64,000 nt of DNA from positions 288,301 to 352,300 of the forward strand of contig JANINJ010000006.1 in NCBI GenBank assembly GCA_024508855.1, read 5' to 3'. Below are positions 1-64,000 of the stretch, piece by piece. The translations under genes and the position numbers were made by a program. This DNA is from Xanthobacteraceae bacterium. Lineage in GTDB: Bacteria > Pseudomonadota > Alphaproteobacteria > Rhizobiales > Xanthobacteraceae. The notes beneath the pieces were generated by a model. It did not search any database and was not told the origin of the DNA. It worked only from the letters and a program-made list of their open reading frames with translations. How positions within the stretch are numbered: position 1 is the stretch's first letter; the number at the start of each line of letters is the position of its first letter.

Positions 1-1179
1 ATTGGCCGAATAGCCCATCATCAGCAGGACGGCGAAAGCGCCCACGAGGCTGACGGGGACGGCCACGGTCGGGATGATGGTGGCGCGCAGGTTGCCGAGG
101 AACAGAAACACAACGATCACAACGAGGATGAATGCCTCGCTCAGCGTCTTCAGCACCTCCTTGATAGTGTCCGTCACGAATGTCGTGGTGTCGAACTGGA
201 CCAGGTACTTCATGCCCTGCGGAAAACGGGCGGACAGGTCCTGCAGGGTCTTCTGCACCGCCGCCGCGGTCGTCACCGCGTTGGCGCCGGGCGCGAGGTA
301 GATTCCCATGCCGACACCGGGGCGACCATCGATCCGCGATTCGCTATCGAGGTTCTGTGCGCCGATTTCGACGCGCGCGACATCGCGAACCCGCAACTGC
401 GATCCATCGGAGTTGGCGCGCAGCACGATATCGCCGAACTGCTCCGGCGTCGTCAGGCGTCCTTGCGTCTGCACATTGAACTGAAACTGCTGATCGTCGC
501 CAATCGGGCGCGCGCCGATCCGTCCGACCGGCGCCTGCACGCTCTGGGCGCGAATGGCGTTGACGACATCGGACGGCGCCAGATTGAGGCTGGTGAGGCG
601 CTGGGTGTCGAACCAGATTCGCATCGAATAGTTCATTCGCGCGAAAAGGCTGGCCTGCCCGACACCGGGCGTTCGCGCAATCTTGTCGAGAATATTGACG
701 ACGGCGTAGTTGGTGATGAAGACCGGATCCTGCTCGCCGGTCTCGCTGTACAGAATCACGAACTGCAACACCGCCGACGACCGCTTCTGCACGGTCAGGC
801 CCTGCAGTTGAACCTCTGACGGCAACTGCGCCAGCGCGGCCTGCACGCGATTGTTGACATTGACGGTGTTGATGTCGGGGTTAGTGCCAAGCGCGAAGCT
901 CGTGGTCAGCGTGTAGCTGCCGTCGTTGCCGCTCGTCGACTTCATGTACAGCATCTTGTCGACGCCGACGACCTGGGCTTCGAGCGGCTGCGCGACGCTC
1001 GTCTCCACCACCGACGCGGATGCGCCGGGGAAGGTGCCGCTCACCGTCACCTGGGGCGGGACAATGTCGGGAAACTGCGCAACCGGGATTTGCGTCAGCG
1101 CGAGCAGCCCCGCGATCGTGATGACGAATGCGATCACGATCGCAAGGCGGGGACGATCGACGAATACGGACGAAATCAT
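1..1179 (-). CDS. RND multidrug efflux permease, N-terminal part (AcrB/MexB type)
   Basis: Inner-membrane proton-driven drug pump of the HAE-1 RND family. Only the first 393 codons lie in the window; the gene runs off the left edge in frame. The start ATG is at 1179-1177 and overlaps the stop of the adaptor gene by four bases (ATGA), so the two are translationally coupled. The N-terminus (MISSVFVDRPRLAIVIA) is the usual first transmembrane helix, followed by the family's AQFPDIVPPQV segment and porter-domain sequence. The visible part ends in the second membrane helix region. Substrate cannot be told from this fragment. Confidence 0.93.
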   Translation of the reverse strand, partial: MISSVFVDRPRLAIVIAFVITIAGLLALTQIPVAQFPDIVPPQVTVSGTFPGASASVVETSVAQPLEAQVVGVDKMLYMKSTSGNDGSYTLTTSFALGTNPDINTVNVNNRVQAALAQLPSEVQLQGLTVQKRSSAVLQFVILYSETGEQDPVFITNYAVVNILDKIARTPGVGQASLFARMNYSMRIWFDTQRLTSLNLAPSDVVNAIRAQSVQAPVGRIGARPIGDDQQFQFNVQTQGRLTTPEQFGDIVLRANSDGSQLRVRDVARVEIGAQNLDSESRIDGRPGVGMGIYLAPGANAVTTAAAVQKTLQDLSARFPQGMKYLVQFDTTTFVTDTIKEVLKTLSEAFILVVIVVFLFLGNLRATIIPTVAVPVSLVGAFAVLLMMGYSAN

Positions 1180-2456
1180 TTGCCCGTGTCCGGTGTTTTC
1201 GTGGCTGGCGCTGCGGCGGGATTGCTTCCCGGCGCGCCGGGTGCCGACGTGTTCGGTGCGGGCGTGCTAACCGAGCCGCCCTGCTCGGCGCGCTTCATGA
1301 TCGCCTGAATCTCGGAGCCGGCCGGCGCGGGCGCGACGACCTGACCGGGACGTGCGCGTTGCAACCCCTCGGCAATCACCTTGTCGCCGAGCGACAGGCC
1401 GTTGATGATGGAGGCGATGGTGCTGGTCGATTGTCCAAGCTTGACCCTGCGCTGCTCGACCTTGTTTCCTGCTCCAACCAGCAAAACGTAATCGCCCTGC
1501 TGATCGGACAGCACGGCGGAGCGCGGGATCGCCAGCACCTCGACCGGCTGCACGCCCTCCAGAAGCACGGTGACGAATTCGCCGTCGGTCAGTTCACGCA
1601 CCGTCCCGCCGGTATTCGAGGTCGGATACAGCAGCGGATTGGGTATTTCGCCGCGCACCAGCAGCGTGTCGGTAGTCTGTGTGATCGTGTTGCTGGCGAA
1701 GTTGAGATGACCGGTCTGGCCGTAGGTCCGCCCGTCCGGAAGCTTCAGATGAATGACGACTGCACCATAACCCCCCTTCGTCGCATAGCGTTCGCGTAAC
1801 GACAGTGCCTCACGCACCGGGACTGGAAACGTGACGTACATCGGGTCCTGACTGACAATCGTGGTCAGTACGCCCGAACTCGGACTCACGACATTGCCTT
1901 CGGTCACTGAGGTGCGCCCGATCCGGCCGTCGATCGGCGAGCGGATGTCGGTATAGTCGAGATTGATCTTCGACAGGCTCACCTGAGCCTGGGCCGCTTC
2001 CACCTGCGCCTCAAGGCTCTTCTGGTTCGCGACCGCCGCATCATAGTTCGATTGCTGTCCGGCAGGTCCGCTCAGAAGCGTGCGCTGCCGGTCCGTGGTC
2101 AATTTGGCGTTGGTCAGCGTCGCCTGAAGCTGCGCGACCTGCGCCTGCTTCGCCGCCAGATCGGCCTCGAACGGACCACGTTCGAGCTTGTAGAGCGGAT
2201 CGCCGGTCTTGACCTCGGCACCTTCATTGAACAGCCGCTTATCCAGGAATGCGGTGACGCGCGCCACGACACTTACGCGATTGACCGCCTCGATCCGGCC
2301 AAGAAACTCGCTGGTTTCCGTGATCGGCCGTTTGACGACCTCGATCACCCCCACCGCGGGCGGTGCGTTCGGCTGCTGGGCGAACGCGCCATCGGTGACA
2401 GCAAGCGCAATCGCCGCTACGGCCACCAGCGCAGCCGATCTCCTTGCAAGGTGCAT
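1176..2456 (-). CDS. RND efflux periplasmic adaptor (AcrA/MexA family)
   Basis: Membrane-fusion protein of 426 aa that links the RND permease to an outer-membrane channel. It opens with a Sec signal peptide ending near AFA-QQP (residue 27), then the barrel/lipoyl halves and an alpha-helical hairpin (about residues 95-165, rich in Ala/Gln), and ends in a Pro/Ala-rich tail. AAGGAG sits seven bases before the ATG. The permease follows with a 4-bp overlap; no outer-membrane factor gene is visible in the window. A short palindrome just upstream suggests local repressor control. Confidence 0.93.
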   Translation of the reverse strand: MHLARRSAALVAVAAIALAVTDGAFAQQPNAPPAVGVIEVVKRPITETSEFLGRIEAVNRVSVVARVTAFLDKRLFNEGAEVKTGDPLYKLERGPFEADLAAKQAQVAQLQATLTNAKLTTDRQRTLLSGPAGQQSNYDAAVANQKSLEAQVEAAQAQVSLSKINLDYTDIRSPIDGRIGRTSVTEGNVVSPSSGVLTTIVSQDPMYVTFPVPVREALSLRERYATKGGYGAVVIHLKLPDGRTYGQTGHLNFASNTITQTTDTLLVRGEIPNPLLYPTSNTGGTVRELTDGEFVTVLLEGVQPVEVLAIPRSAVLSDQQGDYVLLVGAGNKVEQRRVKLGQSTSTIASIINGLSLGDKVIAEGLQRARPGQVVAPAPAGSEIQAIMKRAEQGGSVSTPAPNTSAPGAPGSNPAAAPATKTPDTGK

Positions 2457-2474
2457 TTCCGCTCTCCTTAGCCA

Positions 2475-2488
2475 AGTGACTATTCACT
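2475..2488. promoter_or_regulatory. Palindrome upstream of the RND operon, possible TetR/AcrR-type operator
   Basis: AGTGACTATTCACT is a 5-bp perfect inverted repeat with a 4-bp centre, 19 bp before the adaptor start codon. RND operons of this kind are commonly controlled by a TetR-family repressor binding such a site. No regulator gene lies on this side, so the assignment is by position and symmetry only. Confidence 0.4.
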
Positions 2489-2647
2489 AGCACACCTCGC
2501 TGGACCCGTCAGCCGACGGAATGATCACACGACCGACAGCATGGGACGCCGCCCAGCTTCCGGTGCATCCGACTACCAGCGTCTTCGAAAAATAAATCAA
2601 AATGAGCACATCACGCGCCGAGCAAGCGGCGGCAGAGACTCAAACAA

Positions 2648-2674
2648 AAAGGGCCCCGGAAACCGGGGCCCTTT
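2648..2674 (-). terminator. Rho-independent terminator of rpsA
   Basis: A perfect 12-bp stem (arms 2648-2659 and 2663-2674) with a 3-base loop lies 29 bp beyond the rpsA stop codon. On the minus strand the stem is followed by TTTTTGTTTG. This is a textbook intrinsic terminator. Confidence 0.9.
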
Positions 2675-2702
2675 GACCTAACGAAATGATGACGCGGTCA
2701 GA

Positions 2703-4403
2703 TCACTTGTCGCCGCGCTGCTTGAGCGCGGTACCAAGGATATCGCCCAGCGTCGCGCCGGAATCCGACGAGCCGTACTGTGCGATGGCTTCCTTCTCTT
2801 CCGCCACTTCCAGCGCCTTGATGGAGACCTGCACCTTGCGGGCCTTCTTGTCGAACTGGATGACGCGGGCATCGACCTTCTCACCGACGGCGAAGCGTTC
2901 GGCGCGTTGATCGTTGCGGTCGCGCGCCAGCTCGGAGCGCTTGATGAAGGTGGTGAAGTCGGTGCCGGTGATCTGCACGTCGATACCGGATTCCTTCACG
3001 TCGAGCACTTCGCAGGTCACGACAGCGCCCTTCTTGACATCACCCGGCTCGGCGAAGGGGTCGCCTTCGAGCTGCTTGATGCCCAGCGAGATACGCTCCT
3101 TCTCGACATCCACATCGAGGACGATGGCCTTGACCATGTCGCCCTTCTTGAAGTTGTCGATGACCTGCTCGCCCGGCTGCTTCCAGTCGAGGTCGGACAG
3201 ATGCACCATGCCGTCGACGTCGCCTTCGAGGCCGAGGAACAGGCCGAACTCGGTCTTGTTCTTGACTTCGCCTTCGACCGTCGAACCGACCGGGAACTTC
3301 TCGACGAACACTTCCCACGGATTGCGCATGGTCTGCTTGAGACCGAGCGAGATACGGCGCTTGACGGAATCGACTTCCAGCACCTGCACTTCGACTTCCT
3401 GCGAGGTCGAAACGATCTTGCCGGGATGCATGTTCTTCTTGGTCCACGACATCTCCGAGACGTGGATCAGGCCTTCGATGCCCGGCTCCAGCTCGACGAA
3501 CGCGCCGTAGTCGGTGATGTTGGTGACGCGTCCGGTGAAGCGCGAGTTCAGCGGATACTTCGCCTCGATGCCCTGCCACGGATCGTCCAGCAGCTGCTTC
3601 ATGCCGAGCGAGATGCGGTGGGTCTCGTGGTTGATCTTGATGATCTTGACCTTCACCGTCTGGCCGATGGTGAGCACCTCGGTCGGATGGTTGACGCGGC
3701 GCCACGCGATATCGGTGACGTGCAGCAGGCCGTCGATGCCGCCGAGGTCAACGAACGCACCGTAATCGGTGATGTTCTTGACGACGCCGTCGATCACCTG
3801 ACCCTCTTCGAGGTTCTGCACCAGCTCCTGGCGCTGCTCGGCGCGGGTCTCTTCCAGAACCGTGCGGCGCGACACCACGATGTTGCCGCGGCGGCGATCC
3901 ATCTTGAGGATCTGGAACGGCTGCGAGTTGTTCATCAGCGGTGCGACGTCGCGGATCGGACGAATATCGACCTGCGAGCGCGGCAGGAAGGCGACGGCGC
4001 CGTCGAGATCGACGGTGAAGCCACCCTTGACCTGATTGAAGATAACGCCGGTGACCTTCTCATTGTTGTTGAAGGCCTTCTCGAGCTTGCCCCAGCTTTC
4101 CTCGCGGCGCGCCTTGTCGCGCGACAGCACGGCTTCGCCGAGTGCGTTCTCGATGCGATCGAGGAACACCTCGACCTCGTCGCCTACCTTCAATTGATTC
4201 TCACGGCCGGGTCCGGCGAATTCGCGCAGCGCCACGCGGCCTTCGGTCTTCAGGCCGACGTCGATGACGGCCATGTCCTTCTCGATCGCAACAACCTTGC
4301 CCTTGATGACGGAGCTTTCCTGCAGGTTGCCACCGGCAAAGGATTCGTCGAGCATCGCGGCGAAATCGTCACGCGACGGATGATAGGTGTCAGTAGAAGC
4401 CAT
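2703..4403 (-). CDS. rpsA: 30S ribosomal protein S1
   Basis: 566-aa protein that binds mRNA and aids its docking on the 30S subunit. Six S1 (OB-fold) repeats can be followed through the protein; the central ones carry the repeated signatures ITDYGAFV(D/E)L and GL(L/I)HV. The start MASTDTYHP at 4403 was chosen over an upstream in-frame ATG because GGAGACC sits just before it and the protein begins there in relatives. It lies downstream of aroA and cmk on the same strand, a conserved arrangement, and ends at a strong terminator. Confidence 0.97.
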   Translation of the reverse strand: MASTDTYHPSRDDFAAMLDESFAGGNLQESSVIKGKVVAIEKDMAVIDVGLKTEGRVALREFAGPGRENQLKVGDEVEVFLDRIENALGEAVLSRDKARREESWGKLEKAFNNNEKVTGVIFNQVKGGFTVDLDGAVAFLPRSQVDIRPIRDVAPLMNNSQPFQILKMDRRRGNIVVSRRTVLEETRAEQRQELVQNLEEGQVIDGVVKNITDYGAFVDLGGIDGLLHVTDIAWRRVNHPTEVLTIGQTVKVKIIKINHETHRISLGMKQLLDDPWQGIEAKYPLNSRFTGRVTNITDYGAFVELEPGIEGLIHVSEMSWTKKNMHPGKIVSTSQEVEVQVLEVDSVKRRISLGLKQTMRNPWEVFVEKFPVGSTVEGEVKNKTEFGLFLGLEGDVDGMVHLSDLDWKQPGEQVIDNFKKGDMVKAIVLDVDVEKERISLGIKQLEGDPFAEPGDVKKGAVVTCEVLDVKESGIDVQITGTDFTTFIKRSELARDRNDQRAERFAVGEKVDARVIQFDKKARKVQVSIKALEVAEEKEAIAQYGSSDSGATLGDILGTALKQRGDK

Positions 4404-4693
4404 TTGGTCTCCAGATGCGGGTCTTGCCGGCGTTCGGGTTAAAGGGCGTATCGCGCGGGAAGGGCCAAAGGTCCGCAACCTTTGACGACCGCCTCACCAT
4501 CCTGTCTCTCACAGGAACTGGCAATCGCGGGCCGGCATCATGCCTTCACGTTCGATACGGAGATTTCGCGCCATCCATCTTGCGAAAGCAGGCGCGTCGC
4601 TGTGTCCGGAACCCGAGGCGATATCGCGAGGATATCTGTCTCAGGGGTTCGATTTCGAGGTCGAGCGGGGCATTCCTCCAAGACGGCAGGGGC

Positions 4694-5332
4694 TCAAACC
4701 CGCTGCCGGCCCGCTCGAACGGCCTCGACAATTTCGATGGCAGCCCGGACGCCGCCTTCTATATCCAACTGCGAGTTATCGAGCAAGTATGCATCGGATG
4801 CGGGTTTCAAAGGCGCCGTGGCGCGATTTTTGTCGCGCTCGTCGCGTTTGAGGATGTCCGCCAGCACCATCGCCTCGTCGGCCTGCTCGCCGCGCGCCCG
4901 CGCCTCCAGCGTGCGCCGGCGGGCCCGTACAACCGGATCGGCCACCACGAAGATCTTCACGTCGGCGTCGGGGCAGATCACGGTTCCGATGTCGCGGCCG
5001 TCGAGCACTGCGCCGGGCGGCTCAGAGGCAAACTGGCGCTGGAAGCTGACCAGGACCTCCCGCACCCGCGGGATCGCTGACACCATCGAGGCGGCATCGC
5101 CGACGGCCTGGGTCTTCAGGATCGGATTGCCGAATTTTTCCGGGTCGAGTTCCATCGCCGCGGCCACCGCGCGGGCCTCGTCCGCCAGATCGGCGCCGGT
5201 TTCCAGCAGTGCCTGGGCAACGGCGCGATAGATTACGCCGGTGTCGAGATGGCGAAAATGGTAGTGCGCGGCCAGCCGCTTGCCGAGCGTGCCTTTTCCG
5301 GAGGCGGCGGGACCGTCGATGGCGATGATCAT
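4694..5332 (-). CDS. cmk: (d)CMP kinase
   Basis: Cytidylate kinase, 212 aa, phosphorylating CMP and dCMP with ATP. The N-terminal P-loop reads GPAASGKGT (residues 7-15), and the substrate-binding GRDIGTV motif lies in the middle of the protein. The start ATG overlaps the aroA stop codon (ATGA), indicating coupled translation. The aroA-cmk-rpsA order is classical. The 290-bp spacer to rpsA holds no gene that I recognise and presumably carries the rpsA promoter. Confidence 0.96.
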
Positions 5333-6684
5333 GCGAATTCCGCTCCCAGCCGTTGCATCATCGGGATGAAGTCGGGGAAGCTGGTGGCGATGAAGGCGGT
5401 ATCGTCGACCTTGACCGGCACATCCGACGCGCAGCCCATCACCAGCGCCGACATGGCGATGCGGTGATCCATGTGGGTGGCGACAAGACCGCCGCCCGGG
5501 ACATGGCCGCGCCCTTCGACGATCAGGTCGTCGCCCGCAATCTCGACCTTGACGCCGTTGACGCGCAGCATCGCCGCGGTCGCCTCCAGCCGGTCGGATT
5601 CTTTCACCCGCAATTCCTTCAGGCCGCGCATCACAGTGGTGCCTTCGGCAAACGCGGCCGCCACCGCCAGCACCAAATATTCGTCGATCATCGACGGCGC
5701 GCGCTCCGGCGGCACCTCGACGCCGCGCAGTTTCGAGGCACGCACCCGCAGCCGCGCCATCGGCTCGCCGGCATCGCGGCGAACGTGGCTCTCCTCGATC
5801 GACGCACCCATCTCGCGCAGCGTCGTGAACAGGCCGGTGCGCAGCGGATTGGTCATCACGTCATCGAGCGTGATGTCGGACCCCGGCACGATCAGCGCTG
5901 CCACGATCGGAAATGCCGCCGAGGACGGGTCGGCCGGCACCGTCACCGCCGCGCCATGCAATTCCGGTTGGCCGGTGAGCGATATCTTTCGGCCATGCGC
6001 GCCATCGGCCACCGAGACAACGTCGGCACCGAAATGCGTCAGCATCAATTCGGTGTGGTCGCGGCTATGCTCGGGCTCGATCACCGTGGTGACGCCCGGC
6101 GCCGATAATCCCGCCAGCAGAACCGCCGACTTGATCTGCGCGGAAGCCACCGGCGAGCGATATTCGATCGGCAGCGGATCGCGCGCACCCGCGAGCGTCA
6201 GCGGCAGGCGGCCGCCATCGCTTTGCCCGGTGACGCGTGCACCCATCAGCGCCAGCGGATCGACGATCCGGCGCATCGGCCGCGAGCGCAGCGAGGCATC
6301 GCCATCGAATGTCGCGGTGATCGGGCATCCTGCGACCGCGCCCATCACCAGCCGGCAGCCGGTTCCGGAATTGCCGAAATCGAGGGCACCCGAGGGCACG
6401 GCGAAGCCGCCGACCCCGACGCCGCGCACCGACCAGACCGCTTCGCCCGCGCCCTGTCCGCCGGCCTGCCGCTCGACCTTGGCGCCCAGCATGCGCATGG
6501 CCTGCGCGGTATTGAGCACGTCCTCGCCTTCCAGCAGGCCCGTGATCCGGGTCTCTCCCACGGCGAGGGCACCCAGAATGAGCGCCCGGTGCGAGATCGA
6601 CTTGTCGCCGGGCACGCGCACCCGCCCGTTGAGGGGCGAACTTTTGCGCGCTTCGAGCGGCGAGGGCTGGCTGGAATGTGTCAC
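5329..6684 (-). CDS. aroA: 3-phosphoshikimate 1-carboxyvinyltransferase (EPSP synthase), class II-like
   Basis: Sixth step of the shikimate pathway: joins phosphoenolpyruvate to shikimate-3-phosphate. 451 aa with GDKSISHR at residues 26-33, SAQIK at 181-185 and RDHTE at 208-212, all as in class II enzymes such as that of Agrobacterium CP4. Two differences are visible. The residue matching CP4 Ala100 is Gly107 (GNSGTGCR), and the class II NxTR motif reads NPLR (279-282). The gene leads the aroA-cmk-rpsA operon and is divergent from the TIGR02300 gene. Confidence 0.96.
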
Positions 6685-6829
6685 GATCGCAATCCTTTAC
6701 GTGGCCGGGCTGGTAACACAAGGCGGCCCCTGCGTCACCTCGCCGCCACAGACGCAGCAAAGCTATTGACAGGCGCGTGACAACTAGCCAAGTGAAGCAC
6801 CGCTTTTCAGAAATCCCCGGGATTGACAC

Positions 6830-7231
6830 GTGGCCAAATCCGAACTCGGAACTAAACGTATATGCCCGACGACGGGTAAGAAGTTCTACGATCTGAACAA
6901 GAATCCGGTCATCTCGCCTTATACCGGCGAGGTAGTGCCGATCGCTCCCGTTGCTCCGCCGCGCGGCCGCACCGATGCGCGCGCAGCCACCGGTGAAACT
7001 GCGCCGGAGCCGACAGAGACCGAGGAACTTGTCTCGCTCGAGGAAGCCGATGCCGAAGAGAACACCGGCAAGGTGAAGACGAACGTCCCCGAATCGGAAG
7101 ACGACATCGAAGTCGACGATACGCTCGATGACGACGATGACGACGACTCGACCTTCATCGCCGACGAGGAAGAAGGCGACGAGGACGTCACCGACATCAT
7201 CGGCGACGTGTCGGACGACGAAGAGAGTTGA
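6830..7231 (+). CDS. TIGR02300 family (FYDLN acidic) protein
   Basis: Small protein of 133 aa with a conserved N-terminus (GTKRICPTTGKKFYDLNKNP) and a highly acidic, Asp/Glu-rich C-terminal half. The start codon is GTG at 6830; no in-frame ATG would keep the conserved N-terminus. The family is restricted to Alphaproteobacteria and has no established function. The paired cysteine/lysine N-terminus resembles a degenerate metal-binding knuckle, but only one Cys is present. It is divergent from aroA and directly precedes tRNA-Ala. Confidence 0.9.
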   Translation: MAKSELGTKRICPTTGKKFYDLNKNPVISPYTGEVVPIAPVAPPRGRTDARAATGETAPEPTETEELVSLEEADAEENTGKVKTNVPESEDDIEVDDTLDDDDDDDSTFIADEEEGDEDVTDIIGDVSDDEES

Positions 7232-7321
7232 TAAAAGACACTTGAGATCGGCCCTGATCTGTGGTCAGGGTTGCGCCGCGTCGCCCACCTGAGTCACCCA
7301 GGGGCGAAACGCGAATGGTTA

Positions 7322-7395
<74 letters not shown>

Positions 7396-7397
<2 letters not shown>

Positions 7398-7450
7398 CGC
7401 TTCGCCTTCGGCTACGCGTGGCGCAGCCACGTAGCCGAAAGCGAAGCGTG
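7396..7450. repeat. Long imperfect inverted repeat abutting tRNA-Ala
   Basis: The outer 20 bases of the two arms match at 19 positions, starting at the tRNA CCA end. The arms continue inward with a 2-base offset around a short GC-rich loop. There is no T-run, so it may act in 3' processing or be a palindromic repeat copy rather than an intrinsic terminator. Confidence 0.75.
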
Positions 7451-7584
7451 TCCGGCATAGCCCGAAGGGCGACGACGGACTGACCCGACTTACCCGACCA
7501 CGAGACATTCCTGCTCATCGTGCACATTCTAGTGCCTGACGGCGCGACGCGTTGCGCCCTGAGCAGCGCAAGGTAAAACGCGCG

Positions 7585-7851
7585 ATGTGGTACGTTTACA
7601 TTATTCGCAGCACCAGTTTTCCCGACTAGGATTACACCGGTGCAACTGCCGATCTGAAACGTCGGCTGTCGGACCATAATGGCGGTAAATCGACGCATAC
7701 TGCGAAATTCACGCCATGGAATTTGGCTTGGTATTGTGCCTTCCCGGACAAGCAGCAAGCTCTCGACTTCGAAAAATACTTGAAGTCGCATTCCGGCAGA
7801 GCATTCGCAAAGAAACGCCTCTTATGCTTTAGTCATGATCCTCATCCATAA
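7585..7851 (+). pseudogene. GIY-YIG nuclease-like gene with an in-frame amber stop
   Basis: From ATG 7585 the frame reads MWYVYIIRSTSFPD, meets TAG at 7627-7629, then continues without break as DYTGATADLKRRLSDHNGG ... PWNLAWY ... FEKYLKSHSGRAFAKKRLL to TAA at 7849. YVYII and YTG fit the GIY and YIG positions of small GIY-YIG nucleases (UvrC/URI-like, about 90 aa). A single base change therefore appears to have broken the gene. No other frame restores it. It sits between tRNA-Ala and the CoA-transferase gene. Amber readthrough or a sequencing error are the alternatives. Confidence 0.8.
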
Positions 7852-7872
7852 AAACTCCCAAGAAAACGGCTC

Positions 7873-9090
7873 ATGACGACAGAAACGACCCAACAACCGA
7901 CGCCCGGATCCATGACGGGTCTGCGCGTGATCGATCTCTCGCGCGTGCTCGGCGGTCCCTATTGCACGCAGATCCTCGCCGACCATGGCGCGGACGTCAT
8001 CAAGGTGGAGCCGCCGGCCGGCGACGAGACCCGCGACTGGGGTCCTCCCTTCCACGAGGAAGACGCGGCCTACTTCATCGGCATCAACCGCAACAAGCGT
8101 TCGGTCGGCCTCGACCTCGCCTCCGACGGCGGACGCGCGGTGTTGATGAAGATGCTCGAAACCGCCGACGTACTGATCGAGAACTTCAAGCCGGGCACGC
8201 TGGAGAAATGGGGCATCGGCAGCGACGTGCTGCGCGAGAAATTTCCAAAACTGATCCATTGCCGGATTTCCGGCTTCGGCGGCGACGGTCCGCGCGGGGG
8301 CAATCCGGGCTATGACGCGATCATCCAGGCCATGACCGGCATGATTGCCGCCACCGGCTCACCGGAAAGCGGACCGATGCGCATCGGCGTACCGCTGGTC
8401 GACATCACCACCGGCCTCTATGCGACGGTCGGCATCCTGATGGCGCTCAACGAACGCGCGCGCTCCGGCAAAGGCCAGTTCCTGGAGACCACGCTGTATG
8501 AAACCGGTCTCGCCATCATGCATCCGCACACGGCGAACTATTTCATGCACGGCAAGCCGCCGTCGCTGACCGGCAACGAGCATCCGAATCTCGTGCCGTA
8601 TTCGATCTTCGCGGCGCGCGACGGCAATATCTTCACCGGCGTCGGCAACGACGGCACCTTCCGCAAATTGTGCAAGGAGATCGGCAAGCCCGAACTCGGC
8701 ACCGATCCGCGCTTTGCACGCAACAAGGACCGCATCGCCAACCGCGCCGCGTTGCGCGTCGAACTCGAAGCGGTGTTCAAGCAGCATGATGCCGAACCGC
8801 TATGCGATCGCCTGCTCAATGCCGGCCTGCCCGCCGGCCCGGTGCAGTCGATCGACAAGGCGCTGACCAACGCGCACACCAAATACCGCGGCGATGTGAT
8901 CGAAAAGGATTGGTACAAGGGCGTCGCCTCGCCGATCCGCTTCGAACGCAGCAAGGCATCGCTGCGCAGTCTGCCACCGAAATTCAGCGAACACACCAAT
9001 GCGGTGCTCGAAGAGTTCGGCTACTCCAAACAGCAGGTGGACGATCTGGTCGCCAAGGGTGTGGTGTGCGGCCGGGAGCGGCGGCGATAA
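7873..9090 (+). CDS. CaiB/BaiF family (class III) CoA-transferase
   Basis: Transfers CoA between carboxylic acids through an aspartyl intermediate. 405 aa with the family N-terminus LRVIDLSRVLGGPYCTQIL, the ADVIKVEPP strand, NRNKRSVGLDL, and a YDAIIQAMTG segment whose Asp148 is a candidate for the catalytic aspartate. The C-terminal part has the usual PAGPVQSIDKAL. Acyl substrate is unknown: neighbours give no pathway. An intrinsic terminator follows. Confidence 0.92.
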   Translation: MTTETTQQPTPGSMTGLRVIDLSRVLGGPYCTQILADHGADVIKVEPPAGDETRDWGPPFHEEDAAYFIGINRNKRSVGLDLASDGGRAVLMKMLETADVLIENFKPGTLEKWGIGSDVLREKFPKLIHCRISGFGGDGPRGGNPGYDAIIQAMTGMIAATGSPESGPMRIGVPLVDITTGLYATVGILMALNERARSGKGQFLETTLYETGLAIMHPHTANYFMHGKPPSLTGNEHPNLVPYSIFAARDGNIFTGVGNDGTFRKLCKEIGKPELGTDPRFARNKDRIANRAALRVELEAVFKQHDAEPLCDRLLNAGLPAGPVQSIDKALTNAHTKYRGDVIEKDWYKGVASPIRFERSKASLRSLPPKFSEHTNAVLEEFGYSKQQVDDLVAKGVVCGRERRR

Positions 9091-9125
9091 AGCAACGACG
9101 CCGACCCGTGCACATGCCCCCATTA

Positions 9126-9155
9126 AAAACGCGCCGGCTACCACCGGCGCGTTTT
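9126..9155. terminator. Bidirectional intrinsic terminator between convergent genes
   Basis: A 12-bp stem (9126-9137 with 9144-9155) with AAAA at the foot of one arm and TTTT at the foot of the other, so it can end the CoA-transferase transcript on the plus strand and the binding-protein transcript on the minus strand. Confidence 0.85.
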
Positions 9156-9190
9156 CGTATCGGATCGATCGCCGCTAACTCGGCTTGCTT

Positions 9191-10402
9191 TTACTTCGCA
9201 GCCACCGACAGGTTCTCGCCGAAGAACACCCAGGTCTTGCCGTCGAACTTGGCCAGCCGGAAGGTGTTGAAGGTCGAGTAATCGTCGGGTGAGATCGAGA
9301 CCGTGATGCCCGGCAGCAGCAGCGGCAGCGAGACGTTCTTGAACGTCGTTGCCTGCTTCAGGAGATTGGCGCGGGTCAGATTGTCTCCGCAGTTTTTCAG
9401 GATGACTTCAAGGACCTTGGCGCTCTGATATCCGGTCTGCGCGCTGCCATCGATCGGATTTCCTTCCGGATACCACTCCTTCATGAAGGCCATGAATTCC
9501 TTGACGCCGGGATCGTTGTCCCAAGCAGGATCGCCGACGACCTTGGTGCTGATCGCGGTGATCAATCCTTTCGAGGCTTCGAGACCTGCAGGCTCCAGCA
9601 CACCGCCGATCGACGAAGCGACCGAGACGATGAAGTGCGCGGGCTTCCAGTTGAGATCGGCCACCTTGCGGATGACCTGCGCGCCGAATTTCGGCGTCGT
9701 CACCGTGAACAGCGTATCGACGCCGGCGGCCTTCAATCCGACGATCTGCGAATCGATGGTCGGATCGGAAATCTCGTAGCTCACCTCCTTGACGATGGAC
9801 GACGCCTTGGCGCCAAGCCCTTCCTTGAAGCCCTTGAGATAGTCCTTGCCGAAGTCGTCGTTCTGGAAAATCACGCCGATCTTGGCCTTCGGCATCGTCT
9901 TGGCGATATAGGTGCCATAAATCTTGGCCTCCTGGACGTAGGGCGGATAGAACGGCGTGGTCCAGGGGAAGTGTTTTGGATCGTTCCATTTCGACGCCCC
10001 CGTCGAAATCAGAATGTGCGGGATTTTCTTGGCGTTGAGATATTTCTGGATCGCCGAATTGGTCGGCGTTCCAAGCGAACCGGCGATCGCCAGCACTTCA
10101 TCCTGCTCGACCAGCTTGCGGGTTTGTTCGACGGTCTTGGGCGGACTGTAGCTGTCGTCCATCGACAGCAGCGTGATCTTGCGCCCGTTGATGCCGCCCT
10201 TGCTGTTGACCATTTTCCAGTATGCGAGTTCGGCCTTGCCCACCGTGCTGTAGCCGGAAGCCGGCCCGCTATAGGGCATGGTCTGGCCAAGCTTGATTTC
10301 GGTGTCGCTGGCGCCGGTGTCGTATTTCTTTTCCGCCGCGAACAATGGTGTCGCGAGCACGACGGCCATCGCGCTTGCCACCAAGACTTTCCCTAGACGC
10401 AT
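9191..10402 (-). CDS. ABC transporter substrate-binding protein, branched-chain amino acid (Leu/Ile/Val) type
   Basis: Periplasmic binding protein (type I fold), 403 aa, that would deliver a small molecule to an ABC importer. It has a signal peptide (MRLGKVLVASAM... ending AAE near residue 21) and the family opening IKLGQTMPYSGPASGYSTVGKAELAYWKMVN. The start at 10402 was preferred because GGGAG lies nine bases upstream and it begins the signal peptide; an in-frame ATG upstream adds a lysine-rich leader. No permease or ATPase gene is adjacent, so it is an orphan whose partners lie elsewhere. Ligand unknown; several members bind aromatic acids rather than amino acids. Confidence 0.9.
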   Translation of the reverse strand: MRLGKVLVASAMAVVLATPLFAAEKKYDTGASDTEIKLGQTMPYSGPASGYSTVGKAELAYWKMVNSKGGINGRKITLLSMDDSYSPPKTVEQTRKLVEQDEVLAIAGSLGTPTNSAIQKYLNAKKIPHILISTGASKWNDPKHFPWTTPFYPPYVQEAKIYGTYIAKTMPKAKIGVIFQNDDFGKDYLKGFKEGLGAKASSIVKEVSYEISDPTIDSQIVGLKAAGVDTLFTVTTPKFGAQVIRKVADLNWKPAHFIVSVASSIGGVLEPAGLEASKGLITAISTKVVGDPAWDNDPGVKEFMAFMKEWYPEGNPIDGSAQTGYQSAKVLEVILKNCGDNLTRANLLKQATTFKNVSLPLLLPGITVSISPDDYSTFNTFRLAKFDGKTWVFFGENLSVAAK

Positions 10403-10668
10403 GATTTTCTCCCTGATGATGATTTTGTGTTGCAATCTTTCCGTTGCGTCCCGTCAGCGTAGGTTTTCCTTTCCTTGAACGCAACGAGATGCATCGGGTG
10501 CGAAAAATCTTGTGCCGTGCAGCAAGGCGACGCATGCACATCGACGCCGCCTTCCGAAGACGGCCTTCCAAAGAATACGGCAATTCTAAATGGCCAGCCG
10601 GCGATCCGGCGGCACGGCGTGATATGCGGTCGAACCACGACAGCTCGCCGCATCGCATCGGGAATGCC

Positions 10669-11397
10669 ATGACCACATCGAACCTCAGCGCCATTCGCCT
10701 CGCCGGTCTGGCGGGAATCCTCGGCGCCATCTGCTGGATTATCGGCGATGCATTGATCGTCGGCGGCAACGCCACGCCTGCCGACTATCCTTTGCTGATG
10801 AAAGACTATGCCGATCGCATCGCATTCGGCGCGCTTGCGGAAACGCTGTCGTCTTCGGAAACGCGGCTCGCCGCCGGCGCGCTGATCGCCAACATCGCGA
10901 TCCCGCTCTATCTGGCCGGAAGCTGGCATTTCTATCGGGGAGTGAAGCCGGCCGGCAAATTCACGGCGGGCCTGGTCTTCGCCTTGCTCGTCTGCGGCAA
11001 TGCGTGGTCGCCGCTCGGCCATGCCGCGTTCTATTTCATTGCCATGGTCTACAAGACCGTGATGGTCGTACCCGAGACCGCACATGGCGCGCTGCTAGAA
11101 CTGGGCGACCGGTTTCATCGCGTCCTGATGATCGCGTGGCTGTTGCCGATCGTCACGCTGGCGCTGGGACTGGTGGCGCTCGCCGTCGCCATTGTGCGAG
11201 GGCGCACGCTTTATCCGCGCTGGGCGGCAGCCGTGCTCAATCCGGTGACGCTGATGGCCATCGGCATTGCGCTGCCGTATCTGCTGCCGGAACCGATGCG
11301 GACGTGGCTGCACGGCGCCGGCATCAATATCGGCTGGCTGTTGGCCTATGCGCTGTCGACGGCGTTGCTTTGGCGTGTGCCATCGCACTCATCGTAA
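10669..11397 (+). CDS. Multi-pass membrane protein, DUF6796-like
   Basis: 242 aa, almost entirely hydrophobic, with about six to seven predicted membrane spans (for example residues 10-30, 70-90, 100-120, 145-170 and 180-200). The opening LAGLAGILGAICWIIGDALIVG and the overall pattern fit the DUF6796 family, whose role is unknown. The start at 10669 is the first ATG preceding the hydrophobic protein; upstream in-frame sequence is polar and unlike a membrane protein. It stands alone between the orphan binding protein and ugpB. Confidence 0.75.
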   Translation: MTTSNLSAIRLAGLAGILGAICWIIGDALIVGGNATPADYPLLMKDYADRIAFGALAETLSSSETRLAAGALIANIAIPLYLAGSWHFYRGVKPAGKFTAGLVFALLVCGNAWSPLGHAAFYFIAMVYKTVMVVPETAHGALLELGDRFHRVLMIAWLLPIVTLALGLVALAVAIVRGRTLYPRWAAAVLNPVTLMAIGIALPYLLPEPMRTWLHGAGINIGWLLAYALSTALLWRVPSHSS

Positions 11398-11480
11398 GAA
11401 ACGATCGGCATCGATCCGCGGCAAACGATTTTGCCCTTTCCATGGGCCGGGATTTCCCGTTACCATTGCTTTCGTTTATA

Positions 11481-11498
11481 CGGTCATTTGCACGTCAT
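11481..11498 (+). promoter_or_regulatory. Candidate Pho box upstream of ugpB
   Basis: CGGTCAT and ACGTCAT are two 7-mers separated by four bases, the 11-bp spacing of PhoB half-sites (consensus CTGTCAT N4 CTGTCAT). They end 64 bp before the ugpB start. In other proteobacteria ugp is induced by phosphate starvation through PhoB, so the site makes sense, but the match is only partial. Confidence 0.45.
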
Positions 11499-11562
11499 CC
11501 GGCGCTGTTAACGCGCGAAACGAAGATGACGACTTAACGACGGCCCAATCCGGAGGATCTCG

Positions 11563-12879
11563 ATGCTCGTTCGACAATTTGGCGCGGCGCTGGCCGCAAC
11601 CCTTGCGCTGGCTCTTGCCACGCCTGCCCACGCCGTAACCGAGATCCAGTGGTGGCACGCCATGACCGGTGGCAACAACGACGTCGTCGTCAAGCTGGCC
11701 AATGATTTCAACGCCTCGCAGAGCGAGTTCAAGGTCGTGCCGACCTACAAGGGCGGCTACGCCGACACCATGAACGCCGGCATCGCTGCATTCCGCGCCG
11801 GCAACGCGCCCGCGATCATGCAGGTGTTCGAAGTCGGCACCGCCACCATGATGGCCGCAAAGGGCGCGGTGAAGCCGGTCTACCAACTCATGAAGGAGAC
11901 CGGCGAGAAATTCGACCCGCAAGCCTACCTGCCGGCGATCACCGGCTATTACTCGACCTCGAAGGGCGAGATGCTGTCGTTCCCCTTCAACTCGTCGTCG
12001 ACGGTGATGTGGATCAATCTCGATGCGCTGAAGAAAGCGAACATCGCCGAGATTCCGAAAACCTGGCCGGAAGTGTTCGACGACGCCAAGAAACTGAAGG
12101 CGGCCGGCTACACCACCTGCGGCTTTTCCAATGCCTGGGTGACCTGGGTCAACCTCGAGCAGTTGTCGGCGTGGCACAACGTGCCGCTGTCGAGCAAGGC
12201 CAACGGCCTCGACGGTTTCGATACCGTGCTGGAATTCAACGGCCCGCTGCAGGTAAAGCATCTCGAAAAGCTGATCGAGCTGCAGAAAGACAAGACCTAC
12301 GATTATTCCGGCCGCACCAATACGGGCGAAGGCCGCTTCACCTCCGGCGAGTGCCCGATCTTCCTCACCTCGTCCGGTTTCTTCGGCAATGTGAAGACGC
12401 AGGCCAAGTTCCACTGGACCAACGCGCCGATGCCCTACTATCCGGACGTCAAGGACGCGCCGCAGAACTCGATCATCGGCGGCGCTTCGCTGTGGGTGAT
12501 GGGCGGCAAGACCCCGGAAGAATACAAGGGCGTCGCAAAATTCCTCGCCTTCCTGTCGGACACCGATCGTCAGGTCGAGATTCACAAAGCGTCGGGCTAT
12601 CTGCCGATCACCAAGGCGGCCTACGAGAAGGCCAAGGCGGAGGGCTTTTACAAGGACCAGCCTTATCTCGAAACGCCGCTGAAGGAACTGACCAACAAGG
12701 AGCCGACCGAGAACTCGCGCGGCCTGCGCCTCGGCAACATGGTGCAACTGCGCGACGTCTGGGCGGAAGAAATCGAGCAAGCGCTCGCCGGCAAGAAAAC
12801 CGCCAAGGAAGCCCTCGACGCCGCCGTCTCGCGCGGCAACGTGATGCTGCGCCAGTTCGAACGGACGGCAGTGAAGTAA
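11563..12879 (+). CDS. ugpB: sn-glycerol-3-phosphate ABC transporter, periplasmic binding protein
   Basis: Binds glycerol-3-phosphate (or glycerophosphodiesters) and hands it to UgpAEC. 438 aa with a signal peptide cleaved after AHA (residue 24), then the UgpB signatures IQWWHAMTGGNND, VVPTYKGGYADTMNAGIAAFRAGNAPAIMQV(F/Y)EVGTATMM in successive segments. GGAGGATCTCG precedes the ATG. It opens the ugpBAEC operon, which here is split by a DUF559 gene 105 bp downstream. Confidence 0.95.
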   Translation: MLVRQFGAALAATLALALATPAHAVTEIQWWHAMTGGNNDVVVKLANDFNASQSEFKVVPTYKGGYADTMNAGIAAFRAGNAPAIMQVFEVGTATMMAAKGAVKPVYQLMKETGEKFDPQAYLPAITGYYSTSKGEMLSFPFNSSSTVMWINLDALKKANIAEIPKTWPEVFDDAKKLKAAGYTTCGFSNAWVTWVNLEQLSAWHNVPLSSKANGLDGFDTVLEFNGPLQVKHLEKLIELQKDKTYDYSGRTNTGEGRFTSGECPIFLTSSGFFGNVKTQAKFHWTNAPMPYYPDVKDAPQNSIIGGASLWVMGGKTPEEYKGVAKFLAFLSDTDRQVEIHKASGYLPITKAAYEKAKAEGFYKDQPYLETPLKELTNKEPTENSRGLRLGNMVQLRDVWAEEIEQALAGKKTAKEALDAAVSRGNVMLRQFERTAVK

Positions 12880-12941
12880 GCGACGACGCTGGGAGCCATG
12901 GACGCTTTTCGATTGCAGTTCGCAAAAGCCGCTCATGCTCC

Positions 12942-12984
12942 CCTCCCCCCGCCCTTGCGGCGGGGAGGGGTCGGGGGTGGGGGG
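12942..12984. repeat. Left 43-bp inverted repeat of the DUF559 cassette
   Basis: GC-rich 43-bp segment that matches the reverse complement of 13336-13378 at 40 of 43 positions (mismatches at repeat positions 12, 20 and 32, counted by eye). Its outer 27 bases also fold on themselves (CCTCCCC...GGGGAGG), so each end is a hairpin. It lies directly before the DUF559 start codon. Confidence 0.9.
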
Positions 12985-13404
12985 ATGCCACGAATGCCTC
13001 GCTCGATTGATCGTCGCGTTCCGCGTGCGCGCAAACTTCGACAAAATCCGACCGACGCCGAACGAAAGCTTTGGCAGCGATTGCGTGCGCTGACCGGCTC
13101 GTCGCATATTCGCCGGCAGGCAACGATCGGACCTTACTTCGCGGACTTTGCCTGTCACACCACTCGAATCGTGATCGAAATCGACGGCGGCCAGCACGCC
13201 GACAGTGCGGCTGATCTTGCGCGAACTGCCTATCTCAATGCTCAAGGTTATCGCGTTCTCAGATTCTGGAACAATGACGTCCTCGACAATATCGATGGCG
13301 TACTCGAAACCATCATCGACGCTCTGCGTGCGTCACCCCCCACCCCTGACCCCTCCCCACCGCAAGAGCGGGGGGAGGCGAACAGCGGCGCCGCGGGGCG
13401 ATAG
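12985..13404 (+). CDS. DUF559 endonuclease-like protein inserted in the ugp operon
   Basis: 139 aa from ATG 12985. The core NPTDAERKLWQRLRAL ... RRQATIGPYFADFAC ... RIVIEIDGGQHAD ... RVLRFWNNDVL is the DUF559/YcjD domain, related to very-short-patch-repair and other PD-(D/E)XK-like nucleases; Asp54, Glu65 and Asp67 are candidate metal ligands. The start was placed after the left repeat because upstream codons only translate the repeat; the last 25 or so residues are likewise translated from the right repeat. It sits in the same direction as ugpBAEC and would be co-transcribed. Biological role not established. Confidence 0.85.
   Translation: MPRMPRSIDRRVPRARKLRQNPTDAERKLWQRLRALTGSSHIRRQATIGPYFADFACHTTRIVIEIDGGQHADSAADLARTAYLNAQGYRVLRFWNNDVLDNIDGVLETIIDALRASPPTPDPSPPQERGEANSGAAGR
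13336..13378. repeat. Right 43-bp inverted repeat of the DUF559 cassette
   Basis: Inverted partner of 12942-12984 (40/43 identical by eye), also with internal dyad symmetry. It encodes the Pro-rich tail of the DUF559 protein and ends 29 bp before ugpA. No target-site duplication was obvious outside the two repeats. Confidence 0.9.
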
Positions 13405-13407
13405 CCG

Positions 13408-14289
13408 ATGCAAAAACAAGCCACCTTCAATTCTCGCTGGCTGCCGTGGCTCCTGATCGCGCCGCAGATGATCGTCGTGCTGGTGTTCTTCTATTGGCCA
13501 GCCGGGCAAGCAGTGCTGCAATCGTTCCTGCTGCAGGATGCGTTCGGGCTCTCCACCACATTCGTCTGGTTCGAAAACTATAAAGAGCTGTTCGCCGACC
13601 CGGATTATTTCGCCACCATCGTGCGCACCTTCGCGTTCGCGTTCGCCATCGCGCTCTCGTCGCTGTCGCTCTCGCTGCTGCTGGCGGTGATGGCCGACAA
13701 GCCGCTGCGCGGCAGCGCCATCTATCGCACGCTGCTGATCTGGCCGTACGCGGTGGCGCCGCCGGTCGCGGGCGTGCTGTGGGTGTTCATGCTCAATCCC
13801 TCGCTCGGCGTACTCGCCCACGGCCTGCGCGCCATGGGCGTCGACTGGAATCCGCTGCTCGACGGCAATCAGGCGGCGGCGCTCATTATCCTCGCGTCTG
13901 CCTGGAAGCAGATTTCCTACAACTTCCTGTTCTTCCTCGCCGGACTGCAGAGCATTCCGAGAAGCGTGCACGAAGCCGCAGCCATCGACGGCGCGCGGCC
14001 GATGCGGCGGTTCTGGACCGTCACCTTCCCGCTGCTGACTCCGACCATCTTCTTCCTGATCGTCGTCAACATCGTCTACGCCTTCTTCGATACCTTCGGC
14101 GTGATCGATACCATGACGCGCGGCGGACCGGCCAAGGCCACCGAAACGCTGGTCTACAAGGTCTATGTCGACGGCCTGCTCGGCGGCAATCTCGGCGGCT
14201 CGGCCGCGCAGTCGGTGATCCTGATGGGTCTCGTCATCGTACTGACCGCGATCCAGTTCCGCTTCGTCGAACGCAAGGTGACGTACTGA
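13408..14289 (+). CDS. ugpA: Glycerol-3-phosphate ABC transporter permease UgpA
   Basis: Inner-membrane permease subunit, 293 aa, six membrane spans of the MalF/UgpA type. The ATPase-contacting EAA loop is seen as [20 protein letters not shown]. It pairs with UgpE in the membrane and with a UgpC dimer on the inner face. Its stop codon overlaps the ugpE start by one base (TGATG). The DUF559 cassette now separates it from ugpB, so its translation and transcript stability may differ from the rest of the operon. Confidence 0.95.
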
Positions 14290-15137
14290 TGGTCGAGCGC
14301 GAAGGCATCCGTCGTTATGTCGCCCACGTCATCCTGTGGGTGGGCATCGCCGTGGTTGCGTTTCCGGTCTATCTGGCGTTCGTCGCCTCGACGCAGGACA
14401 ATGCCGTGATTGCCAACGGCCAGATGTCGCTGCTGCCCGGCAGCCACTTCCTCGAGACTTACTACCGCACAATCTTCGTCGGCACCTCGGGCACCACGCG
14501 CGAGCCGGTCGGCATGATGTTGTTCAACTCGCTGATCATGGCGATGTCGATCGCGCTCGGTAAAATCTTCATCTCAATCCTCTCCGCCTATGCGATCGTG
14601 TTCTTCCGTTTCCCGTTCCGCATGACGGTGTTCTGGATCATCTTCATCACCCTGATGCTGCCGGTGGAAGTGCGCATCTATCCGACCTACAAGATCGCCG
14701 CCGACCTCAACCTGCTGGACAGCTATTCGGGTCTCGCACTGCCGCTGATCGCATCCGCCACCGCGACGCTGCTGTTCCGGCAATTCTTCATGACGGTGCC
14801 GGATGAACTGCTGGAAGCCTCGCGCATCGACGGCGCCGGTCCATTCCGCTTCTTCAAGGATACGCTGCTGCCGCTGTCGCGCACCAACATGGCGGCGCTG
14901 TTCGTGATCCTGTTCATCTATGGCTGGAATCAGTATCTCTGGCCGCTCTTGATCACCACGCGCGACGACATGCAGACGATCCAGGTCGGCATCCGCAAGA
15001 TGATCGTCACCTCCGACGCGCTGACCGAATGGCCGATCGTGATGGCCACCGCGATCCTGGCGATGCTGCCGCCGGTATTCGTGGTGATCGTGATGCAGAA
15101 ACTGTTCGTGCGCGGACTGGTCGAGACGGAGAAGTAG
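14289..15137 (+). CDS. ugpE: Glycerol-3-phosphate ABC transporter permease UgpE
   Basis: Second membrane permease, 282 aa, MalG-like with six spans. The EAA loop reads [20 protein letters not shown]. The start ATG at 14289 overlaps the ugpA stop by one base. ugpC follows after eight bases, so ugpA, ugpE and ugpC form a tight block. Confidence 0.95.
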
Positions 15138-15145
15138 GAATCGAG

Positions 15146-16246
15146 ATGGCGAACGTCACGCTGCGCAATGTCCGCAAGACCTATCCGGGTGGCGTCGAAG
15201 CCATCAAGGGCATCACCTTCGATGTTCCCGACGGACAGTTCTGCGTGCTGGTCGGGCCTTCCGGCTGCGGCAAGTCCACGCTGCTGCGCATGGTCGCCGG
15301 ACTTGAAACCGTCACCTCGGGCGAAATCGATATCGGCGGCCGTGTTGTCAACCAGGTCGAGCCGGCGGATCGCGACATCGCCATGGTGTTCCAGAACTAC
15401 GCGCTCTATCCGCACATGAGCGTCTACAACAACATGGCTTACGGCCTGCGCAATCGCGGCATGGCCAAGCCCGAGATCGACAAGCGCGTGCGCGAAGCCG
15501 CGCAGATTCTCGAGATCGGCCCGATGCTGGAGCGCAAGCCGCGCCAGCTCTCCGGCGGCCAGCGCCAGCGCGTTGCCATGGGCCGCGCCATCGTGCGCCA
15601 GCCGAAAGTGTTCCTTTTCGACGAGCCGCTATCCAATCTCGACGCCAAGCTGCGCATCGCCATGCGGGTCGAAATCCGCAAACTGCAACGCCGGCTCAAC
15701 ACCACCTCGATCTATGTCACCCACGATCAGCTCGAGGCGATGACGCTCGCCGACATCCTGGTGGTGATGAACGGCGGCGTGGTCGAGCAGATCGGCAATC
15801 CACTCGACATCTACCAGAAGCCCGCGACGACCTTCGTCGCCTCCTTCATCGGTGCGCCGCCCATGAACCTGACGCCGCTGCGTGGCGACGAGGCTGGCAT
15901 CCGCTTTACCAGCGGCGGCTCGGTGCCGGCAGGCACTATTCTCGGCGTGCGCCCGGAGGACCTCACGGTCTCGACCGGCGACGCGCCCGAGGGCGGGGTG
16001 AGCTACGATCTTATCGTCGAGGCAATCGAGCGGGTCGGCGCCGAAACCTTCGTCTACGGCTCGCGCAGCGGCGCGAAAGAAGCCGCTGCCGTAAGCGCCA
16101 AACCGGGGGAACTGCCGCCTGGCGAGATCATCGTCCGCATCCCCGGCCAGGCCGCACCCGCCATCGGCGCAGCGATTCGCGCCGTGGCGCCGCGCGACAA
16201 GCTGCATCTGTTTGCCGCCGACGGCCGCAGCCGGATCGATCTTTAA
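15146..16246 (+). CDS. ugpC: Glycerol-3-phosphate ABC transporter ATP-binding protein UgpC
   Basis: Cytoplasmic ATPase of the importer, 366 aa, MalK/UgpC group. Walker [10 protein letters not shown], signature [14 protein letters not shown], Walker [13 protein letters not shown] and the switch histidine (YVTHDQ) are all intact, followed by the C-terminal regulatory (TOBE-type) domain of about 130 aa. The start [16 protein letters not shown] at 15146 was chosen because it begins the ABC domain and lies eight bases after the ugpE stop; frame upstream only overlaps ugpE. Confidence 0.95.
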
Positions 16247-16281
16247 GCCTTTTCAATGGGTTCCAGCCGGCGAACCGGGCG

Positions 16282-16309
16282 CTTGAACGGCCCGCTGGTA
16301 TACCCATAT
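16282..16309 (+). promoter_or_regulatory. RpoH (sigma-32)-type heat-shock promoter of hsp20
   Basis: CTTGAA (16282-16287), a 15-base spacer and CCCATAT (16303-16309) agree with the sigma-32 consensus CTTGAA-N13-15-CCCATNT. Transcription would begin near 16316, giving a leader of about 84 nt that contains the ROSE-like element. Confidence 0.8.
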
Positions 16310-16315
16310 TGTTGG

Positions 16316-16402
16316 ATGACCGATGGGCAGATCGCCAAGCGGTCAACCGGGGCGCCGTAAGGGCCCCTCACTTCAAAGTCGCTTCGAGAGGACTTTGTGA
16401 TG
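16316..16402 (+). promoter_or_regulatory. ROSE-like RNA thermometer in the hsp20 leader
   Basis: The leader folds into successive hairpins: GATCGC-CAA-GCGGTC, then GGGGCGCC-GTAA-GGGCCCC, then a last one in which AAAGTCGCT faces AGAGGACTTT. The last hairpin buries the AGAGGA ribosome-binding site against UCGCU, which is the UYGCU signature of ROSE elements and includes the guanine expected to form the weak G-G pair. Such elements block translation of small heat-shock genes at normal temperature in rhizobia and melt when warmed. Boundaries are approximate. Confidence 0.8.
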
Positions 16403-16825
16403 TCTCGTGTTCCTTCGTTGTCCAGTCCGTTCCTTTTGGGATTCGACGAAATCGAGCGTGCGCTCGACCGCGTCGTGAAAGGTGCAGACGGTTATCCTCC
16501 CTACAACATCGAGCGGTGCGACCGTAACGACGGCCAGCCCGAACGCCTGCGGATCACGCTGGCGGTGGCGGGGTTCACCCGCGACCAACTCGATGTAACC
16601 ATTGAGGAAAACCAGCTCGTGATCCGCGGCCGCCAACAGGACGACAAGACCCGGCAATACATCCATCGCGGCATCGCCGCGCGTCACTTCCAGCGCACCT
16701 TCGTGCTGGCGGAGGGGATGCTGGTGCTGGGTGCGGACCTGAAGAACGGGCTGTTGTCGATCGATCTGGCCAGGCCGGAACCTGAACGGGTCGTTAAGAC
16801 AATCGCTATCAATGAGCACGAATAA
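16400..16825 (+). CDS. Small heat shock protein, Hsp20/alpha-crystallin family
   Basis: ATP-independent holdase chaperone of 141 aa. The alpha-crystallin domain spans about residues 35-130 (YNIERC ... LRITLAVAGFTRDQLDVTIEENQLVIRGRQ ... FQRTFVLAEGMLVLGADLKNGLLSIDL). ATG 16400 is preferred to the overlapping GTG at 16397 because of spacing to AGAGGA. It is controlled by a heat-shock promoter and an RNA thermometer directly upstream and is followed by the DUF1150 gene, a pairing seen in other Alphaproteobacteria. Confidence 0.95.
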   Translation: MSRVPSLSSPFLLGFDEIERALDRVVKGADGYPPYNIERCDRNDGQPERLRITLAVAGFTRDQLDVTIEENQLVIRGRQQDDKTRQYIHRGIAARHFQRTFVLAEGMLVLGADLKNGLLSIDLARPEPERVVKTIAINEHE

Positions 16826-16875
16826 TAGGAAACTGGAGCGGACTCGACCGCTTGAACTGTAGAGGAGTCGAGACC

Positions 16876-17142
16876 ATGACCGAAGCTAACACCATTTTCG
16901 ATACAGCCTCCGTGACGCCGGAAGCCCTCGCCAATCTGGGCGGCGGCCACATCGCCTACGTCAAGGAGATCAAATCCGAGGACGTGCCGGGACTGTTCCC
17001 GCAGGCGCCCAATCTCGCGCCGGGCATGAAGCTGTACGCGCTGCATGCCGCCGATGGCACGCCGATCATGCTCACGGACTCGCGTGAGGCGGCGATCGCC
17101 AACGCCTGGAGCAACGAGCTGCAGGCCGTCAGCGTCCACTAA
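16876..17142 (+). CDS. DUF1150 family protein
   Basis: 88-aa protein with the family pattern LANLGGGHIAYVKEIKSEDV ... LYALHAADGTPIMLTDSREAAIANAW. AGAGGAG lies about ten bases before the ATG. The 50-bp gap to hsp20 and the terminator just downstream indicate that both are on one heat-shock transcript. Function is not established; the fixed neighbourhood with Hsp20 suggests a role with that chaperone in stress. Confidence 0.9.
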   Translation: MTEANTIFDTASVTPEALANLGGGHIAYVKEIKSEDVPGLFPQAPNLAPGMKLYALHAADGTPIMLTDSREAAIANAWSNELQAVSVH

Positions 17143-17199
17143 CGGCGAGACGCGGATTCGAACGGCCCGCTTCGGGCGGGCCGAACCGCACGAGATGCG

Positions 17200-17234
17200 A
17201 GCGGCGGCGCTGTGAGCGCTGCCGCTTTTGTTTT
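17200..17234 (+). terminator. Intrinsic terminator of the hsp20-DUF1150 unit
   Basis: An 11-bp stem with one G-U pair (17200-17210 with 17216-17226), a 5-base loop and TTTTGTTTT downstream. A second hairpin without a T-run (17163-17183) precedes it. Confidence 0.85.
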
Positions 17235-17258
17235 GGGGGCTTTCACACGCGAAGCACC

Positions 17259-17360
17259 GTCACCCTGAGGTGCCATTGCGCAGCAATGGCCTCGAAGGTG
17301 CTGGCTGAACGCTGGTCATCCTTCGAGGCTCGGGCTGCGCCCTCGCACCTCAGGATGACG
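17259..17360. repeat. Intergenic palindromic repeat, family C, copy 1 (upstream of ilvD)
   Basis: Begins GTCACCCTGAGGTGC and ends with its inverted form, GCACCTCAGGATGAC, with internal CCTCGAAGG / CCTTCGAGG halves. The same arrangement recurs at 19378-19469, on the other side of ilvD. Confidence 0.8.
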
Positions 17361-17522
17361 CCGTTGCGGCCGGGCACGCATGGCATCCATTCGCGCGGCG
17401 ATTTTTCGCTGGGCCCGGTTTGACCCGCCGCGCGCGGAGAGTATGGTCGCCCCGCCGCCACCGGCGGCATTTTCATTGCCAGCACACCGAGCCAGCCACT
17501 TTCGTGACCTGAGGATTTCATC

Positions 17523-19367
17523 ATGCCAGCCTACCGCTCCCGCACCTCCACCCACGGCCGCAACATGGCCGGCGCTCGCGGGCTGTGGCGCGCCACCGGC
17601 ATGAAGAACGAGGATTTCGGCAAGCCGATCATCGCGGTCGTCAATTCCTTCACCCAGTTCGTGCCGGGCCACGTCCATCTCAAGGATCTCGGCCAGCTGG
17701 TCGCGCGCGAGATCGAGAAGGCCGGCGGCGTCGCCAAGGAATTCAACACCATCGCAGTCGACGACGGCATCGCCATGGGCCATGACGGCATGCTCTACAG
17801 CCTGCCCTCGCGCGAGATCATCGCCGACAGCGTCGAATACATGGTCAATGCGCATTGCGCCGATGCCATGGTCTGCATCTCCAACTGCGACAAGATCACG
17901 CCCGGCATGCTGATGGCCGCGCTGCGCCTCAACATCCCTGTCGTGTTCGTCTCCGGCGGACCGATGGAATCCGGCAAGGTGACCATCAAGGGCAAAAAGC
18001 GCGCAGTCGACCTGATCGACGCCATGGTCGCCGCCGCCGACGACAGCGTGAGCGACGCCGACGTCGAGGTCATCGAGCGCTCCGCCTGCCCGACCTGCGG
18101 CTCGTGCTCCGGCATGTTCACCGCCAATTCGATGAACTGCCTCACCGAGGCGCTCGGCCTCGCGCTACCCGGCAACGGCTCGGTGCTCGCCACCCACGCC
18201 GACCGCAAGGGCCTGTTCGTCGAAGCCGGTCACCTGATCGTCGATCTGGCACGCCGCTACTACGAGCAGAACGACGAGACCGCGCTGCCGCGCAACATCG
18301 CGAACTTCAAGGCGTTCGAGAATGCCATGACGCTCGATATCTCGATGGGCGGCTCCACCAACACCGTGCTGCATCTGCTCGCCGCCGCATACGAAGGTCA
18401 GGTGCCGTTCACCATGAAGGACATCGACCGGCTGTCGCGCCGCGTGCCGGTGCTGTGCAAGGTGGCGCCGTCGGTGCCCGACGTCCATCTCGAGGACGTG
18501 CATCGCGCCGGCGGCATCATGGCGATCCTCGGCGAACTCGATCGCGCCGGCCTGCTCGATACCAGCCTGCCTTCCGTGCACAGCGCATCGCTGAAGGATG
18601 CGCTGGAGCGCTGGGATATCATGCGCACCAAGAGCGACAGCGTGCGCAACTTCTACATGGCTGCCCCCGGCAACGTGCGCACCGAGCAGGCCTTCAGTCA
18701 GAACAAGCGCTTCGAGGAACTCGACACCGATCGCGCGAGCGGCTGCATCCGCGATGCCGAACATGCGTTCTCGAAGGACGGCGGCCTCGCCGTGCTCCAT
18801 GGCAACATCGCGCTCGACGGCTGCATCGTGAAGACGGCCGGCGTCGACAATAGCATCCTCAAGTTCTCAGGACCGGCGCGCATCTTCGAAAGCCAGGACG
18901 CTTCGGTGGACGCCATCCTCGGCAACAAGATCAAGGCCGGCGACGTCGTGCTGATCCGCTACGAAGGCCCGCGCGGCGGCCCCGGCATGCAGGAAATGCT
19001 GTATCCGACCAGCTACCTGAAATCGAAGGGCCTCGGCAAAGCCTGTGCGCTGATCACCGACGGCCGCTTCTCCGGCGGCTCGTCAGGCCTCTCGATCGGT
19101 CACGTCTCGCCGGAAGCGGCGGAAGGCGGCGCGATCGGCCTGGTCGAGGAAGGCGACATCATCGAGTTCGACATTCCGAACCGCAAGGTTCATCTCGTGG
19201 TCGACGATGCCGAATTGCAGCGCCGCCGCGCCGCGATGGAGGCGAAGGGCGACAAGGCCTGGAAGCCGACTGCGCCGCGCAAGCGCCAGATCACCATGGC
19301 GCTGCGGGCCTACGCCGCCCACGCCACCAGCGCCGCGCTCGGCGCGGTGCGTGTGGTGAAGGATTGA
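17523..19367 (+). CDS. ilvD: Dihydroxy-acid dehydratase
   Basis: Iron-sulfur enzyme of isoleucine/valine synthesis that dehydrates 2,3-dihydroxy-3-methyl(butanoate/pentanoate) to the keto acids. 614 aa, the long form. Cluster cysteines are seen in [13 protein letters not shown] and in [19 protein letters not shown]; the C-terminal GRFSGGSSG and [11 protein letters not shown] motifs are present. GAGGATTTCATC precedes the ATG. It is monocistronic and bordered on both sides by copies of one palindromic repeat. Confidence 0.97.
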
Positions 19368-19377
19368 TCGGCGAGCC

Positions 19378-19469
19378 GTCACCCTGAGGTGCGCGCACTT
19401 GCGCGCCTCGAAGGGTGACAGCACGCAATCATCCTTCGAGGCTCGCGACTTGGGTCGCTCGCACCTCAG
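19378..19469. repeat. Intergenic palindromic repeat, family C, copy 2 (downstream of ilvD)
   Basis: Starts GTCACCCTGAGGTGC eleven bases after the ilvD stop and ends with GCACCTCAG, with CCTCGAAGG and CCTTCGAGG inside. Same layout as 17259-17360; it may also serve as a 3' transcript hairpin. Confidence 0.8.
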
Positions 19470-19515
19470 AAGCCGCACTCAAATGCGGCCATCAAACTGA
19501 GCGCTTTGGTTGAAA

Positions 19516-19603
19516 CGTCATGGCCGGATTTATTCCGGCCATCCACGCCTTTTCAAACCGCAACGAGAATACGTGGATGGCCGGGACAAGCCCGGCCATG
19601 ACG
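19516..19603. repeat. Intergenic palindromic repeat, family A, copy 1
   Basis: CGTCATGGCCGG...CCGGCCATCCACG, a short variable centre, then CGTGGATGGCCGG...CCGGCCATGACG: two nested hairpins forming one large palindrome. Other copies are at 41603-41690, 42220-42309 and 44904-44993, with a half copy at 38586-38616. Confidence 0.85.
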
Positions 19604-19632
19604 AAGATCCAATTATTGATTTGACGTCAGTA

Positions 19633-20091
19633 TCACGCCACGTTGGCGGGTACGGCGAGCACCGAATAGATCGCCTGCGCATCGGTCGAGGCGCGCAGCT
19701 TGCGGGCGGTTTCCTGATCGCGAAGCAGCCGCGCAATCTTGGCGAGCGCCTTCAGATGATCGGCGCCCGCGCCTTCCGGTGCCAGAAGCAGGAACAGCAG
19801 ATCGACCGGCTGGCCGTCCATCGCCTCGAAATCGATCGGCCGCTCGAGCCGCGCGAACAGGCCGAACAGCTTCTCGAGCTTCGGCAACTTGCCGTGCGGA
19901 ATCGCGACGCCGTAGCCCACCGCGGTGGTGCCGAGCTTCTCGCGCTGTAACAACACTTCAAAGATCGCGCGCTCGCTCTGTCCGCACAGCATCGATGCAC
20001 GCGCCGCCAATTCCTGCAGCGCCTGCTTCTTGCTGTTGACTTTCAACGCCGGGAGAATCGCCTCGGGCGCGACCAGATCGGTGATCATCAT
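19633..20091 (-). CDS. ptsN: PTS IIA-like nitrogen regulatory protein
   Basis: EIIA-Ntr, 152 aa, a phosphoacceptor of the regulatory nitrogen phosphotransferase chain. The phosphorylated histidine is His66 in GYGVAIPHGKLP. The start may be 20091 or the next codon 20088. It lies downstream of rpoN and hpf as in most proteobacteria, but is separated from hpf by about 490 bp, so it probably has its own promoter. Confidence 0.95.
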   Translation of the reverse strand: MMITDLVAPEAILPALKVNSKKQALQELAARASMLCGQSERAIFEVLLQREKLGTTAVGYGVAIPHGKLPKLEKLFGLFARLERPIDFEAMDGQPVDLLFLLLAPEGAGADHLKALAKIARLLRDQETARKLRASTDAQAIYSVLAVPANVA

Positions 20092-20583
20092 GGAGCATTC
20101 CGAGAAAGAAGTTTGGCTGTCACTTTGTCGAGTGTCACTTGTCGATTGTCAGTTGTCGCACGCGAAAGAAAACCAGAGGCGGGATGCGCAGAAAACCTGC
20201 TCACGCCATTCGCTGCATTGTACAGGGATGTCTCAACGTCACGCCCCACGCCATCGCACCACGAATCCTTGTAGCACCGTAATTCGCGCCTGCTAACCCT
20301 CCGCAGGCCCGCCCCATCCAAAGGCGGCGGACCATAGGGAGGACGCCGCAGGGCGTCAATGCCGATCCCGAGCAAGATTTCGGCTTCTTTTTCGATCGTT
20401 TCCAGCGGTTCCAGCCGGGATGTTGTCGACAAGCCCCGCCAAAACCACGCAAATCCGGCATCGTTGCAGACCGCCCTGCGGCTGCAACGATGCGACGCCC
20501 CGATGCCGTCGCCTGCACGTCCACATCATTCTTGGAGCACCTCCAGCCGTGGAACTGCAAGCTAAAACCGTGCCAACTTCGTT
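20092..20583. other. Intergenic region between ptsN and hpf without a recognisable gene
   Basis: About 490 bp. Short open frames exist on both strands but none resembles a known family. Near the ptsN end (20118-20160) there are three tandem copies of a 14-15 base unit, TGTCACTTGTCGA-like. The rest shows no hairpin with a T-run. It presumably carries the ptsN promoter and the 3' end of the hpf transcript. Confidence 0.5.
20118..20160. repeat. Three tandem 14-15 bp repeats upstream of ptsN
   Basis: TGTCACTTTGTCGAG, TGTCACTTGTCGAT and TGTCAGTTGTCGCA follow one another directly, 27 bp before the ptsN start codon. The position would suit a regulatory site, but slippage is equally possible. Confidence 0.6.
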
Positions 20584-21186
20584 TTAAGACGGGCGCGAAT
20601 TGACCTCGGGCGGATCGATCCAGCCGACATTGCCGTCGGCGCGCCGGTAAATGATGTTCACGCGGCCGCTGCCGCCGTGCTGGAAGACGATCACGGCCGC
20701 GCCGGTGAAATCCAGTTCCATCACCGCCTCGCTCACCGACAACCGCTTCAACGACGTGGTCGATTCGGCGATGATAACGGGATTGTAGGCGGAGGCTTCA
20801 TCGTCCTCATGTGCCGGCGCCTCGATGACGTAACTTTGCGCGCCGAGTTCGGCTTCCGCTTCCAGCGCTGCCGCCGCATGCGACTTGCGCGCCGAACGAT
20901 CCTTCAGACGACTCTTGTAACGACGCAGCCGTTTCTCGATCTGCACGAGCGCCTGATCGGCGCTGGCATAAGCATCCGCTGCATTCGATTCCGCTTCGAG
21001 CGTAACACCGGAATCCAGATGCAGCGCACAGTCGGTCTTGAAGCCGAAACCATCCTTGCTGAAAGTCACGTGACCGGAATAGTTGCCGTCAAAATACTTG
21101 CGCAAGACTTCCTCGGTACGATCGCTCACGCGACCGCGCAGTGCTTCACCGATGCTGATGCTCTTTCCCGAGACTCGGATGGTCAT
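20584..21186 (-). CDS. hpf: Ribosome hibernation promoting factor, long form
   Basis: 200 aa. The N-terminal ribosome-binding domain (MTIRVSGKSISIGEALRGRV ... about residues 1-105) and a C-terminal dimerisation domain (KRLSVSEAVMELDFTGAAVIVFQHGG...VNIIYRRADGNVGWIDP) are both present, as in long HPF proteins that pair 70S ribosomes into 100S dimers. The ATG at 21186 was chosen because it begins the conserved domain; frame upstream is not conserved-looking. It follows rpoN in the same direction. Confidence 0.95.
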   Translation of the reverse strand: MTIRVSGKSISIGEALRGRVSDRTEEVLRKYFDGNYSGHVTFSKDGFGFKTDCALHLDSGVTLEAESNAADAYASADQALVQIEKRLRRYKSRLKDRSARKSHAAAALEAEAELGAQSYVIEAPAHEDDEASAYNPVIIAESTTSLKRLSVSEAVMELDFTGAAVIVFQHGGSGRVNIIYRRADGNVGWIDPPEVNSRPS

Positions 21187-21398
21187 GTCGTACCTCGATT
21201 CGTCACGAGTGGCGCGTCGTCCGCAAAAGTGGCAACCGGTTTTGTGACCGGACGACGCGGTTAACAACGCTGAACGATGTCCTGCGGCGAGCCGGATTCC
21301 ACCTCGCCGAAACAACACGCCAGCGATTCTCAGTATTGGTATGGATGTGGGCGCAATCAAGCCTGCGCAGTGTCGCGATACGGAGTACCGCCAAAGTG

Positions 21399-23003
21399 TC
21401 AGTCGATGGCCGGGGATGCGGAAAGCGCATTGCCGAGCATACTCTGCTTGTCACGGCGACGCTGCACCGAGGAAGGAATGCGCATCGCCTCGCGGTATTT
21501 TGCCACTGTGCGGCGCGCAATATCAATTCCTGCTTCGCGCAACCGTTCCACAATGGTATCGTCCGACAGGATACTGGATGTTTTTTCCGCATCAATCAAT
21601 TGCTTGATATGATGACGGACGGCTTCGGCCGAATGCGCCTCACCGCCGTCCGCCGACGCGATGGAGGCCGTGAAGAAATACTTGAGCTCGAAGTTGCCGC
21701 GGTTGGTCGCCATATATTTGTTGGCGGTGACGCGCGACACCGTGGATTCGTGCATCTGGATCGCGTCGGCGACGGCCTTGAGATTCAGCGGCCGCAAATG
21801 CGCAACGCCGTGCGTGAAGAAACCGTCCTGCTGGCGCACGATCTCGGTCGCGACTTTCAAAATCGTGCGAGCGCGCTGGTCGAGCGCGCGCACCAGCCAC
21901 GTCGCCGTCTGAAGGCAATCGCTGAAATAGGTTTTGTCGCCGTCCTTGCGGATCGTCTTCGACAACTGCGTGTAGTAGCGCTGGTTGACCAGCACCTTCG
22001 GCAAGGTGTCGCTGTTGAGTTCGACCAGCCAGCCGCCATCGGGCCCCGGCCGCACATAGACATCGGGCACCACAGTCTGCACCCGCGCCGATGCGAACTT
22101 CAATCCCGGCTTCGGATCGAGCCGGCGGATTTCTGCGATCATGTCGGCGAGATCTTCGTCATCGACGCCGCAGATCTTGCGCAATGCCGCCGCATCACGG
22201 CGCGCCAGCAGATCGAGATGCTCGACCAGCTTCTGCATCGCCGGATCGTAACGATCGAGCTCGCGCAACTGGATCGCCAGACACTCGCTCAGCGATCGCG
22301 CGCAGATGCCGGCCGGATCGAATCCCTGCAGCACCGCGAGCACTTCCGCCACCTGCTGCGGCGAGGCGCCGAGCTTTTCGCCGACATCGCCGAGATCGGG
22401 CGGCAGGTATCCGGCCTCATCGACCAGATCGATCAGGTATTGCCCGATCATGCGCTGCGCCGGCTGCGCGAAGGCCACCGCAAGCTGTTCGGCGAGGTGG
22501 TCGCCAAGCGTCGTTTCCGCCGCGACGAAGGCTTCGAGATTGTAGCTTTCGTCGCTGGACGATCCGCCGCCCCATTCGGTGAAGGCAGCGGGCGCGCTGT
22601 CCTGCGCCGCGCGCGCAGCAGCGTCGGCCGGCTCCTCCGGGAATACGTTGTCGAGCCCGGTGTCGAGGCGTTGCTCGATCTCGGCGCGGCTGCCGAGATC
22701 GTTGTTCATCCATTCTTCCTGGCCCGGCTCGAAACTGTCGGTTCCGGCTCGGTCGCCGTCGGACCCGCCATCGTCATTGAAGGAAGCATCGGCGCCGTCG
22801 TTCCCGGCATCGCTCTGGGCAGACTCCGGCGCATCGCCGTCCTCGCTGGCGCGTTCCAGCAACGGATTGCGCTCCAGTTCCTCATCGACGAAAGCGGCGA
22901 GATCGAGATTGGACAGTTGCAGCAGCTTGATCGCCTGCATCAGCTGCGGCGTCATGACCAGCGACTGCGACTGGCGAAACTCTAGTTTTTGCGACAGCGC
23001 CAT
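21399..23003 (-). CDS. rpoN: RNA polymerase sigma-54 factor
   Basis: 534 aa. Region I is the Gln/Leu-rich N-terminus (SQSLVMTPQLMQAIKLLQLSN), followed by an acidic region II (about residues 50-130), the core-binding and HTH regions, and the RpoN box ARRTVAKYRE at 496-505. Directs transcription of nitrogen, transport and other genes from -24/-12 promoters with activator ATPases. Located between lptB and hpf, the standard arrangement. Confidence 0.97.
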   Translation of the reverse strand: MALSQKLEFRQSQSLVMTPQLMQAIKLLQLSNLDLAAFVDEELERNPLLERASEDGDAPESAQSDAGNDGADASFNDDGGSDGDRAGTDSFEPGQEEWMNNDLGSRAEIEQRLDTGLDNVFPEEPADAAARAAQDSAPAAFTEWGGGSSSDESYNLEAFVAAETTLGDHLAEQLAVAFAQPAQRMIGQYLIDLVDEAGYLPPDLGDVGEKLGASPQQVAEVLAVLQGFDPAGICARSLSECLAIQLRELDRYDPAMQKLVEHLDLLARRDAAALRKICGVDDEDLADMIAEIRRLDPKPGLKFASARVQTVVPDVYVRPGPDGGWLVELNSDTLPKVLVNQRYYTQLSKTIRKDGDKTYFSDCLQTATWLVRALDQRARTILKVATEIVRQQDGFFTHGVAHLRPLNLKAVADAIQMHESTVSRVTANKYMATNRGNFELKYFFTASIASADGGEAHSAEAVRHHIKQLIDAEKTSSILSDDTIVERLREAGIDIARRTVAKYREAMRIPSSVQRRRDKQSMLGNALSASPAID

Positions 23004-23128
23004 TCAGGCAAGAACCGTTCCATCAATTGGTCCGTTTCTTGCTTAGCTGTTCTGTGGATGGATGTCACGGGCTTGACCGCGAAATCCGGCCGACCTTTCG
23101 TATGCCTGAGCCTTCGCTCGAAAACGCC

Positions 23129-24088
23129 CTAGAGCCGGAATTCCTCGCCCAGGTAAAGGCGGCGGACGTCCGGGTCGTTGACGATGGCGTCGGGGTCGCC
23201 TTCGGTCAGGATTTCGCCGGCATAGACGATATAGGCGCGGTCGGTCAGGCCGAGCGTTTCCCGCACGTTGTGGTCGGTGATCAGCACGCCGATGCCGCGA
23301 TTGGTCAGGTGGCGCACCAGATCCTGAATATCGCCGACCGCGATCGGATCGATGCCCGCGAACGGTTCGTCGAGCAGCATGTAGTTCGGCCGCGTCGCCA
23401 GCGCGCGCGCGATCTCGACGCGGCGGCGCTCGCCGCCCGACAGCGCGATCGACGGCGATTTGCGCAGGCGGGCGATGTTGAATTCGTCGAGCAGCGAATC
23501 GAGTTCCTTCTCGCGCTTCTTGCGGCTCGGTTCAACCACTTCGAGCACGGCGCGGATGTTCTGCTCCACGGTGAGGCCGCGAAAGATCGAGGCTTCCTGC
23601 GGCAGATAACCGATGCCGAGGCGCGCGCGCTGATACATCGGCAGCTTCGTGACATCGTGGCCGTCGAGTTCGATGCGGCCGCGATCGGCCTTGATGAGGC
23701 CGGTGATCATGTAGAACACGGTGGTCTTGCCGGCGCCGTTCGGGCCGAGCAGGCCGACGGCTTCACCGCGACGGACATAGATGCTGACGCCACGCACCAC
23801 CTGCCGCGAACCGAAACTCTTTTCGATGCTGTGGACCGCGAGATAACCCGAGTGCTGCACTTGCGCGTCACGGCTTGCGTAAACCTGCTGTCGCGGCTGG
23901 CGCTGCGACTGCACCGCCGGCGCGGCGGGGCGCGCGTTACGCGCAACTTGCGGCGCGTCGCGCACCGGCGCCTGCAACAGATCGCCGTCGCTCATGGCGG
24001 TGGCGGTAATATCCGCCGACCCGCGCGCAAATCCCTGGGGACCGCGTTTTGGCGCGCGCCGACGGAACATGTCGCGTAAATCCACCAT
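23129..24088 (-). CDS. lptB: LPS export ABC transporter ATP-binding protein LptB, with N-terminal extension
   Basis: Cytoplasmic ATPase of the LptB2FGC complex that pulls LPS from the inner membrane. 319 aa: Walker [10 protein letters not shown] at 115-123, signature [16 protein letters not shown], Walker [14 protein letters not shown], switch His in [10 protein letters not shown]. The ABC domain begins near residue 81; the first 80 residues are a basic, Gln/Pro/Ala-rich extension absent from the 241-aa E. coli protein. The extension could be partly an artefact of start choice, since internal ATG codons exist (for example codon 32). Confidence 0.95.
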
Positions 24089-24228
24089 ACCGCTTCACTC
24101 AGCTTTCAACGATGCGCCGGCCGCAGCGAAAGAGGCCGGGTGATACAGGTTCGGCTGCGCCAATTCAACGTCGCGCCGCATCTCACGCAAATCGAAAGAA
24201 ATTGATTCCACTCGCTTCCGAACCTGAC

Positions 24229-24909
24229 TCACTTTGGTTTGATCGATTTGGGCGCGCCGATTGCCGGCATCGGACTGCCTTGGCCGGACGACTGGAACAA
24301 GCCCTGCACCCTGCCGCTGTCGGATTCGACCCGCGAGATGCCGGTGGTCATATCCACCATCAGGCGGTCGCCGCGCAGCACGTTCTTGCCCTGGGTCAGC
24401 ACCACGCCGCCCTGCATGGTGACCAGATTGGTGGTGGTGTCAAAAATCGCGGTCTCGCCGGTCACCACCTGATCCTTCTGGGTGACGACGACGCCGCCGC
24501 GCGCTTCGAGCCGGCGAATCGAGGACGCGCCCGCCGGGCCCGGCTCGGCCGCCTTCATCTGCGGCTTGGCAGCAGCGCGCTTGCCGCTATCCGCGGGCTT
24601 GTCCTTGCTGTCGTAGAACACCACCAGCGTCTTCGACTGCATCGTGGTGTCGCCTTGCGTCACCTTCACGTTGCCGGCGAAGGTCGCTTCCTTTTTCTTG
24701 TCGCGCATTTCCAGCGACGCAGCCTCGATCTTGATCGGCTGGTCGCGGTTTTGCGAAAATCCCTGCATGGCGTTGGGCACGCCCTTCACCGTGGAGCCTT
24801 GCGCGTGCGCATCCTGTGCGACGAACGCAACCGTCAGCAGCGCCGCGCATGCAACGCCGACGCCGCCCCCACGCAGGCATCGATTGAAACGAGAGATCGA
24901 AAACGTCAT
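24229..24909 (-). CDS. lptA: LPS transport periplasmic protein LptA
   Basis: 226 aa with a signal peptide cleaved near AHA-QGS (residue 36) and an OstA/LptA beta-jellyroll (IKIEAASLEMRDKKKEATFAGNVKVTQGDTTMQSKTL ... LVTMQGGVVLTQGKNVLRGDRL in successive segments). It forms the periplasmic bridge for LPS between LptC and LptD. The start codon overlaps the lptC stop by four bases. A Lys/Ala/Pro-rich insert lies at about residues 100-130. Confidence 0.93.
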   Translation of the reverse strand: MTFSISRFNRCLRGGGVGVACAALLTVAFVAQDAHAQGSTVKGVPNAMQGFSQNRDQPIKIEAASLEMRDKKKEATFAGNVKVTQGDTTMQSKTLVVFYDSKDKPADSGKRAAAKPQMKAAEPGPAGASSIRRLEARGGVVVTQKDQVVTGETAIFDTTTNLVTMQGGVVLTQGKNVLRGDRLMVDMTTGISRVESDSGRVQGLFQSSGQGSPMPAIGAPKSIKPK

Positions 24910-25676
24910 TTGGTGCCGCCATGCTTGCGGGATGAATGTGGTTTGACGGACCGCGTCGGCGGAGGCGGCGATGCTTCCTCGTTCGACGCTTCCGGTTCGG
25001 CCTCGGCTTCCGGCTGGCTTGGCGGCGCCGGCGTATCCATCACCAGGTTCATCACCACATTGCCCTCGAAGCGCACGACATCGCCCTTGTCGATGATACG
25101 CAACCCGTTGGCATCGAGCGTTCCATTCAACAGCTTGACCGCCACCGGCTGGTCCGAGGTCACCGCACCCTTGGCGATATCGACGATCGCGTGGGTCAGC
25201 CTGGCTTCATAGCCGGTGGACGATTGCAGAAAGATATCCTTGCGCAAATCCAGCACCTGCCCCTTGGTATCGAATATTCCCTGCCGGGCATCCATCGTCA
25301 CGGTCGAGCGATCTTCCATCAGCACCTTGGCGCGAATCGTGTTGAGATCGACGTGATCGGGATCGAGCAGATCCTGCGTCGCGGTCTTGGCCCACACTTC
25401 ATAGGGCCGCTGGTCCGGCGAGAACCCGGAGAGATGCGGCGACTCCATCGTGATCTTGGTGCCCGACACCACGAGATTATCGGCATCGACCGGTAACTGA
25501 TTCATCAACGTCCGGAACGGATTGAAAATCGATATGCCGACGATGGCCGCGAGCGCCAGAACGACCGCGCCGGGAACTGCAATGCGCAGTACCCGCACCA
25601 GACGGCTGTGACGCGCCGCTGCCGCGAAGCGCGCATCCATGCCGGCCTGGTAGGTCGCGTTCTGAACCGAAACCAC
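24906..25676 (-). CDS. lptC: LPS export protein LptC
   Basis: 256 aa, single N-terminal membrane helix (about residues 30-50, VLRIAVPGAVVLALAAIVGI) and a periplasmic LptA-like domain, with a Pro/Glu-rich C-terminal tail. It connects LptBFG to LptA. The start is GTG at 25676, supported by GGAG six bases upstream; the N-terminus MVSVQNATYQAGMDARFAAA looks like that of relatives. First gene of the lptC-lptA-lptB-rpoN run. Confidence 0.92.
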   Translation of the reverse strand: MVSVQNATYQAGMDARFAAAARHSRLVRVLRIAVPGAVVLALAAIVGISIFNPFRTLMNQLPVDADNLVVSGTKITMESPHLSGFSPDQRPYEVWAKTATQDLLDPDHVDLNTIRAKVLMEDRSTVTMDARQGIFDTKGQVLDLRKDIFLQSSTGYEARLTHAIVDIAKGAVTSDQPVAVKLLNGTLDANGLRIIDKGDVVRFEGNVVMNLVMDTPAPPSQPEAEAEPEASNEEASPPPPTRSVKPHSSRKHGGTK

Positions 25677-25939
25677 TGCTGCTCCAAAATTGCCGCCGGA
25701 CGATCGGGAAAAGCCTGAGCCAATTTCCCAAGTCCCATGGCCGGAAAGTCCCGCGGCCGATTCGTTACCCCACTGATCGCCCGGCGCCCCACGCCCGGCC
25801 GATCCGAACCGGCTCCGTGTTCAAATCATCAATGAAGGCCCTGACATGGCCAAATCCGAAATCTATCGTCCGATTGCTGAAAAATAGTAACGGGAGCGGC
25901 CCAAACCACCCCCTGCGCCATCGGGGAGCGCACGGCCCA

Positions 25940-26554
25940 TCAGGAATGGGCGAAAATATCCTCGTTTTCCCAACCCTGCAGGTCGAGCCGCGCCCGCGAC
26001 GGCAGGAACTCGAAGCAGGCCTGTGCCAGCGCCGTACGGTTTTCCCGCGCCAGCATCCCGTCGAGGCGGTCGCGCAGCGCGTGCAGGTGCAGGACGTCGG
26101 AGGCGGCGTAGGCGAGTTGCGCGTCGCTGAGGGTCTTCGCGCCCCAGTCGCTCGACTGCTGCTGTTTCGACAGATCGACCGACAGCAGTTCGCGCACCAG
26201 GTCCTTCAGGCCGTGGCGGTCGGTATAGGTGCGGCTGAGCCGCGAGGCGATCTTGGTGCAGTAGACCGGCGCCGGCATCACGCCGAAGGCGTTGTAGAGC
26301 GCGGCGAGATCGAATCGCGCGAAATGGAAAATCTTGACGACGTTCGGATCGCCCAGGAGTTTCTTCAGGTTGGGCGCATCCTGCTGGCCCTGCGCGATCT
26401 GCACGACATCCGCGGTGCCGTCGCCATTCGACAGTTGCACGACGCAAAGCCGGTCGCGGTGCGGATTGAGACCCATGGTCTCGGTATCGATCGCCGCCGA
26501 ATGGGTATAGCGGCCGAGGTCCGGCAGATCGCCGCGATGCAGGCGGATGGTCAT
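25940..26554 (-). CDS. Ribonuclease D-like 3'-5' exonuclease, catalytic domain only
   Basis: 204 aa with the DEDDy set: Asp23 and Glu25 (IDTETMGL), Asp82 (HFARFDLAAL), Tyr149 and Asp153 (YAASD). Trims RNA 3' ends. It lacks the C-terminal HRDC domains of classical RNase D (about 370 aa), so it is the short alphaproteobacterial form. It lies upstream of lptC on the same strand with 263 bp between them that hold no recognisable gene. Confidence 0.9.
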   Translation of the reverse strand: MTIRLHRGDLPDLGRYTHSAAIDTETMGLNPHRDRLCVVQLSNGDGTADVVQIAQGQQDAPNLKKLLGDPNVVKIFHFARFDLAALYNAFGVMPAPVYCTKIASRLSRTYTDRHGLKDLVRELLSVDLSKQQQSSDWGAKTLSDAQLAYAASDVLHLHALRDRLDGMLARENRTALAQACFEFLPSRARLDLQGWENEDIFAHS

Positions 26555-26861
26555 GCGTCCAAAACCTCAATGTCCCTTTGAATCAATGTGATGCGACCCT
26601 AAAGGCAAACGCTTAAGGATCAAATTCAAAATGCGGTATGGCTGTGGACCGCACCCAGGCACCTCTGGCACCCTGATGTAAACCTACCACAAAGGGTAGC
26701 TGGTGCAGGGCATCCAATACCACTGGTATCGCGATTGGTGTTCGCAAGAAATCAAGGCTGGCTCAAGGGCTGTCGCGTTACTGTTGCGCTTGGCCGCTAA
26801 AATTCCGCATGCCTACAGCCACATGCGCGCTTATCGAGACGGCCTGCGAGTGGAGAATGTC
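26555..26861. other. Intergenic region between divergent genes
   Basis: About 307 bp between the RNase D gene and the DUF2865 gene. In-frame codons precede the latter, but they show no protein-like conservation. No terminator, RNA gene or clear repeat was seen; it should hold the two divergent promoters. Confidence 0.5.
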
Positions 26862-27605
26862 ATGCTGACTCTCCATGGATCATCCAGGCTGGCATCGTTT
26901 GCGGTTGTTGCCCTGATTGCAGTCATGGCGATCCCTCCGGTCCAGGCCGAAGATTTCAATCCGTTTCAAACTCCCTTCTTTGGTTTCGACCCGTCGCCTC
27001 CTGCCCCTGAATCGGCGACGCCCGGAACAAGGATTACGGTCCGGCCCCGGCCTTACCTGCCCAAACAGCGTCGGGTGAGTTTTTGCGTGCGGACCTGCGA
27101 TGGCCGTTATTTTCCGCTTTCGGGCAGGACGACGAACGAGTCGCTGGCGCAGACGTGCAGCAATTTTTGCCCGGCAGCAGAGACGACCGTGTATTCCGGC
27201 TCCAGCATCGACGAGGCTGAAACTGCCGATGGCAAGGCGTACAAAAAATCCGCCAACGCCTTTCGTTATCGATCTGAACTGGTCTCAAACTGTTCCTGCA
27301 CGGCCAGCGGCGCGAGCGGACTCACGCATATGTCCATCGAAGACGATCAAACCATCCGCAAGGGCGACATCGTTGCCCAACCGGAAGGTCTGATGGTGGT
27401 GACCAGCGTAGGGCGCCGCCGCTCGGGCCTGGTTTTTCGACCGCTCTCGAAAGAACACGCGCTGGCTTACCGCATTGCTCCGCCGACGGTGGTTCGGGAA
27501 TCCCTGGCCAAGGCCCGCGCTGAAATGGAGAGCACCTTGTCGTCGGATCCAGCCGCCGAAACCACCCGCACAGCAAACAACAACCGCCGGCAACTTCAGG
27601 ACTGA
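26862..27605 (+). CDS. DUF2865 family exported protein
   Basis: 247 aa with a signal peptide ending at VQA (about residue 29). The central part VSFCVRTCDGRYFPLSGRTTNES ... CSNFCPAAETTVYSG is the DUF2865 signature, with six cysteines that could form disulfides in the periplasm. ATG 26862 is chosen because TGGAGA lies just upstream and the signal peptide starts there. Family function is unknown; it is common in rhizobia. Confidence 0.85.
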   Translation: MLTLHGSSRLASFAVVALIAVMAIPPVQAEDFNPFQTPFFGFDPSPPAPESATPGTRITVRPRPYLPKQRRVSFCVRTCDGRYFPLSGRTTNESLAQTCSNFCPAAETTVYSGSSIDEAETADGKAYKKSANAFRYRSELVSNCSCTASGASGLTHMSIEDDQTIRKGDIVAQPEGLMVVTSVGRRRSGLVFRPLSKEHALAYRIAPPTVVRESLAKARAEMESTLSSDPAAETTRTANNNRRQLQD

Positions 27606-27808
27606 GGCGCTCTCGCACAAAGCGCGGACGGGTCATACTATTGACGGGTCCCGCCACCCAACCAATTGAATAATAACACAAATATTGTCATGATGCTTCG
27701 CCACCTAAAAGACAGGTTCGGCTTTTACATCCTGTGGCATTCGGACACTCGTATCGGACGCCATCGTTTGATAGGGGAAGGCATACCCGCCTCGACTGAT
27801 CGGCAGAC

Positions 27809-28189
27809 ATGACCATCGCCGCAACATTCCGCGCCTCTTTTCGCACACCGGGCGCAGCATTCAGAAGCCGGCTTGCCCGGCTGCCGCTGGTGCTGCTGCT
27901 GACGGTCGGGATGTTGCTGTCGCTGATCCACTGCGCCGGCGATGCACTGAATATTGCGTCGGCCCCCGGGACGACCCTGGCCCTCAGTCAGGATCAGGGC
28001 TCCGTGCCCGATCCGCATCAGCAGCAGTTGCCCTGCCACAGTGGCCACTGCCTGTCCCACGTAACGGCTCAACCGGCGGCAACTGTGACGCTGCCGTCCG
28101 ATTTCGTTCCTCGCGCGCGCATCTTCCGTCAGGAACGATTCCCGGCCACGCTCGCCGGCTTGCCGCTGTTCAAACCACCCCGCGCCTGA
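27809..28189 (+). CDS. Small membrane-anchored Cys/His-rich protein upstream of a metal efflux system
   Basis: 126 aa. One hydrophobic stretch (about residues 24-42, LPLVLLLTVGMLLSLIHCAG) followed by a short periplasmic-looking part with HQQQLPCHSGHCLSH, a cluster of three His and two Cys suited to metal binding. It lies 125 bp upstream of the CzcB-type gene in the same direction. Small proteins of this kind (CzcI-like or DUF2946-like) often accompany CzcCBA pumps. The family assignment is a guess; the position and metal-binding cluster are what can be seen. Confidence 0.65.
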   Translation: MTIAATFRASFRTPGAAFRSRLARLPLVLLLTVGMLLSLIHCAGDALNIASAPGTTLALSQDQGSVPDPHQQQLPCHSGHCLSHVTAQPAATVTLPSDFVPRARIFRQERFPATLAGLPLFKPPRA

Positions 28190-28314
28190 CCTCGCACGGC
28201 CAATAGGCCGTCGCCCACACCCTGTTGCCGATGACGGCAGCAGGATCGTCGGCATGCGTTCTCTATCGTTTTGGCGAGGTCACGAGCTGTGAGGCTCGTT
28301 GCGGATCAATTGCA

Positions 28315-29469
28315 ATGTTCAGGATTCTTTTTACGGCGGTCGCGCTGACGCTCGGCCTGTGCCTTTCGGCTGCGGCCGACGGCAAATCATCATCCGGCGC
28401 GGATCATCATGAGGAAGCAATCCGGCTGACGGATCAGCAGGTCGACGCTGGCGGCTTCGCGATCGCCGACGTGCGCGGCGGCGAGCTCCGCAAACACATC
28501 GGCGTGCCGGGTACGATCGTCCCGAGCGGCGACCGCATCGCCCGCGTCGCGGTGCGGCTGCTCGGCACCGTGGTCGAACTGCGCAAGCGCCTCGGCGATC
28601 GCGTCGAGGCCGGCGACGTGGTGGCCGTAATCGAAAGCCGCGAGGTCGCCGACGCCAAGAGCGAATACCTGGCGGCGCGTCTCGTGTTCGATCTGCAGAA
28701 GACGCTGTTCGACCGCGCGGCGCGGCTGTTCGACAGCAAGGTTCTGAGCGAGAACGACTACCTGCGAGCGCGGACCACTTTCGAGGACGCCCGCGTCAAG
28801 ATCGAGACCGCTCGGCAGAAACTGTTCGCGCTGAGCCTGACGGCCGAACAGATCGAGGCGCTGCCGCAACAGCCGGTCGAGACGCTGCGCCGGCAGGAAC
28901 TGCGCGCGCCGATCGCGGGACGCGTCGCCGAGCGCCGGGTCGAAATCGGTTCGCTGGTCGGCCGTGAAGGGCAGGAAAGCGAGCTATACGTCATCGTCGA
29001 TGCCAGCGTGGTGTGGGCCGATCTCTCTGTACCGCCGGCAGAGCTGGCCAACGTTCGCGAAGGCCAAGAGATCACCATCACGGCCGGCGCGGAATCGTCG
29101 CCCGCGACGATCATGTTCGTCGGGCCGCTGCTCGATAAGGACACACGCAGCGCCCGCGTCGTGGCTTCGGTCGACAATGCCGATGGCAAGTGGCGGCCCG
29201 GCACATTTGTCACCGCCGAAATTCCCGTCGATCGAACCCGCGCCGATCTGGTGGTGCCGCTCACGGCGCTGCAATCGATCGATGGCACACCGGTCGTGTT
29301 CGTGCGCAATGCCGAAGGTTTCGACGCGCGCAAGGTCACCGTCGGCCGCCGCGACGGGCGGATCGCGGAAATCACCGCAGGGCTCAAGGCCGGCGAGAAG
29401 GTGGCCACGCTCAATACGTTTGTCCTCAAGGCCGATCTCGGAAAATCCGGGATCGCGCATACGGAGTGA
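28315..29469 (+). CDS. Heavy-metal RND efflux adaptor, CzcB/CusB type
   Basis: 384 aa periplasmic membrane-fusion protein: signal peptide (FRILFTAVALTLGLCLSAAA), a His-containing start (GADHHEE), lipoyl and barrel parts, and a helical hairpin at about residues 120-180. It links the RND pump to an outer-membrane channel. The ATG at 28315 begins the signal peptide; upstream frame is unlikely to be coding. The permease gene starts six bases after its stop. Confidence 0.92.
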   Translation: MFRILFTAVALTLGLCLSAAADGKSSSGADHHEEAIRLTDQQVDAGGFAIADVRGGELRKHIGVPGTIVPSGDRIARVAVRLLGTVVELRKRLGDRVEAGDVVAVIESREVADAKSEYLAARLVFDLQKTLFDRAARLFDSKVLSENDYLRARTTFEDARVKIETARQKLFALSLTAEQIEALPQQPVETLRRQELRAPIAGRVAERRVEIGSLVGREGQESELYVIVDASVVWADLSVPPAELANVREGQEITITAGAESSPATIMFVGPLLDKDTRSARVVASVDNADGKWRPGTFVTAEIPVDRTRADLVVPLTALQSIDGTPVVFVRNAEGFDARKVTVGRRDGRIAEITAGLKAGEKVATLNTFVLKADLGKSGIAHTE

Positions 29470-29474
29470 GGCAG

Positions 29475-32400
29475 ATGATCCGTCGCATTCTCGCACTCTC
29501 GATCCAGAACCGCTGGCTGATCGTTCTCGCCAGCCTCAGCATCATCGCGCTCGGCGCATGGTCGGTGGCGCGGCTGCCGATCGACGCGGTGCCGGACATC
29601 ACCAACAAGCAGGTGCAGGTCAACACCACGGCCTTCGCGCTGTCGCCGGTCGAGATGGAAAAGCAGGTGACGTTCCGAATCGAGACCGCGCTCGCCGGCA
29701 TTCCTGGCCTCGACCATGTGCGTTCGATCTCGCGCAACGGCTTCTCGCAGGTGACCGCCGTCTTCACCGAAAAGACCGACATCTATTTCGCGCGCCAGCA
29801 GGTCAACGAACGGCTGCAGGAGTTGCGGCCGCAATTGCCACCCGGCGCCGCGCCCAAAATGGGACCGGTCTCCACTGGCCTCGGCGAAATCTACATGTGG
29901 ACGGTGACATTCTCGCCCGACGCCTTGAAGAACGGCCCCTACGAGACGCCGGAAGGCGAACGGCTTACGACCGACATAGAGCGGTCCGCTTATCTGCGCA
30001 CGGTGCAGGACTGGATCGTGCGACCGCAGATCAAGAGCGTACCGGGCGTCGCCGGCGTCGATTCGATCGGCGGCTACGTCAAGCAATACCTGGTGCAGCC
30101 CGATCCGATCAAGCTGACGGCGCTCGGCCTGTCGTTCGACGATGTCGTCAAGGCGATCGAAGCCAACAATGCCAGCCGCGGCGCCAGCGTGATCGACCGC
30201 AACGGCGAGGGCATCGCGGTGCGCACCGGCGGCCGGCTGGAAAGCATCGCCGATATCGGCGCTGTCGTCGTCAGCACTCGCAGCAGCACTCCGGTGCATG
30301 TCCGCGACGTCGCGCAGGTCGTGATCGGCGGCGAGATCCGCACCGGCAGCGCCAGCGAAAACGGCAGGGAGGTCGTGGTCGGCACGGCGCTGATGCTGAT
30401 CGGCAGCAACAGCCGCACCGTCGCCAAGGCCGTCGATGCCAAGCTCGACATGGTCCGCCGCACCTTGCCGCCCGGCATTGAGATTCAAACCGTGCTCAAC
30501 CGGACGCAACTGGTCGACGCGACCGTCAAGACCGTCAGCACCAATCTCGCCGAAGGCGCGCTATTGGTGATCGCCGTGCTGTTCGCGATGCTGGGCAATT
30601 TCCGCGCGGCGTTCATCACCGCGCTGGTGATTCCACTGGCCATGCTGATGACGGCGACCGGCATGCTGCAGGGACGCATCAGCGCCAACCTGATGAGCCT
30701 CGGCGCACTCGACTTCGGCCTGATCGTCGATGGCGCGGTGATCATCACCGAAAACGCGCTGCGGCATCTCGCCGAAAAGCAGCAGGCACTGGCGCGCCCG
30801 CTGACGACACCGGAACGGCTCGAAACGGTGCAGGCGTCGGCGGAGGAAATGATCGCACCCAGCGTCTACGGTCAAGCCATCATCGTGCTGGTCTACGTGC
30901 CGCTGCTGACCTTCACCGGCGTCGAAGGCAAGATGTTCGAGCCGATGGCGCTGACCGTGATTCTGGCGCTGGTGGCGGCGTTCGTGCTGTCGCTTACTTT
31001 CGTGCCGGCGCTGATCGCTATCGTCATCACCGGCCGGGTCAGCGAGGGCGACAACGCCGCGGTGCGCTGGCTGAAGAAACTATACCGGCCCGTGTTGGCG
31101 CGCACCGTCAGCCGGCCGCTGCCCGCGCTGGTCGGGGCGGTCCTGCTGTTCGCGATCACCGCGCTGCTGTTTCTGCGGATCGGGCAGGAGTTCATTCCAA
31201 CGCTCGATGAAAAGAACATCGCCATGCACGCGCTGCGGATTCCCAGCACCAGCCTGACGCAATCACAAGCGATGCAACTCGATGTCGAGCGCAAGGTCTC
31301 CGCGCTGCCGCAGGTGGCGTTCGTGTTCTCGAAAACCGGCACCGCCGAGATCGCTTCCGATCCGATGCCGCCCAATGCGTCCGACACCTTCATCATCCTG
31401 AAGCCGCAGTCGCAGTGGCCCGATCCGAAGCTGACAAAGGATGCGCTGTTGAAGCAGATCGAGACGACGGTGCGCGACCTGCCCGGCAACGCCTACGAAT
31501 TCACCCAACCGATCCAGATGCGCTTCAACGAACTGTTGGCCGGCGTGCGTGGCGACGTCGCGGTGAAAATTTTCGGCGACGATTTGCAGCAACTGCTGAC
31601 GTCGGCAAATCAGGCGGCGGAGATCCTGCGCAACACGCGCGGCGCGACCGACGTGAAGGTCGAGCAAGCCAGCGGCCTCTCGGTGCTCGACATCAGCGTC
31701 GACAAGTCGGCGATCGCGAGGTTCGGCCTCAGCCTCGCGACGGTACAGGACGTCATCGGCACCGCGATCGGCGGCCGCGACGCCGGCGTGGTGTTCAAGG
31801 GCGACCGCCATTTCGAGATCGTGGTTCGCCTGCCGGAAACGCTTCGCAACGATCTCGATGCGCTGAAGAACCTGCCGGTGTCGCTGCCAAACCCCGGCAC
31901 CGGCGGCGCGCGGACCGTACCGCTCGGCCAGATGACGGCCTTCACCTTCAGCGAAGGCCCGAACCAGATCAGCCGCGAGAACGGCAAGCGCCTGATGATC
32001 GTCACTGCCAACGTGCGCGACCGCGATACGGCATCGGTGGTGAATGACGCACGCGAAAAGATCGACGCGCAGGTCAAGCTGCCGCCGGGAACCTGGATCG
32101 CCTGGGGTGGACAGTTCGAAAATCTGATCGCGGCGCGGCAACGACTGGCGCTGGTAGTGCCGGGATGTTTCCTGCTGATCTTCCTGCTGCTCACCGGCGC
32201 GCTCGGATCGGCGCGCGATGCGGCTCTGGTCTTCAGCGCGGTACCGCTGGCACTGACCGGCGGCGTGCTCGCGCTGTGGCTGCGCGGCCTTCCGTTCTCG
32301 ATCTCGGCCGCCGTGGGCTTCATCGCGCTGTCGGGCGTCGCCGTGCTCAACGGCCTCGTGATGCTGAGCTACATCAAGCAACTGATGACGCGCGGCACAG

Positions 32401-32675
32401 CCAGGCTCGACGCCATCCGCGAGGGCGCGCTGACCCGGCTGCGGCCGGTCAGCATGACGGCGCTGGTGGCCTCGCTCGGTTTCGTCCCCATGGCGCTGGC
32501 CACCGGCACCGGCGCCGAAGTGCAACGCCCTATCGCCACCGTGGTGATCGGCGGACTGGTGAGCGCAACCCTGCTGACCTTGCTGGTGCTACCCGCGCTT
32601 TACGCGCGGTTCGGCAAGGACCTGCCGAAAGCCGACGATGAGAAGGAAGAACCCCTGCGTGAGGCCGCAGAATGA
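29475..32675 (+). CDS. Heavy-metal RND efflux permease, CzcA/CusA type
   Basis: 1066 aa, HME-RND family proton antiporter exporting divalent or monovalent metal ions. N-terminal MIRRILALSIQNRWLIVL, RLPIDAVPDITNKQVQVNT, and in the fourth membrane helix GALDFGLIVDGAVIITENALR, which holds the acidic proton-relay residues of divalent-metal (Czc/Cnr-like) pumps (DFGxxxDGA). The start at 29475 was chosen by the N-terminus and spacing to the adaptor. No outer-membrane factor (CzcC) and no metal-responsive regulator is beside it. Confidence 0.93.
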   Translation: MIRRILALSIQNRWLIVLASLSIIALGAWSVARLPIDAVPDITNKQVQVNTTAFALSPVEMEKQVTFRIETALAGIPGLDHVRSISRNGFSQVTAVFTEKTDIYFARQQVNERLQELRPQLPPGAAPKMGPVSTGLGEIYMWTVTFSPDALKNGPYETPEGERLTTDIERSAYLRTVQDWIVRPQIKSVPGVAGVDSIGGYVKQYLVQPDPIKLTALGLSFDDVVKAIEANNASRGASVIDRNGEGIAVRTGGRLESIADIGAVVVSTRSSTPVHVRDVAQVVIGGEIRTGSASENGREVVVGTALMLIGSNSRTVAKAVDAKLDMVRRTLPPGIEIQTVLNRTQLVDATVKTVSTNLAEGALLVIAVLFAMLGNFRAAFITALVIPLAMLMTATGMLQGRISANLMSLGALDFGLIVDGAVIITENALRHLAEKQQALARPLTTPERLETVQASAEEMIAPSVYGQAIIVLVYVPLLTFTGVEGKMFEPMALTVILALVAAFVLSLTFVPALIAIVITGRVSEGDNAAVRWLKKLYRPVLARTVSRPLPALVGAVLLFAITALLFLRIGQEFIPTLDEKNIAMHALRIPSTSLTQSQAMQLDVERKVSALPQVAFVFSKTGTAEIASDPMPPNASDTFIILKPQSQWPDPKLTKDALLKQIETTVRDLPGNAYEFTQPIQMRFNELLAGVRGDVAVKIFGDDLQQLLTSANQAAEILRNTRGATDVKVEQASGLSVLDISVDKSAIARFGLSLATVQDVIGTAIGGRDAGVVFKGDRHFEIVVRLPETLRNDLDALKNLPVSLPNPGTGGARTVPLGQMTAFTFSEGPNQISRENGKRLMIVTANVRDRDTASVVNDAREKIDAQVKLPPGTWIAWGGQFENLIAARQRLALVVPGCFLLIFLLLTGALGSARDAALVFSAVPLALTGGVLALWLRGLPFSISAAVGFIALSGVAVLNGLVMLSYIKQLMTRGTARLDAIREGALTRLRPVSMTALVASLGFVPMALATGTGAEVQRPIATVVIGGLVSATLLTLLVLPALYARFGKDLPKADDEKEEPLREAAE

Positions 32676-32730
32676 GAAGCCGGTGTTCCGGCGAAATCGC
32701 CGGCACTTCTCGAATTTAAGTGTTGACTTT

Positions 32731-32748
32731 CGTTAGTCTATACTTACG
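32731..32748. promoter_or_regulatory. Imperfect palindrome in the arsR promoter region, possible operator
   Basis: CGTTAGT-CTAT-ACTTACG: 7-bp arms with one mismatch, 31 bp before the ArsR-type start codon. A TTGACT at 32723-32728 could be the -35 box, so a protein bound here would cover the promoter. Autoregulation by the downstream ArsR protein is plausible. Confidence 0.45.
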
Positions 32749-32779
32749 CTTTGAGCCAATCGAGCTGTAAGGCGAAGCA

Positions 32780-33103
32780 ATGATCAACGCTGAGCGAGCC
32801 CTCGACGCGCTCGGAGACCCGACGCGACGACGGGTGTTCGCCAAACTCCGCAACCGGGTCTGCACCGCCGGCGAGCTGGCGCAGGGAATGGACGTCTCCC
32901 GGCCTGCCGTTTCCCAGCATCTTCAGGTGCTTCGCGCGGCCGGACTGGTCGTGGTGCGGGCGGACGGCACGCGTCGTCTGTATCAGGCCGACAGCCGCGG
33001 CATCGACGCCGTGCGCCGATGGTTCGATGGCTTCTGGGACGAGACCTTGGAATCCTTCAGGCAAGCCGCCGAGAGTGCGGCGAACGAAAAAGGGAGGCCG
33101 TAA
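32780..33103 (+). CDS. ArsR-family winged-helix transcriptional regulator
   Basis: 107 aa. Pattern ALDALGDPTRRRVFAKLRNRVCTAGELAQGMDVSRPAVSQHLQVLRAAGLV...GTRRLYQ is the ArsR/SmtB helix-turn-helix. It lacks the usual paired metal-binding cysteines (one Cys only), as in the subgroup coupled to SRPBCC genes. Its stop overlaps the start of the SRPBCC gene by one base (TAATG), so the two are co-translated. Likely an autorepressor of this small operon. Confidence 0.93.
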   Translation: MINAERALDALGDPTRRRVFAKLRNRVCTAGELAQGMDVSRPAVSQHLQVLRAAGLVVVRADGTRRLYQADSRGIDAVRRWFDGFWDETLESFRQAAESAANEKGRP

Positions 33104-33603
33104 TGGCGGACCAGATCGATCTGAACTGGACGGACCCAAACAGCGTCCGCAAGGCAATCAGGGTGCAAGCCCCTCAAGCGATCGCATGGAAAGTCTTCAC
33201 CGAACAACTCGACGCGTGGTGGCCACTAGCCGTCTACAAAATCGGCAAGACCGCCGCGGTCAACGCGGTGATCGAACCGCGCGTCGGCGGCCGATGGTAT
33301 GAATGCGGCGATGACGGCAGCACCTGCGACTGGGGCCGCGTGCTGGCTTGGGAACCACCTTCCCGGCTCGTATTGGCGTGGGACATCAACGCGGATTTTC
33401 AATACGTGCCCGGCCTGGGAACGGAGATCGAAGTTCGCTTCATCGCGGAAAGCGCAAACACAACGCGCGTCGAACTTGAACACCGAAAACTGGACCGGTT
33501 CGGCGACCGCCGCGATCAGATGAGGACGATTTTCGACCAGACCGGAGACTGGGGCAAATTGCTGGCGTCGTTCGCGCAGGCCGCAGAACGCGCAACCGAT
33601 TGA
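33103..33603 (+). CDS. SRPBCC (AHSA1/START-like) domain protein
   Basis: 166 aa with the fold's typical N-terminus (IRVQAPQAIAWKVFTEQLDAWWPL), the glycine-rich IEPRVGGRWYE turn and the helix at the end. Such proteins have a hydrophobic ligand cavity; ligand unknown. AGGGAGG sits before the ATG. Operonic with the ArsR regulator upstream and the MAPEG gene 12 bp downstream. Confidence 0.9.
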   Translation: MADQIDLNWTDPNSVRKAIRVQAPQAIAWKVFTEQLDAWWPLAVYKIGKTAAVNAVIEPRVGGRWYECGDDGSTCDWGRVLAWEPPSRLVLAWDINADFQYVPGLGTEIEVRFIAESANTTRVELEHRKLDRFGDRRDQMRTIFDQTGDWGKLLASFAQAAERATD

Positions 33604-33615
33604 GCGGGGAATCAT

Positions 33616-33999
33616 ATGCCTCACTACACCGCAATCATCACGCTGATCGCCATCGCGGGTTACTTCGTGCTTGCCACGCAAGTCGCGGCCGCCCGGCAAA
33701 GATTCGGTGTGAAGCAACCGGCAACGACGGGCGATCCGAATTTCGAGCGAATTTTTCGAGCGCACGTCAACACGCTCGAATGGATGCCGACCTTCCTTGT
33801 GCCGCTGTGGCTTTGTGCGATCTATTTCAGCGATGCCGCAGCGGCAGTGCTGGGACTGATCTGGATCGCGGGACGGGTGTGGTATTTTCTCGGCTATAGC
33901 CGCGCGGTGGAGGGACGCCTTCCCGGCTTCTTCATCCAATCGACTGCATGCCTGCTCCTTTTCATCGGAGCGGTTGCCGGCGTCGTCATGCATGGATAA
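33616..33999 (+). CDS. MAPEG family membrane protein
   Basis: 127 aa, four membrane helices (about residues 4-26, 55-75, 77-95 and 105-125). FERIFRAHVNTLEWMPTFLVPLWL is the glutathione-binding signature of membrane-associated eicosanoid/glutathione metabolism proteins. Probably a glutathione-dependent detoxification enzyme. Last gene of the ArsR-SRPBCC-MAPEG operon; the tRNA-Leu island starts 50 bp downstream. Confidence 0.88.
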   Translation: MPHYTAIITLIAIAGYFVLATQVAAARQRFGVKQPATTGDPNFERIFRAHVNTLEWMPTFLVPLWLCAIYFSDAAAAVLGLIWIAGRVWYFLGYSRAVEGRLPGFFIQSTACLLLFIGAVAGVVMHG

Positions 34000-34048
34000 G
34001 GCAGCCGCCCCTCAATCGAGGAGTTTCGAATGCCAAAAAAAGCGGGGG

Positions 34049-34066
34049 TGGTGCCCAGGAAAGGAC
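34049..34066. repeat. Distal attachment-site repeat of the tRNA-Leu island
   Basis: TGGTGCCCAGGAAAGGAC is identical to the last 18 bases of tRNA-Leu(CAG) (37327-37344, read on the plus strand) and in the same orientation. Integration into a tRNA 3' end leaves exactly such a copy at the far edge. Confidence 0.88.
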
Positions 34067-34160
34067 GAGAGGGGAACTCTCGCTTGCCTCTTGTTTTGAC
34101 AGAGGAATTTCTCGGCTACCTCGTATTGCTTGTACCAGTTTAATGTACCGGTAGCAAGCA

Positions 34161-34658
34161 ATGAGAAAAGCAAGGGGCACTAATGTGAGAAAAGAGCGGA
34201 TACCCGAGGAGATCGCGGACGAGGAACGGCGCACGATACCGATGGGCCTCTACAACACCGCATGTTCGTATCACCTTGCGGCGCGAAAGCTGGAGAAGCT
34301 CGATCTACCGGGGACTCACCCGTCCATGCCCGTCGAGCTACTCGCCTTGCACACGATTGAGTTGTTTCTGAAGGCTTTCCTACGGCTCACGCACTCCGTC
34401 GCACAACTAAGCTCCCGCAATTTCGGTCACCGGCTGCCCGCGTTGGCCAGCGCGGCAAAGCAGAACAAGCTCGTGATCACGAAGAGGGACATGGCTGTGA
34501 TCGGCATGTGTGACCTCGAACTAGTATTTGGCGTTCGGTACATCAAAACAGGCTACTACGTTCGGCCACATACCGAAGACTTGCTGACGGTCTGCGATCA
34601 CCTTCGCTATCGCGTGAAGGTAAAGTTGCGACAAAGGAAGATCATGGTGCGGGGCTAG
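34161..34658 (+). CDS. Island protein with HEPN-like helical domain
   Basis: 165 aa. ACSYHLAARKLE ... VELLALHTIELFLKAFLRL ... FGHRLPALASAAKQN has the layout of HEPN-type four-helix proteins (a 'xxxAIELxLKAxL' helix followed by 'GHxLxxL'). No clear R-x4-6-H ribonuclease motif is seen. The start at 34161 has no strong ribosome-binding site; an internal ATG at 34242 (MGLYNTACSYHL) would remove a charged leader. Carried in the tRNA-Leu island; function unknown. Confidence 0.6.
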   Translation: MRKARGTNVRKERIPEEIADEERRTIPMGLYNTACSYHLAARKLEKLDLPGTHPSMPVELLALHTIELFLKAFLRLTHSVAQLSSRNFGHRLPALASAAKQNKLVITKRDMAVIGMCDLELVFGVRYIKTGYYVRPHTEDLLTVCDHLRYRVKVKLRQRKIMVRG

Positions 34659-34662
34659 CATT

Positions 34663-35202
34663 TCAGCCAATCGAAGTGGGCTCTGCGGCGCAGGATTGTG
34701 TCTTGAGAAGAATCGCCTCTAACCTGTCGTTGATGGCAACCACCAACTTATCCGTCATACACAAGAACAGCGTCAAATTACTTGCCGGTATTCTGAGGAT
34801 AGGCATTTCGACAATGTCGGTTGAAAAGTCTTCGCTTCGCCAAGGGCGTATCGAATAGCTTGAACTATCTGAGTGCGCGTAAACCTCATGACGCAAGACC
34901 AAGAGTTGATCATGCAAAACTTTCTCATCGTCGGAGTAGACGCCCAGAAGTTTTGATGGAAAATTCGGCCATCCCGCGCTCTTGGTGAAGGCTCGGCCGT
35001 AGGAAGTGACCAGTGCAGAAGTGTACGCTACCTGCTTGAAATAAACTGTCCCACGTCGCTCCCACGGTTGCGAATGCCACCCCTTCTTCAACAGGAAAGA
35101 GGCACAGGAGCGCGAAAATTCGATATCACGGCGCGACACAAATAGCTTGCTGTATTGCTGCCCGTCTCGCTCGCTTAATTGGACTTCTACCACGCAAGCC
35201 AC
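34663..35202 (-). CDS. Island protein with HEPN-like R-x5-H motif
   Basis: 179 aa from a GTG start at 35202. The segment DQLLVLRHEVYAHSD (R104 to H110) matches the R-x4-6-H motif of HEPN ribonucleases and the 'R(N/H)xxxAH' helix of the AbiU2/HEPN-AB5-like group. The rest is helical with no other motif I recognise. It is convergent with the first island gene (stops 4 bp apart) and divergent from the third. A toxin or abortive-infection role is inference. Confidence 0.6.
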   Translation of the reverse strand: MACVVEVQLSERDGQQYSKLFVSRRDIEFSRSCASFLLKKGWHSQPWERRGTVYFKQVAYTSALVTSYGRAFTKSAGWPNFPSKLLGVYSDDEKVLHDQLLVLRHEVYAHSDSSSYSIRPWRSEDFSTDIVEMPILRIPASNLTLFLCMTDKLVVAINDRLEAILLKTQSCAAEPTSIG

Positions 35203-35285
35203 TTTTCTCTAAATACACCGTAGCAACTAGTGTCAGGCCCCCGGGCTCCTTAGTAAAGTTATTTCCTGAAGATGAGGATCATTCA

Positions 35286-36203
35286 TTGCGCACTACTGAG
35301 CCTTCGGATGATGAGCTTCTAACGCTGGTGATTAAAGTAGATACGGACCTCTTTGCATCTGGCGAGGATATAAAGCATCGGAGCTTCAATGTTCCGCGCG
35401 AAGCGATGCGGCGATTGGGCTACGTCTCCTTCCCCCTGTTTGGCGAAGGCACGCCCAGCGTTTTAAACCGCATCCGAGAACAATTCTCGCGGATATATCG
35501 GCCCCAAGACTTGGCCATGGGTGGTCACATTGGCGTCTTCATGTTTCGAGACATTTTCGCGCGTATCGGCGTCCCGCATGGATATGGGCAAGTTCGCATA
35601 GCTCCGATTGAACACGTTGAACTTACCGCCGTTCAGAAAGCAATTCTCTCCCACGATGCTATTGCATTTGATGCCTACCACGATCAATTCGCTGATCTAT
35701 TTGACCTTGAGTACGGCATTCGCGAAATGCGCTCCACGTATGCTTCCATCGAGCTAGTGGGCAGGTTTCTTAACCTCGCCAGGCTGCATCTCCATAGCGC
35801 AGCAGCGATATTGACAGGCGGCTTTGATTACAGAGGCGCGGTTCAAAGTGCGTTGCTTTCAACAGAACTAGCGCTGAAGGGGTTAGTAGCCGCGACCGGC
35901 CTAAATGAATATGAGATCAAAGAGAAATACGGGCACCGCATAAATGTTCTCGTGGATGTCATTGGAGCAAGCTGGCCAACTTTCGATGCTCCGAGAGTGC
36001 GTCGAGTAATCGCGGCACAACCCAAATACGTACCCAACCGCTATAGTAAGACGCAACCCGAACGTGTGGCCGTGGGTCATATCGTGATGGGAGCGCAATA
36101 CATCTGTGCAGAAGTTACTCGGCAACTGTCGGATAGAAACTTTAGGCAAGACGGCGGGCATCCGTGGGTGCGTCAATATCCTGCACGATGCCGATGGTGG
36201 TGA
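35286..36203 (+). CDS. Island protein with C-terminal HEPN-like domain
   Basis: 305 aa. The N-terminal 130 residues are not recognised. The C-terminal part FLNLARLHLHSAAAILTGG ... AVQSALLSTELALKGLVAA ... KEKYGHRINVLVD has the same helix-then-'GHxxxxL' layout as the 34161 protein. The start is TTG at 35286, supported by GAGGATCATTCA before it; there is no suitable in-frame ATG nearby. AT-richer codon use than the flanking chromosome. Function unknown. Confidence 0.6.
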   Translation: MRTTEPSDDELLTLVIKVDTDLFASGEDIKHRSFNVPREAMRRLGYVSFPLFGEGTPSVLNRIREQFSRIYRPQDLAMGGHIGVFMFRDIFARIGVPHGYGQVRIAPIEHVELTAVQKAILSHDAIAFDAYHDQFADLFDLEYGIREMRSTYASIELVGRFLNLARLHLHSAAAILTGGFDYRGAVQSALLSTELALKGLVAATGLNEYEIKEKYGHRINVLVDVIGASWPTFDAPRVRRVIAAQPKYVPNRYSKTQPERVAVGHIVMGAQYICAEVTRQLSDRNFRQDGGHPWVRQYPARCRWW

Positions 36204-36206
36204 GAC

Positions 36207-37229
36207 CTAATTGACCACGATGCTTGCTGCTCCCTCGGCGCCCTCAATGCACGAGCCTTTCACTATGGGACTACGGCTCATGCCGTAATTATGCAGCCCC
36301 CCAAAGGTCAATACATCGGGGGTGCTTATAATTGGCGTGGTCTTAGGATGTCGAAAAATGCCGGTGACCGAGATAGCCTGTTCGTTCAAGAATTTGACGG
36401 TCTTAGGTGACACCTCGGTTAGACGATAGTCCTTGAAGCGGATGACGTCTTCAGGGCAGACCTTCACGGCATCATCGTGCCCGAGGAAGGCAACGAATTT
36501 GGTGACCGTGTTTCTGTAATTGTCGTGGGTGCTTTGCTTGGTGCCAACCCTCTCGGCTTCCTTCCACCAGTCCGCGAATAGGCCGAGGATGGTCTGTGCA
36601 GCCTGCGGGCCAGCGGAGCGGGGCGATGGGTAGGCGGGCGTCTCTACAGGTTCGCCAGCGTTGCGCTCTCGCTTGGCCTTCCCCGCACGGATGACGGCAG
36701 CCTGCAATTCCCTCGCAATCAACTTTCTGCTCGGGGATGACGGAGCGAGGTTCAATCCACGAAACTCAGGCCACGCCAGTACCTCGTCGACCTCGCTCAA
36801 AAAGAACACGTCGACCTCACCCCTCGCCCAGCCATACCGGGCGTCAGCCTCAAGGTCCGCTTGGGTATCTTCGTAGTCCTTGAAGGTGGGTGAGGGCATC
36901 TCGGGCAAGACGCCATCGACGGCGAAACCAGCTAGGCGGCGGTCGTCATCTTCTTCGAGCAGGAAGGCGCAATACGCCGCGCCCATGCTCTTGATGGTGG
37001 CGGCATCCAATTCGAAGAGCTGGGGAGCTGTAAGACGTCGACGGAGGTCAGACCATTCCTGCTCGACTTTCGCAGCAACTTCGGAATGCTTCCTGCGAGC
37101 CTCGGCGGGGTCTTTCGTGCGGAGCGATTGCTTTCTCTCCCACGCGCCTAGAGTGGCGCGGAGGTCTTCAGGAACGGCCTTGCGGTAGTAGTAAACACCG
37201 CTGCTCGGATGCTTCCACGGACGCGACAT
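36207..37229 (-). CDS. Truncated tyrosine-type site-specific integrase (DUF6538 N-terminus)
   Basis: 340 aa. MSRPWKHPSSGVYYYRKAVP opens the DUF6538 arm-binding part, and QTILGLFADWWKEAERVGTKQSTHDNYRNTVTKF is the SAM-like core-binding domain. After SPKTVKFLNEQAIS the sequence loses similarity and stops, so the catalytic domain with its R...HxxR...Y residues is absent. The start could also be 37241. It lies next to tRNA-Leu, pointing away from it, as expected for the island's own integrase. Probably non-functional. Confidence 0.8.
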   Translation of the reverse strand: MSRPWKHPSSGVYYYRKAVPEDLRATLGAWERKQSLRTKDPAEARRKHSEVAAKVEQEWSDLRRRLTAPQLFELDAATIKSMGAAYCAFLLEEDDDRRLAGFAVDGVLPEMPSPTFKDYEDTQADLEADARYGWARGEVDVFFLSEVDEVLAWPEFRGLNLAPSSPSRKLIARELQAAVIRAGKAKRERNAGEPVETPAYPSPRSAGPQAAQTILGLFADWWKEAERVGTKQSTHDNYRNTVTKFVAFLGHDDAVKVCPEDVIRFKDYRLTEVSPKTVKFLNEQAISVTGIFRHPKTTPIISTPDVLTFGGLHNYGMSRSPIVKGSCIEGAEGAASIVVN

Positions 37230-37326
37230 AGAAAGGACCATTTGTACCACCCTTCTGTACAACGGGTGGCCAAGAAATCCTTATATCGCAGGGGCTTCTA
37301 GGAACATCAAGCACTTGGGAAGAGCT

Positions 37327-37413
<87 letters not shown>

Positions 37414-37567
37414 CCGGGCCGGTTGATAAGGATCGGTAACGCGCTTGTCAAATGCAACCTGTAAGGCCAAATCCGCTGTACAGCGCCGGGCCGATGGCGT
37501 ATCGGCAAACGGCGAATAACCCGTGCTTTTGAGCGCATCCGCGCCCTGATCCGGTCGAGGTGAAACC

Positions 37568-38545
37568 ATGTCCAGCCTGCCTTCGAATTCAGAAACCCTC
37601 GTCACCGTTTTCGGCGGATCGGGCTTTCTGGGGCGGCATGTGGTCCGGGCGCTCGCCAAGCGCGATTACCGGCTGCGGATCGGCGTGCGCCGGCCGGATC
37701 TCGCCGGGCACCTGCAGCCGCTGGGCAAGGTCGGACAGATCCACGCGGTGCAGGCCAATGTGCGCTATCCGGCCTCGGTCGAGGCTGCGGTGCGCGGCGC
37801 CAGCATCGTCATCAACCTGGTCGGCATCCTCGCCGAGGGCGGCGCGCAGACTTTCGACGCCGTGCAGGCCAAGGGCGCCGCAACCGTGGCGCAGGCGGCC
37901 GCTGCCGTGGGCGCCCGCGTGATCCACGTCTCGGCACTTGGCGCCGATGCCGATTCGGCGTCGCGCTATGCCCGCGCCAAGGCCGCCGGCGAAGCCGCGG
38001 TGCGCGAGGCTGCGCCCGAAGCGATCATTTTCCGCCCATCGGTCGTGTTCGGCCCGGAGGACGATTTCACCAACCGCTTCGCGTCGATGGCGCGGATGAT
38101 GCCGGTGCTGCCGCTGATCGGCGGCGGCAGGACGCAGATGCAGCCGGTCTATGCCGGCGATGTCGCGACCGCGATTGCGGACGCCGCAAACGGCCTCGCA
38201 AAGAAGGGCGCGACCTACGAACTCGGCGGCCCGGAAGTGATGACGCTGCGCGAAATCTTCACCGCCATCCTCGAGATCACCGACCGCAAGCGGATGTTCG
38301 TGCCGCTGCCGTTCGGCCTCGCCAATCTGAAAGCATTGCTGTTGCAGTTCGCGCCGTCGCCACTGACCCTGACGCGCGATCAGGTGACGCTGCTGCGCCA
38401 GGACAACGTGGTGTCGGAAGCGGCGAAGTCCGCAGGGCTGACGCTCGAAGGCCTCGGCATCACGCCGGATTCGCTCGAGGCGATCGCTCCGCAATATCTG
38501 TGGCGCTTCCGCCCGATGGGCCAGTTCCAGCGCAAGAACGCTTAA
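37568..38545 (+). CDS. NAD(P)-binding protein, complex I NDUFA9 subunit-like family
   Basis: 325 aa short-chain dehydrogenase/reductase of the atypical SDR group. The Rossmann motif is VFGGSGFLGRHVVRAL (G-x2-G-x2-G), and INLVGILAEGGAQTFDAVQAKGAATVAQAA is shared with mitochondrial NDUFA9 and its bacterial homologues. The family's usual Tyr-x3-Lys is present as YARAK. It may assist respiratory complex I or bind NADPH/ubiquinone-related ligands; activity unproven. It is convergent with uppP. Confidence 0.9.
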   Translation: MSSLPSNSETLVTVFGGSGFLGRHVVRALAKRDYRLRIGVRRPDLAGHLQPLGKVGQIHAVQANVRYPASVEAAVRGASIVINLVGILAEGGAQTFDAVQAKGAATVAQAAAAVGARVIHVSALGADADSASRYARAKAAGEAAVREAAPEAIIFRPSVVFGPEDDFTNRFASMARMMPVLPLIGGGRTQMQPVYAGDVATAIADAANGLAKKGATYELGGPEVMTLREIFTAILEITDRKRMFVPLPFGLANLKALLLQFAPSPLTLTRDQVTLLRQDNVVSEAAKSAGLTLEGLGITPDSLEAIAPQYLWRFRPMGQFQRKNA

Positions 38546-38585
38546 GCATTCGGTCAGGCGCGAGTCTTTCAGACAAAACAGTTTT

Positions 38586-38616
38586 GGTCATGCCCGGCCT
38601 TGTGCCGGGCATGACC
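38586..38616. terminator. Perfect 13-bp hairpin between convergent genes (family A half-copy)
   Basis: GGTCATGCCCGGC pairs with GCCGGGCATGACC around a 5-base loop. It matches one half of the family A palindromic repeat. No T-run follows on either side, so termination would be weak or Rho-assisted; the stem could protect the 3' ends of both transcripts. Confidence 0.6.
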
Positions 38617-38680
38617 ATGGAGAAGTCTGCTGGTCAGCGAGCGGGCTAACGAACCGAGAGCCAGAGGCTACACCCCAGCC

Positions 38681-39487
38681 TCAATACCCCAGCGCCAGCG
38701 CGATCAGGCCGAGCGTGCCGACGATCACGCGCCACCAGGCGAAGAACGTAAAGCCGTTGCGGGTGACGTAATTCAGGAACGCCTTCACCACGATGATCGC
38801 GGTGATGAACGACACCACGAAGCCGATGGCGATGATGTAGGAGTGATCCAGCGTCATGTCGGCGCGGCTCTTGTAGAGATCGTAGACGAACGCGCCGACC
38901 ATGGTCGGGATCGCGAGGAAGAACGAGAACTCCGCCGAAGCGCGCTTGTCAGCGCCGAGCAGCATCGCCGCGACGATGGTGGCGCCCGAGCGCGACACGC
39001 CGGGGATCATGGCGGTGCATTGCGCGAAGCCGATGGCGAGATAGGTGCCGAGCGGGAATGTCGTGGCATCATGCAGCCGCGGCTTGAGATCGAGCTGGTC
39101 GACCCACATCAGCACCGCGCCGCCGACGATCAGCGAGAAGCACACCACCCAGGGATTGAACAGGTAGCTCTTGATGTAGCCGCCGAGCAGCCCGCCGATC
39201 ACCGCGGCCGGCAGGAACGCCACCAGCACGCCGATGACGAAACGGCGCGCCGCCGGATCGGTGAACATGCCGAGCGCGATGTTCCACAATTTGACAAAAT
39301 AAATCGCCAGAATCGCCAGAATCGCGCCGAGCTGGATGAGGATGGCAAAACTCTTCCAGAAGTTGTCCTGCCCCAGATCGAAGAACCGCTCTGCCAGCAG
39401 CAGATGGCCGGTGGACGATACCGGCAAGAATTCAGTCACACCCTCGACGACGCCGAGGATCACCGCTCGAATGGCATCTGAAATCAT
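38681..39487 (-). CDS. uppP: Undecaprenyl-diphosphate phosphatase
   Basis: 268 aa integral membrane enzyme (BacA family) that recycles undecaprenyl pyrophosphate to the monophosphate carrier for peptidoglycan and other glycans. The signatures EGVTEFLPVSSTGHLLL (residues 15-31) and PGVSRSGATIVAAM are intact. It is divergent from the FzlA-like gene, a neighbourhood that ties lipid-carrier recycling to cell division. Confidence 0.96.
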   Translation of the reverse strand: MISDAIRAVILGVVEGVTEFLPVSSTGHLLLAERFFDLGQDNFWKSFAILIQLGAILAILAIYFVKLWNIALGMFTDPAARRFVIGVLVAFLPAAVIGGLLGGYIKSYLFNPWVVCFSLIVGGAVLMWVDQLDLKPRLHDATTFPLGTYLAIGFAQCTAMIPGVSRSGATIVAAMLLGADKRASAEFSFFLAIPTMVGAFVYDLYKSRADMTLDHSYIIAIGFVVSFITAIIVVKAFLNYVTRNGFTFFAWWRVIVGTLGLIALALGY

Positions 39488-39699
39488 GGGAACTATCGCT
39501 CTGATGATGTCGGGATCGGACTGGCGGGCAAAAACGCGGCCCCTTCTCCCTTATTCGCCGCCGGGCCGCAACGCCAAAATACGCAAGCCAGATGACTGCG
39601 CCGCCCGCTTGCCCTGCCCCCGCTGAAAGTTAAGAAGATCGGGCTGCAGGGGTCGGCTGGAGACGTTTTGTTAAGGCTACAAACCTATTCAAGGATTCG

Positions 39700-40392
39700 A
39701 TGTTCACTCTGCTCCACCATCCGTTCTGCCCACATTCAAGGTTCATCCGCCTCGTGCTTGGCGAGTACGGCCTTGATCTGCAACTGGCGGAGGAGCGGCC
39801 GTGGGAGCGCCGGGAGGACTTTCTAGTCCTCAATCCGGCAGGAACTACCCCGGTACTGACGGCGGAACACATCCCGCCCATCCCGCATGCCAGCATCATC
39901 AGCGAATATATCGACGAGACCTATGGCCCGTCGCGCGGCGAGCGTCGGCTGCTGCCGGAGACGATGCAGGAGCGCATCGAGGTGCGTCGCCTCACCGCCT
40001 GGTTCAACGAAAAGTTTTTCGAGGAAGCCAGCAATCCGCTGGTCACCGAACGCATCTACAAGCGTTTCATGAGCGAGGCCAACGGCGGCGGTCCGCCGGA
40101 AGCCGAGGTGCTGCGCGCCGCCAAGGCCAATGTGCGCTATCATCTGGCCTATATCGGCTGGCTGGCGCGGACGCGGAACTTCCTGGCCGGCGACCGGCTG
40201 ACCTACGCCGACCTTGCCGCCGCCGCGCACCTGTCGGCGATCGACTATCTGGGCGATGTGCCATGGAACGAGGACGACGCAGCGAAGGCGTGGTACGCGC
40301 GGGTGAAATCCCGCCCGTCGTTCCGTCCGCTGCTGAGCGAATGGCTGGCTGGCGTGCCGGCCTCGCGCACCTACGTCGATCTGGATTTCTGA
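39700..40392 (+). CDS. fzlA: Glutathione S-transferase-like protein, FzlA group
   Basis: 230 aa with thioredoxin-like N-terminal (residues 1-80) and helical C-terminal GST domains. The sequence [36 protein letters not shown] and the end [29 protein letters not shown] match the pattern of Caulobacter FzlA, a GST-fold protein that binds FtsZ and is needed for constriction, rather than a detoxifying enzyme. It sits between uppP (divergent) and queG (35 bp downstream). A plain GST is the alternative. Confidence 0.8.
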
Positions 40393-40426
40393 CGCGCGAC
40401 ATCGCGCCCGGAACGCGCGATCCGTC

Positions 40427-41566
40427 ATGACCGCCGACCTCAAAACTGCTCTCATCCGCGAGGCCCGTGCGCTCGGCTTCGACACGCTGGGCATCACTGC
40501 GCCCGACGCCATCGCCGGGGCGCGCGAGCGGCTGCAAGCATTCCTCGATCACGGCGCGCACGGCGAGATGGAGTGGCTCGCTGACAACCCGCCGCGCCGC
40601 GCCGATCCGCGCGTGCTGTGGAGCGAGGTGCGTTCGGTCATCATGCTCGGCGTCAATTACGGGCCCGACGAAAACCCGCTCGCCATTCTGCAACAGCGCG
40701 ACCGCGGCGCGATCTCGGTCTATGCCAAGGGTGACGACTATCACGACCTGATCAAGAAGCGGCTGAAGACCTTGGCGCGCTGGCTACTCGCGCAGGCGGG
40801 TGAAGGCGATGTGAAAGTGTTCGTCGATACCGCAGCCGTGATGGAGAAACCGCTGGCCGGTGCGGCCGGTCTCGGCTGGCAGGGCAAACATACCAATCTG
40901 GTGTCGCGCGAATTCGGCTCGTGGCTGTTTCTCGGCGCCATCATGACGACGCTCGACCTGCCGCACGATGCGCCGGAGGTCGATCATTGCGGTTCGTGCC
41001 AGGCCTGTCTCGACAGCTGCCCGACGGAAGCGTTCGTCGCGCCTTACAAGCTCGATGCGCGGCGCTGCATTTCCTACCTCACCATCGAGCACAAGGGGCC
41101 GATCCCGCATGAACTGCGCAAAGCAGTCGGCAATCGCATCTACGGTTGCGACGATTGCCTCGCCGCCTGTCCATGGAACAAGTTCGCGCAGGCGGGCAAC
41201 GAGATCAAACTCGCCGCGCGTGATGAGTTGCGCGCGCCAAAACTCGCGGACCTGCTGAAGCTCGACGATGCATCGTTCCGCGCGTTGTTCACCAAATCGC
41301 CGGTCAAGCGCATCCATCGCGACCGCTTCATCCGCAACGCGCTGATCGCCGCCGGCAACTCAGGTGACGTCACGCTTGCCGACGACGCGACGCGGCTGCT
41401 CGACGATCCCGATGCGATGGTGCGCGGCGCTGCGGTATGGGCACTGGCGCAACTGCTGCCGGAGGAAGAATTTGCGTCGCGTGCGGAGCAAGCATTACGC
41501 GATGAAACGGATGAGAGCGTGCGCGAAGAGTGGCAGCGGGCGCTTGAAATACAGCCCGCGTACTAG
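40427..41566 (+). CDS. queG: Epoxyqueuosine reductase
   Basis: Cobalamin- and iron-sulfur-dependent enzyme for the last step of queuosine synthesis on tRNA. 379 aa. Two [4Fe-4S] sites are seen as [13 protein letters not shown] and [10 protein letters not shown], with an extra Cys in RRCISY. The C-terminal region (about residues 290-370) is a HEAT-like repeat ([12 protein letters not shown]). Follows the FzlA-like gene in the same direction and probably shares its transcript. Confidence 0.95.
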
Positions 41567-41602
41567 ATCGTCTGTGAGATCCGATTCCCCGACTTATCGA
41601 TT

Positions 41603-41690
41603 CGTCATGGCCGGATTTATTCCGGGCACCAACGTCTTTCTCGCCGAGCTGTTGTGAAGAGGTGGATGCCCGTGACAAGCACGGGCATGA
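41603..41690. repeat. Intergenic palindromic repeat, family A, copy 2
   Basis: CGTCATGGCCGGATTTATTC...GTGGATGCCC...GGGCATGA: same layout as 19516-19603, lying between the convergent queG and SnoaL-like genes. Confidence 0.8.
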
Positions 41691-41735
41691 TAGATGGAGA
41701 GCAACGTGCTCATTTCATCCGTCTGCATATTTCGC

Positions 41736-42206
41736 TCACTTCGCCAAATGCTTCTTCATCTCGTCGCGTGCCTTCAACGCCGCGCCCTGCTTGGCGACGA
41801 TCTTGGCGATGCGCTCGGGCGCGAAATTGAGATCGACGAAGGCGGGCGCGGTGTTGGCGACCTCGTGATAGGTCGCGATCAGGCCGTCGCGCAGCTGCAT
41901 GATCGAAACGCCTTCGAACATCGCACGATTGCCCTTGGCTTCCGGCAGTTTCGAGCGATAGCTGAAGGTGTAGCGCGCATAGAGCGTTTTGCCGTCGCTC
42001 ACCGGATCGTGCATCACCCAGCGGAAATCCTCCGCCGTGCGATAGAACCAGTCGTCGATCAGTTCCGCGATTTTCTCCCGGCCCTCGAACGCGCCGTAGA
42101 ACACGTCGTGATAGACGCCGTCTTCGGCGAACAGTTGCGCGAACGCCTTACCATCACGCGCTTCGACGGCATCGCAGAACGTGCGCAGCATCGTTGTTGC
42201 ATCCAT
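41736..42206 (-). CDS. SnoaL-like / NTF2-fold protein
   Basis: 156 aa. FCDAVEARDGKAFAQLFAEDGVYHDVFYGAFEGREKIAELIDDWF is the usual opening of the SnoaL/NTF2 cone-shaped fold, seen in small isomerases, hydrolases and binding proteins. Asp and His residues that could act in catalysis are present, but no specific reaction can be named. It stands alone between two family A repeats. Confidence 0.85.
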   Translation of the reverse strand: MDATTMLRTFCDAVEARDGKAFAQLFAEDGVYHDVFYGAFEGREKIAELIDDWFYRTAEDFRWVMHDPVSDGKTLYARYTFSYRSKLPEAKGNRAMFEGVSIMQLRDGLIATYHEVANTAPAFVDLNFAPERIAKIVAKQGAALKARDEMKKHLAK

Positions 42207-42219
42207 GACGCTTCCTTCC

Positions 42220-42309
42220 CGTCATGGCCGGATTTATTCCGGCCATCCACGTCTTGCTTGCGGCTATCCTAGAAAGACGTGGATGCCCGGGACAAGCCCG
42301 GGCATGACG
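42220..42309. repeat. Intergenic palindromic repeat, family A, copy 3
   Basis: CGTCATGGCCGG...CCGGCCATCCACG, a central AAGACGTGG half, then GGATGCCCGGG...CCCGGGCATGACG. Very close in sequence to copy 1. Lies between the SnoaL-like and hydrolase genes. Confidence 0.85.
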
Positions 42310-42321
42310 AATCAGAATAGC

Positions 42322-43119
42322 TCAGGTCGAAAACTCCTTAACCGCCGCGAGGATGCGCGCGATGTCTTGCGGGCGCGACAGGCGGTGGTCGCCGTCCTGG
42401 ATCATGGTCAGCACCACGTCGTCGCTCGGCAGCCGTTCGGTCAGCGCGAAGGCGTGCCGCCACGGCACGTCGGGATCCTGCGCGCCCTGCAGGATGCGCA
42501 CCGGACAACCGATGTCGATGCTGCCGCCGAGGATGAGATGCTTGCGCCCCTCCTCGATCAGCGCACGCGTGATCGGATAGGGATCGCCGTAGTCCGACGG
42601 GCGCAGCCAGACGCCTTCGGTCTCGATCTGGCGTTTGGCGTCGTCGGAAAATCCCTTCCACATCAGTTCCTCGGTGAAATCCGGCGCGGGCGCAATCAGC
42701 ACCAGGCCCTTGAGCGGCGCACCGCGCCGCTTGAGTTCGCGTGCCACCAGCAGCGCCATCCAGCCACCCATCGACGAGCCGATCGCGATCTGCGGGCCGG
42801 GGCAGAATGCGTCGAATACCGCGAGGCTTTCTTCCAGCCAGCGGCCGATGGTGCCGTCGACGAAACGCCCTCCGGATTCGCCGTGCCCGGAATAGTCGAA
42901 CCGCACGCAGGCGCGGCCGTGTTCGGCGGCATAGGCATCGAGCGCCAGCGCCTTGGTGCCCTTCATGTCCGAATTAAACCCGCCCAGCCACACCAGCCCC
43001 GGCGCCGCACCCTGGCGCGCCCGCACCGCGATGCGCCGCGCTTCCGCGCCCCGGCCCACCTCGATAAAGGCCGGTGCCTCCTCCTGGCCGGCGGCAGCGA
43101 CATCGATTGGGCTGGTCAT
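42322..43119 (-). CDS. Alpha/beta hydrolase
   Basis: 265 aa from ATG 43119 (an in-frame ATG at 43137 would add six residues). The nucleophile elbow is GSSMGGW, the oxyanion region LVWLGGFNSDMKGTKA, and the catalytic acid and His are likely in GAQDPDVPW and DGDHRLSRP. The sequence layout resembles the ABHD10-like thioesterase/esterase group. Substrate unknown. Divergent from infC. Confidence 0.88.
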   Translation of the reverse strand: MTSPIDVAAAGQEEAPAFIEVGRGAEARRIAVRARQGAAPGLVWLGGFNSDMKGTKALALDAYAAEHGRACVRFDYSGHGESGGRFVDGTIGRWLEESLAVFDAFCPGPQIAIGSSMGGWMALLVARELKRRGAPLKGLVLIAPAPDFTEELMWKGFSDDAKRQIETEGVWLRPSDYGDPYPITRALIEEGRKHLILGGSIDIGCPVRILQGAQDPDVPWRHAFALTERLPSDDVVLTMIQDGDHRLSRPQDIARILAAVKEFST

Positions 43120-43324
43120 GGATCGAATCCCCTTCATCTTCGTTCTGTATGCTGCCGAAGGCTTAACTCCGCTTGCGGAACGGGCCGGGCGTCTTTAAGT
43201 GAGCGGCAGTGACCGAAATGCCGCGCAGCGACGGTTTCGGTTCCAATGCGGCGTCAGGCAGCTTGTATGCGGCCGCTTGTTATTGCAAAATAAGGCTTTC
43301 TTTCACAACACCGGAGACTATCCC

Positions 43325-43864
43325 ATTCGCCGTCCCAACAGAGCCCCGCCCGTCGCCGCCAAGGATGGGCCGCGCACCAACGACGACATCCGTAATGCCC
43401 AGATTCAGCTGATCGACCAGGACGGTACCAATCGCGGTACCGTGGAAACCGTGGTCGCGATCAAGATGGCCGCCGAGGCCGGCATGGATCTCGTCGAAAT
43501 CTCGCCGAACAACAATCCTCCCGTCTGCAAGATCATGGACTACGGGAAGTACAAGTTTCAGGCGCAGAAGAAGGCCGCGGAAGCCCGCAAGAAGCAGAAG
43601 GTCGTCGAGATCAAGGAGATCAAGCTCCGTCCGATGATCGACGATCACGACTATGACGTGAAGATGCGCGCCATGCTCCGGTTCTTCGAGGAAGGCGACA
43701 AGGTCAAGATCACCCTGCGCTATCGCGGCCGCGAAATGGCGCACCAGGAGATCGGCACCAAGCTGCTGGACAAGGTGAAGACCGCCGTCGCCGATGTCGC
43801 CAAGGTCGAACAGGACGCCCGCTTCGAGGGCCGCCAGGTCGTCATGGTGCTGGCGCCGCGCTGA
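43325..43864 (+). CDS. infC: Translation initiation factor IF-3, AUU start
   Basis: 179 aa. [33 protein letters not shown] opens the N-terminal domain and the C-domain ends [10 protein letters not shown]. The start codon is ATT at 43325, with GGAG eight bases upstream. IF-3 normally uses AUU so that it can limit its own translation by rejecting non-canonical starts. No in-frame ATG or GTG gives the right N-terminus with a ribosome-binding site. Heads infC-rpmI-rplT-pheS-pheT. Confidence 0.95.
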
Positions 43865-43902
43865 GTGGCGGCGCCTGCCTGAACACAAAACCTTATCGAC
43901 TA

Positions 43903-44019
43903 GTCGTCCCCGCGAAGGCGGGGACCCATACTCCCGGTTGATCTTGTCTGACGGCAGGCCAACGACCTTCTTTCAGAGCGGCTACAGGGGTTATAGGTCC
44001 CCGCCTTCGCGGGGACGAC
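43903..44019. repeat. Intergenic palindromic repeat, family B, copy 1
   Basis: GTCGTCCCCGCGAAGGCGGG at one end and its inverse, CCCGCCTTCGCGGGGACGAC, at the other, around a variable centre containing GGGGTTATAGG. A second copy is at 48575-48705 and a short one at 52346-52371. It separates infC from rpmI. Confidence 0.85.
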
Positions 44020-44198
44020 CCAAGTGGTTTGCCAAGAATACCCCTTCCCCGTTGCCTTTCGGCCCATCCTCTGCCATAAGCCCAACCTTCATCGCCCGGC
44101 TGATTTAGGGCTGCCGTGGCGATGAGCCGTGCGGATTGGTTCCTACAAGGAATAAATCGAGCACTTTCAACGCTCTAGCGAGCATTTCAGCCGCGATA

Positions 44199-44220
44199 CC
44201 GCCTTTCGGGGCGGCTTTTT
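44199..44220 (+). terminator. Terminator-like hairpin just upstream of rpmI, possible attenuator
   Basis: CCGCC (44199-44203) pairs with GGCGG (44210-44214), followed by CTTTTT. An upstream GCCGC (44190-44194) can pair instead with GCGGC (44211-44215), so two exclusive folds exist. The element is 22 bp before the rpmI start. In other bacteria rpmI-rplT expression is autoregulated by L20 through leader RNA; this may be such a switch or simply the infC terminator. Confidence 0.55.
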
Positions 44221-44241
44221 CCGTGGCAACAGGAGAGCCAA

Positions 44242-44442
44242 ATGCCCAAGTTGAAGACCAAATCGGGCGCCAAAAAGCGCTTCAAAGTGACCGGGACCGG
44301 CAAGGTGGTGTCCGCCCACGCCGGCAAGCGACACGGCATGATCAAGCGGACCAAGAAGCAGATTCGTCAGCTTCGCGGGACCCGCATCCTGTTCAAGACC
44401 GACGGCGACAACATCAAGAAGTATTTCTTGCCGAACGCCTGA
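44242..44442 (+). CDS. rpmI: 50S ribosomal protein L35
   Basis: 66 aa, strongly basic: [20 protein letters not shown] ... [16 protein letters not shown], standard L35. ACAGGAGAG precedes the ATG. Co-oriented with infC and rplT. Confidence 0.97.
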
Positions 44443-44513
44443 GGCCTGTCTGTTGCAAACCTGCCGCGTCCGCGCGGCTTAAGTATATCCCAGTCATTTG
44501 AAGGAGATCGGTC

Positions 44514-44873
44514 ATGGCACGCGTTAAACGCGGTGTGACGGCTCACGCCAAGCACAAGAAAGTCTACAAGATCACCAAGGGTTTTTCCGGCCGCCGGAAG
44601 AACACCATTCGCGCCGCCAAGGCAGCCGCCGACAAGGCCGGCCAGTACGCCTTCCGCGATCGCAAGCGCAAGAAGCGCACCTTCCGCGCGCTCTGGATCC
44701 AGCGCCTCAACGCCGCCGTGCGGCCGCTCGGCATGACCTACAGCGTGTTCATCAACGGCCTTGCCAAGTCCGGCATCACCGTCGACCGCAAGGTGCTGTC
44801 GGATCTCGCGATCCACGAGCCGGCGGCGTTCCAGGCGATCGCCGAGAAGGCCAAGGCCGCGCTGGCGGCCTGA
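44514..44873 (+). CDS. rplT: 50S ribosomal protein L20
   Basis: 119 aa, [20 protein letters not shown] ... [13 protein letters not shown], required early in 50S assembly and, in other bacteria, a repressor of its own operon. GAAGGAG lies eight bases before the ATG. A family A palindromic repeat separates it from pheS. Confidence 0.97.
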
Positions 44874-44903
44874 TCGAATCTGCCCGGCATCGACTGCTAA
44901 TAC

Positions 44904-44993
44904 CGTCATGGCCGGGCTTGTCCCGGCCATCTACGTCTGTTGGCCGTCGATATGTTCCAAGACGTGGATGCCCGGATCAAGTCCGGGCATGAC
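44904..44993. repeat. Intergenic palindromic repeat, family A, copy 4
   Basis: CGTCATGGCCGGGCTTGTCC...AAGACGTGGATGCCCGG...CCGGGCATGACG. Sits in the 142-bp gap between rplT and pheS, within a block usually transcribed together. Confidence 0.85.
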
Positions 44994-45015
44994 GCTGTGC
45001 AGGTGATGGTCGCGC

Positions 45016-46098
45016 ATGTCCAATCTCGAAACGCTTCAATCCGAAATTCTCACTCAGATCGCCGCCGCTTCCGATGAAGCCACGCTGGAAGCGGTGCGCG
45101 TCTCGGCGCTCGGCAAGAAGGGCTCGATCTCGGCGCTGCTCGCCACCCTCGGCAAGATGTCGCCGGACGAGCGCAAGACCGAAGGCGCGAAGATCAATCT
45201 CGCCAAGGATGCGGTGACGCAGGCGCTGACCGCGCGCCGCGATGTGCTCAAGAACGCCGCGCTCGATGCGCGCCTCGCCTCCGAGACCATCGACGTCACG
45301 CTGCCGCTGCGCGATACGCCGGCCGATGCCGGCCGCATTCATCCGCTCAGCCAGGTGTGGGACGAACTCACCGCGATCTTCGCCGACATGGGTTTCGCCG
45401 TGGCTGAAGGTCCGGACATCGAGACCGACGACTACAACTTCACAAAACTGAATTTCCCGGAAGGCCATCCGGCACGCGAGATGCACGACACCTTCTTCTT
45501 CAATCCGAAGGAAGACGGCTCGCGGCTTCTGTTGAGGACTCACACCTCGCCGGTGCAGGTGCGCACCATGCTCTCGCAAAAGCCGCCGATCCGCGTGATC
45601 TGCCCCGGCCGCACCTACCGCATCGATTCCGACGCGACCCATACGCCGCAATTCCATCAGGTCGAAGGCCTCGTCATCGACAAGACCGCGCATCTCGGCC
45701 ACCTCAAGTGGATCCTGCACGAATTCTGCAAGGCGTTCTTCGAGGTCGACAACATCAACATGCGCTTCCGGCCGTCGTTCTTTCCGTTCACGGAGCCGTC
45801 GCTCGAAGTCGACATCCAGTGCCGCCGCGACAAGGGCGAGATTCGCTTCGGCGAAGGCGAGGACTGGCTGGAGATTCTCGGCTGCGGCATGGTGCACCCG
45901 AACGTGCTGCGCGCCTGCGGCATCGACCCCGACGTCTATCAGGGCTTTGCCTGGGGTATGGGCATCGATCGCATCGCCATGCTGAAATACGGCATCGCCG
46001 ACCTGCGCCAACTGTTCGAAGGCGATGTGCGCTGGCTCAACCACTACGGCTTCAAACCGCTCGATATCCCGACGCTCGCGGGAGGATTAAGTTCGTGA
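45016..46098 (+). CDS. pheS: Phenylalanine--tRNA ligase, alpha subunit
   Basis: 360 aa class II synthetase catalytic subunit. The N-terminal coiled-coil (residues 1-90) binds tRNA; motif 2 appears in [10 protein letters not shown]...ICPGRTYR and motif 3 in [14 protein letters not shown]. Works as an alpha2-beta2 tetramer with PheT. Its stop codon overlaps the pheT start by four bases. Confidence 0.97.
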
Positions 46099-48503
46099 AA
46101 TTCACCCTCTCCTGGCTGAAGGATCATCTCGACACCGACGAGCCGCTGGAAAAGCTCGCCGACAAACTCACCATGATCGGGCTCGAGGTCGAGCACATCG
46201 ATAACAAGGCCGAGCAACTGCGGCCGATCCGCATCGCGCGCGTCATCTCCGCCGTGCAGCATCCGAACGCGGATCGTTTGCGCGTGTGCATGGTCGACAT
46301 CGGTGACGGCGGAGCGCCGGTGCAGGTGGTGTGCGGCGCGCCGAATGCGCGCGACGGCCTCGTCACCATCTTCGGACCGCCCGGCACTTTCATTCCCGGC
46401 AAGAACATCACGCTCAGCGTCGGCAGCATCCGCGGCGTCGAATCGCGCGGCATGCTGATTTCCGGCGCGGAGATTGAAATCTCCGACGATCACAGCGGCA
46501 TCGTCGAACTGCCGGCGGATGCGCCGATCGGCGCGTCCTACGTCGAATGGGCCAAGCTGATCGATCCCGTGATCGAGATCAATCTGACGCCGAACCGGCA
46601 GGACGCTACCGGCGTGCATGGCATTGCGCGCGATCTCGCTGCCGCCGACATGGGCAAGTTCAAGGACCCTGCGATCAAGCCGATCAAGGGCGAATTCCCC
46701 TGTCCGGTGCAGGTGAAGGTGGAAGACGCGGCGCTGTGCCCCGGCTTCGCGCTGCGGCTGGTGCGCGGCGTCAAGAACGGTCCGTCGCCGGAATGGCTGC
46801 AACAGCGGCTGACTGCCATTGGCTTGCGCCCGATCAATGCGCTGGTCGACATCACCAATTTCATGACTTACGACCGCGCCCGGCCGCTGCATGTGTTCGA
46901 CGCCAAGAAGGTGCATGGTCATCTCACCGTGCGCCACGCGCGCGACGGCGAGGAACTGCTGGCGCTCGATGGCAAGACCTACAAGCTCGATCCGTCGATC
47001 TGCGTCATCGCCGACGACAACGGTGTCGAATCGCTGGCCGGCATCATGGGCGGCGAGGCCTCGGGCTGCGACGAGAATACCACCGACGTGCTGATCGAAT
47101 CGGCGCTGTGGAACGAGATCAACATCGCGCAGACCGGCCGCAAGCTCGGCATCAATTCCGATGCGCGCTATCGTTTCGAGCGCGGCGTCGATCCGGCTTT
47201 CATGGTGCCGGGCCTCGAGCTCGCGACCAAGCTGGTGATGGAAATGTGCGGCGGCACGCCGTCGGAAAACGTCGTGGTCGGCAAGGCCTTCCCCGAGGAT
47301 CGCGTCATCGATTATCCGCTCAGCGAATTGAAGCGCCTCACCGGCATCGACGTGCCGCTGCCGGAAGCGCGCGGCATCCTGCAGCGCCTCGGCTTCATGA
47401 TGGCGGGCAACGGTCCCGTCGTGAAGATCGCGGTGCCGTCGTGGCGCACCGACGTTCACGGCAAGGCCGACATCGTCGAGGAGATCGTGCGCATCGTCGG
47501 CGTCGACAAGGTGCCGATGGTGCCGTTCGAGCGCGGCGACGCGCCGCGCAAGCCGGTGCTCACGCCGATCCAGTCGCGCACCCGCCGCGCCAAGCGCGCG
47601 CTCGCGTCGCGCGGGCTGGTCGAGGCGGTGACGTGGTCGTTCATCTCGAAACCGCATGCCGAACTGTTCGGTGGCGGCGCGCCCGAACTGGCGGTGGCCA
47701 ATCCGATCGCTTCCGATCTCTCCGACATGCGCCCGAGCCTGCTGCCCGGGCTGATCGCCGCGGCGCAGGCCAACAGCGACCGCGGCTCGAGCGACGTCGC
47801 GCTGTTCGAGGTCGGCCAGATATTCAAGGGCGATCGCCCGCAGGATCAGTTCACCGCCGCCGCAGGCGTGCGCCACGGCTTCGCCTCGTCGCAGGGTCTC
47901 GGCCGCAACTGGTCGGGCTCGGCTGCCGCGAGCGCATTCGACGCCAAGGCCGACGCCATCGCCGTGCTGGCCGCCGCCGGTGCGCCGGTGCAGGCGTTGC
48001 AGATCGTGCCCGGCGGCGCGAACTGGCTGCATCCCGGCCGTTCCGGCACCATCCAGATCGGCCCGCAGAACGTGCTCGGCTATTTCGGCGAGTTGCATCC
48101 GCGCGCGCTGGAAGCGTTGCGCGCCGACGGTCCGCTGGTGGCGTTCGAGGTGATCCTCAATCGCATCCCGGAAGGCAAGGCCAAGGCCACCCGCGCCAAG
48201 CCGACGCTGGAGCTCTCCGCGTTCCATCCGGTGTCGCGCGACTTCGCCTTCATCGTCGATCGCAGCGTGAAGGCCGCCGACATCGTGCGCGCCGCACAGG
48301 GCGCCGACAAGAAACTCATCACCGGCGTCACCGTGTTCGACGTCTATGAGGGCAAGGGCATCGACCCGGACAAGAAATCGCTCGCCATCGCCGTGACGAT
48401 GCAGCCGCGCGAAAAGACCCTGACCGATCAGGAAATCGACGCGGTGGCGGCGAAGATCGTCGATGAGGTGACGAAGAAGACCGGCGGCACGCTGCGAGGG
48501 TAG
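46095..48503 (+). CDS. pheT: Phenylalanine--tRNA ligase, beta subunit
   Basis: 802 aa from a GTG start at 46095, which overlaps the pheS stop (GTGA) and has GGGAGGATTAAGTTC before it. N-terminal [24 protein letters not shown], then tRNA-binding (EMAP/OB) domain at about residues 40-150, B3/B4 editing domain near 210-380, B5 domain, and the C-terminal anticodon-binding ferredoxin-like domain ([19 protein letters not shown]). Confidence 0.97.
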
Positions 48504-48574
48504 CGCGACATCTGCCACCCACAACAACCACCGTCACCCTTGTAGTCGCACGCAAAGCGTTCCAACACCCTCAG

Positions 48575-48705
48575 CGTCGTCCCCGCGCAGGCGGGGACCC
48601 ATACGCCGTGTCGCTCATGATGCGGGCAGCGGTTGTGACTTCGATGTACAATCGTTCTGATCACGACCGCCAGGGGTTATGGTCCCCGCCTGCGCGGGGA
48701 CGACG
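48575..48705. repeat. Intergenic palindromic repeat, family B, copy 2
   Basis: CGTCGTCCCCGCGCAGGCGG at the left end and its inverse CCGCCTGCGCGGGGACGACG at the right. The centre contains GGGGTTATGG, similar to copy 1. Lies between the convergent pheT and beta-lactamase-like genes. Confidence 0.85.
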
Positions 48706-48787
48706 ATAGTTGTGTTTCAAGTCTCGCACAAAGCGACCCCTCGGTCAGGCGCTTACGATGGCGCCTCCTCTAAAAACAAAGGCTGAT

Positions 48788-50377
48788 TCACTCCCGCCTG
48801 AACACACCCTTAGCAAGATCCTCGCCGAAATATTCGATCTGCAGCGACTTTGCCTTGCCGCGCTTGCGATCGAACACCAGCGTCGAGACCGATCCCGGAG
48901 CCGCATCCTCGCCATCGAGATCGAACACGAAGGTGTCGCCGTCCCAGTGGCGCAGCGGAAATGATTTTTGCCCCTTGTTGCCGAGCGTCAGCGTGAACGC
49001 GCCGGCTTTGTGCACGATCACCGCCTTGCCGAAATACTTGTTGGCGTAGATGCCCTTATAGAGTTCGGGCGCCGCAAACGGCTTCGGCTTTGCCGGCGGC
49101 GTCTTGCCGGCCATGGTGCCGAACGGCTTCTCCATATTGGCGAACAGGCCGGCATAGGCGGTGTACCAGTCGCGCGTGACGGTGCCGAACTGCACCAGAT
49201 CGGCAAACTCCGCGCACAGCGTTTCCACGGCACCAGTCGGCGCCGCATTCGACAGCACCACGATGCCGACATTGAGCGACGGGATCAGCGTCAGGCTCGT
49301 CGCGGCGCCGAGCAAAAACGCGCCGGAATGCGACAGCGTCACGCGGCCCGATGGCGCGACGCCGACATTCATGCCGTAGCCGTAAAAGCCGGTGCGCTCG
49401 GAAACATCGGACGGCGGGCTGGACACCGCCTGCGGGCGCAGCGCCGGCAATAGCGCATCCTTGGCAACGATGGTCTTGCCGTCATGCATGCCGCCCGCCA
49501 GCATCATCGCCATCCACTTCGCCATGTCGTTGGCCGACGACGATACGCCACCGGCCGGCGACTGCTCGTCCGGCTCGCGCTGGTAACGCGGCTGATACTT
49601 GCCGTCGAGCATGGCGTGATTCACCGCGTGATTGTCGCGATGGGCAAAATCCTCGAATCGCGAACTGGTGCGGTTCATGCCGAGCGGCAGATAGAGCGCG
49701 CGATCCGACAGCGTCGCCCAGTCGAGCCCGGAGGCGACGGCCACGGCTTCCGCCGCCGCGGTCAGTCCGAAATTGGTATAGGCATAGCTGACACGGAACG
49801 GCGCGAGCGGCAGATAGCGCAATTGCCGCAGGATATCGTTGCGCGTGTAGCCGAGATATTCCAGCGCGTCGCCGCCGTGATCCGGCAGGCCAGAGCGATG
49901 CGCATAGAGATCGCCGATGGTGATCATGCGGGTCACCGCCTTGTCGGACAGCGCGAACCAGGGCAGCGCTTTAACGATCGGCGTATCCCACTGCACCACG
50001 CCCTTGCCGACCTGCGCGGCAACGACGCTGGCGCCGATCGGCTTCGACAGCGAAGCGAGCTGAAACACCGTATCGGCGTCGACCGTTGCGCTCTCGCCCG
50101 CCTTGCGCACGCCAAAGCCCTTTGCGTAGACCATCTTGCCGTCGCGCACGACTGCAACCGACATGCCCGGAATGCCGGACTTGCGCATGATCTCCGCTGC
50201 GAGTTCGTCGAGCTTCGCCACCGCCGCATCGATCTGCGCGGGCGGCGCGGGCACTGCCGTAGCCTGCGACGGCGGCGCTTTCGCATCGATCGCAAGCTCG
50301 AACGCAAACGACCCGTGAGGAATCGCGATAGCGAGCGCCGCAGCCATCACGGCCGGCAAATGAAGGCGACAAAACAT
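48788..50377 (-). CDS. Serine beta-lactamase-like hydrolase (class C/DD-peptidase superfamily)
   Basis: 529 aa exported protein: signal peptide MFCRLHLPAVMAAALAIAIPHGSFA, then a beta-lactamase domain with SLSK (S-x-x-K nucleophile), YTN (Y-x-N) and SHSGAF (H-x-G) motifs, and a C-terminal domain of about 130 aa (from roughly residue 400) resembling DUF3471-type tails. More likely a peptidase/esterase acting on peptidoglycan or D-amino peptides than a resistance enzyme. The start at 50377 was chosen for the signal peptide; the frame is open for 204 bp further upstream. Confidence 0.88.
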   Translation of the reverse strand: MFCRLHLPAVMAAALAIAIPHGSFAFELAIDAKAPPSQATAVPAPPAQIDAAVAKLDELAAEIMRKSGIPGMSVAVVRDGKMVYAKGFGVRKAGESATVDADTVFQLASLSKPIGASVVAAQVGKGVVQWDTPIVKALPWFALSDKAVTRMITIGDLYAHRSGLPDHGGDALEYLGYTRNDILRQLRYLPLAPFRVSYAYTNFGLTAAAEAVAVASGLDWATLSDRALYLPLGMNRTSSRFEDFAHRDNHAVNHAMLDGKYQPRYQREPDEQSPAGGVSSSANDMAKWMAMMLAGGMHDGKTIVAKDALLPALRPQAVSSPPSDVSERTGFYGYGMNVGVAPSGRVTLSHSGAFLLGAATSLTLIPSLNVGIVVLSNAAPTGAVETLCAEFADLVQFGTVTRDWYTAYAGLFANMEKPFGTMAGKTPPAKPKPFAAPELYKGIYANKYFGKAVIVHKAGAFTLTLGNKGQKSFPLRHWDGDTFVFDLDGEDAAPGSVSTLVFDRKRGKAKSLQIEYFGEDLAKGVFRRE

Positions 50378-50541
50378 TCGAGCGAGCCTCGTCTGGAAAA
50401 CGATTGCGATGACCAGCGAGCCTAGAGCATGATGACAAAAAACGCGACGCGGTTTTGGGGAGACGTGATGCACTGCTGGCTGGGGCCGATCCTGCGCATG
50501 GCTGGCGGCCAACCCGATCCGCTCGCGGCGCGCAGGTCTCG

Positions 50542-51306
50542 ATGACTGCGCTCGGCCTCGACGGATTTGCGGGTTCGTCAATCGTCGCGCTCCTCGTCAC
50601 GGCGGTCGTCGCCGGGCTGGCGCGCGGCTTTTCCGGCTTCGGCTCGGCGCTGATTTTCATGCCGCTGGCGAGCGCGGTGATCGGCGCGCAGGTTGCCTCG
50701 CCGCTGTTGCTGATCGTCGAGATGATCGCAGCGGCCGCGCTTGTGCCGGGCGCGGCGCGGATCGCCAACCGGCGCGAGGTCGGCCTGATGGTGATCGGCT
50801 CGCTGGTCGGTGTACCGCTCGGCACTGCGTTTCTGCTTTATGCCGATCCGCTCGCGGTGCGCTGGCTGATCATCGCATTGATCGTGCCGCTGCTCGCACT
50901 GATGATGGCGGGCTGGCGCTATCCGCGCAAACCGACCGCACCGGCGACCACGATCGTCGGCGCGCTGGCCGGATTCTTCGGCGGCGTGGCGCAGGTCGGC
51001 GGACCGCCGATCGTACTGTACTGGCTCCGCGATGCGACGGCGGCGGCGGTGATCCGCGCCAGCATCATCCTGTATTTCGCGGTCTCCGATTTCATCATCC
51101 TCGCGAGTTATCTGCTCAGCGGGTTGTTCACCCTGCAGGTGCTGAAACTCGCCGCCATCGCCGGGCCGATCTTCGGCGTCGGCCTGTGGATCGGCTCGCA
51201 CATGTTCGGGCTCGCCAGCGAAGCCACCTTCCGCCGCGTCTGCTACGTGCTGATCGCCGTCTCCGCCTTCCTCAGCCTGCCGATCTTCGATGGGCTGTTG
51301 CGTTGA
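50542..51306 (+). CDS. TauE/SafE (TSUP) family membrane transporter
   Basis: 254 aa, about eight membrane spans. LVTAVVAGLARGFSGFGSALIFMPL and, half-way, TTIVGALAGFFGGVAQVGGPPIVLYWL are the two repeated signatures of sulfite/organosulfonate exporters. Substrate cannot be told. The ATG at 50542 precedes the first hydrophobic helix; upstream in-frame codons are polar. Divergent from the beta-lactamase-like gene. Confidence 0.9.
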   Translation: MTALGLDGFAGSSIVALLVTAVVAGLARGFSGFGSALIFMPLASAVIGAQVASPLLLIVEMIAAAALVPGAARIANRREVGLMVIGSLVGVPLGTAFLLYADPLAVRWLIIALIVPLLALMMAGWRYPRKPTAPATTIVGALAGFFGGVAQVGGPPIVLYWLRDATAAAVIRASIILYFAVSDFIILASYLLSGLFTLQVLKLAAIAGPIFGVGLWIGSHMFGLASEATFRRVCYVLIAVSAFLSLPIFDGLLR

Positions 51307-51374
51307 TGGATCGTAACTTGCATTGCCTGCACACGCAGGATTAGCCTCGGGCATCGTTCAATCAGGAGGCTTCC

Positions 51375-52328
51375 ATGCTGCATCGTCGCGACATTCTGAA
51401 ACTCTCGGCCCTCGGCGGCGTCGCGGCGTTGGCAGGGACAACTGCCGTGCGTGCGGAAACCACGGCGAAGTCACGCACCAGGATCGTCTTCCTCGGCACC
51501 AAGGGCGGGCCGCGCATCGGGCTCGGCCGCTCCAATCCCGCCAACCTGATCATGGTGAACGACACGCCGATCGTGCTCGATTGCGGCGAGGGCGTCAGCC
51601 ATCAACTGGTCGCCGCGAAAGTGCCGCTGCAGTCGATCAAGTACATTCTGCTCAGCCACCTGCATTCCGATCACGATCTCGAATACGGCAACCTCGCCTA
51701 CAACGCCTGGGCCACCGGGCTGAAGACGCCGATCCATTCGTTCGGCCCCAAGGGCACCGAGGCCATGACCAAGGCCTATTGGGAGGTGAACAAGTTCGAC
51801 ATCGAGACCCGCATCACCGACGAAGGCCGTCCCGATCTGCGCAAACTTCTGATCGCCAAGGATATCGATGCCGACGGCGTGGTGCTGAAGACCGACGACG
51901 TCACCATCACCGCGTTCCGCACGCCGCATCCGCCGATCACCGACAACTTCGCCTACAAGTTCGAGACCAAGGACGGCACCATCGTGTTTTCCAGCGACAC
52001 CGAATACAACCCGAAGCTCGCGGAATTCGCCAAGGGCGTCGACGTGCTGGTGCACGAGGCGCTGTACGTGCCCGGCATCGAAGGCATCATGAAGAAGGTG
52101 ACGAACGGCGCGACGCTGAAAAAGCATCTGCTCGCAGCCCACACTACCACCGAGGACATCGGCCGCATCGCCGCCATCGCCAAGCCGAAACTGCTGGTGC
52201 TCAGCCATCTCGTGCCCGGCGACAACGATTCGATCACCGACGAACAATGGCTGGAAGGCGTGAAGAAACATTACGACGGCAAGGCCATCGTGGCGAAGGA
52301 CCTGATGGAATTGTCGCTGCCGGTGTAA
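51375..52328 (+). CDS. Exported MBL-fold metallohydrolase
   Basis: 317 aa. MLHRRDILKLSALGGVAALAGTTAVRA is a Tat-type signal (RR-D-I-L-K). The metallo-beta-lactamase fold carries HLHSDHD (zinc ligands), FSSDTEYN (bridging Asp) and a final His in LVLSHLVPG; the extra His in VLVHEALY and HTTTEDI fits RNase Z/arylsulfatase-like enzymes. A phosphodiesterase or sulfatase acting in the periplasm is likely. GGAGGCTTCC precedes the ATG. Confidence 0.88.
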   Translation: MLHRRDILKLSALGGVAALAGTTAVRAETTAKSRTRIVFLGTKGGPRIGLGRSNPANLIMVNDTPIVLDCGEGVSHQLVAAKVPLQSIKYILLSHLHSDHDLEYGNLAYNAWATGLKTPIHSFGPKGTEAMTKAYWEVNKFDIETRITDEGRPDLRKLLIAKDIDADGVVLKTDDVTITAFRTPHPPITDNFAYKFETKDGTIVFSSDTEYNPKLAEFAKGVDVLVHEALYVPGIEGIMKKVTNGATLKKHLLAAHTTTEDIGRIAAIAKPKLLVLSHLVPGDNDSITDEQWLEGVKKHYDGKAIVAKDLMELSLPV

Positions 52329-52345
52329 TCGGCGCCTTCATGGTG

Positions 52346-52371
52346 GTCGTCCCCGCGAAAGCAGGGACGAC
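52346..52371. repeat. Short family B palindrome
   Basis: GTCGTCCCCGCG and GCAGGGACGAC form a hairpin matching one end of the family B repeats, lying in the 56-bp gap between convergent genes where it may act as a 3' stem. Confidence 0.65.
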
Positions 52372-52384
52372 AGCTTTGCTGGAG

Positions 52385-53806
52385 TTACCTGATACGTCCC
52401 GCATTGTGCGACGTCGGATGCGGCTGCCGCTTCTTCTTGCGCGACCTGGATGGCTTCTCCGGCGCTGGCGGCTTGGGCGGACCGATCTTCTTCAGCGCGG
52501 CGTCGGCGGCGCGCTCGCCGGAATCCCAGGCGCCATCCACCGTACCCCATAGTGTTTCGTGCGTGGCTTCGCCGGCGATGAAGACATTGCCGAACGGCTC
52601 CGCAAGCACGCGGCGCGATGGCTGGCCGCCGGGTGACGCCGCCGACATGGCGCCGAGCGCAAACGGCGCGGCGTCCCAGTGCGTCGCCGCGGTTTTTTCT
52701 ACCTTGGCGACTGCATCGCTGCCGTAAAGCTTCGCCAGCCACTCGCGCGCGAACGCGACCATCGCCGCCTCGCCCTGCGCCGCGAGATCGCGGCCGAAAC
52801 GTCCTGCGACATCGACCGTGCACAGCGACTCCTCGCCGATATTGGCGAACAGCAGCGCGGTGCGGGCATCGTTGCTGCGCTCGATCACGACTTCATCGCG
52901 GCCGAGCCCGAGCGGATTGCCCGGCAGTTGCAGCGCGATGCGATCATAACTGCCGAGACCGAGTTTCGATGCTGCGTCCAACTGGCGCTTGGGAATATCC
53001 GGCGCGAATGCCAGATGGCCCGACGTCAGCACGTTGCTCGACACCGTGACGATGGCGGCGCGCGCAACGATGCGGCCCGCGCCGGTCTCGACGGTGACGT
53101 CGCGCCCGCCCCATGCGACGCGCGTGACCGGCGTCGACAGCGCCACCGGAATGCTGCCGGCGAGTTTCGCCAGCAGCGTGCCGAGACCCTGACGGCACGC
53201 GATCGCCGACATCCGTTCCTGCGCGCGGAACTGATCCTGCGCCGAGAGATCGCGCAGATCCTTTCCGGTCGCACTGGGGCCGAGCACGAACTCGACCGTT
53301 GCGGCCCAGTCGCCGAGATCCTTCGGCAGCGCATCGGCGCAGGCGATATCCGCCCGGCCGTGTGCCGCATCGTCGATGGCGCGATTGGCGCGCACCAGCG
53401 TGGCAAGGAAATCTTCGGTTTCGCCGGCACGCGCATTGCGGCGGCCGATGCGGATCTTCTGGCCCGGCGGCGCGGGAAACACTTCAAGGCCCGCCTCGCG
53501 CGCGAGCTTGACCATCGGATTGCCGTCGGGATCGTGCAGCCAGCGCGCACCGCGATCGAACGGCACCGCGAATGTCGCGCTATCGGTCATGCAGCGGCCG
53601 CCGATCCGGTCCGTCGCCTCGACGACGACGACGCTGCGATTCGCCGCCACGATGTGCCGCGCCGCAGCGATGCCCGCGGCGCCGGCGCCGATCACGACAA
53701 TGTCAACCTCACGCGGCAACGAAGCCGCCATGCTGCGCGCGGGCAGGAACGGCGCGATTCCAAAGGCTGCCGATGCCGATAGAAAGCCGCGCCGCGTAAT
53801 TGTCAT
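52385..53806 (-). CDS. Exported FAD-dependent amine oxidase/monoamine oxidase-like protein
   Basis: 473 aa with a Tat signal (TITRRGFLSASAAFG). The dinucleotide-binding motif is VVIGAGAAGIAAARHI with the distal Glu in VVEATDRIGGRC; the C-terminal FAD motif is NVFIAGEATHETLWGTVDGAWDSGERAA. These identify a flavin amine oxidase. The tail ends in a Lys/Pro-rich stretch. Substrate unknown. The ATG at 53806 begins the Tat signal; upstream frame is not signal-like. Confidence 0.9.
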   Translation of the reverse strand: MTITRRGFLSASAAFGIAPFLPARSMAASLPREVDIVVIGAGAAGIAAARHIVAANRSVVVVEATDRIGGRCMTDSATFAVPFDRGARWLHDPDGNPMVKLAREAGLEVFPAPPGQKIRIGRRNARAGETEDFLATLVRANRAIDDAAHGRADIACADALPKDLGDWAATVEFVLGPSATGKDLRDLSAQDQFRAQERMSAIACRQGLGTLLAKLAGSIPVALSTPVTRVAWGGRDVTVETGAGRIVARAAIVTVSSNVLTSGHLAFAPDIPKRQLDAASKLGLGSYDRIALQLPGNPLGLGRDEVVIERSNDARTALLFANIGEESLCTVDVAGRFGRDLAAQGEAAMVAFAREWLAKLYGSDAVAKVEKTAATHWDAAPFALGAMSAASPGGQPSRRVLAEPFGNVFIAGEATHETLWGTVDGAWDSGERAADAALKKIGPPKPPAPEKPSRSRKKKRQPHPTSHNAGRIR

Positions 53807-53996
53807 GACATGGTTTCCGAATTTTGAAAGAAGCTGGGAACGTGAGGTGAACTTGCCGCATCGAAGCGTATGCGGCAACCTTTGTGGTGAATCAATCGTG
53901 ACCTCCGCATCGAGTGCATGAACTAAATTGCAATGGCTTTCGACCATGATGGACAGAACGACAAAGCGGCCAGAACGAGCCGTCGGGGAGACCATC

Positions 53997-54875
53997 ATGG
54001 GTTTCGTGCTTGATGCAGTCGGCAAACTGATTGCCGGCTACCTTCAGAAGGAAGTACCCGGTTACGAACCTTTCACGCCGAGCGATCCCGAGCGCCTGCG
54101 GGGCATCGTTGCGCCCGGCGACGTGCTGCTGGTGGAAGGCAACAATCGCGTTTCCGGCATCATCAAGTATCTGACGCAATCGACATGGTCGCACGCCGCG
54201 CTCTATGTCGGGCCGATCGACGGCGCGACGGAACCCGACGGCGAGCCGCATGTGCTGATCGAAGCCAATATCGGCGAAGGCGTCACCACCGCGCCGCTGT
54301 CGAAATATTTTCCCTATCACACGCGCATCTGCCGCCCGGTCGGATTGTCCTACGAGGACCGCACCACGGTGTGCCGCTACGCCATCAACCGCATCGGCTT
54401 CGGCTACGACACCAAGAACATCGTCGACCTGATGCGCTATCTGATTCCGCTGCCGGTGCCGCAACGCTGGCGTCGCCGCATGATCGCGTTCGGCTCCGGC
54501 GATCCCACCAAGATCATCTGTTCTGCGCTGATCGCGCAGGCGTTCGAAGCGGTGCGTTATCCGATCCTGCCGAAGATCACGCGCACCCGCAGCCGCCAGG
54601 CGCGCCGCGAGATCCTGCACATCCGCGATTCGTCGCTCTACATGCCGCGCGATTTCGACATCTCGCCCTATTTCGAGATCGTCAAGCCGACCATCGAACT
54701 GGGTTTCGACTACACGTCGCTGCACTGGGCCGACCGACAAAAGCCGCTCCCGGAGGTAGCGGGCTCTGTCGATCCGTTTCCAGAGCATGCTGAAGCGCCG
54801 GCAATCGTTCCTGAAACGGCTGACGCGAATGCGGCGGCTGAACCTGAAGAAATGATGGACTGCGCGGCAGGCTGA
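53997..54875 (+). CDS. YiiX/YebB-like NlpC/P60-type cysteine hydrolase
   Basis: 292 aa. PGDVLLVEGNNRVSGIIKYLTQSTWSHAALYVG is the permuted NlpC/P60 (DUF830-type) pattern with His in SHAALYVG, and the candidate catalytic Cys lies in KIICSALIAQAF. Members act as amidases or acyl-hydrolases on lipids or peptides. ATG 53997 has GGGGAG before it; an in-frame ATG 51 bases earlier is less well placed. The last 45 residues are acidic and Ala/Pro-rich. Confidence 0.82.
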   Translation: MGFVLDAVGKLIAGYLQKEVPGYEPFTPSDPERLRGIVAPGDVLLVEGNNRVSGIIKYLTQSTWSHAALYVGPIDGATEPDGEPHVLIEANIGEGVTTAPLSKYFPYHTRICRPVGLSYEDRTTVCRYAINRIGFGYDTKNIVDLMRYLIPLPVPQRWRRRMIAFGSGDPTKIICSALIAQAFEAVRYPILPKITRTRSRQARREILHIRDSSLYMPRDFDISPYFEIVKPTIELGFDYTSLHWADRQKPLPEVAGSVDPFPEHAEAPAIVPETADANAAAEPEEMMDCAAG

Positions 54876-54885
54876 TCGCCGCTGG

Positions 54886-55266
54886 TCAGGCCGCCCGTAC
54901 CGGCGGCGGCGCGGCGGCCAGTTCGTTCACTTCCTCATCGGTGAAAACCCGGCTGCGCGTCAGGAAGCGGACGCCTTCCGGCGCTTCGAGCGAGAAGCCC
55001 GAGCCACGGCCTGGCACCACATCGATGATGAGCTGGGTGTGCTGCCAGTATTCGAACTGCGCGGCGCCGATATAGAAATTGCACCCCGCGATCTCGCCGA
55101 GCAGGACGTCCTGCGGCCCGACGCGGAATTCACCGGCCGGATAGCACATCGGCGCCGACCCGTCGCAGCACCCGCCGGATTGATGAAACAGCAGCGCGCC
55201 GTGCTGCGCCTTGAGCGTGGCGACGACCGCTGCAGCCTTGTCGGTGATCTCGACACGATTGACCAT
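54886..55266 (-). CDS. DUF779 family protein
   Basis: 126 aa. GALLFHQSGGCCDGSAPMCYP and the YWQHTQLIIDVVPGRGSGFSLE segment are the family signature; three cysteines in the first motif could bind metal. The gene lies directly downstream of an aldehyde dehydrogenase with 72 bp between, the usual place for DUF779, so it probably supports or matures that enzyme. Exact role not known. Confidence 0.92.
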   Translation of the reverse strand: MVNRVEITDKAAAVVATLKAQHGALLFHQSGGCCDGSAPMCYPAGEFRVGPQDVLLGEIAGCNFYIGAAQFEYWQHTQLIIDVVPGRGSGFSLEAPEGVRFLTRSRVFTDEEVNELAAAPPPVRAA

Positions 55267-55338
55267 GGTCCGCCTTTCCCGATTCTCAAATGCCTGCGAG
55301 GCGCGGGACTCGTCCCGCGCCTCGGGTTTCGTGTTCGA

Positions 55339-56859
55339 TCAGAAGAAACCCAGCGCCTTGTTGCTGTAGCTGACCAGGATGTTCTTGGTCTGCTGATAAT
55401 GATCGAGCATCATCTTGTGGTTCTCGCGCCCGATGCCGGATTGCTTGTAGCCGCCGAACGCAGCGTGCGCCGGATAGGCATGGTAGCAATTGGTCCAGAC
55501 GCGACCAGCCTGGATCGCCCGGCCGAAGCGATAGGCACGGGTGCCGTTGCGGGTCCAGACGCCGGCGCCGAGGCCGTAGAGCGTGTCGTTGGCGATGGCG
55601 AGCGCGTCGTCTTCATCCTTGAACTTGGTCACCGAGACCACGGGTCCGAAGATTTCTTCCTGGAACACACGCATCTTGTTGTGGCCTTCGAAGATGGTCG
55701 GCTCGATGTAATAGCCTTCCGCGATCTCGCCGCCGAGTTGCGCGCGCTTGCCGCCGGTCAGCACCTTGGCGCCTTCCTGCTTGCCGATATCGAAATAGGA
55801 CAGGATCTTTTCGAGCTGATCGTTCGACGCCTGCGCACCAATCATGGTGGAGGGATCGAGCGGATGACCCTGCTTGATCTTCTTGGTGCGGGCGACGGCA
55901 CGCTCCATGAACTTGTCGTAGATCGATTCTTGCACCAGCACGCGGCTGGGGCAGGTGCAGACCTCGCCCTGGTTCAGCGCGAACATCGCAAAACCTTCCA
56001 GCGCTTTGTCGAAGTAATCGTCGTCCGCTTCCATCACGTCGGCAAAGAAGATGTTCGGCGACTTGCCGCCGAGCTCCAGCGTCACCGGAATGATGTTGTC
56101 CGAGGCGTATTGCATGATCAGCCGGCCCGTCGTGGTCTCGCCGGTGAATGCGATCTTCGCGATCCGCTTGTTCTGCGCCAGCGGCTTGCCCGCTTCGACG
56201 CCAAAACCATTGACCACGTTGACGACGCCGGGCGGCAGCAAGTCGCCGATCAGCTCCATCACGAACAGGATGCCGAGCGGCGTCTGCTCCGCCGGTTTGA
56301 TCACCACGCAATTGCCGGCGGCAAGCGCGGGAGCGAGCTTCCAGGTCGCCATCAGCACCGGGAAATTCCACGGGATGATCTGGCCGACGACGCCGAGCGG
56401 CTCGTGATAGTGATAGGCGACGGTATCGTGATCGATTTCGGAGATGCCGCCTTCCTGCGCGCGCAATGCGCCCGCAAAGTAACGCCAGTGATCGACCACC
56501 AGCGGCATATCGGCATGGGTGGTTTCGCGGATCGGCTTGCCGTTATCCAGCGTTTCGACCATCGCCAGCAGATCGAGATTGGCCTCCAGCTTGTCGGCGA
56601 TCCGGTTGAGGATCAGCGCGCGCTGCGCTGGGGCGGTCTTGCCCCACGCATCTTTCGCCTTGTGCGCGGCATCGAGCGCCAGCTCGATATCCGCCGCCGA
56701 CGAGCGCGGCACTTCGCACAGCTTCTTGCCCGTCACCGGGCTGAGATTGTCGAAATAGCGTCCATCGACCGGCTCGACCCATTTGCCGCCGATGAAATTG
56801 CCATAGCGTTCGCGGATGAGAACCTGTTTCGATACCTTCTCGATTGCCTCGTGATACAT
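55339..56859 (-). CDS. NAD+-dependent aldehyde dehydrogenase (acetaldehyde-type, ExaC/AldB/AcoD-like)
   Basis: 506 aa. Catalytic Cys in [14 protein letters not shown], general base Glu in [12 protein letters not shown], cofactor loop FTGETTTGR, and [26 protein letters not shown]. The two neighbouring cysteines (CTC) and the DUF779 partner are typical of enzymes oxidising acetaldehyde or other short aldehydes from alcohol catabolism. GGGAGAG precedes the ATG at 56859. A perfect palindrome 87 bp upstream may bind its regulator. Confidence 0.94.
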
Positions 56860-56945
56860 GGACGCTCTCCCTGATGATCCGCCGCGCGGGCGTTGCGACC
56901 TGCTCGAGGCGCATGGCCCGGCACGGCATTGGCTCTGTCGCACGT

Positions 56946-56963
56946 TATAGTCGCTGGACTATA
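56946..56963. promoter_or_regulatory. Perfect palindrome upstream of the aldehyde dehydrogenase gene
   Basis: TATAGTC-GCTG-GACTATA, 7-bp arms with a 4-bp centre, 87 bp before the start codon. It could be an operator or activator site; no regulator gene is next to it. Confidence 0.5.
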
Positions 56964-57161
56964 GCGAGGGAGGTCGGCGCCGGTTATAGGACCAAAGCGG
57001 TATGCGTCCCGGTCGTCCGGCTTCGGCGATAGCGGCTTGAATCGGAACAAAAAAGCGGCCTCGCCGGCGGCTGCAATGGCCGCGCAAGTCTTCGGGAACT
57101 CTTGTCGAAGCGAGGCGCGATATCTATTTCTGCGGGGGTTTTAGCAGAGGATACCGCCGCC

Positions 57162-57914
57162 ATGCTGGACGACGCCGTCAAGGCACTTTCGCAGATCCTG
57201 TCGCCGCCGATGCGCGCCATCCTGTGGAAGTCGATCGCGCTTGCGCTGGTGCTGATCGTGGCGCTGGCGACAGCGCTGCAGCGCCTGCTGAGCTGGCTCG
57301 CGACCTCCGGTATGGTTTGGGCGGAAGCGACGCTCGGCCCGGACTATCATACGCCGCTCAACGTGCTGTCGTGGATCGTGTCGATCGCCGCCGGTTTCGG
57401 CATCGTGTTCGGCGCAATCTTCCTGATGCCGGCGATCACCTCGCTGGTGGCCAGCGTGTTCGTCGATGACGTCGCCGATGTGGTCGAGCGCGAAACCTAT
57501 CCGGCGGAAAAGCCCGGCACGGCGCTGCCCTATGGCGTCGCGATCACCGAAGGACTCAAGTTCGCGGCGCTGACGATCCTCGTCTACCTGATCGCGCTGC
57601 CCTTCGTGTTTATCGCGGGGCTCGGCTTCCTCGCCTTCTTTATCGCAACCGCGTGGCTGCTGGGCCGCCAGTATTTCGAGATGGCCGCGATGCGCTTCCG
57701 CTCCGTCGACGACGCCAAGGCGATGCGCCGCGACAACGGCGCGACGATCTTCACCGCCGGGTTGTTGATCGCCGCGTTCGTGTCGATCCCGATCGTCAAC
57801 CTGGCGACGCCGCTGTTCGGCATGGCGCTGATGGTCCATCTGCACAAGCGGCTCTCCGGCCGGCGCCCGGAACTGATCGAACCCGCGCGCAAGACCAGCG
57901 TGCCAATGGTGTGA
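57162..57914 (+). CDS. EI24/CysZ-like membrane protein
   Basis: 250 aa with about four to five membrane helices. LSQILSPPMRAILWKSIALAL and the later LGRQYFEMAAMRFRSVDDAKAMRRDN are the EI24-domain signature, shared with the sulfate permease CysZ of enterobacteria. Transport of sulfate is not shown for this form. The ATG at 57162 was chosen because AGAGG lies just upstream and the conserved part begins there. Confidence 0.87.
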   Translation: MLDDAVKALSQILSPPMRAILWKSIALALVLIVALATALQRLLSWLATSGMVWAEATLGPDYHTPLNVLSWIVSIAAGFGIVFGAIFLMPAITSLVASVFVDDVADVVERETYPAEKPGTALPYGVAITEGLKFAALTILVYLIALPFVFIAGLGFLAFFIATAWLLGRQYFEMAAMRFRSVDDAKAMRRDNGATIFTAGLLIAAFVSIPIVNLATPLFGMALMVHLHKRLSGRRPELIEPARKTSVPMV

Positions 57915-57943
57915 AGAGCCTTCCCGGCGCTTCCGCGTGCTTG

Positions 57944-58333
57944 CTAGAAGCTCGTAGGACCGACCGCGCCGACCCATCGGCTGACCTTGGATGGATCGGC
58001 CTTGTCCATGTAGAAGAAGTGCACCATGGACGGCTTTCGCGGCGCCATGGCGGGATCGTCGAACGTCATGGCGACGGTGCCGTGAAATATCTTAAGGGAC
58101 GGGCTGTCCCAGTATTCGATCACTTCGTGATAGGCGGTGAAGCCGGTATCGATGAAGGCGCGCAGATTGGCGCGGATCGTTTCGCGGCCATGCCAATCGG
58201 CAACGCCGAGATTGCAGACCGCATCCTCCGCGAAACACTCAAAGCCCTTGCCGAAGGTCTTGTCGTCGATCTCTTTCCACATCGCCAGCAGCCATGCGGG
58301 CGGCGCCGTTTTGGTGAAGGTTTGCGTCGTCAT
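57944..58333 (-). CDS. SnoaL/NTF2-like small protein
   Basis: 129 aa. WKEIDDKTFGKGFECFAEDAVCNLGVADWHGRETIRANLRAF has the NTF2-fold opening with conserved Trp and Gly-Arg-Glu. GAGGAG precedes the ATG. It lies 35 bp downstream of the DJ-1-like gene on the same strand and is probably in its operon. Activity unknown. Confidence 0.8.
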   Translation of the reverse strand: MTTQTFTKTAPPAWLLAMWKEIDDKTFGKGFECFAEDAVCNLGVADWHGRETIRANLRAFIDTGFTAYHEVIEYWDSPSLKIFHGTVAMTFDDPAMAPRKPSMVHFFYMDKADPSKVSRWVGAVGPTSF

Positions 58334-58368
58334 GTCGTTCTCCTCAGGTGGGGTTAATCGAGTTCGGT

Positions 58369-59091
58369 TCAGGTCGCGGCCATAGTCGGTAGCGCGATGC
58401 CGAGTCGCGCAGCGACACGCCGTGCCGTCGCCTCGCGCTGCGCCGTGATGCCGCGGACCGATTGCTGCGCGTGCTGCAGGATGGCGGCCGGCGCGGTCTC
58501 CGGCGTGCCGCTGTCGAATGGCGGCTCAGGCGCATAGACCATGTAAAGTTGAATCGCCTGCGCGACCTCGTCGCCGCGCAATTTGGCGGCGAGACGCAGG
58601 GCGCCGTCGATTCCCGCCGTGACCCCGGCGGCGAAAACCCAGTTGCCGTCCAGCACCACACGCTCGTTGACCGGAATCGCGCCGAAGAACGGCAGCAGAT
58701 GAAACGACGCCCAATGCGTCGTCGCCCGCCGTCCCTTGAGCAGGCCGGCCGCCCCGCAAAGCAGTGCGCCGGTGCAGACCGAGAACACGCTGTGCGCCCC
58801 CGCCGCCTGCCGCCGAATCCACCCGAGGACTTCATCGTCCTCCATCAGGGCTTCCTGCCCGAAGCCGCCCGGCACATGCAGCACGTCGAGCTGCGGCGCA
58901 TCGGCAAGTGCTGCGCCCGGCGTGAGCCGCAATCCCTTCAGGTCGCGGACGGGTTCCGTCGTCTTGCCGAAGATGCGGTAGGTCGCGTTCGGAATTCGCG
59001 ACAGCACTTCGAACGGTCCTGTCAGATCGATCTGATCGACGCCTTCGAACAACAGCGAGCCGATCTGCAGATGGGTGTCGGACGGGAACAT
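58369..59091 (-). CDS. DJ-1/PfpI family protein (isonitrile hydratase-like)
   Basis: 240 aa. The nucleophile is Cys106 in VFSVCTGALLCGAAGLLKGRRATTHW, with a conserved Glu in LLFEGVDQIDLTGPFEVL. This pattern is shared with Pseudomonas isonitrile hydratase (InhA). The start at 59091 is backed by GGAGG eight bases upstream. It is divergent from a GlxA-type AraC regulator 49 bp away that has a related domain. Confidence 0.87.
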   Translation of the reverse strand: MFPSDTHLQIGSLLFEGVDQIDLTGPFEVLSRIPNATYRIFGKTTEPVRDLKGLRLTPGAALADAPQLDVLHVPGGFGQEALMEDDEVLGWIRRQAAGAHSVFSVCTGALLCGAAGLLKGRRATTHWASFHLLPFFGAIPVNERVVLDGNWVFAAGVTAGIDGALRLAAKLRGDEVAQAIQLYMVYAPEPPFDSGTPETAPAAILQHAQQSVRGITAQREATARRVAARLGIALPTMAAT

Positions 59092-59140
59092 GCGGGCCTC
59101 CGGAGTTGGGCTGGACAAACCCACCCTATCCGGGCACGCT

Positions 59141-60145
59141 ATGGCGGAAATGCCAAAGAACCCTCGTTCTACGCCAAATGCAATTCGCGTCATCGAAGTG
59201 CTCGCCTACCCGGCTGTGCAGCTGCTCGATGTCGCCGGTCCGCTGCAGGTGTTCTCCTCCGCCAACGATCTCGTCGCCGAGGCGGGAGGCACGCCGCCTT
59301 ACGTCCTGCGCGTGGTCGCACGCGCCGGCAGCGCGGGCGTGACGGCGTCGGCGGGCCTCGGCATTACGGTGAACCCCCTGCCGCGCATCGGCGCGCCGCT
59401 GGATACGCTGCTGATCGCCGGCGGCCCCGGCGTCGACGCGGCGGCCGCAGATCCGGCGCTGCTCAAGTGGGTCAGCCGACGCGCGGCGAAGGCGCGCCGC
59501 GTCGCGTCCGTCTGCACCGGAGCCTTTCTGCTGGGCGCGGCGGGCGTGCTCGACGGGCGGCGCGCGGCGACGCACTGGTCCTACTGCGCCGAGCTTGCCC
59601 GGCGCTTCCCGGCGATCCGCGTCGAATCCGATCCGATTTTCGTCCGCGATGGCGATATCTGGACCTCGGCGGGCGTGACGGCCGGAATCGATCTGGCGCT
59701 GGCACTGGTGGAAGAGGACCTCGGCCGCACCGTGGCGCTCGCGGTCGCGCGCTATCTGGTGGTGTTTCTCAAGCGTCCGGGCGGACAGGCGCAGTTCAGC
59801 ACCGCATTGTCGTTGCAGACTGCCGAGGACAAATTCGGCGCGCTGCACGCGTGGATCGCCAGGCATCTGGCCGACGACATCTCGCTGCCGGTGCTCGCCC
59901 GCCAGGCCGGAATGAGCGAGCGCAGTTTCAGCCGGCATTACGCCGAGGCGACCGGCGTGACGCCGATCCATGCCGTCGAGCGGCTGCGGGTGGAAGCCGC
60001 GCGGCGGCTCCTATCGGAGTCGCGGCTGCCGGTGAAACGGATATCGCAGCGCTGCGGCTTCGGTTCGGAAGAAACCATGCGCCGCAGCTTCGTGCGCCTG
60101 CTCGCAACCTCGCCGCAGGACTATCGCACGCGGTTCAGTTCGTGA
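59141..60145 (+). CDS. GlxA-family AraC-type transcriptional regulator with DJ-1/PfpI domain
   Basis: 334 aa. The N-terminal amidotransferase-like domain (residues 15-200) has VCTGAFLLGAAGVLDGRRAATHW with Cys125; the C-terminal part (about 235-334) has two AraC helix-turn-helix motifs (LPVLARQAGMSERSFSRHY and VKRISQRCGFGSEETMRRSF). Its ATG may be 59141 or 59150. The divergent layout suggests that it regulates the DJ-1/SnoaL operon. Confidence 0.9.
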   Translation: MAEMPKNPRSTPNAIRVIEVLAYPAVQLLDVAGPLQVFSSANDLVAEAGGTPPYVLRVVARAGSAGVTASAGLGITVNPLPRIGAPLDTLLIAGGPGVDAAAADPALLKWVSRRAAKARRVASVCTGAFLLGAAGVLDGRRAATHWSYCAELARRFPAIRVESDPIFVRDGDIWTSAGVTAGIDLALALVEEDLGRTVALAVARYLVVFLKRPGGQAQFSTALSLQTAEDKFGALHAWIARHLADDISLPVLARQAGMSERSFSRHYAEATGVTPIHAVERLRVEAARRLLSESRLPVKRISQRCGFGSEETMRRSFVRLLATSPQDYRTRFSS

Positions 60146-60199
60146 GCGGCGGCGGTCGATGCCGGCGGATCGCGCCGCCGCTCGCTCCAAAGACCACGT

Positions 60200-60643
60200 T
60201 CAAAGATCGGTTCGTTCCTCGGCAACGTCGCGCCGCTTCTCCATGTTGAAACGATCCGCGTAGATCGGCCGGCCGCCGGTCGTCGGTCCCGGATATTGCA
60301 CGATCAGGATATCCCCGCCGGTCGCGGTTTCGAATTTGCCCTCGAAGTGCGGGTCGGGATGGAACAGCATCGTTCCGGCCTTGTAGACGTTGTCATCGAT
60401 CCTGAATTCGCCGCTGAGAATGTACCAGACCTGCGCGAAGTCGTGATTGTGAATCGGATGATGGGCGCCCGGTTCGAGCCGAAGGATTCCGGCATTCGGC
60501 TCGGTCGGCCGCTCCGGCCGCGGATGGAACAGCATCTTGCCGGTCTCGCCCGGCCAGCGAATGGTCTCCCACTCGATGTCATCGATATGCTTCGCCTCAT
60601 ACGGCAGATGCTTGCCCTTCGGCGTAATGGGTGTGGTCTGCAT
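60200..60643 (-). CDS. Cupin-domain protein
   Basis: 147 aa. The cupin metal site is GAHHPIHNHDFAQVWYILSGEFRI (three His and a later Glu/His) with the second motif GTMLFHPDPHFEG. A small dioxygenase or isomerase is likely, substrate unknown. AAGGGAGACGTGC precedes the ATG. The XRE-cupin regulator gene ends 11 bp upstream, so both share an operon. Confidence 0.88.
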   Translation of the reverse strand: MQTTPITPKGKHLPYEAKHIDDIEWETIRWPGETGKMLFHPRPERPTEPNAGILRLEPGAHHPIHNHDFAQVWYILSGEFRIDDNVYKAGTMLFHPDPHFEGKFETATGGDILIVQYPGPTTGGRPIYADRFNMEKRRDVAEERTDL

Positions 60644-60654
60644 GCACGTCTCCC

Positions 60655-61308
60655 TTAGCTGGTTTTGATTTTTGTGGACCGCACCGGCGACGATGCGGTG
60701 GGCACCCTCCACCAATCGAAGTGCTCGGTCTTCAGTGGAGATTTCGCGACCACCATCAGGATGCGCGCTTCATCCTCGCCGATGTTGTCGGCGCGATGGG
60801 GCAATTCCGAATTCAGGAAAATGCCTTCGCCGGGCCCAAGGTTGAAGCTCTCGGCGCCGACGTGAAACTGGATCTGTCCGCTGATGACGTAGCAATATTC
60901 CTGGCCCGGATGCGACACCATGAGGTCCATGCGGTTCTTGCGGGGAAACAGCAGATGAAACACTTCCAGATCGTCGTTCGGCATGCCGCCGGCGAATAGC
61001 TGCCAGCGATAGCCGGTGCTTGGAATGCTCTGCGCTTCGCCAGGATCGTCGTTGCGATGGACGGTAACGTGGCTGCGCAGCTGATCGGAAGCCTTCGCGA
61101 ATAGTTCGCTGACACCGACGTCCAGCGTCTGTGCGATCTGAATCAGGTTGGCCACCGAGCTTGAGACCTGCCCGCGTTCGAGCCGCGATACGAATGCATC
61201 GGAAAGCCCGGCGCCGTCGGCCAGATCCTTGAGCTTCATTCCACGCTCCTCGCGCAGCGAGCGGATGCGCGCACCCAGGCTCACCAGCGTTTCGTCTTGC
61301 GGCTTCAT
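60655..61308 (-). CDS. XRE-family regulator with C-terminal cupin domain
   Basis: 217 aa. Helix-turn-helix LGARIRSLREERGMKLKDLADGAGLSDAFVSRLERGQ (residues 11-50) followed by a cupin (HPGQEYCYVISGQIQFHVGAE...NLGPGEGIFLNSELPHRA, about 115-190). Such MTR-type regulators sense small ligands through the cupin. The perfect operator at 61346-61366 lies in the gap to the divergent binding-protein gene and is its most likely target. Confidence 0.93.
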   Translation of the reverse strand: MKPQDETLVSLGARIRSLREERGMKLKDLADGAGLSDAFVSRLERGQVSSSVANLIQIAQTLDVGVSELFAKASDQLRSHVTVHRNDDPGEAQSIPSTGYRWQLFAGGMPNDDLEVFHLLFPRKNRMDLMVSHPGQEYCYVISGQIQFHVGAESFNLGPGEGIFLNSELPHRADNIGEDEARILMVVAKSPLKTEHFDWWRVPTASSPVRSTKIKTS

Positions 61309-61345
61309 TCCGGACCTTTCCCTGAATTTGCTTCCTTGTCAATTA

Positions 61346-61366
61346 AAATTGCTCTATAGGCAATTT
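61346..61366. promoter_or_regulatory. Perfect 7-7-7 palindrome between the XRE regulator and a binding-protein gene
   Basis: AAATTGC-TCTATAG-GCAATTT: perfect 7-bp arms and 7-bp spacer in an AT-rich stretch, 37 bp before the XRE start and 96 bp before the plus-strand gene. One site could control both divergent transcripts. Confidence 0.7.
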
Positions 61367-61462
61367 ATAAGGCAGACGGGTGCTCTTTTCCGCACAATAC
61401 CACGATCTGCCGCAGACACAGTTGCGTACCACGCAACTCAAAAGCATCAAAGGGAGAACGCC

Positions 61463-62680
61463 ATGAGCTTGATCAAGTGGGGAAGTGTGCTGTGCATCGC
61501 CCTCGGGGCCAGTGTTATTGCGCCGTGCATCGCGGCCGACACCACCATCTCGGACAACGTCATCAAGATCGGAATCCTCAATGACCGGTCCGGCGCCTAT
61601 GCCGATCTCGGCGGCGAAGGCTCGGTCGTCGCGGCCCGAATGGCTGCCGAGGAATTCGGCAACGCCATCGATGGCGTTCCGATCGAAATCGTCTCGGCCG
61701 ATCATCAGAACAAGCCGGATGTCGGCCTCGGCATCGTCCGGCGCTGGTTCGATACCGAGAAGGTGGACGTCGTGGCCGACATCTCCAATTCCGGCGTCGG
61801 CTTCGCCATCACGCCGCTGGCGAAGGAACGGCACAAGATCATCCTCAACGGATCGGCGTCGTCGGACTTCACCGGCAAGGCCTGCACCAGCACGTCGTTT
61901 CAGTGGATCTATTCGAGCTACACCAACGGCTACGGCCTGGCACGCGCGTTGACCCAGCAGAAGCTCGATAGCTGGTTTCTGATCACCGTCGACTATGCTT
62001 TCGGCCACGCCTTTGCCGCCGATATGCGCAAGGCGGTGCAGGCCAGCGGCGGCAAGGTACTCGGCGAAGTACGCCACCCGCTCAACACCGCCGACTTCGG
62101 ATCGGTATTGTTGCAGGCGCAATCGTCAGGGGCCAAGGTGGTGGCTCTCGCCAATGCGGGCGCCGACATGACCAACGCCGTCAAGCAGGCCAGCGAGTTC
62201 GGCATCAACAAGGCGCAGGTCGTCGCGGCGCCGACGGTGTTTCTCACCGACGTCGATGCGATCGGGCTTGCGGCAGCACAGGGACTGCAATTCGTGACCG
62301 CATTCTACTGGGATCGCGACGAAGCCTCGCGGGCATGGTCACAGAGGTTCTTTGCGCTTCGCGGCCGAATGCCGACGATGACGCAGGCCGGAATGTATTC
62401 GGCCGTACGGCATTACCTGCGCGCGGTGCAAGCCGCGAAGTCCGACGACGGCGTCACCGTCGCCGCAAAGATGCGCGAACTCCCGGTGTCGGATGCGTTC
62501 TCGGCACACGGATATCTCAGACAGGACGGGCAATTCATGCACGACATGTATATCGCCCGCGTCAAGAAGCCGGCGGAATCGAAACAACGTTGGGACTACT
62601 ACACCATCGTCGCGACGATTCCCGCCGAGGACGCCTTTCGCCCGCTCAACGAAGGCGGATGCCCGCTCGTATCGCAATGA
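61463..62680 (+). CDS. ABC transporter substrate-binding protein, branched-chain amino acid type
   Basis: 405 aa, signal peptide ending near CIAA-DTT (residue 24), then IKIGILNDRSGAYADLGGEGSVVAARMAAEEFG, the type I periplasmic-binding fold. Three cysteines (for example ACTS and GCPL) could form a disulfide. AAGGGAG precedes the ATG at 61463. No permease or ATPase genes follow. Placement across from the XRE-cupin/cupin operon, with a shared operator, suggests uptake of the compound that the cupin enzyme handles. Confidence 0.9.
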   Translation: MSLIKWGSVLCIALGASVIAPCIAADTTISDNVIKIGILNDRSGAYADLGGEGSVVAARMAAEEFGNAIDGVPIEIVSADHQNKPDVGLGIVRRWFDTEKVDVVADISNSGVGFAITPLAKERHKIILNGSASSDFTGKACTSTSFQWIYSSYTNGYGLARALTQQKLDSWFLITVDYAFGHAFAADMRKAVQASGGKVLGEVRHPLNTADFGSVLLQAQSSGAKVVALANAGADMTNAVKQASEFGINKAQVVAAPTVFLTDVDAIGLAAAQGLQFVTAFYWDRDEASRAWSQRFFALRGRMPTMTQAGMYSAVRHYLRAVQAAKSDDGVTVAAKMRELPVSDAFSAHGYLRQDGQFMHDMYIARVKKPAESKQRWDYYTIVATIPAEDAFRPLNEGGCPLVSQ

Positions 62681-62784
62681 TGCGCGCATAAGAGCTAACT
62701 GGCCGTTTCGCAACGCGCGTCGATTGAACCGGCCAGCAGGCGCGTTACGGCTTCGAGCAAGGCTGATGGCGGCTCGCCTATCGA

Positions 62785-63189
62785 TCAAGCATAGCGCGCT
62801 GCGACCATGCAAATCACCGTCACCGCGAGCAGAAGAGCGGCAATGCGTTGAGCCAGCGCAACTTTTGAACGCGCGTCACTCTCCGACGCTGCACCGTTGC
62901 GCAGGCTCTGGAGCGCACGGCCGCCGATGGCGCCTTGCACGCCGGCGGCGATCAGCGCCGCAAGGATGCCGATGCCCAGCACATGTTCGGTCATGCTCGG
63001 CGGGCCCTCATGCAACTGAAGCCACAGATAAACGCCGGTCAGAACCACGAGCGTCGCCGCGCCCATCTGCGGCCGGAACAAAGACTCGGCATCGGCGCCA
63101 CCGGACCTGGCGAGCGTGAACGTCGTGCCCGCCCAGAATACGCCGGCGAGCGCATGAAGCGATATGGCTGTGACTAAAGCGATCTGCAT
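62785..63189 (-). CDS. Small four-helix membrane protein
   Basis: 134 aa with four membrane helices (about 3-25, 42-60, 68-88 and 110-130). No family name is certain. A His in the first helix (ISLHALAGVFWAGTTFTLAR) recalls heme-binding membrane proteins of the CopD/HemJ kind, but the second axial ligand is not evident. GGGAGACGACG precedes the ATG. Divergent from a TetR gene with a palindrome between, so probably its target. Confidence 0.75.
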   Translation of the reverse strand: MQIALVTAISLHALAGVFWAGTTFTLARSGGADAESLFRPQMGAATLVVLTGVYLWLQLHEGPPSMTEHVLGIGILAALIAAGVQGAIGGRALQSLRNGAASESDARSKVALAQRIAALLLAVTVICMVAARYA

Positions 63190-63217
63190 CGTCGTCTCCC
63201 GATGGCGTTCAATTTTG

Positions 63218-63234
63218 ATATACAGTATGTATAT
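63218..63234. promoter_or_regulatory. Perfect palindromic operator between the membrane protein and TetR genes
   Basis: ATATACA-GTA-TGTATAT: perfect 7-bp arms around a 3-bp centre, 28 bp from the minus-strand start and 31 bp from the plus-strand start. Typical TetR-family operator, likely bound by the adjacent regulator. Confidence 0.75.
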
Positions 63235-63265
63235 TAAAATAGCAATCGGTCGATCTTAGGGGTAA

Positions 63266-63901
63266 ATGGCGCCACGTCGTTACAGCAGCACCGTCCGCGC
63301 CGCGGCCGCCGCCGAGAAGCGAGCCCGCGTGCTCGACGCTGCCGCTGCATTGCTGCGCGAGGACGCCGGCATCTCCGGCTTTTCGCTAGAAGCGGTTGCT
63401 GGGGCCGCAGGCGTCACGCGGCTGACGGTCTACAATCAGTTCGGGTCGCGGCGGGGCTTGCTCGAAGCGGTGTTCGACGAAGTCGCAATTAGCGGCGGGC
63501 TGACCCGGATTCCCGATGCGATGGCGTTGGCTGACGCGCGCGTTGCGCTCGATCGGCTGGTCGACATTTTCTGCGACTTCTGGAACGGCGATCCCGCCAT
63601 CGGCAACCTGCACGGGGCCATGGCGATCGATCCCGAGTTCGCGCAAGCCCTGACCGAGCGCAACGAACGCCGACGCAAGATATTCAATGCGATCGTGAGG
63701 CGTGTCGCGGGCAAAAGCGTCCCGCTCCGCGCGCGTCAGGATGCCGCCGACCTGATCTTCACCCTGACAAGCTGCGCGACATTCACGATGCTGCGCCAGG
63801 GCCGATCCGCGGAACGCACCCGCGCGCTGGTGAAAGCAGCCTGCAACAGTGCGCTCGACACCTTGCAGCCGTCTTCTCCGGTCAGCGGCAACAATCGATA
63901 A
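63266..63901 (+). CDS. TetR-family transcriptional regulator
   Basis: 211 aa. KRARVLDAAAALLREDAGISGFSLEAVAGAAGVTRLTVYNQFGSRRGLLEAVFDEV is the TetR helix-turn-helix (about residues 18-72); the rest is the helical ligand-binding domain. It lies divergent from a small membrane protein gene with a perfect palindrome between them, so it probably represses that gene and itself. Ligand unknown. Confidence 0.93.
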   Translation: MAPRRYSSTVRAAAAAEKRARVLDAAAALLREDAGISGFSLEAVAGAAGVTRLTVYNQFGSRRGLLEAVFDEVAISGGLTRIPDAMALADARVALDRLVDIFCDFWNGDPAIGNLHGAMAIDPEFAQALTERNERRRKIFNAIVRRVAGKSVPLRARQDAADLIFTLTSCATFTMLRQGRSAERTRALVKAACNSALDTLQPSSPVSGNNR

Positions 63902-63915
63902 TCGATGTCTTGCGG

Positions 63916-64000
63916 TTATCGCGCCGGTTCGCCGCGAAGCCAGCCGGCACCTTGCGCGTAGAGCGCTTCCACTTCCGACCCCTGAAGCCCCGGCATGTCG
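63916..64000 (-). CDS. C-terminal end of an unidentified protein, cut by the window edge
   Basis: On the minus strand the last 27 codons in the window read DMPGLQGSEVEALYAQGAGW... and stop at TAA (63918-63916), in an open frame that reaches the edge. It is convergent with the TetR gene. Too little is visible to name a family. Confidence 0.45.
   Translation of the reverse strand, partial: DMPGLQGSEVEALYAQGAGWLRGEPAR

Follow-up and report, generated by a model that had tools for sequence, protein, structure and literature searches.

The window analysed here is a 64,000-nucleotide stretch of Xanthobacteraceae DNA in which a short DUF559 gene (PD-(D/E)XK, Vsr-like; 12985..13404, + strand) lies within an operon, downstream of a gene for an extracellular solute-binding protein (ugpB-like; 11563..12879, +) and upstream of one for a binding-protein-dependent permease (ugpA-like; 13408..14289, +). 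A second permease frame (ugpE-like; 14290..15137, +) and an ATPase frame (ugpC-like; 15146..16246, +) follow, both named by eye and with starts set by hand within longer mechanical frames; the names ugpB and ugpA are those of the first-pass annotation and are backed by no profile model in this analysis. The short gene matches Pfam DUF559 (PF04480) with an E-value of 6.7e-35 (119.7 bits versus a curated cut-off of 20.6), its domain spans approximately 13021-13326, and a sub-threshold match to REase_MTES_1575 was the only other Pfam hit on the protein. The gene is bounded by inverted repeats: the 43-mers at 12942-12984 and 13336-13378, reported earlier as identical at 40/43 positions, were reproduced at that identity, and the repeat extends to 49 nt (12936..12984 on the + strand versus 13336..13384 on the - strand), 44/49 identical. 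The gene probably starts at ATG 12985, which directly abuts the left repeat, and the right repeat is translated as the Pro-rich C-terminal tail of the protein (SPPTPDPSPPQERGE), in agreement with the earlier proposal that the repeats supply both the start context and the last codons. The internal dyad symmetry described in the first pass is borne out as well, as both arms fold as hairpins with DNA energies of -16.7 (left) and -14.6 kcal/mol (right); the right arm alone stands out against dinucleotide shuffles (z of -3.3, versus -1.2 for the left arm).

Each arm consists of a pyrimidine/purine hairpin with, next to it towards the gene, a stretch that mirrors the purine arm (GCGGGGAGGGG, then GGGGTGGGGGG), with the left arm reading CCCCTCCCCCC-loop-GCGGGGAGGGG-TCG-GGGGTGGGGGG and its third strand lying towards the gene. 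Judged by this layout, the window repeats are potential intrastrand-triplex motifs of the BoxC/PIT/TM kind (hereafter TMs), located at 12940-12984 in the left repeat and, in the right repeat, on the - strand at 13338-13380, where the motif again faces the gene. Repeats of this kind were reportedly treated by Hoyne in 2000. Holder et al. 2015 report the motif in more than 260 genomes and triplex formation in vitro for TM_ECO (PMC4666352). The window arms are a variant (CCCCTCCCCCC) of the E. coli TM consensus CCCTCNCCC...GGGNGAGGG...GGGNGAGGG, and the consensus itself is not matched by them; a consensus-like pattern had one match in the window's own genome, on another contig, and the window's own variant had scattered matches in that genome. 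A degenerate pattern of the repeat (at most 3 mismatches) matched the window twice, at the two arms, and found 0 matches in 100 shuffles, while a scan of all 64 kb on both strands for a hairpin with a mirrored third strand returned exactly two motifs, both facing the DUF559 gene. Chance or local coincidence is excluded as the source of the window repeats by these shuffles, by the window scan and by the displaced flanks described below. Across 230 distinct ends, the mirror reading of the third strand fit better than a direct reading in 136, worse in 5 and equally in 89, with the direct reading allowed any offset. Of the 424 A residues in purine arms, 405 stood opposite an A (224) or a T (181) of the third strand, although these third-strand shares are inflated because the detector tolerates at most one mirror mismatch.

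Short DUF559 genes beyond the window were examined as the best-scoring matches of each search, with no random draw. The protein-only search of named genomes contributed the best 80 of 569 loci, the family-level search 30 loci (25 usable after 5 cut by contig ends were dropped) and the phylum-level search 29 loci (the top places). The sample comprised 149 short DUF559 loci, 145 with at least 100 bp on both sides and 4 without. Of these 145 best-scoring loci, 105 had an inward-facing motif on both sides, 35 on one side and 5 on neither (L123, L142, L156, L164 and L259); with one locus per independent site (n=76), the corresponding numbers were 51, 21 and 4. Comparison therefore establishes that short DUF559 genes are mostly units whose ends read as triplex motifs, and the first-pass question of whether DUF559 genes elsewhere have the repeats is answered positively for most of the short ones, not for all. 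Within the genus, 15/15 strong short DUF559 genes (E of 4e-32 or better) had inward motifs on both sides, with end sequences varying between lineages. DUF559 in general as the bearer of such ends is excluded for the genus, where 8/8 long DUF559 proteins had no motifs. The phylum sample (n=29) was weaker, with motifs on both sides at 12 loci, on one side at 16 and on neither at one. Twenty-six records, mostly MAG contigs, were not titled Alphaproteobacteria; 23 of them could be judged, of which 15 had motifs on both sides, 7 on one side and one, titled only 'Bacterium', on neither. Motifs on both sides were present, among others, in a Helicobacter isolate and in MAG contigs whose titles give Chloroflexota, Omnitrophota, WOR-3 and Doudnabacteria. 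Where both sides carried a motif, the median distance between its inner edge and the domain was 33 bp on the upstream and 16 bp on the downstream side. Eight further DUF559 loci, taken from annotated records, conformed to the pattern less closely: inward motifs were present on both sides in Sinorhizobium CP090106, on one side in two (Azospirillum NC_016623 and E. coli KE47) and on neither in five (Deinococcus NZ_CP026518 and NC_015170, Synechocystis CP101716, Pseudomonas NZ_CP137508 and E. coli H240). Deinococcus NC_015170 (L192) and Synechocystis CP101716 (L194) have motifs on both sides that face outwards, indicating that the pairing, though not the inward rule, also holds in those phyla. 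Among 116 loci, outward motifs on both sides were found at 11 and inward motifs on both sides at 93.

Paired inward motifs were found at 0/116 loci after shuffling of the flanks and at 0/109 loci when flanks displaced by 600 bp were used. Three other gene families served as controls. GIY-YIG genes of the same bacterial family were represented by 30 loci; among the 29 whose flanks were complete, one had the triplex motif, on one side. Vsr genes of the class (25 of 29 loci taken, 21 with full flanks) had it at 0/21 within 300 bp, with one one-sided case within 500 bp. For Y1_Tnp genes, 20 TM-bearing genomes were considered, and the 12 in which such genes occurred gave 31 matches. Of these, 25 were examined and none had the motif within 900 bp; the other six were three short fragments, two additional identical copies in G253 and one match that had no locus. 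Two of the 25 Y1_Tnp loci ran into a contig end and were free of motifs throughout, and of the 23 full loci, 6 were flanked by GTAGGAGCG palindromes, as expected for RAYT genes. Matched ends were also seen when upstream flanks were compared with reverse-complemented downstream flanks in a motif-free manner, with the duplicate records among the 145 (L069=L129 and L082=L098) removed: a score of at least 18 was reached at 100/134 DUF559 loci, compared to 0/134 displaced flanks, 59/402 mismatched partners and 0/21 Vsr loci. Repeats flanking any gene whatsoever are excluded for 800 kb of the G146 chromosome and for the three control families (GIY-YIG, Vsr and Y1_Tnp).

The protein search also reached E. 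coli, where the gene is ycjD, located between sapF and fabI; at least 80% of the 701-bp query was present in 3309/5426 genomes. YcjD was placed among PD-(D/E)XK members already in 2005 (PMC1189080). No TM of its own was detected at ycjD in K-12, where TM_ECO no. 9 of Holder's table (1351204-1351239) lies 167 bp past the end of the gene and faces away, and strain KE47 has kept an inward TM at the ycjD stop. Together, no. 9 and the inward TM of KE47 suggest that ycjD is a decayed member, a case that re-scoring of the K-12 and annotated-record loci weakened. A different hairpin, with arms of approximately 20 bp, lies just before the E. coli ycjD start (L185, 2930-2980), where the left TM would be expected. 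In three E. coli strains lacking ycjD, that place is occupied by a multidrug efflux region, identified in PMC12817139 as the eef operon, and those strains therefore do not represent simple empty sites. Holder et al. state in PMC4666352 that mobility activities were never found near TM_ECO sites and that doublets always consist of one type A and one type B motif; if doublets derive from the left and right ends of one unit, this pairing would be explained.

TMs also occur in numbers without the gene. A stretch of 800 kb from a single chromosome (G146) contained 37 TMs (17 and 20 on the two strands), which formed 12 adjacent inward pairs, while a single-base shuffle of the same 800 kb still contained 3 motifs on one strand versus the 17 observed. 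Seven of the inward pairs were doublets 15-27 bp apart, three were more than 2 kb apart, and the remaining two, of 325 and 349 bp, were both at the known DUF559 genes there; two outward TM pairs less than 2 kb apart were also present. In G096, 8 distinct facing gene-less doublets were found among 18 loci, with gaps of 64-148 bp and ends like those of the local DUF559 unit, and this unit with its flanks had 84 matches in G096 (a count that includes the query and hits to either strand of a single place) versus 8 in a sister genome. The nine doublets read in G328 all had a 78-bp gap, and two of the nine have common flanks. Some of the G328 doublets (L322-L330), as well as L193 of CP090106, lie inside a further inverted repeat (CTGTCCGGGGAAAA-like), and in G328 this outer repeat resembles an IS end or the sequence adjoining ISRm16 in CP090106, so an IS may have spread some of these doublets (nested or IS-borne). 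The first-pass annotation had regarded repeats occurring mostly without the gene as evidence against its reading, and gene-less copies do prevail; REPINs do likewise.

Of 200 Pseudomonadota genomes, tallied by hand, 38 contained a consensus-like TM pattern, 45 a strong DUF559 match (E below 1e-20) and 26 both. A strong DUF559 match was found in 26/38 TM-positive genomes versus 19/162 TM-negative genomes (Fisher 5e-12, uncorrected for kinship). Taken over all comparisons, the association of DUF559 with TMs in Proteobacteria is solid. Twelve of the 38 TM-positive genomes had no strong DUF559, and TM-rich genomes of this type include G302 (130 copies; 87% complete), G218 (54), G322 (46; 69% complete), G197 (37) and G360 (27). 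One of the twelve, G045, contains a broken DUF559 (G045:C4:353065-353371; split frame, one stop) with a TM just after it, and still has 16 consensus-like TM copies. REPtrons too are said to be absent from some species (PMC3733652). It is possible that some other enzyme spreads the TMs and that DUF559 is a passenger, caught between two TMs and kept for a use of its own, as the TM-rich genomes without strong DUF559 and the position of G328 doublets partly inside IS-like ends might suggest. However, in the 800 kb examined, inward TMs separated by less than 2 kb enclosed no other gene, and GIY-YIG, Vsr and Y1_Tnp genes are not bounded by TMs; we consider a passenger role quite unlikely.

At the ugp site itself, the DUF559 gene is present in 6 of 8 genus genomes, and the other two (G001 and G007) have a solo hairpin that looks like two outer arms joined together. 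The gene is not at this junction in all relatives; its presence there in all of them was what the first pass had named as contradicting its reading. In the tree, G007 falls inside a supported carrier clade (96/94), with most other forks lacking support; because G007 is nested among carriers, gene loss is likely there, and at least one of the two gene-less ugp sites probably arose through loss. The six ugp orthologues have dN/dS values of 0.09-0.20 over 15 pairs, indicating purifying selection, and the window's own copy is old, with mostly vertical inheritance. The original interpretation is supported in part: the suggestion of a mobile cassette at ugp finds no support in this copy, given its occurrence at the same site in 6/8 genus genomes, its low dN/dS and the solo hairpins otherwise; the accompanying likeness to REP/RAYT elements stands, as paired ends are family-wide beyond the genus and gene-less doublets are dispersed. 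In a cousin genus (G019), the ugpB-ugpA junction contains a facing doublet of another triplex variant (L033), which suggests that the junction has been hit more than once. The same junction in another genus (G014) contains a palindromic repeat of the GTCATGCCCGGGCTTGACCCGGGCAT kind (L034).

Close relatives mostly carry the DUF559 gene at the same site, which indicates that it seldom moves. Two units in G096 are 93.6% identical over 455 bp, lie 35 kb apart and have unrelated flanks; the identity begins approximately 20 bp beyond the left motif and stops 2 bp past the right motif, and no target duplication was seen by eye at the two sites. Between two Omnitrophota units, identity is 75.7% over 404 bp and the flanks are dissimilar. 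When plasmids were searched at the DNA level with the window element, 2 partial matches were obtained. The end variant tracks the protein lineage and not the host genome (0.89 versus 0.35); this is weak support, given that same-lineage pairs mostly represent orthologous sites. The first pass had proposed looking for empty sites and target duplications; clean cases were sought at L165/L166, L193, L196/nirK and a G328 doublet, and none was found. Movement of a DUF559 unit was not observed in the genomes compared.

An AlphaFold2 model of the window protein was built from 46 sequences (mean pLDDT 86.7), and its best Foldseek match was the Neisseria structure 3hrl (E 6e-7). The catalytic domain of the homing endonuclease I-Bth0305I (3r3p, E 5.2e-5) was second, and mitoribosomal proteins and PvuRTs1I ranked between 3r3p and Vsr (1cw0, E 0.02), so the DUF559 nuclease fold is Vsr/homing-endonuclease-like by prediction. 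The DUF559 alignment has 15 invariant columns, which include E65, D67, H71, D77 and R80, and the Vsr model TIGR00632 scores the window protein at 16 bits, below its cut-off of 97.85. One potential explanation is that a solo palindrome is the target and that the unit spreads only via break repair into existing hairpins, duplicating the palindrome in the process. The second-best predicted fold match to a homing endonuclease, the solo hairpin that G001 and G007 have at the ugp site, and a hairpin matching the element's end that adjoins nirK in two Azospirillum relatives are all consistent with such homing, but loss explains the solo hairpin of G007 equally well given its place within the carrier clade, and gene-less doublets could not spread through homing of the gene alone, making this the kind of account that we regard as improbable. 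Alternatively, DUF559 may be a Vsr-like repair nuclease acting at TMs or mismatches, with the end TMs serving as terminator, attenuator or self-regulatory sites rather than as transposon ends. The predicted Vsr-like fold and the purifying selection on the gene agree with a role in repair, and in Caulobacter the SOS response upon cytosine methylase loss depends on VsrA, a DUF559 protein (PMC12907096). Regulation alone, however, leaves unexplained the inward left end, the near-identical ends, the gene-less doublets and the second G096 copy, and earlier work, as summarised in PMC4666352, detected neither promoter nor terminator activity in PIT elements; we therefore judge repair or regulation to be an unlikely explanation.

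We infer that mobilisation of TMs by DUF559 is the best explanation for these observations. The reading that the nuclease propagates TMs, with widespread units composed of a small DUF559 gene and two facing potential triplex motifs behaving in a RAYT/REPIN-like manner, appears slightly better than an even bet (a probability of about 0.55). The DUF559 nuclease would recognise the hairpin or triplex of its own TM, most easily when the TM is single-stranded behind the fork or extruded, and would nick or cut at that place; host repair synthesis might then copy TM units elsewhere, mostly as gene-less doublets and seldom with the gene. Alternatively, repair synthesis may be primed from the cut into a homologous hairpin, in a homing-like manner. 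The gene would resemble RAYT genes in having few copies, being mostly vertically inherited and being kept by selection, while the repeats would be what spreads. Loss of the gene could leave a solo hairpin, as in the two ugp genomes, which would fit pairing between near-identical palindromes. If this reading is true, the origin of the BoxC/PIT/TM repeats becomes testable, the large DUF559 family gains a role, and the mobile partnership that the units would represent may use a non-B DNA structure as its signal.

Short GIY-YIG nuclease genes are also often found between matched inverted palindromes (for example L355, L362 and L365). Across GIY-YIG loci L346-L375, matched inverted ends with a score of at least 18 were found at 17/29, compared to 0/29 displaced and 3/87 mismatched flanks. 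Several of these ends are CGTC-tagged palindromes (CGTCATTGCCGGGCTTGTCCCGGCAATCCA at L355, with a similar one at L365), and other GIY-YIG ends are of another kind (CATCCTGAGGAG...CTCGAAGGATG). The window also contains a GIY-YIG frame with one internal TAG stop at 7585-7800, with no matched palindromes beside it. Together with the DUF559 case, the GIY-YIG observation suggests that partnerships of a repeat and a nuclease arose several times. A more tentative extension, to which we give somewhat less than even odds, is that two orphan repeat superfamilies each have a dedicated nuclease propagator (DUF559 for BoxC/PIT, and GIY-YIG for CGTC REPs and their kin); with RAYT and GTAG REPs, these would make up a single general type of genomic partnership between a nuclease and a structured DNA repeat, arrived at three times with three unrelated folds, and the DUF559 signal would be the triplex. 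In the open-licence PMC literature, where papers naming either subject were covered mostly by title and abstract, no link of DUF559 or ycjD to triplex repeats was found, and in the part of that literature covered, no link of GIY-YIG to CGTC repeats was found. Literature on Rhizobium mosaic elements and a survey of REPs contributed no further information.

Compared to known systems, the DUF559 unit has several partial counterparts. The Vsr mismatch endonuclease is alike in its predicted PD-(D/E)XK fold (1cw0, E 0.02), but the Vsr model scores the window protein far below the cut-off and Vsr genes have no TM ends (0/21 within 300 bp). The catalytic domain of I-Bth0305I (PDB 3r3p) is alike in predicted fold, with a TM-score of 0.75 on the target, whereas the window gene has repeats at both ends and sits among the genes of an operon. 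The CGTC-tagged REPs of Di Nocera 2013, described in PMC3733652 as a palindromic superfamily common in alphaproteobacteria and with no transposase association, are a different repeat, and palindromes of this type flank GIY-YIG genes here, not DUF559 genes. The BoxC/PIT/TM repeats have the same hairpin with a mirrored third strand, occur as single and inverted-doublet copies and are present in many genomes; they are described in PMC4666352 as orphans with no mobility gene near them, whereas here they form the ends of DUF559 genes at most of the loci examined. RAYT/REPIN systems (REPtrons) are alike at the level of the family, with a small nuclease gene between inverted palindromic repeats and gene-less doublets elsewhere, but the RAYT enzyme is a tyrosine transposase (Y1_Tnp) while the DUF559 unit has a PD-(D/E)XK fold, and RAYT-associated repeats have a GTAG tag while the window arms have no GTAG and carry a third strand.
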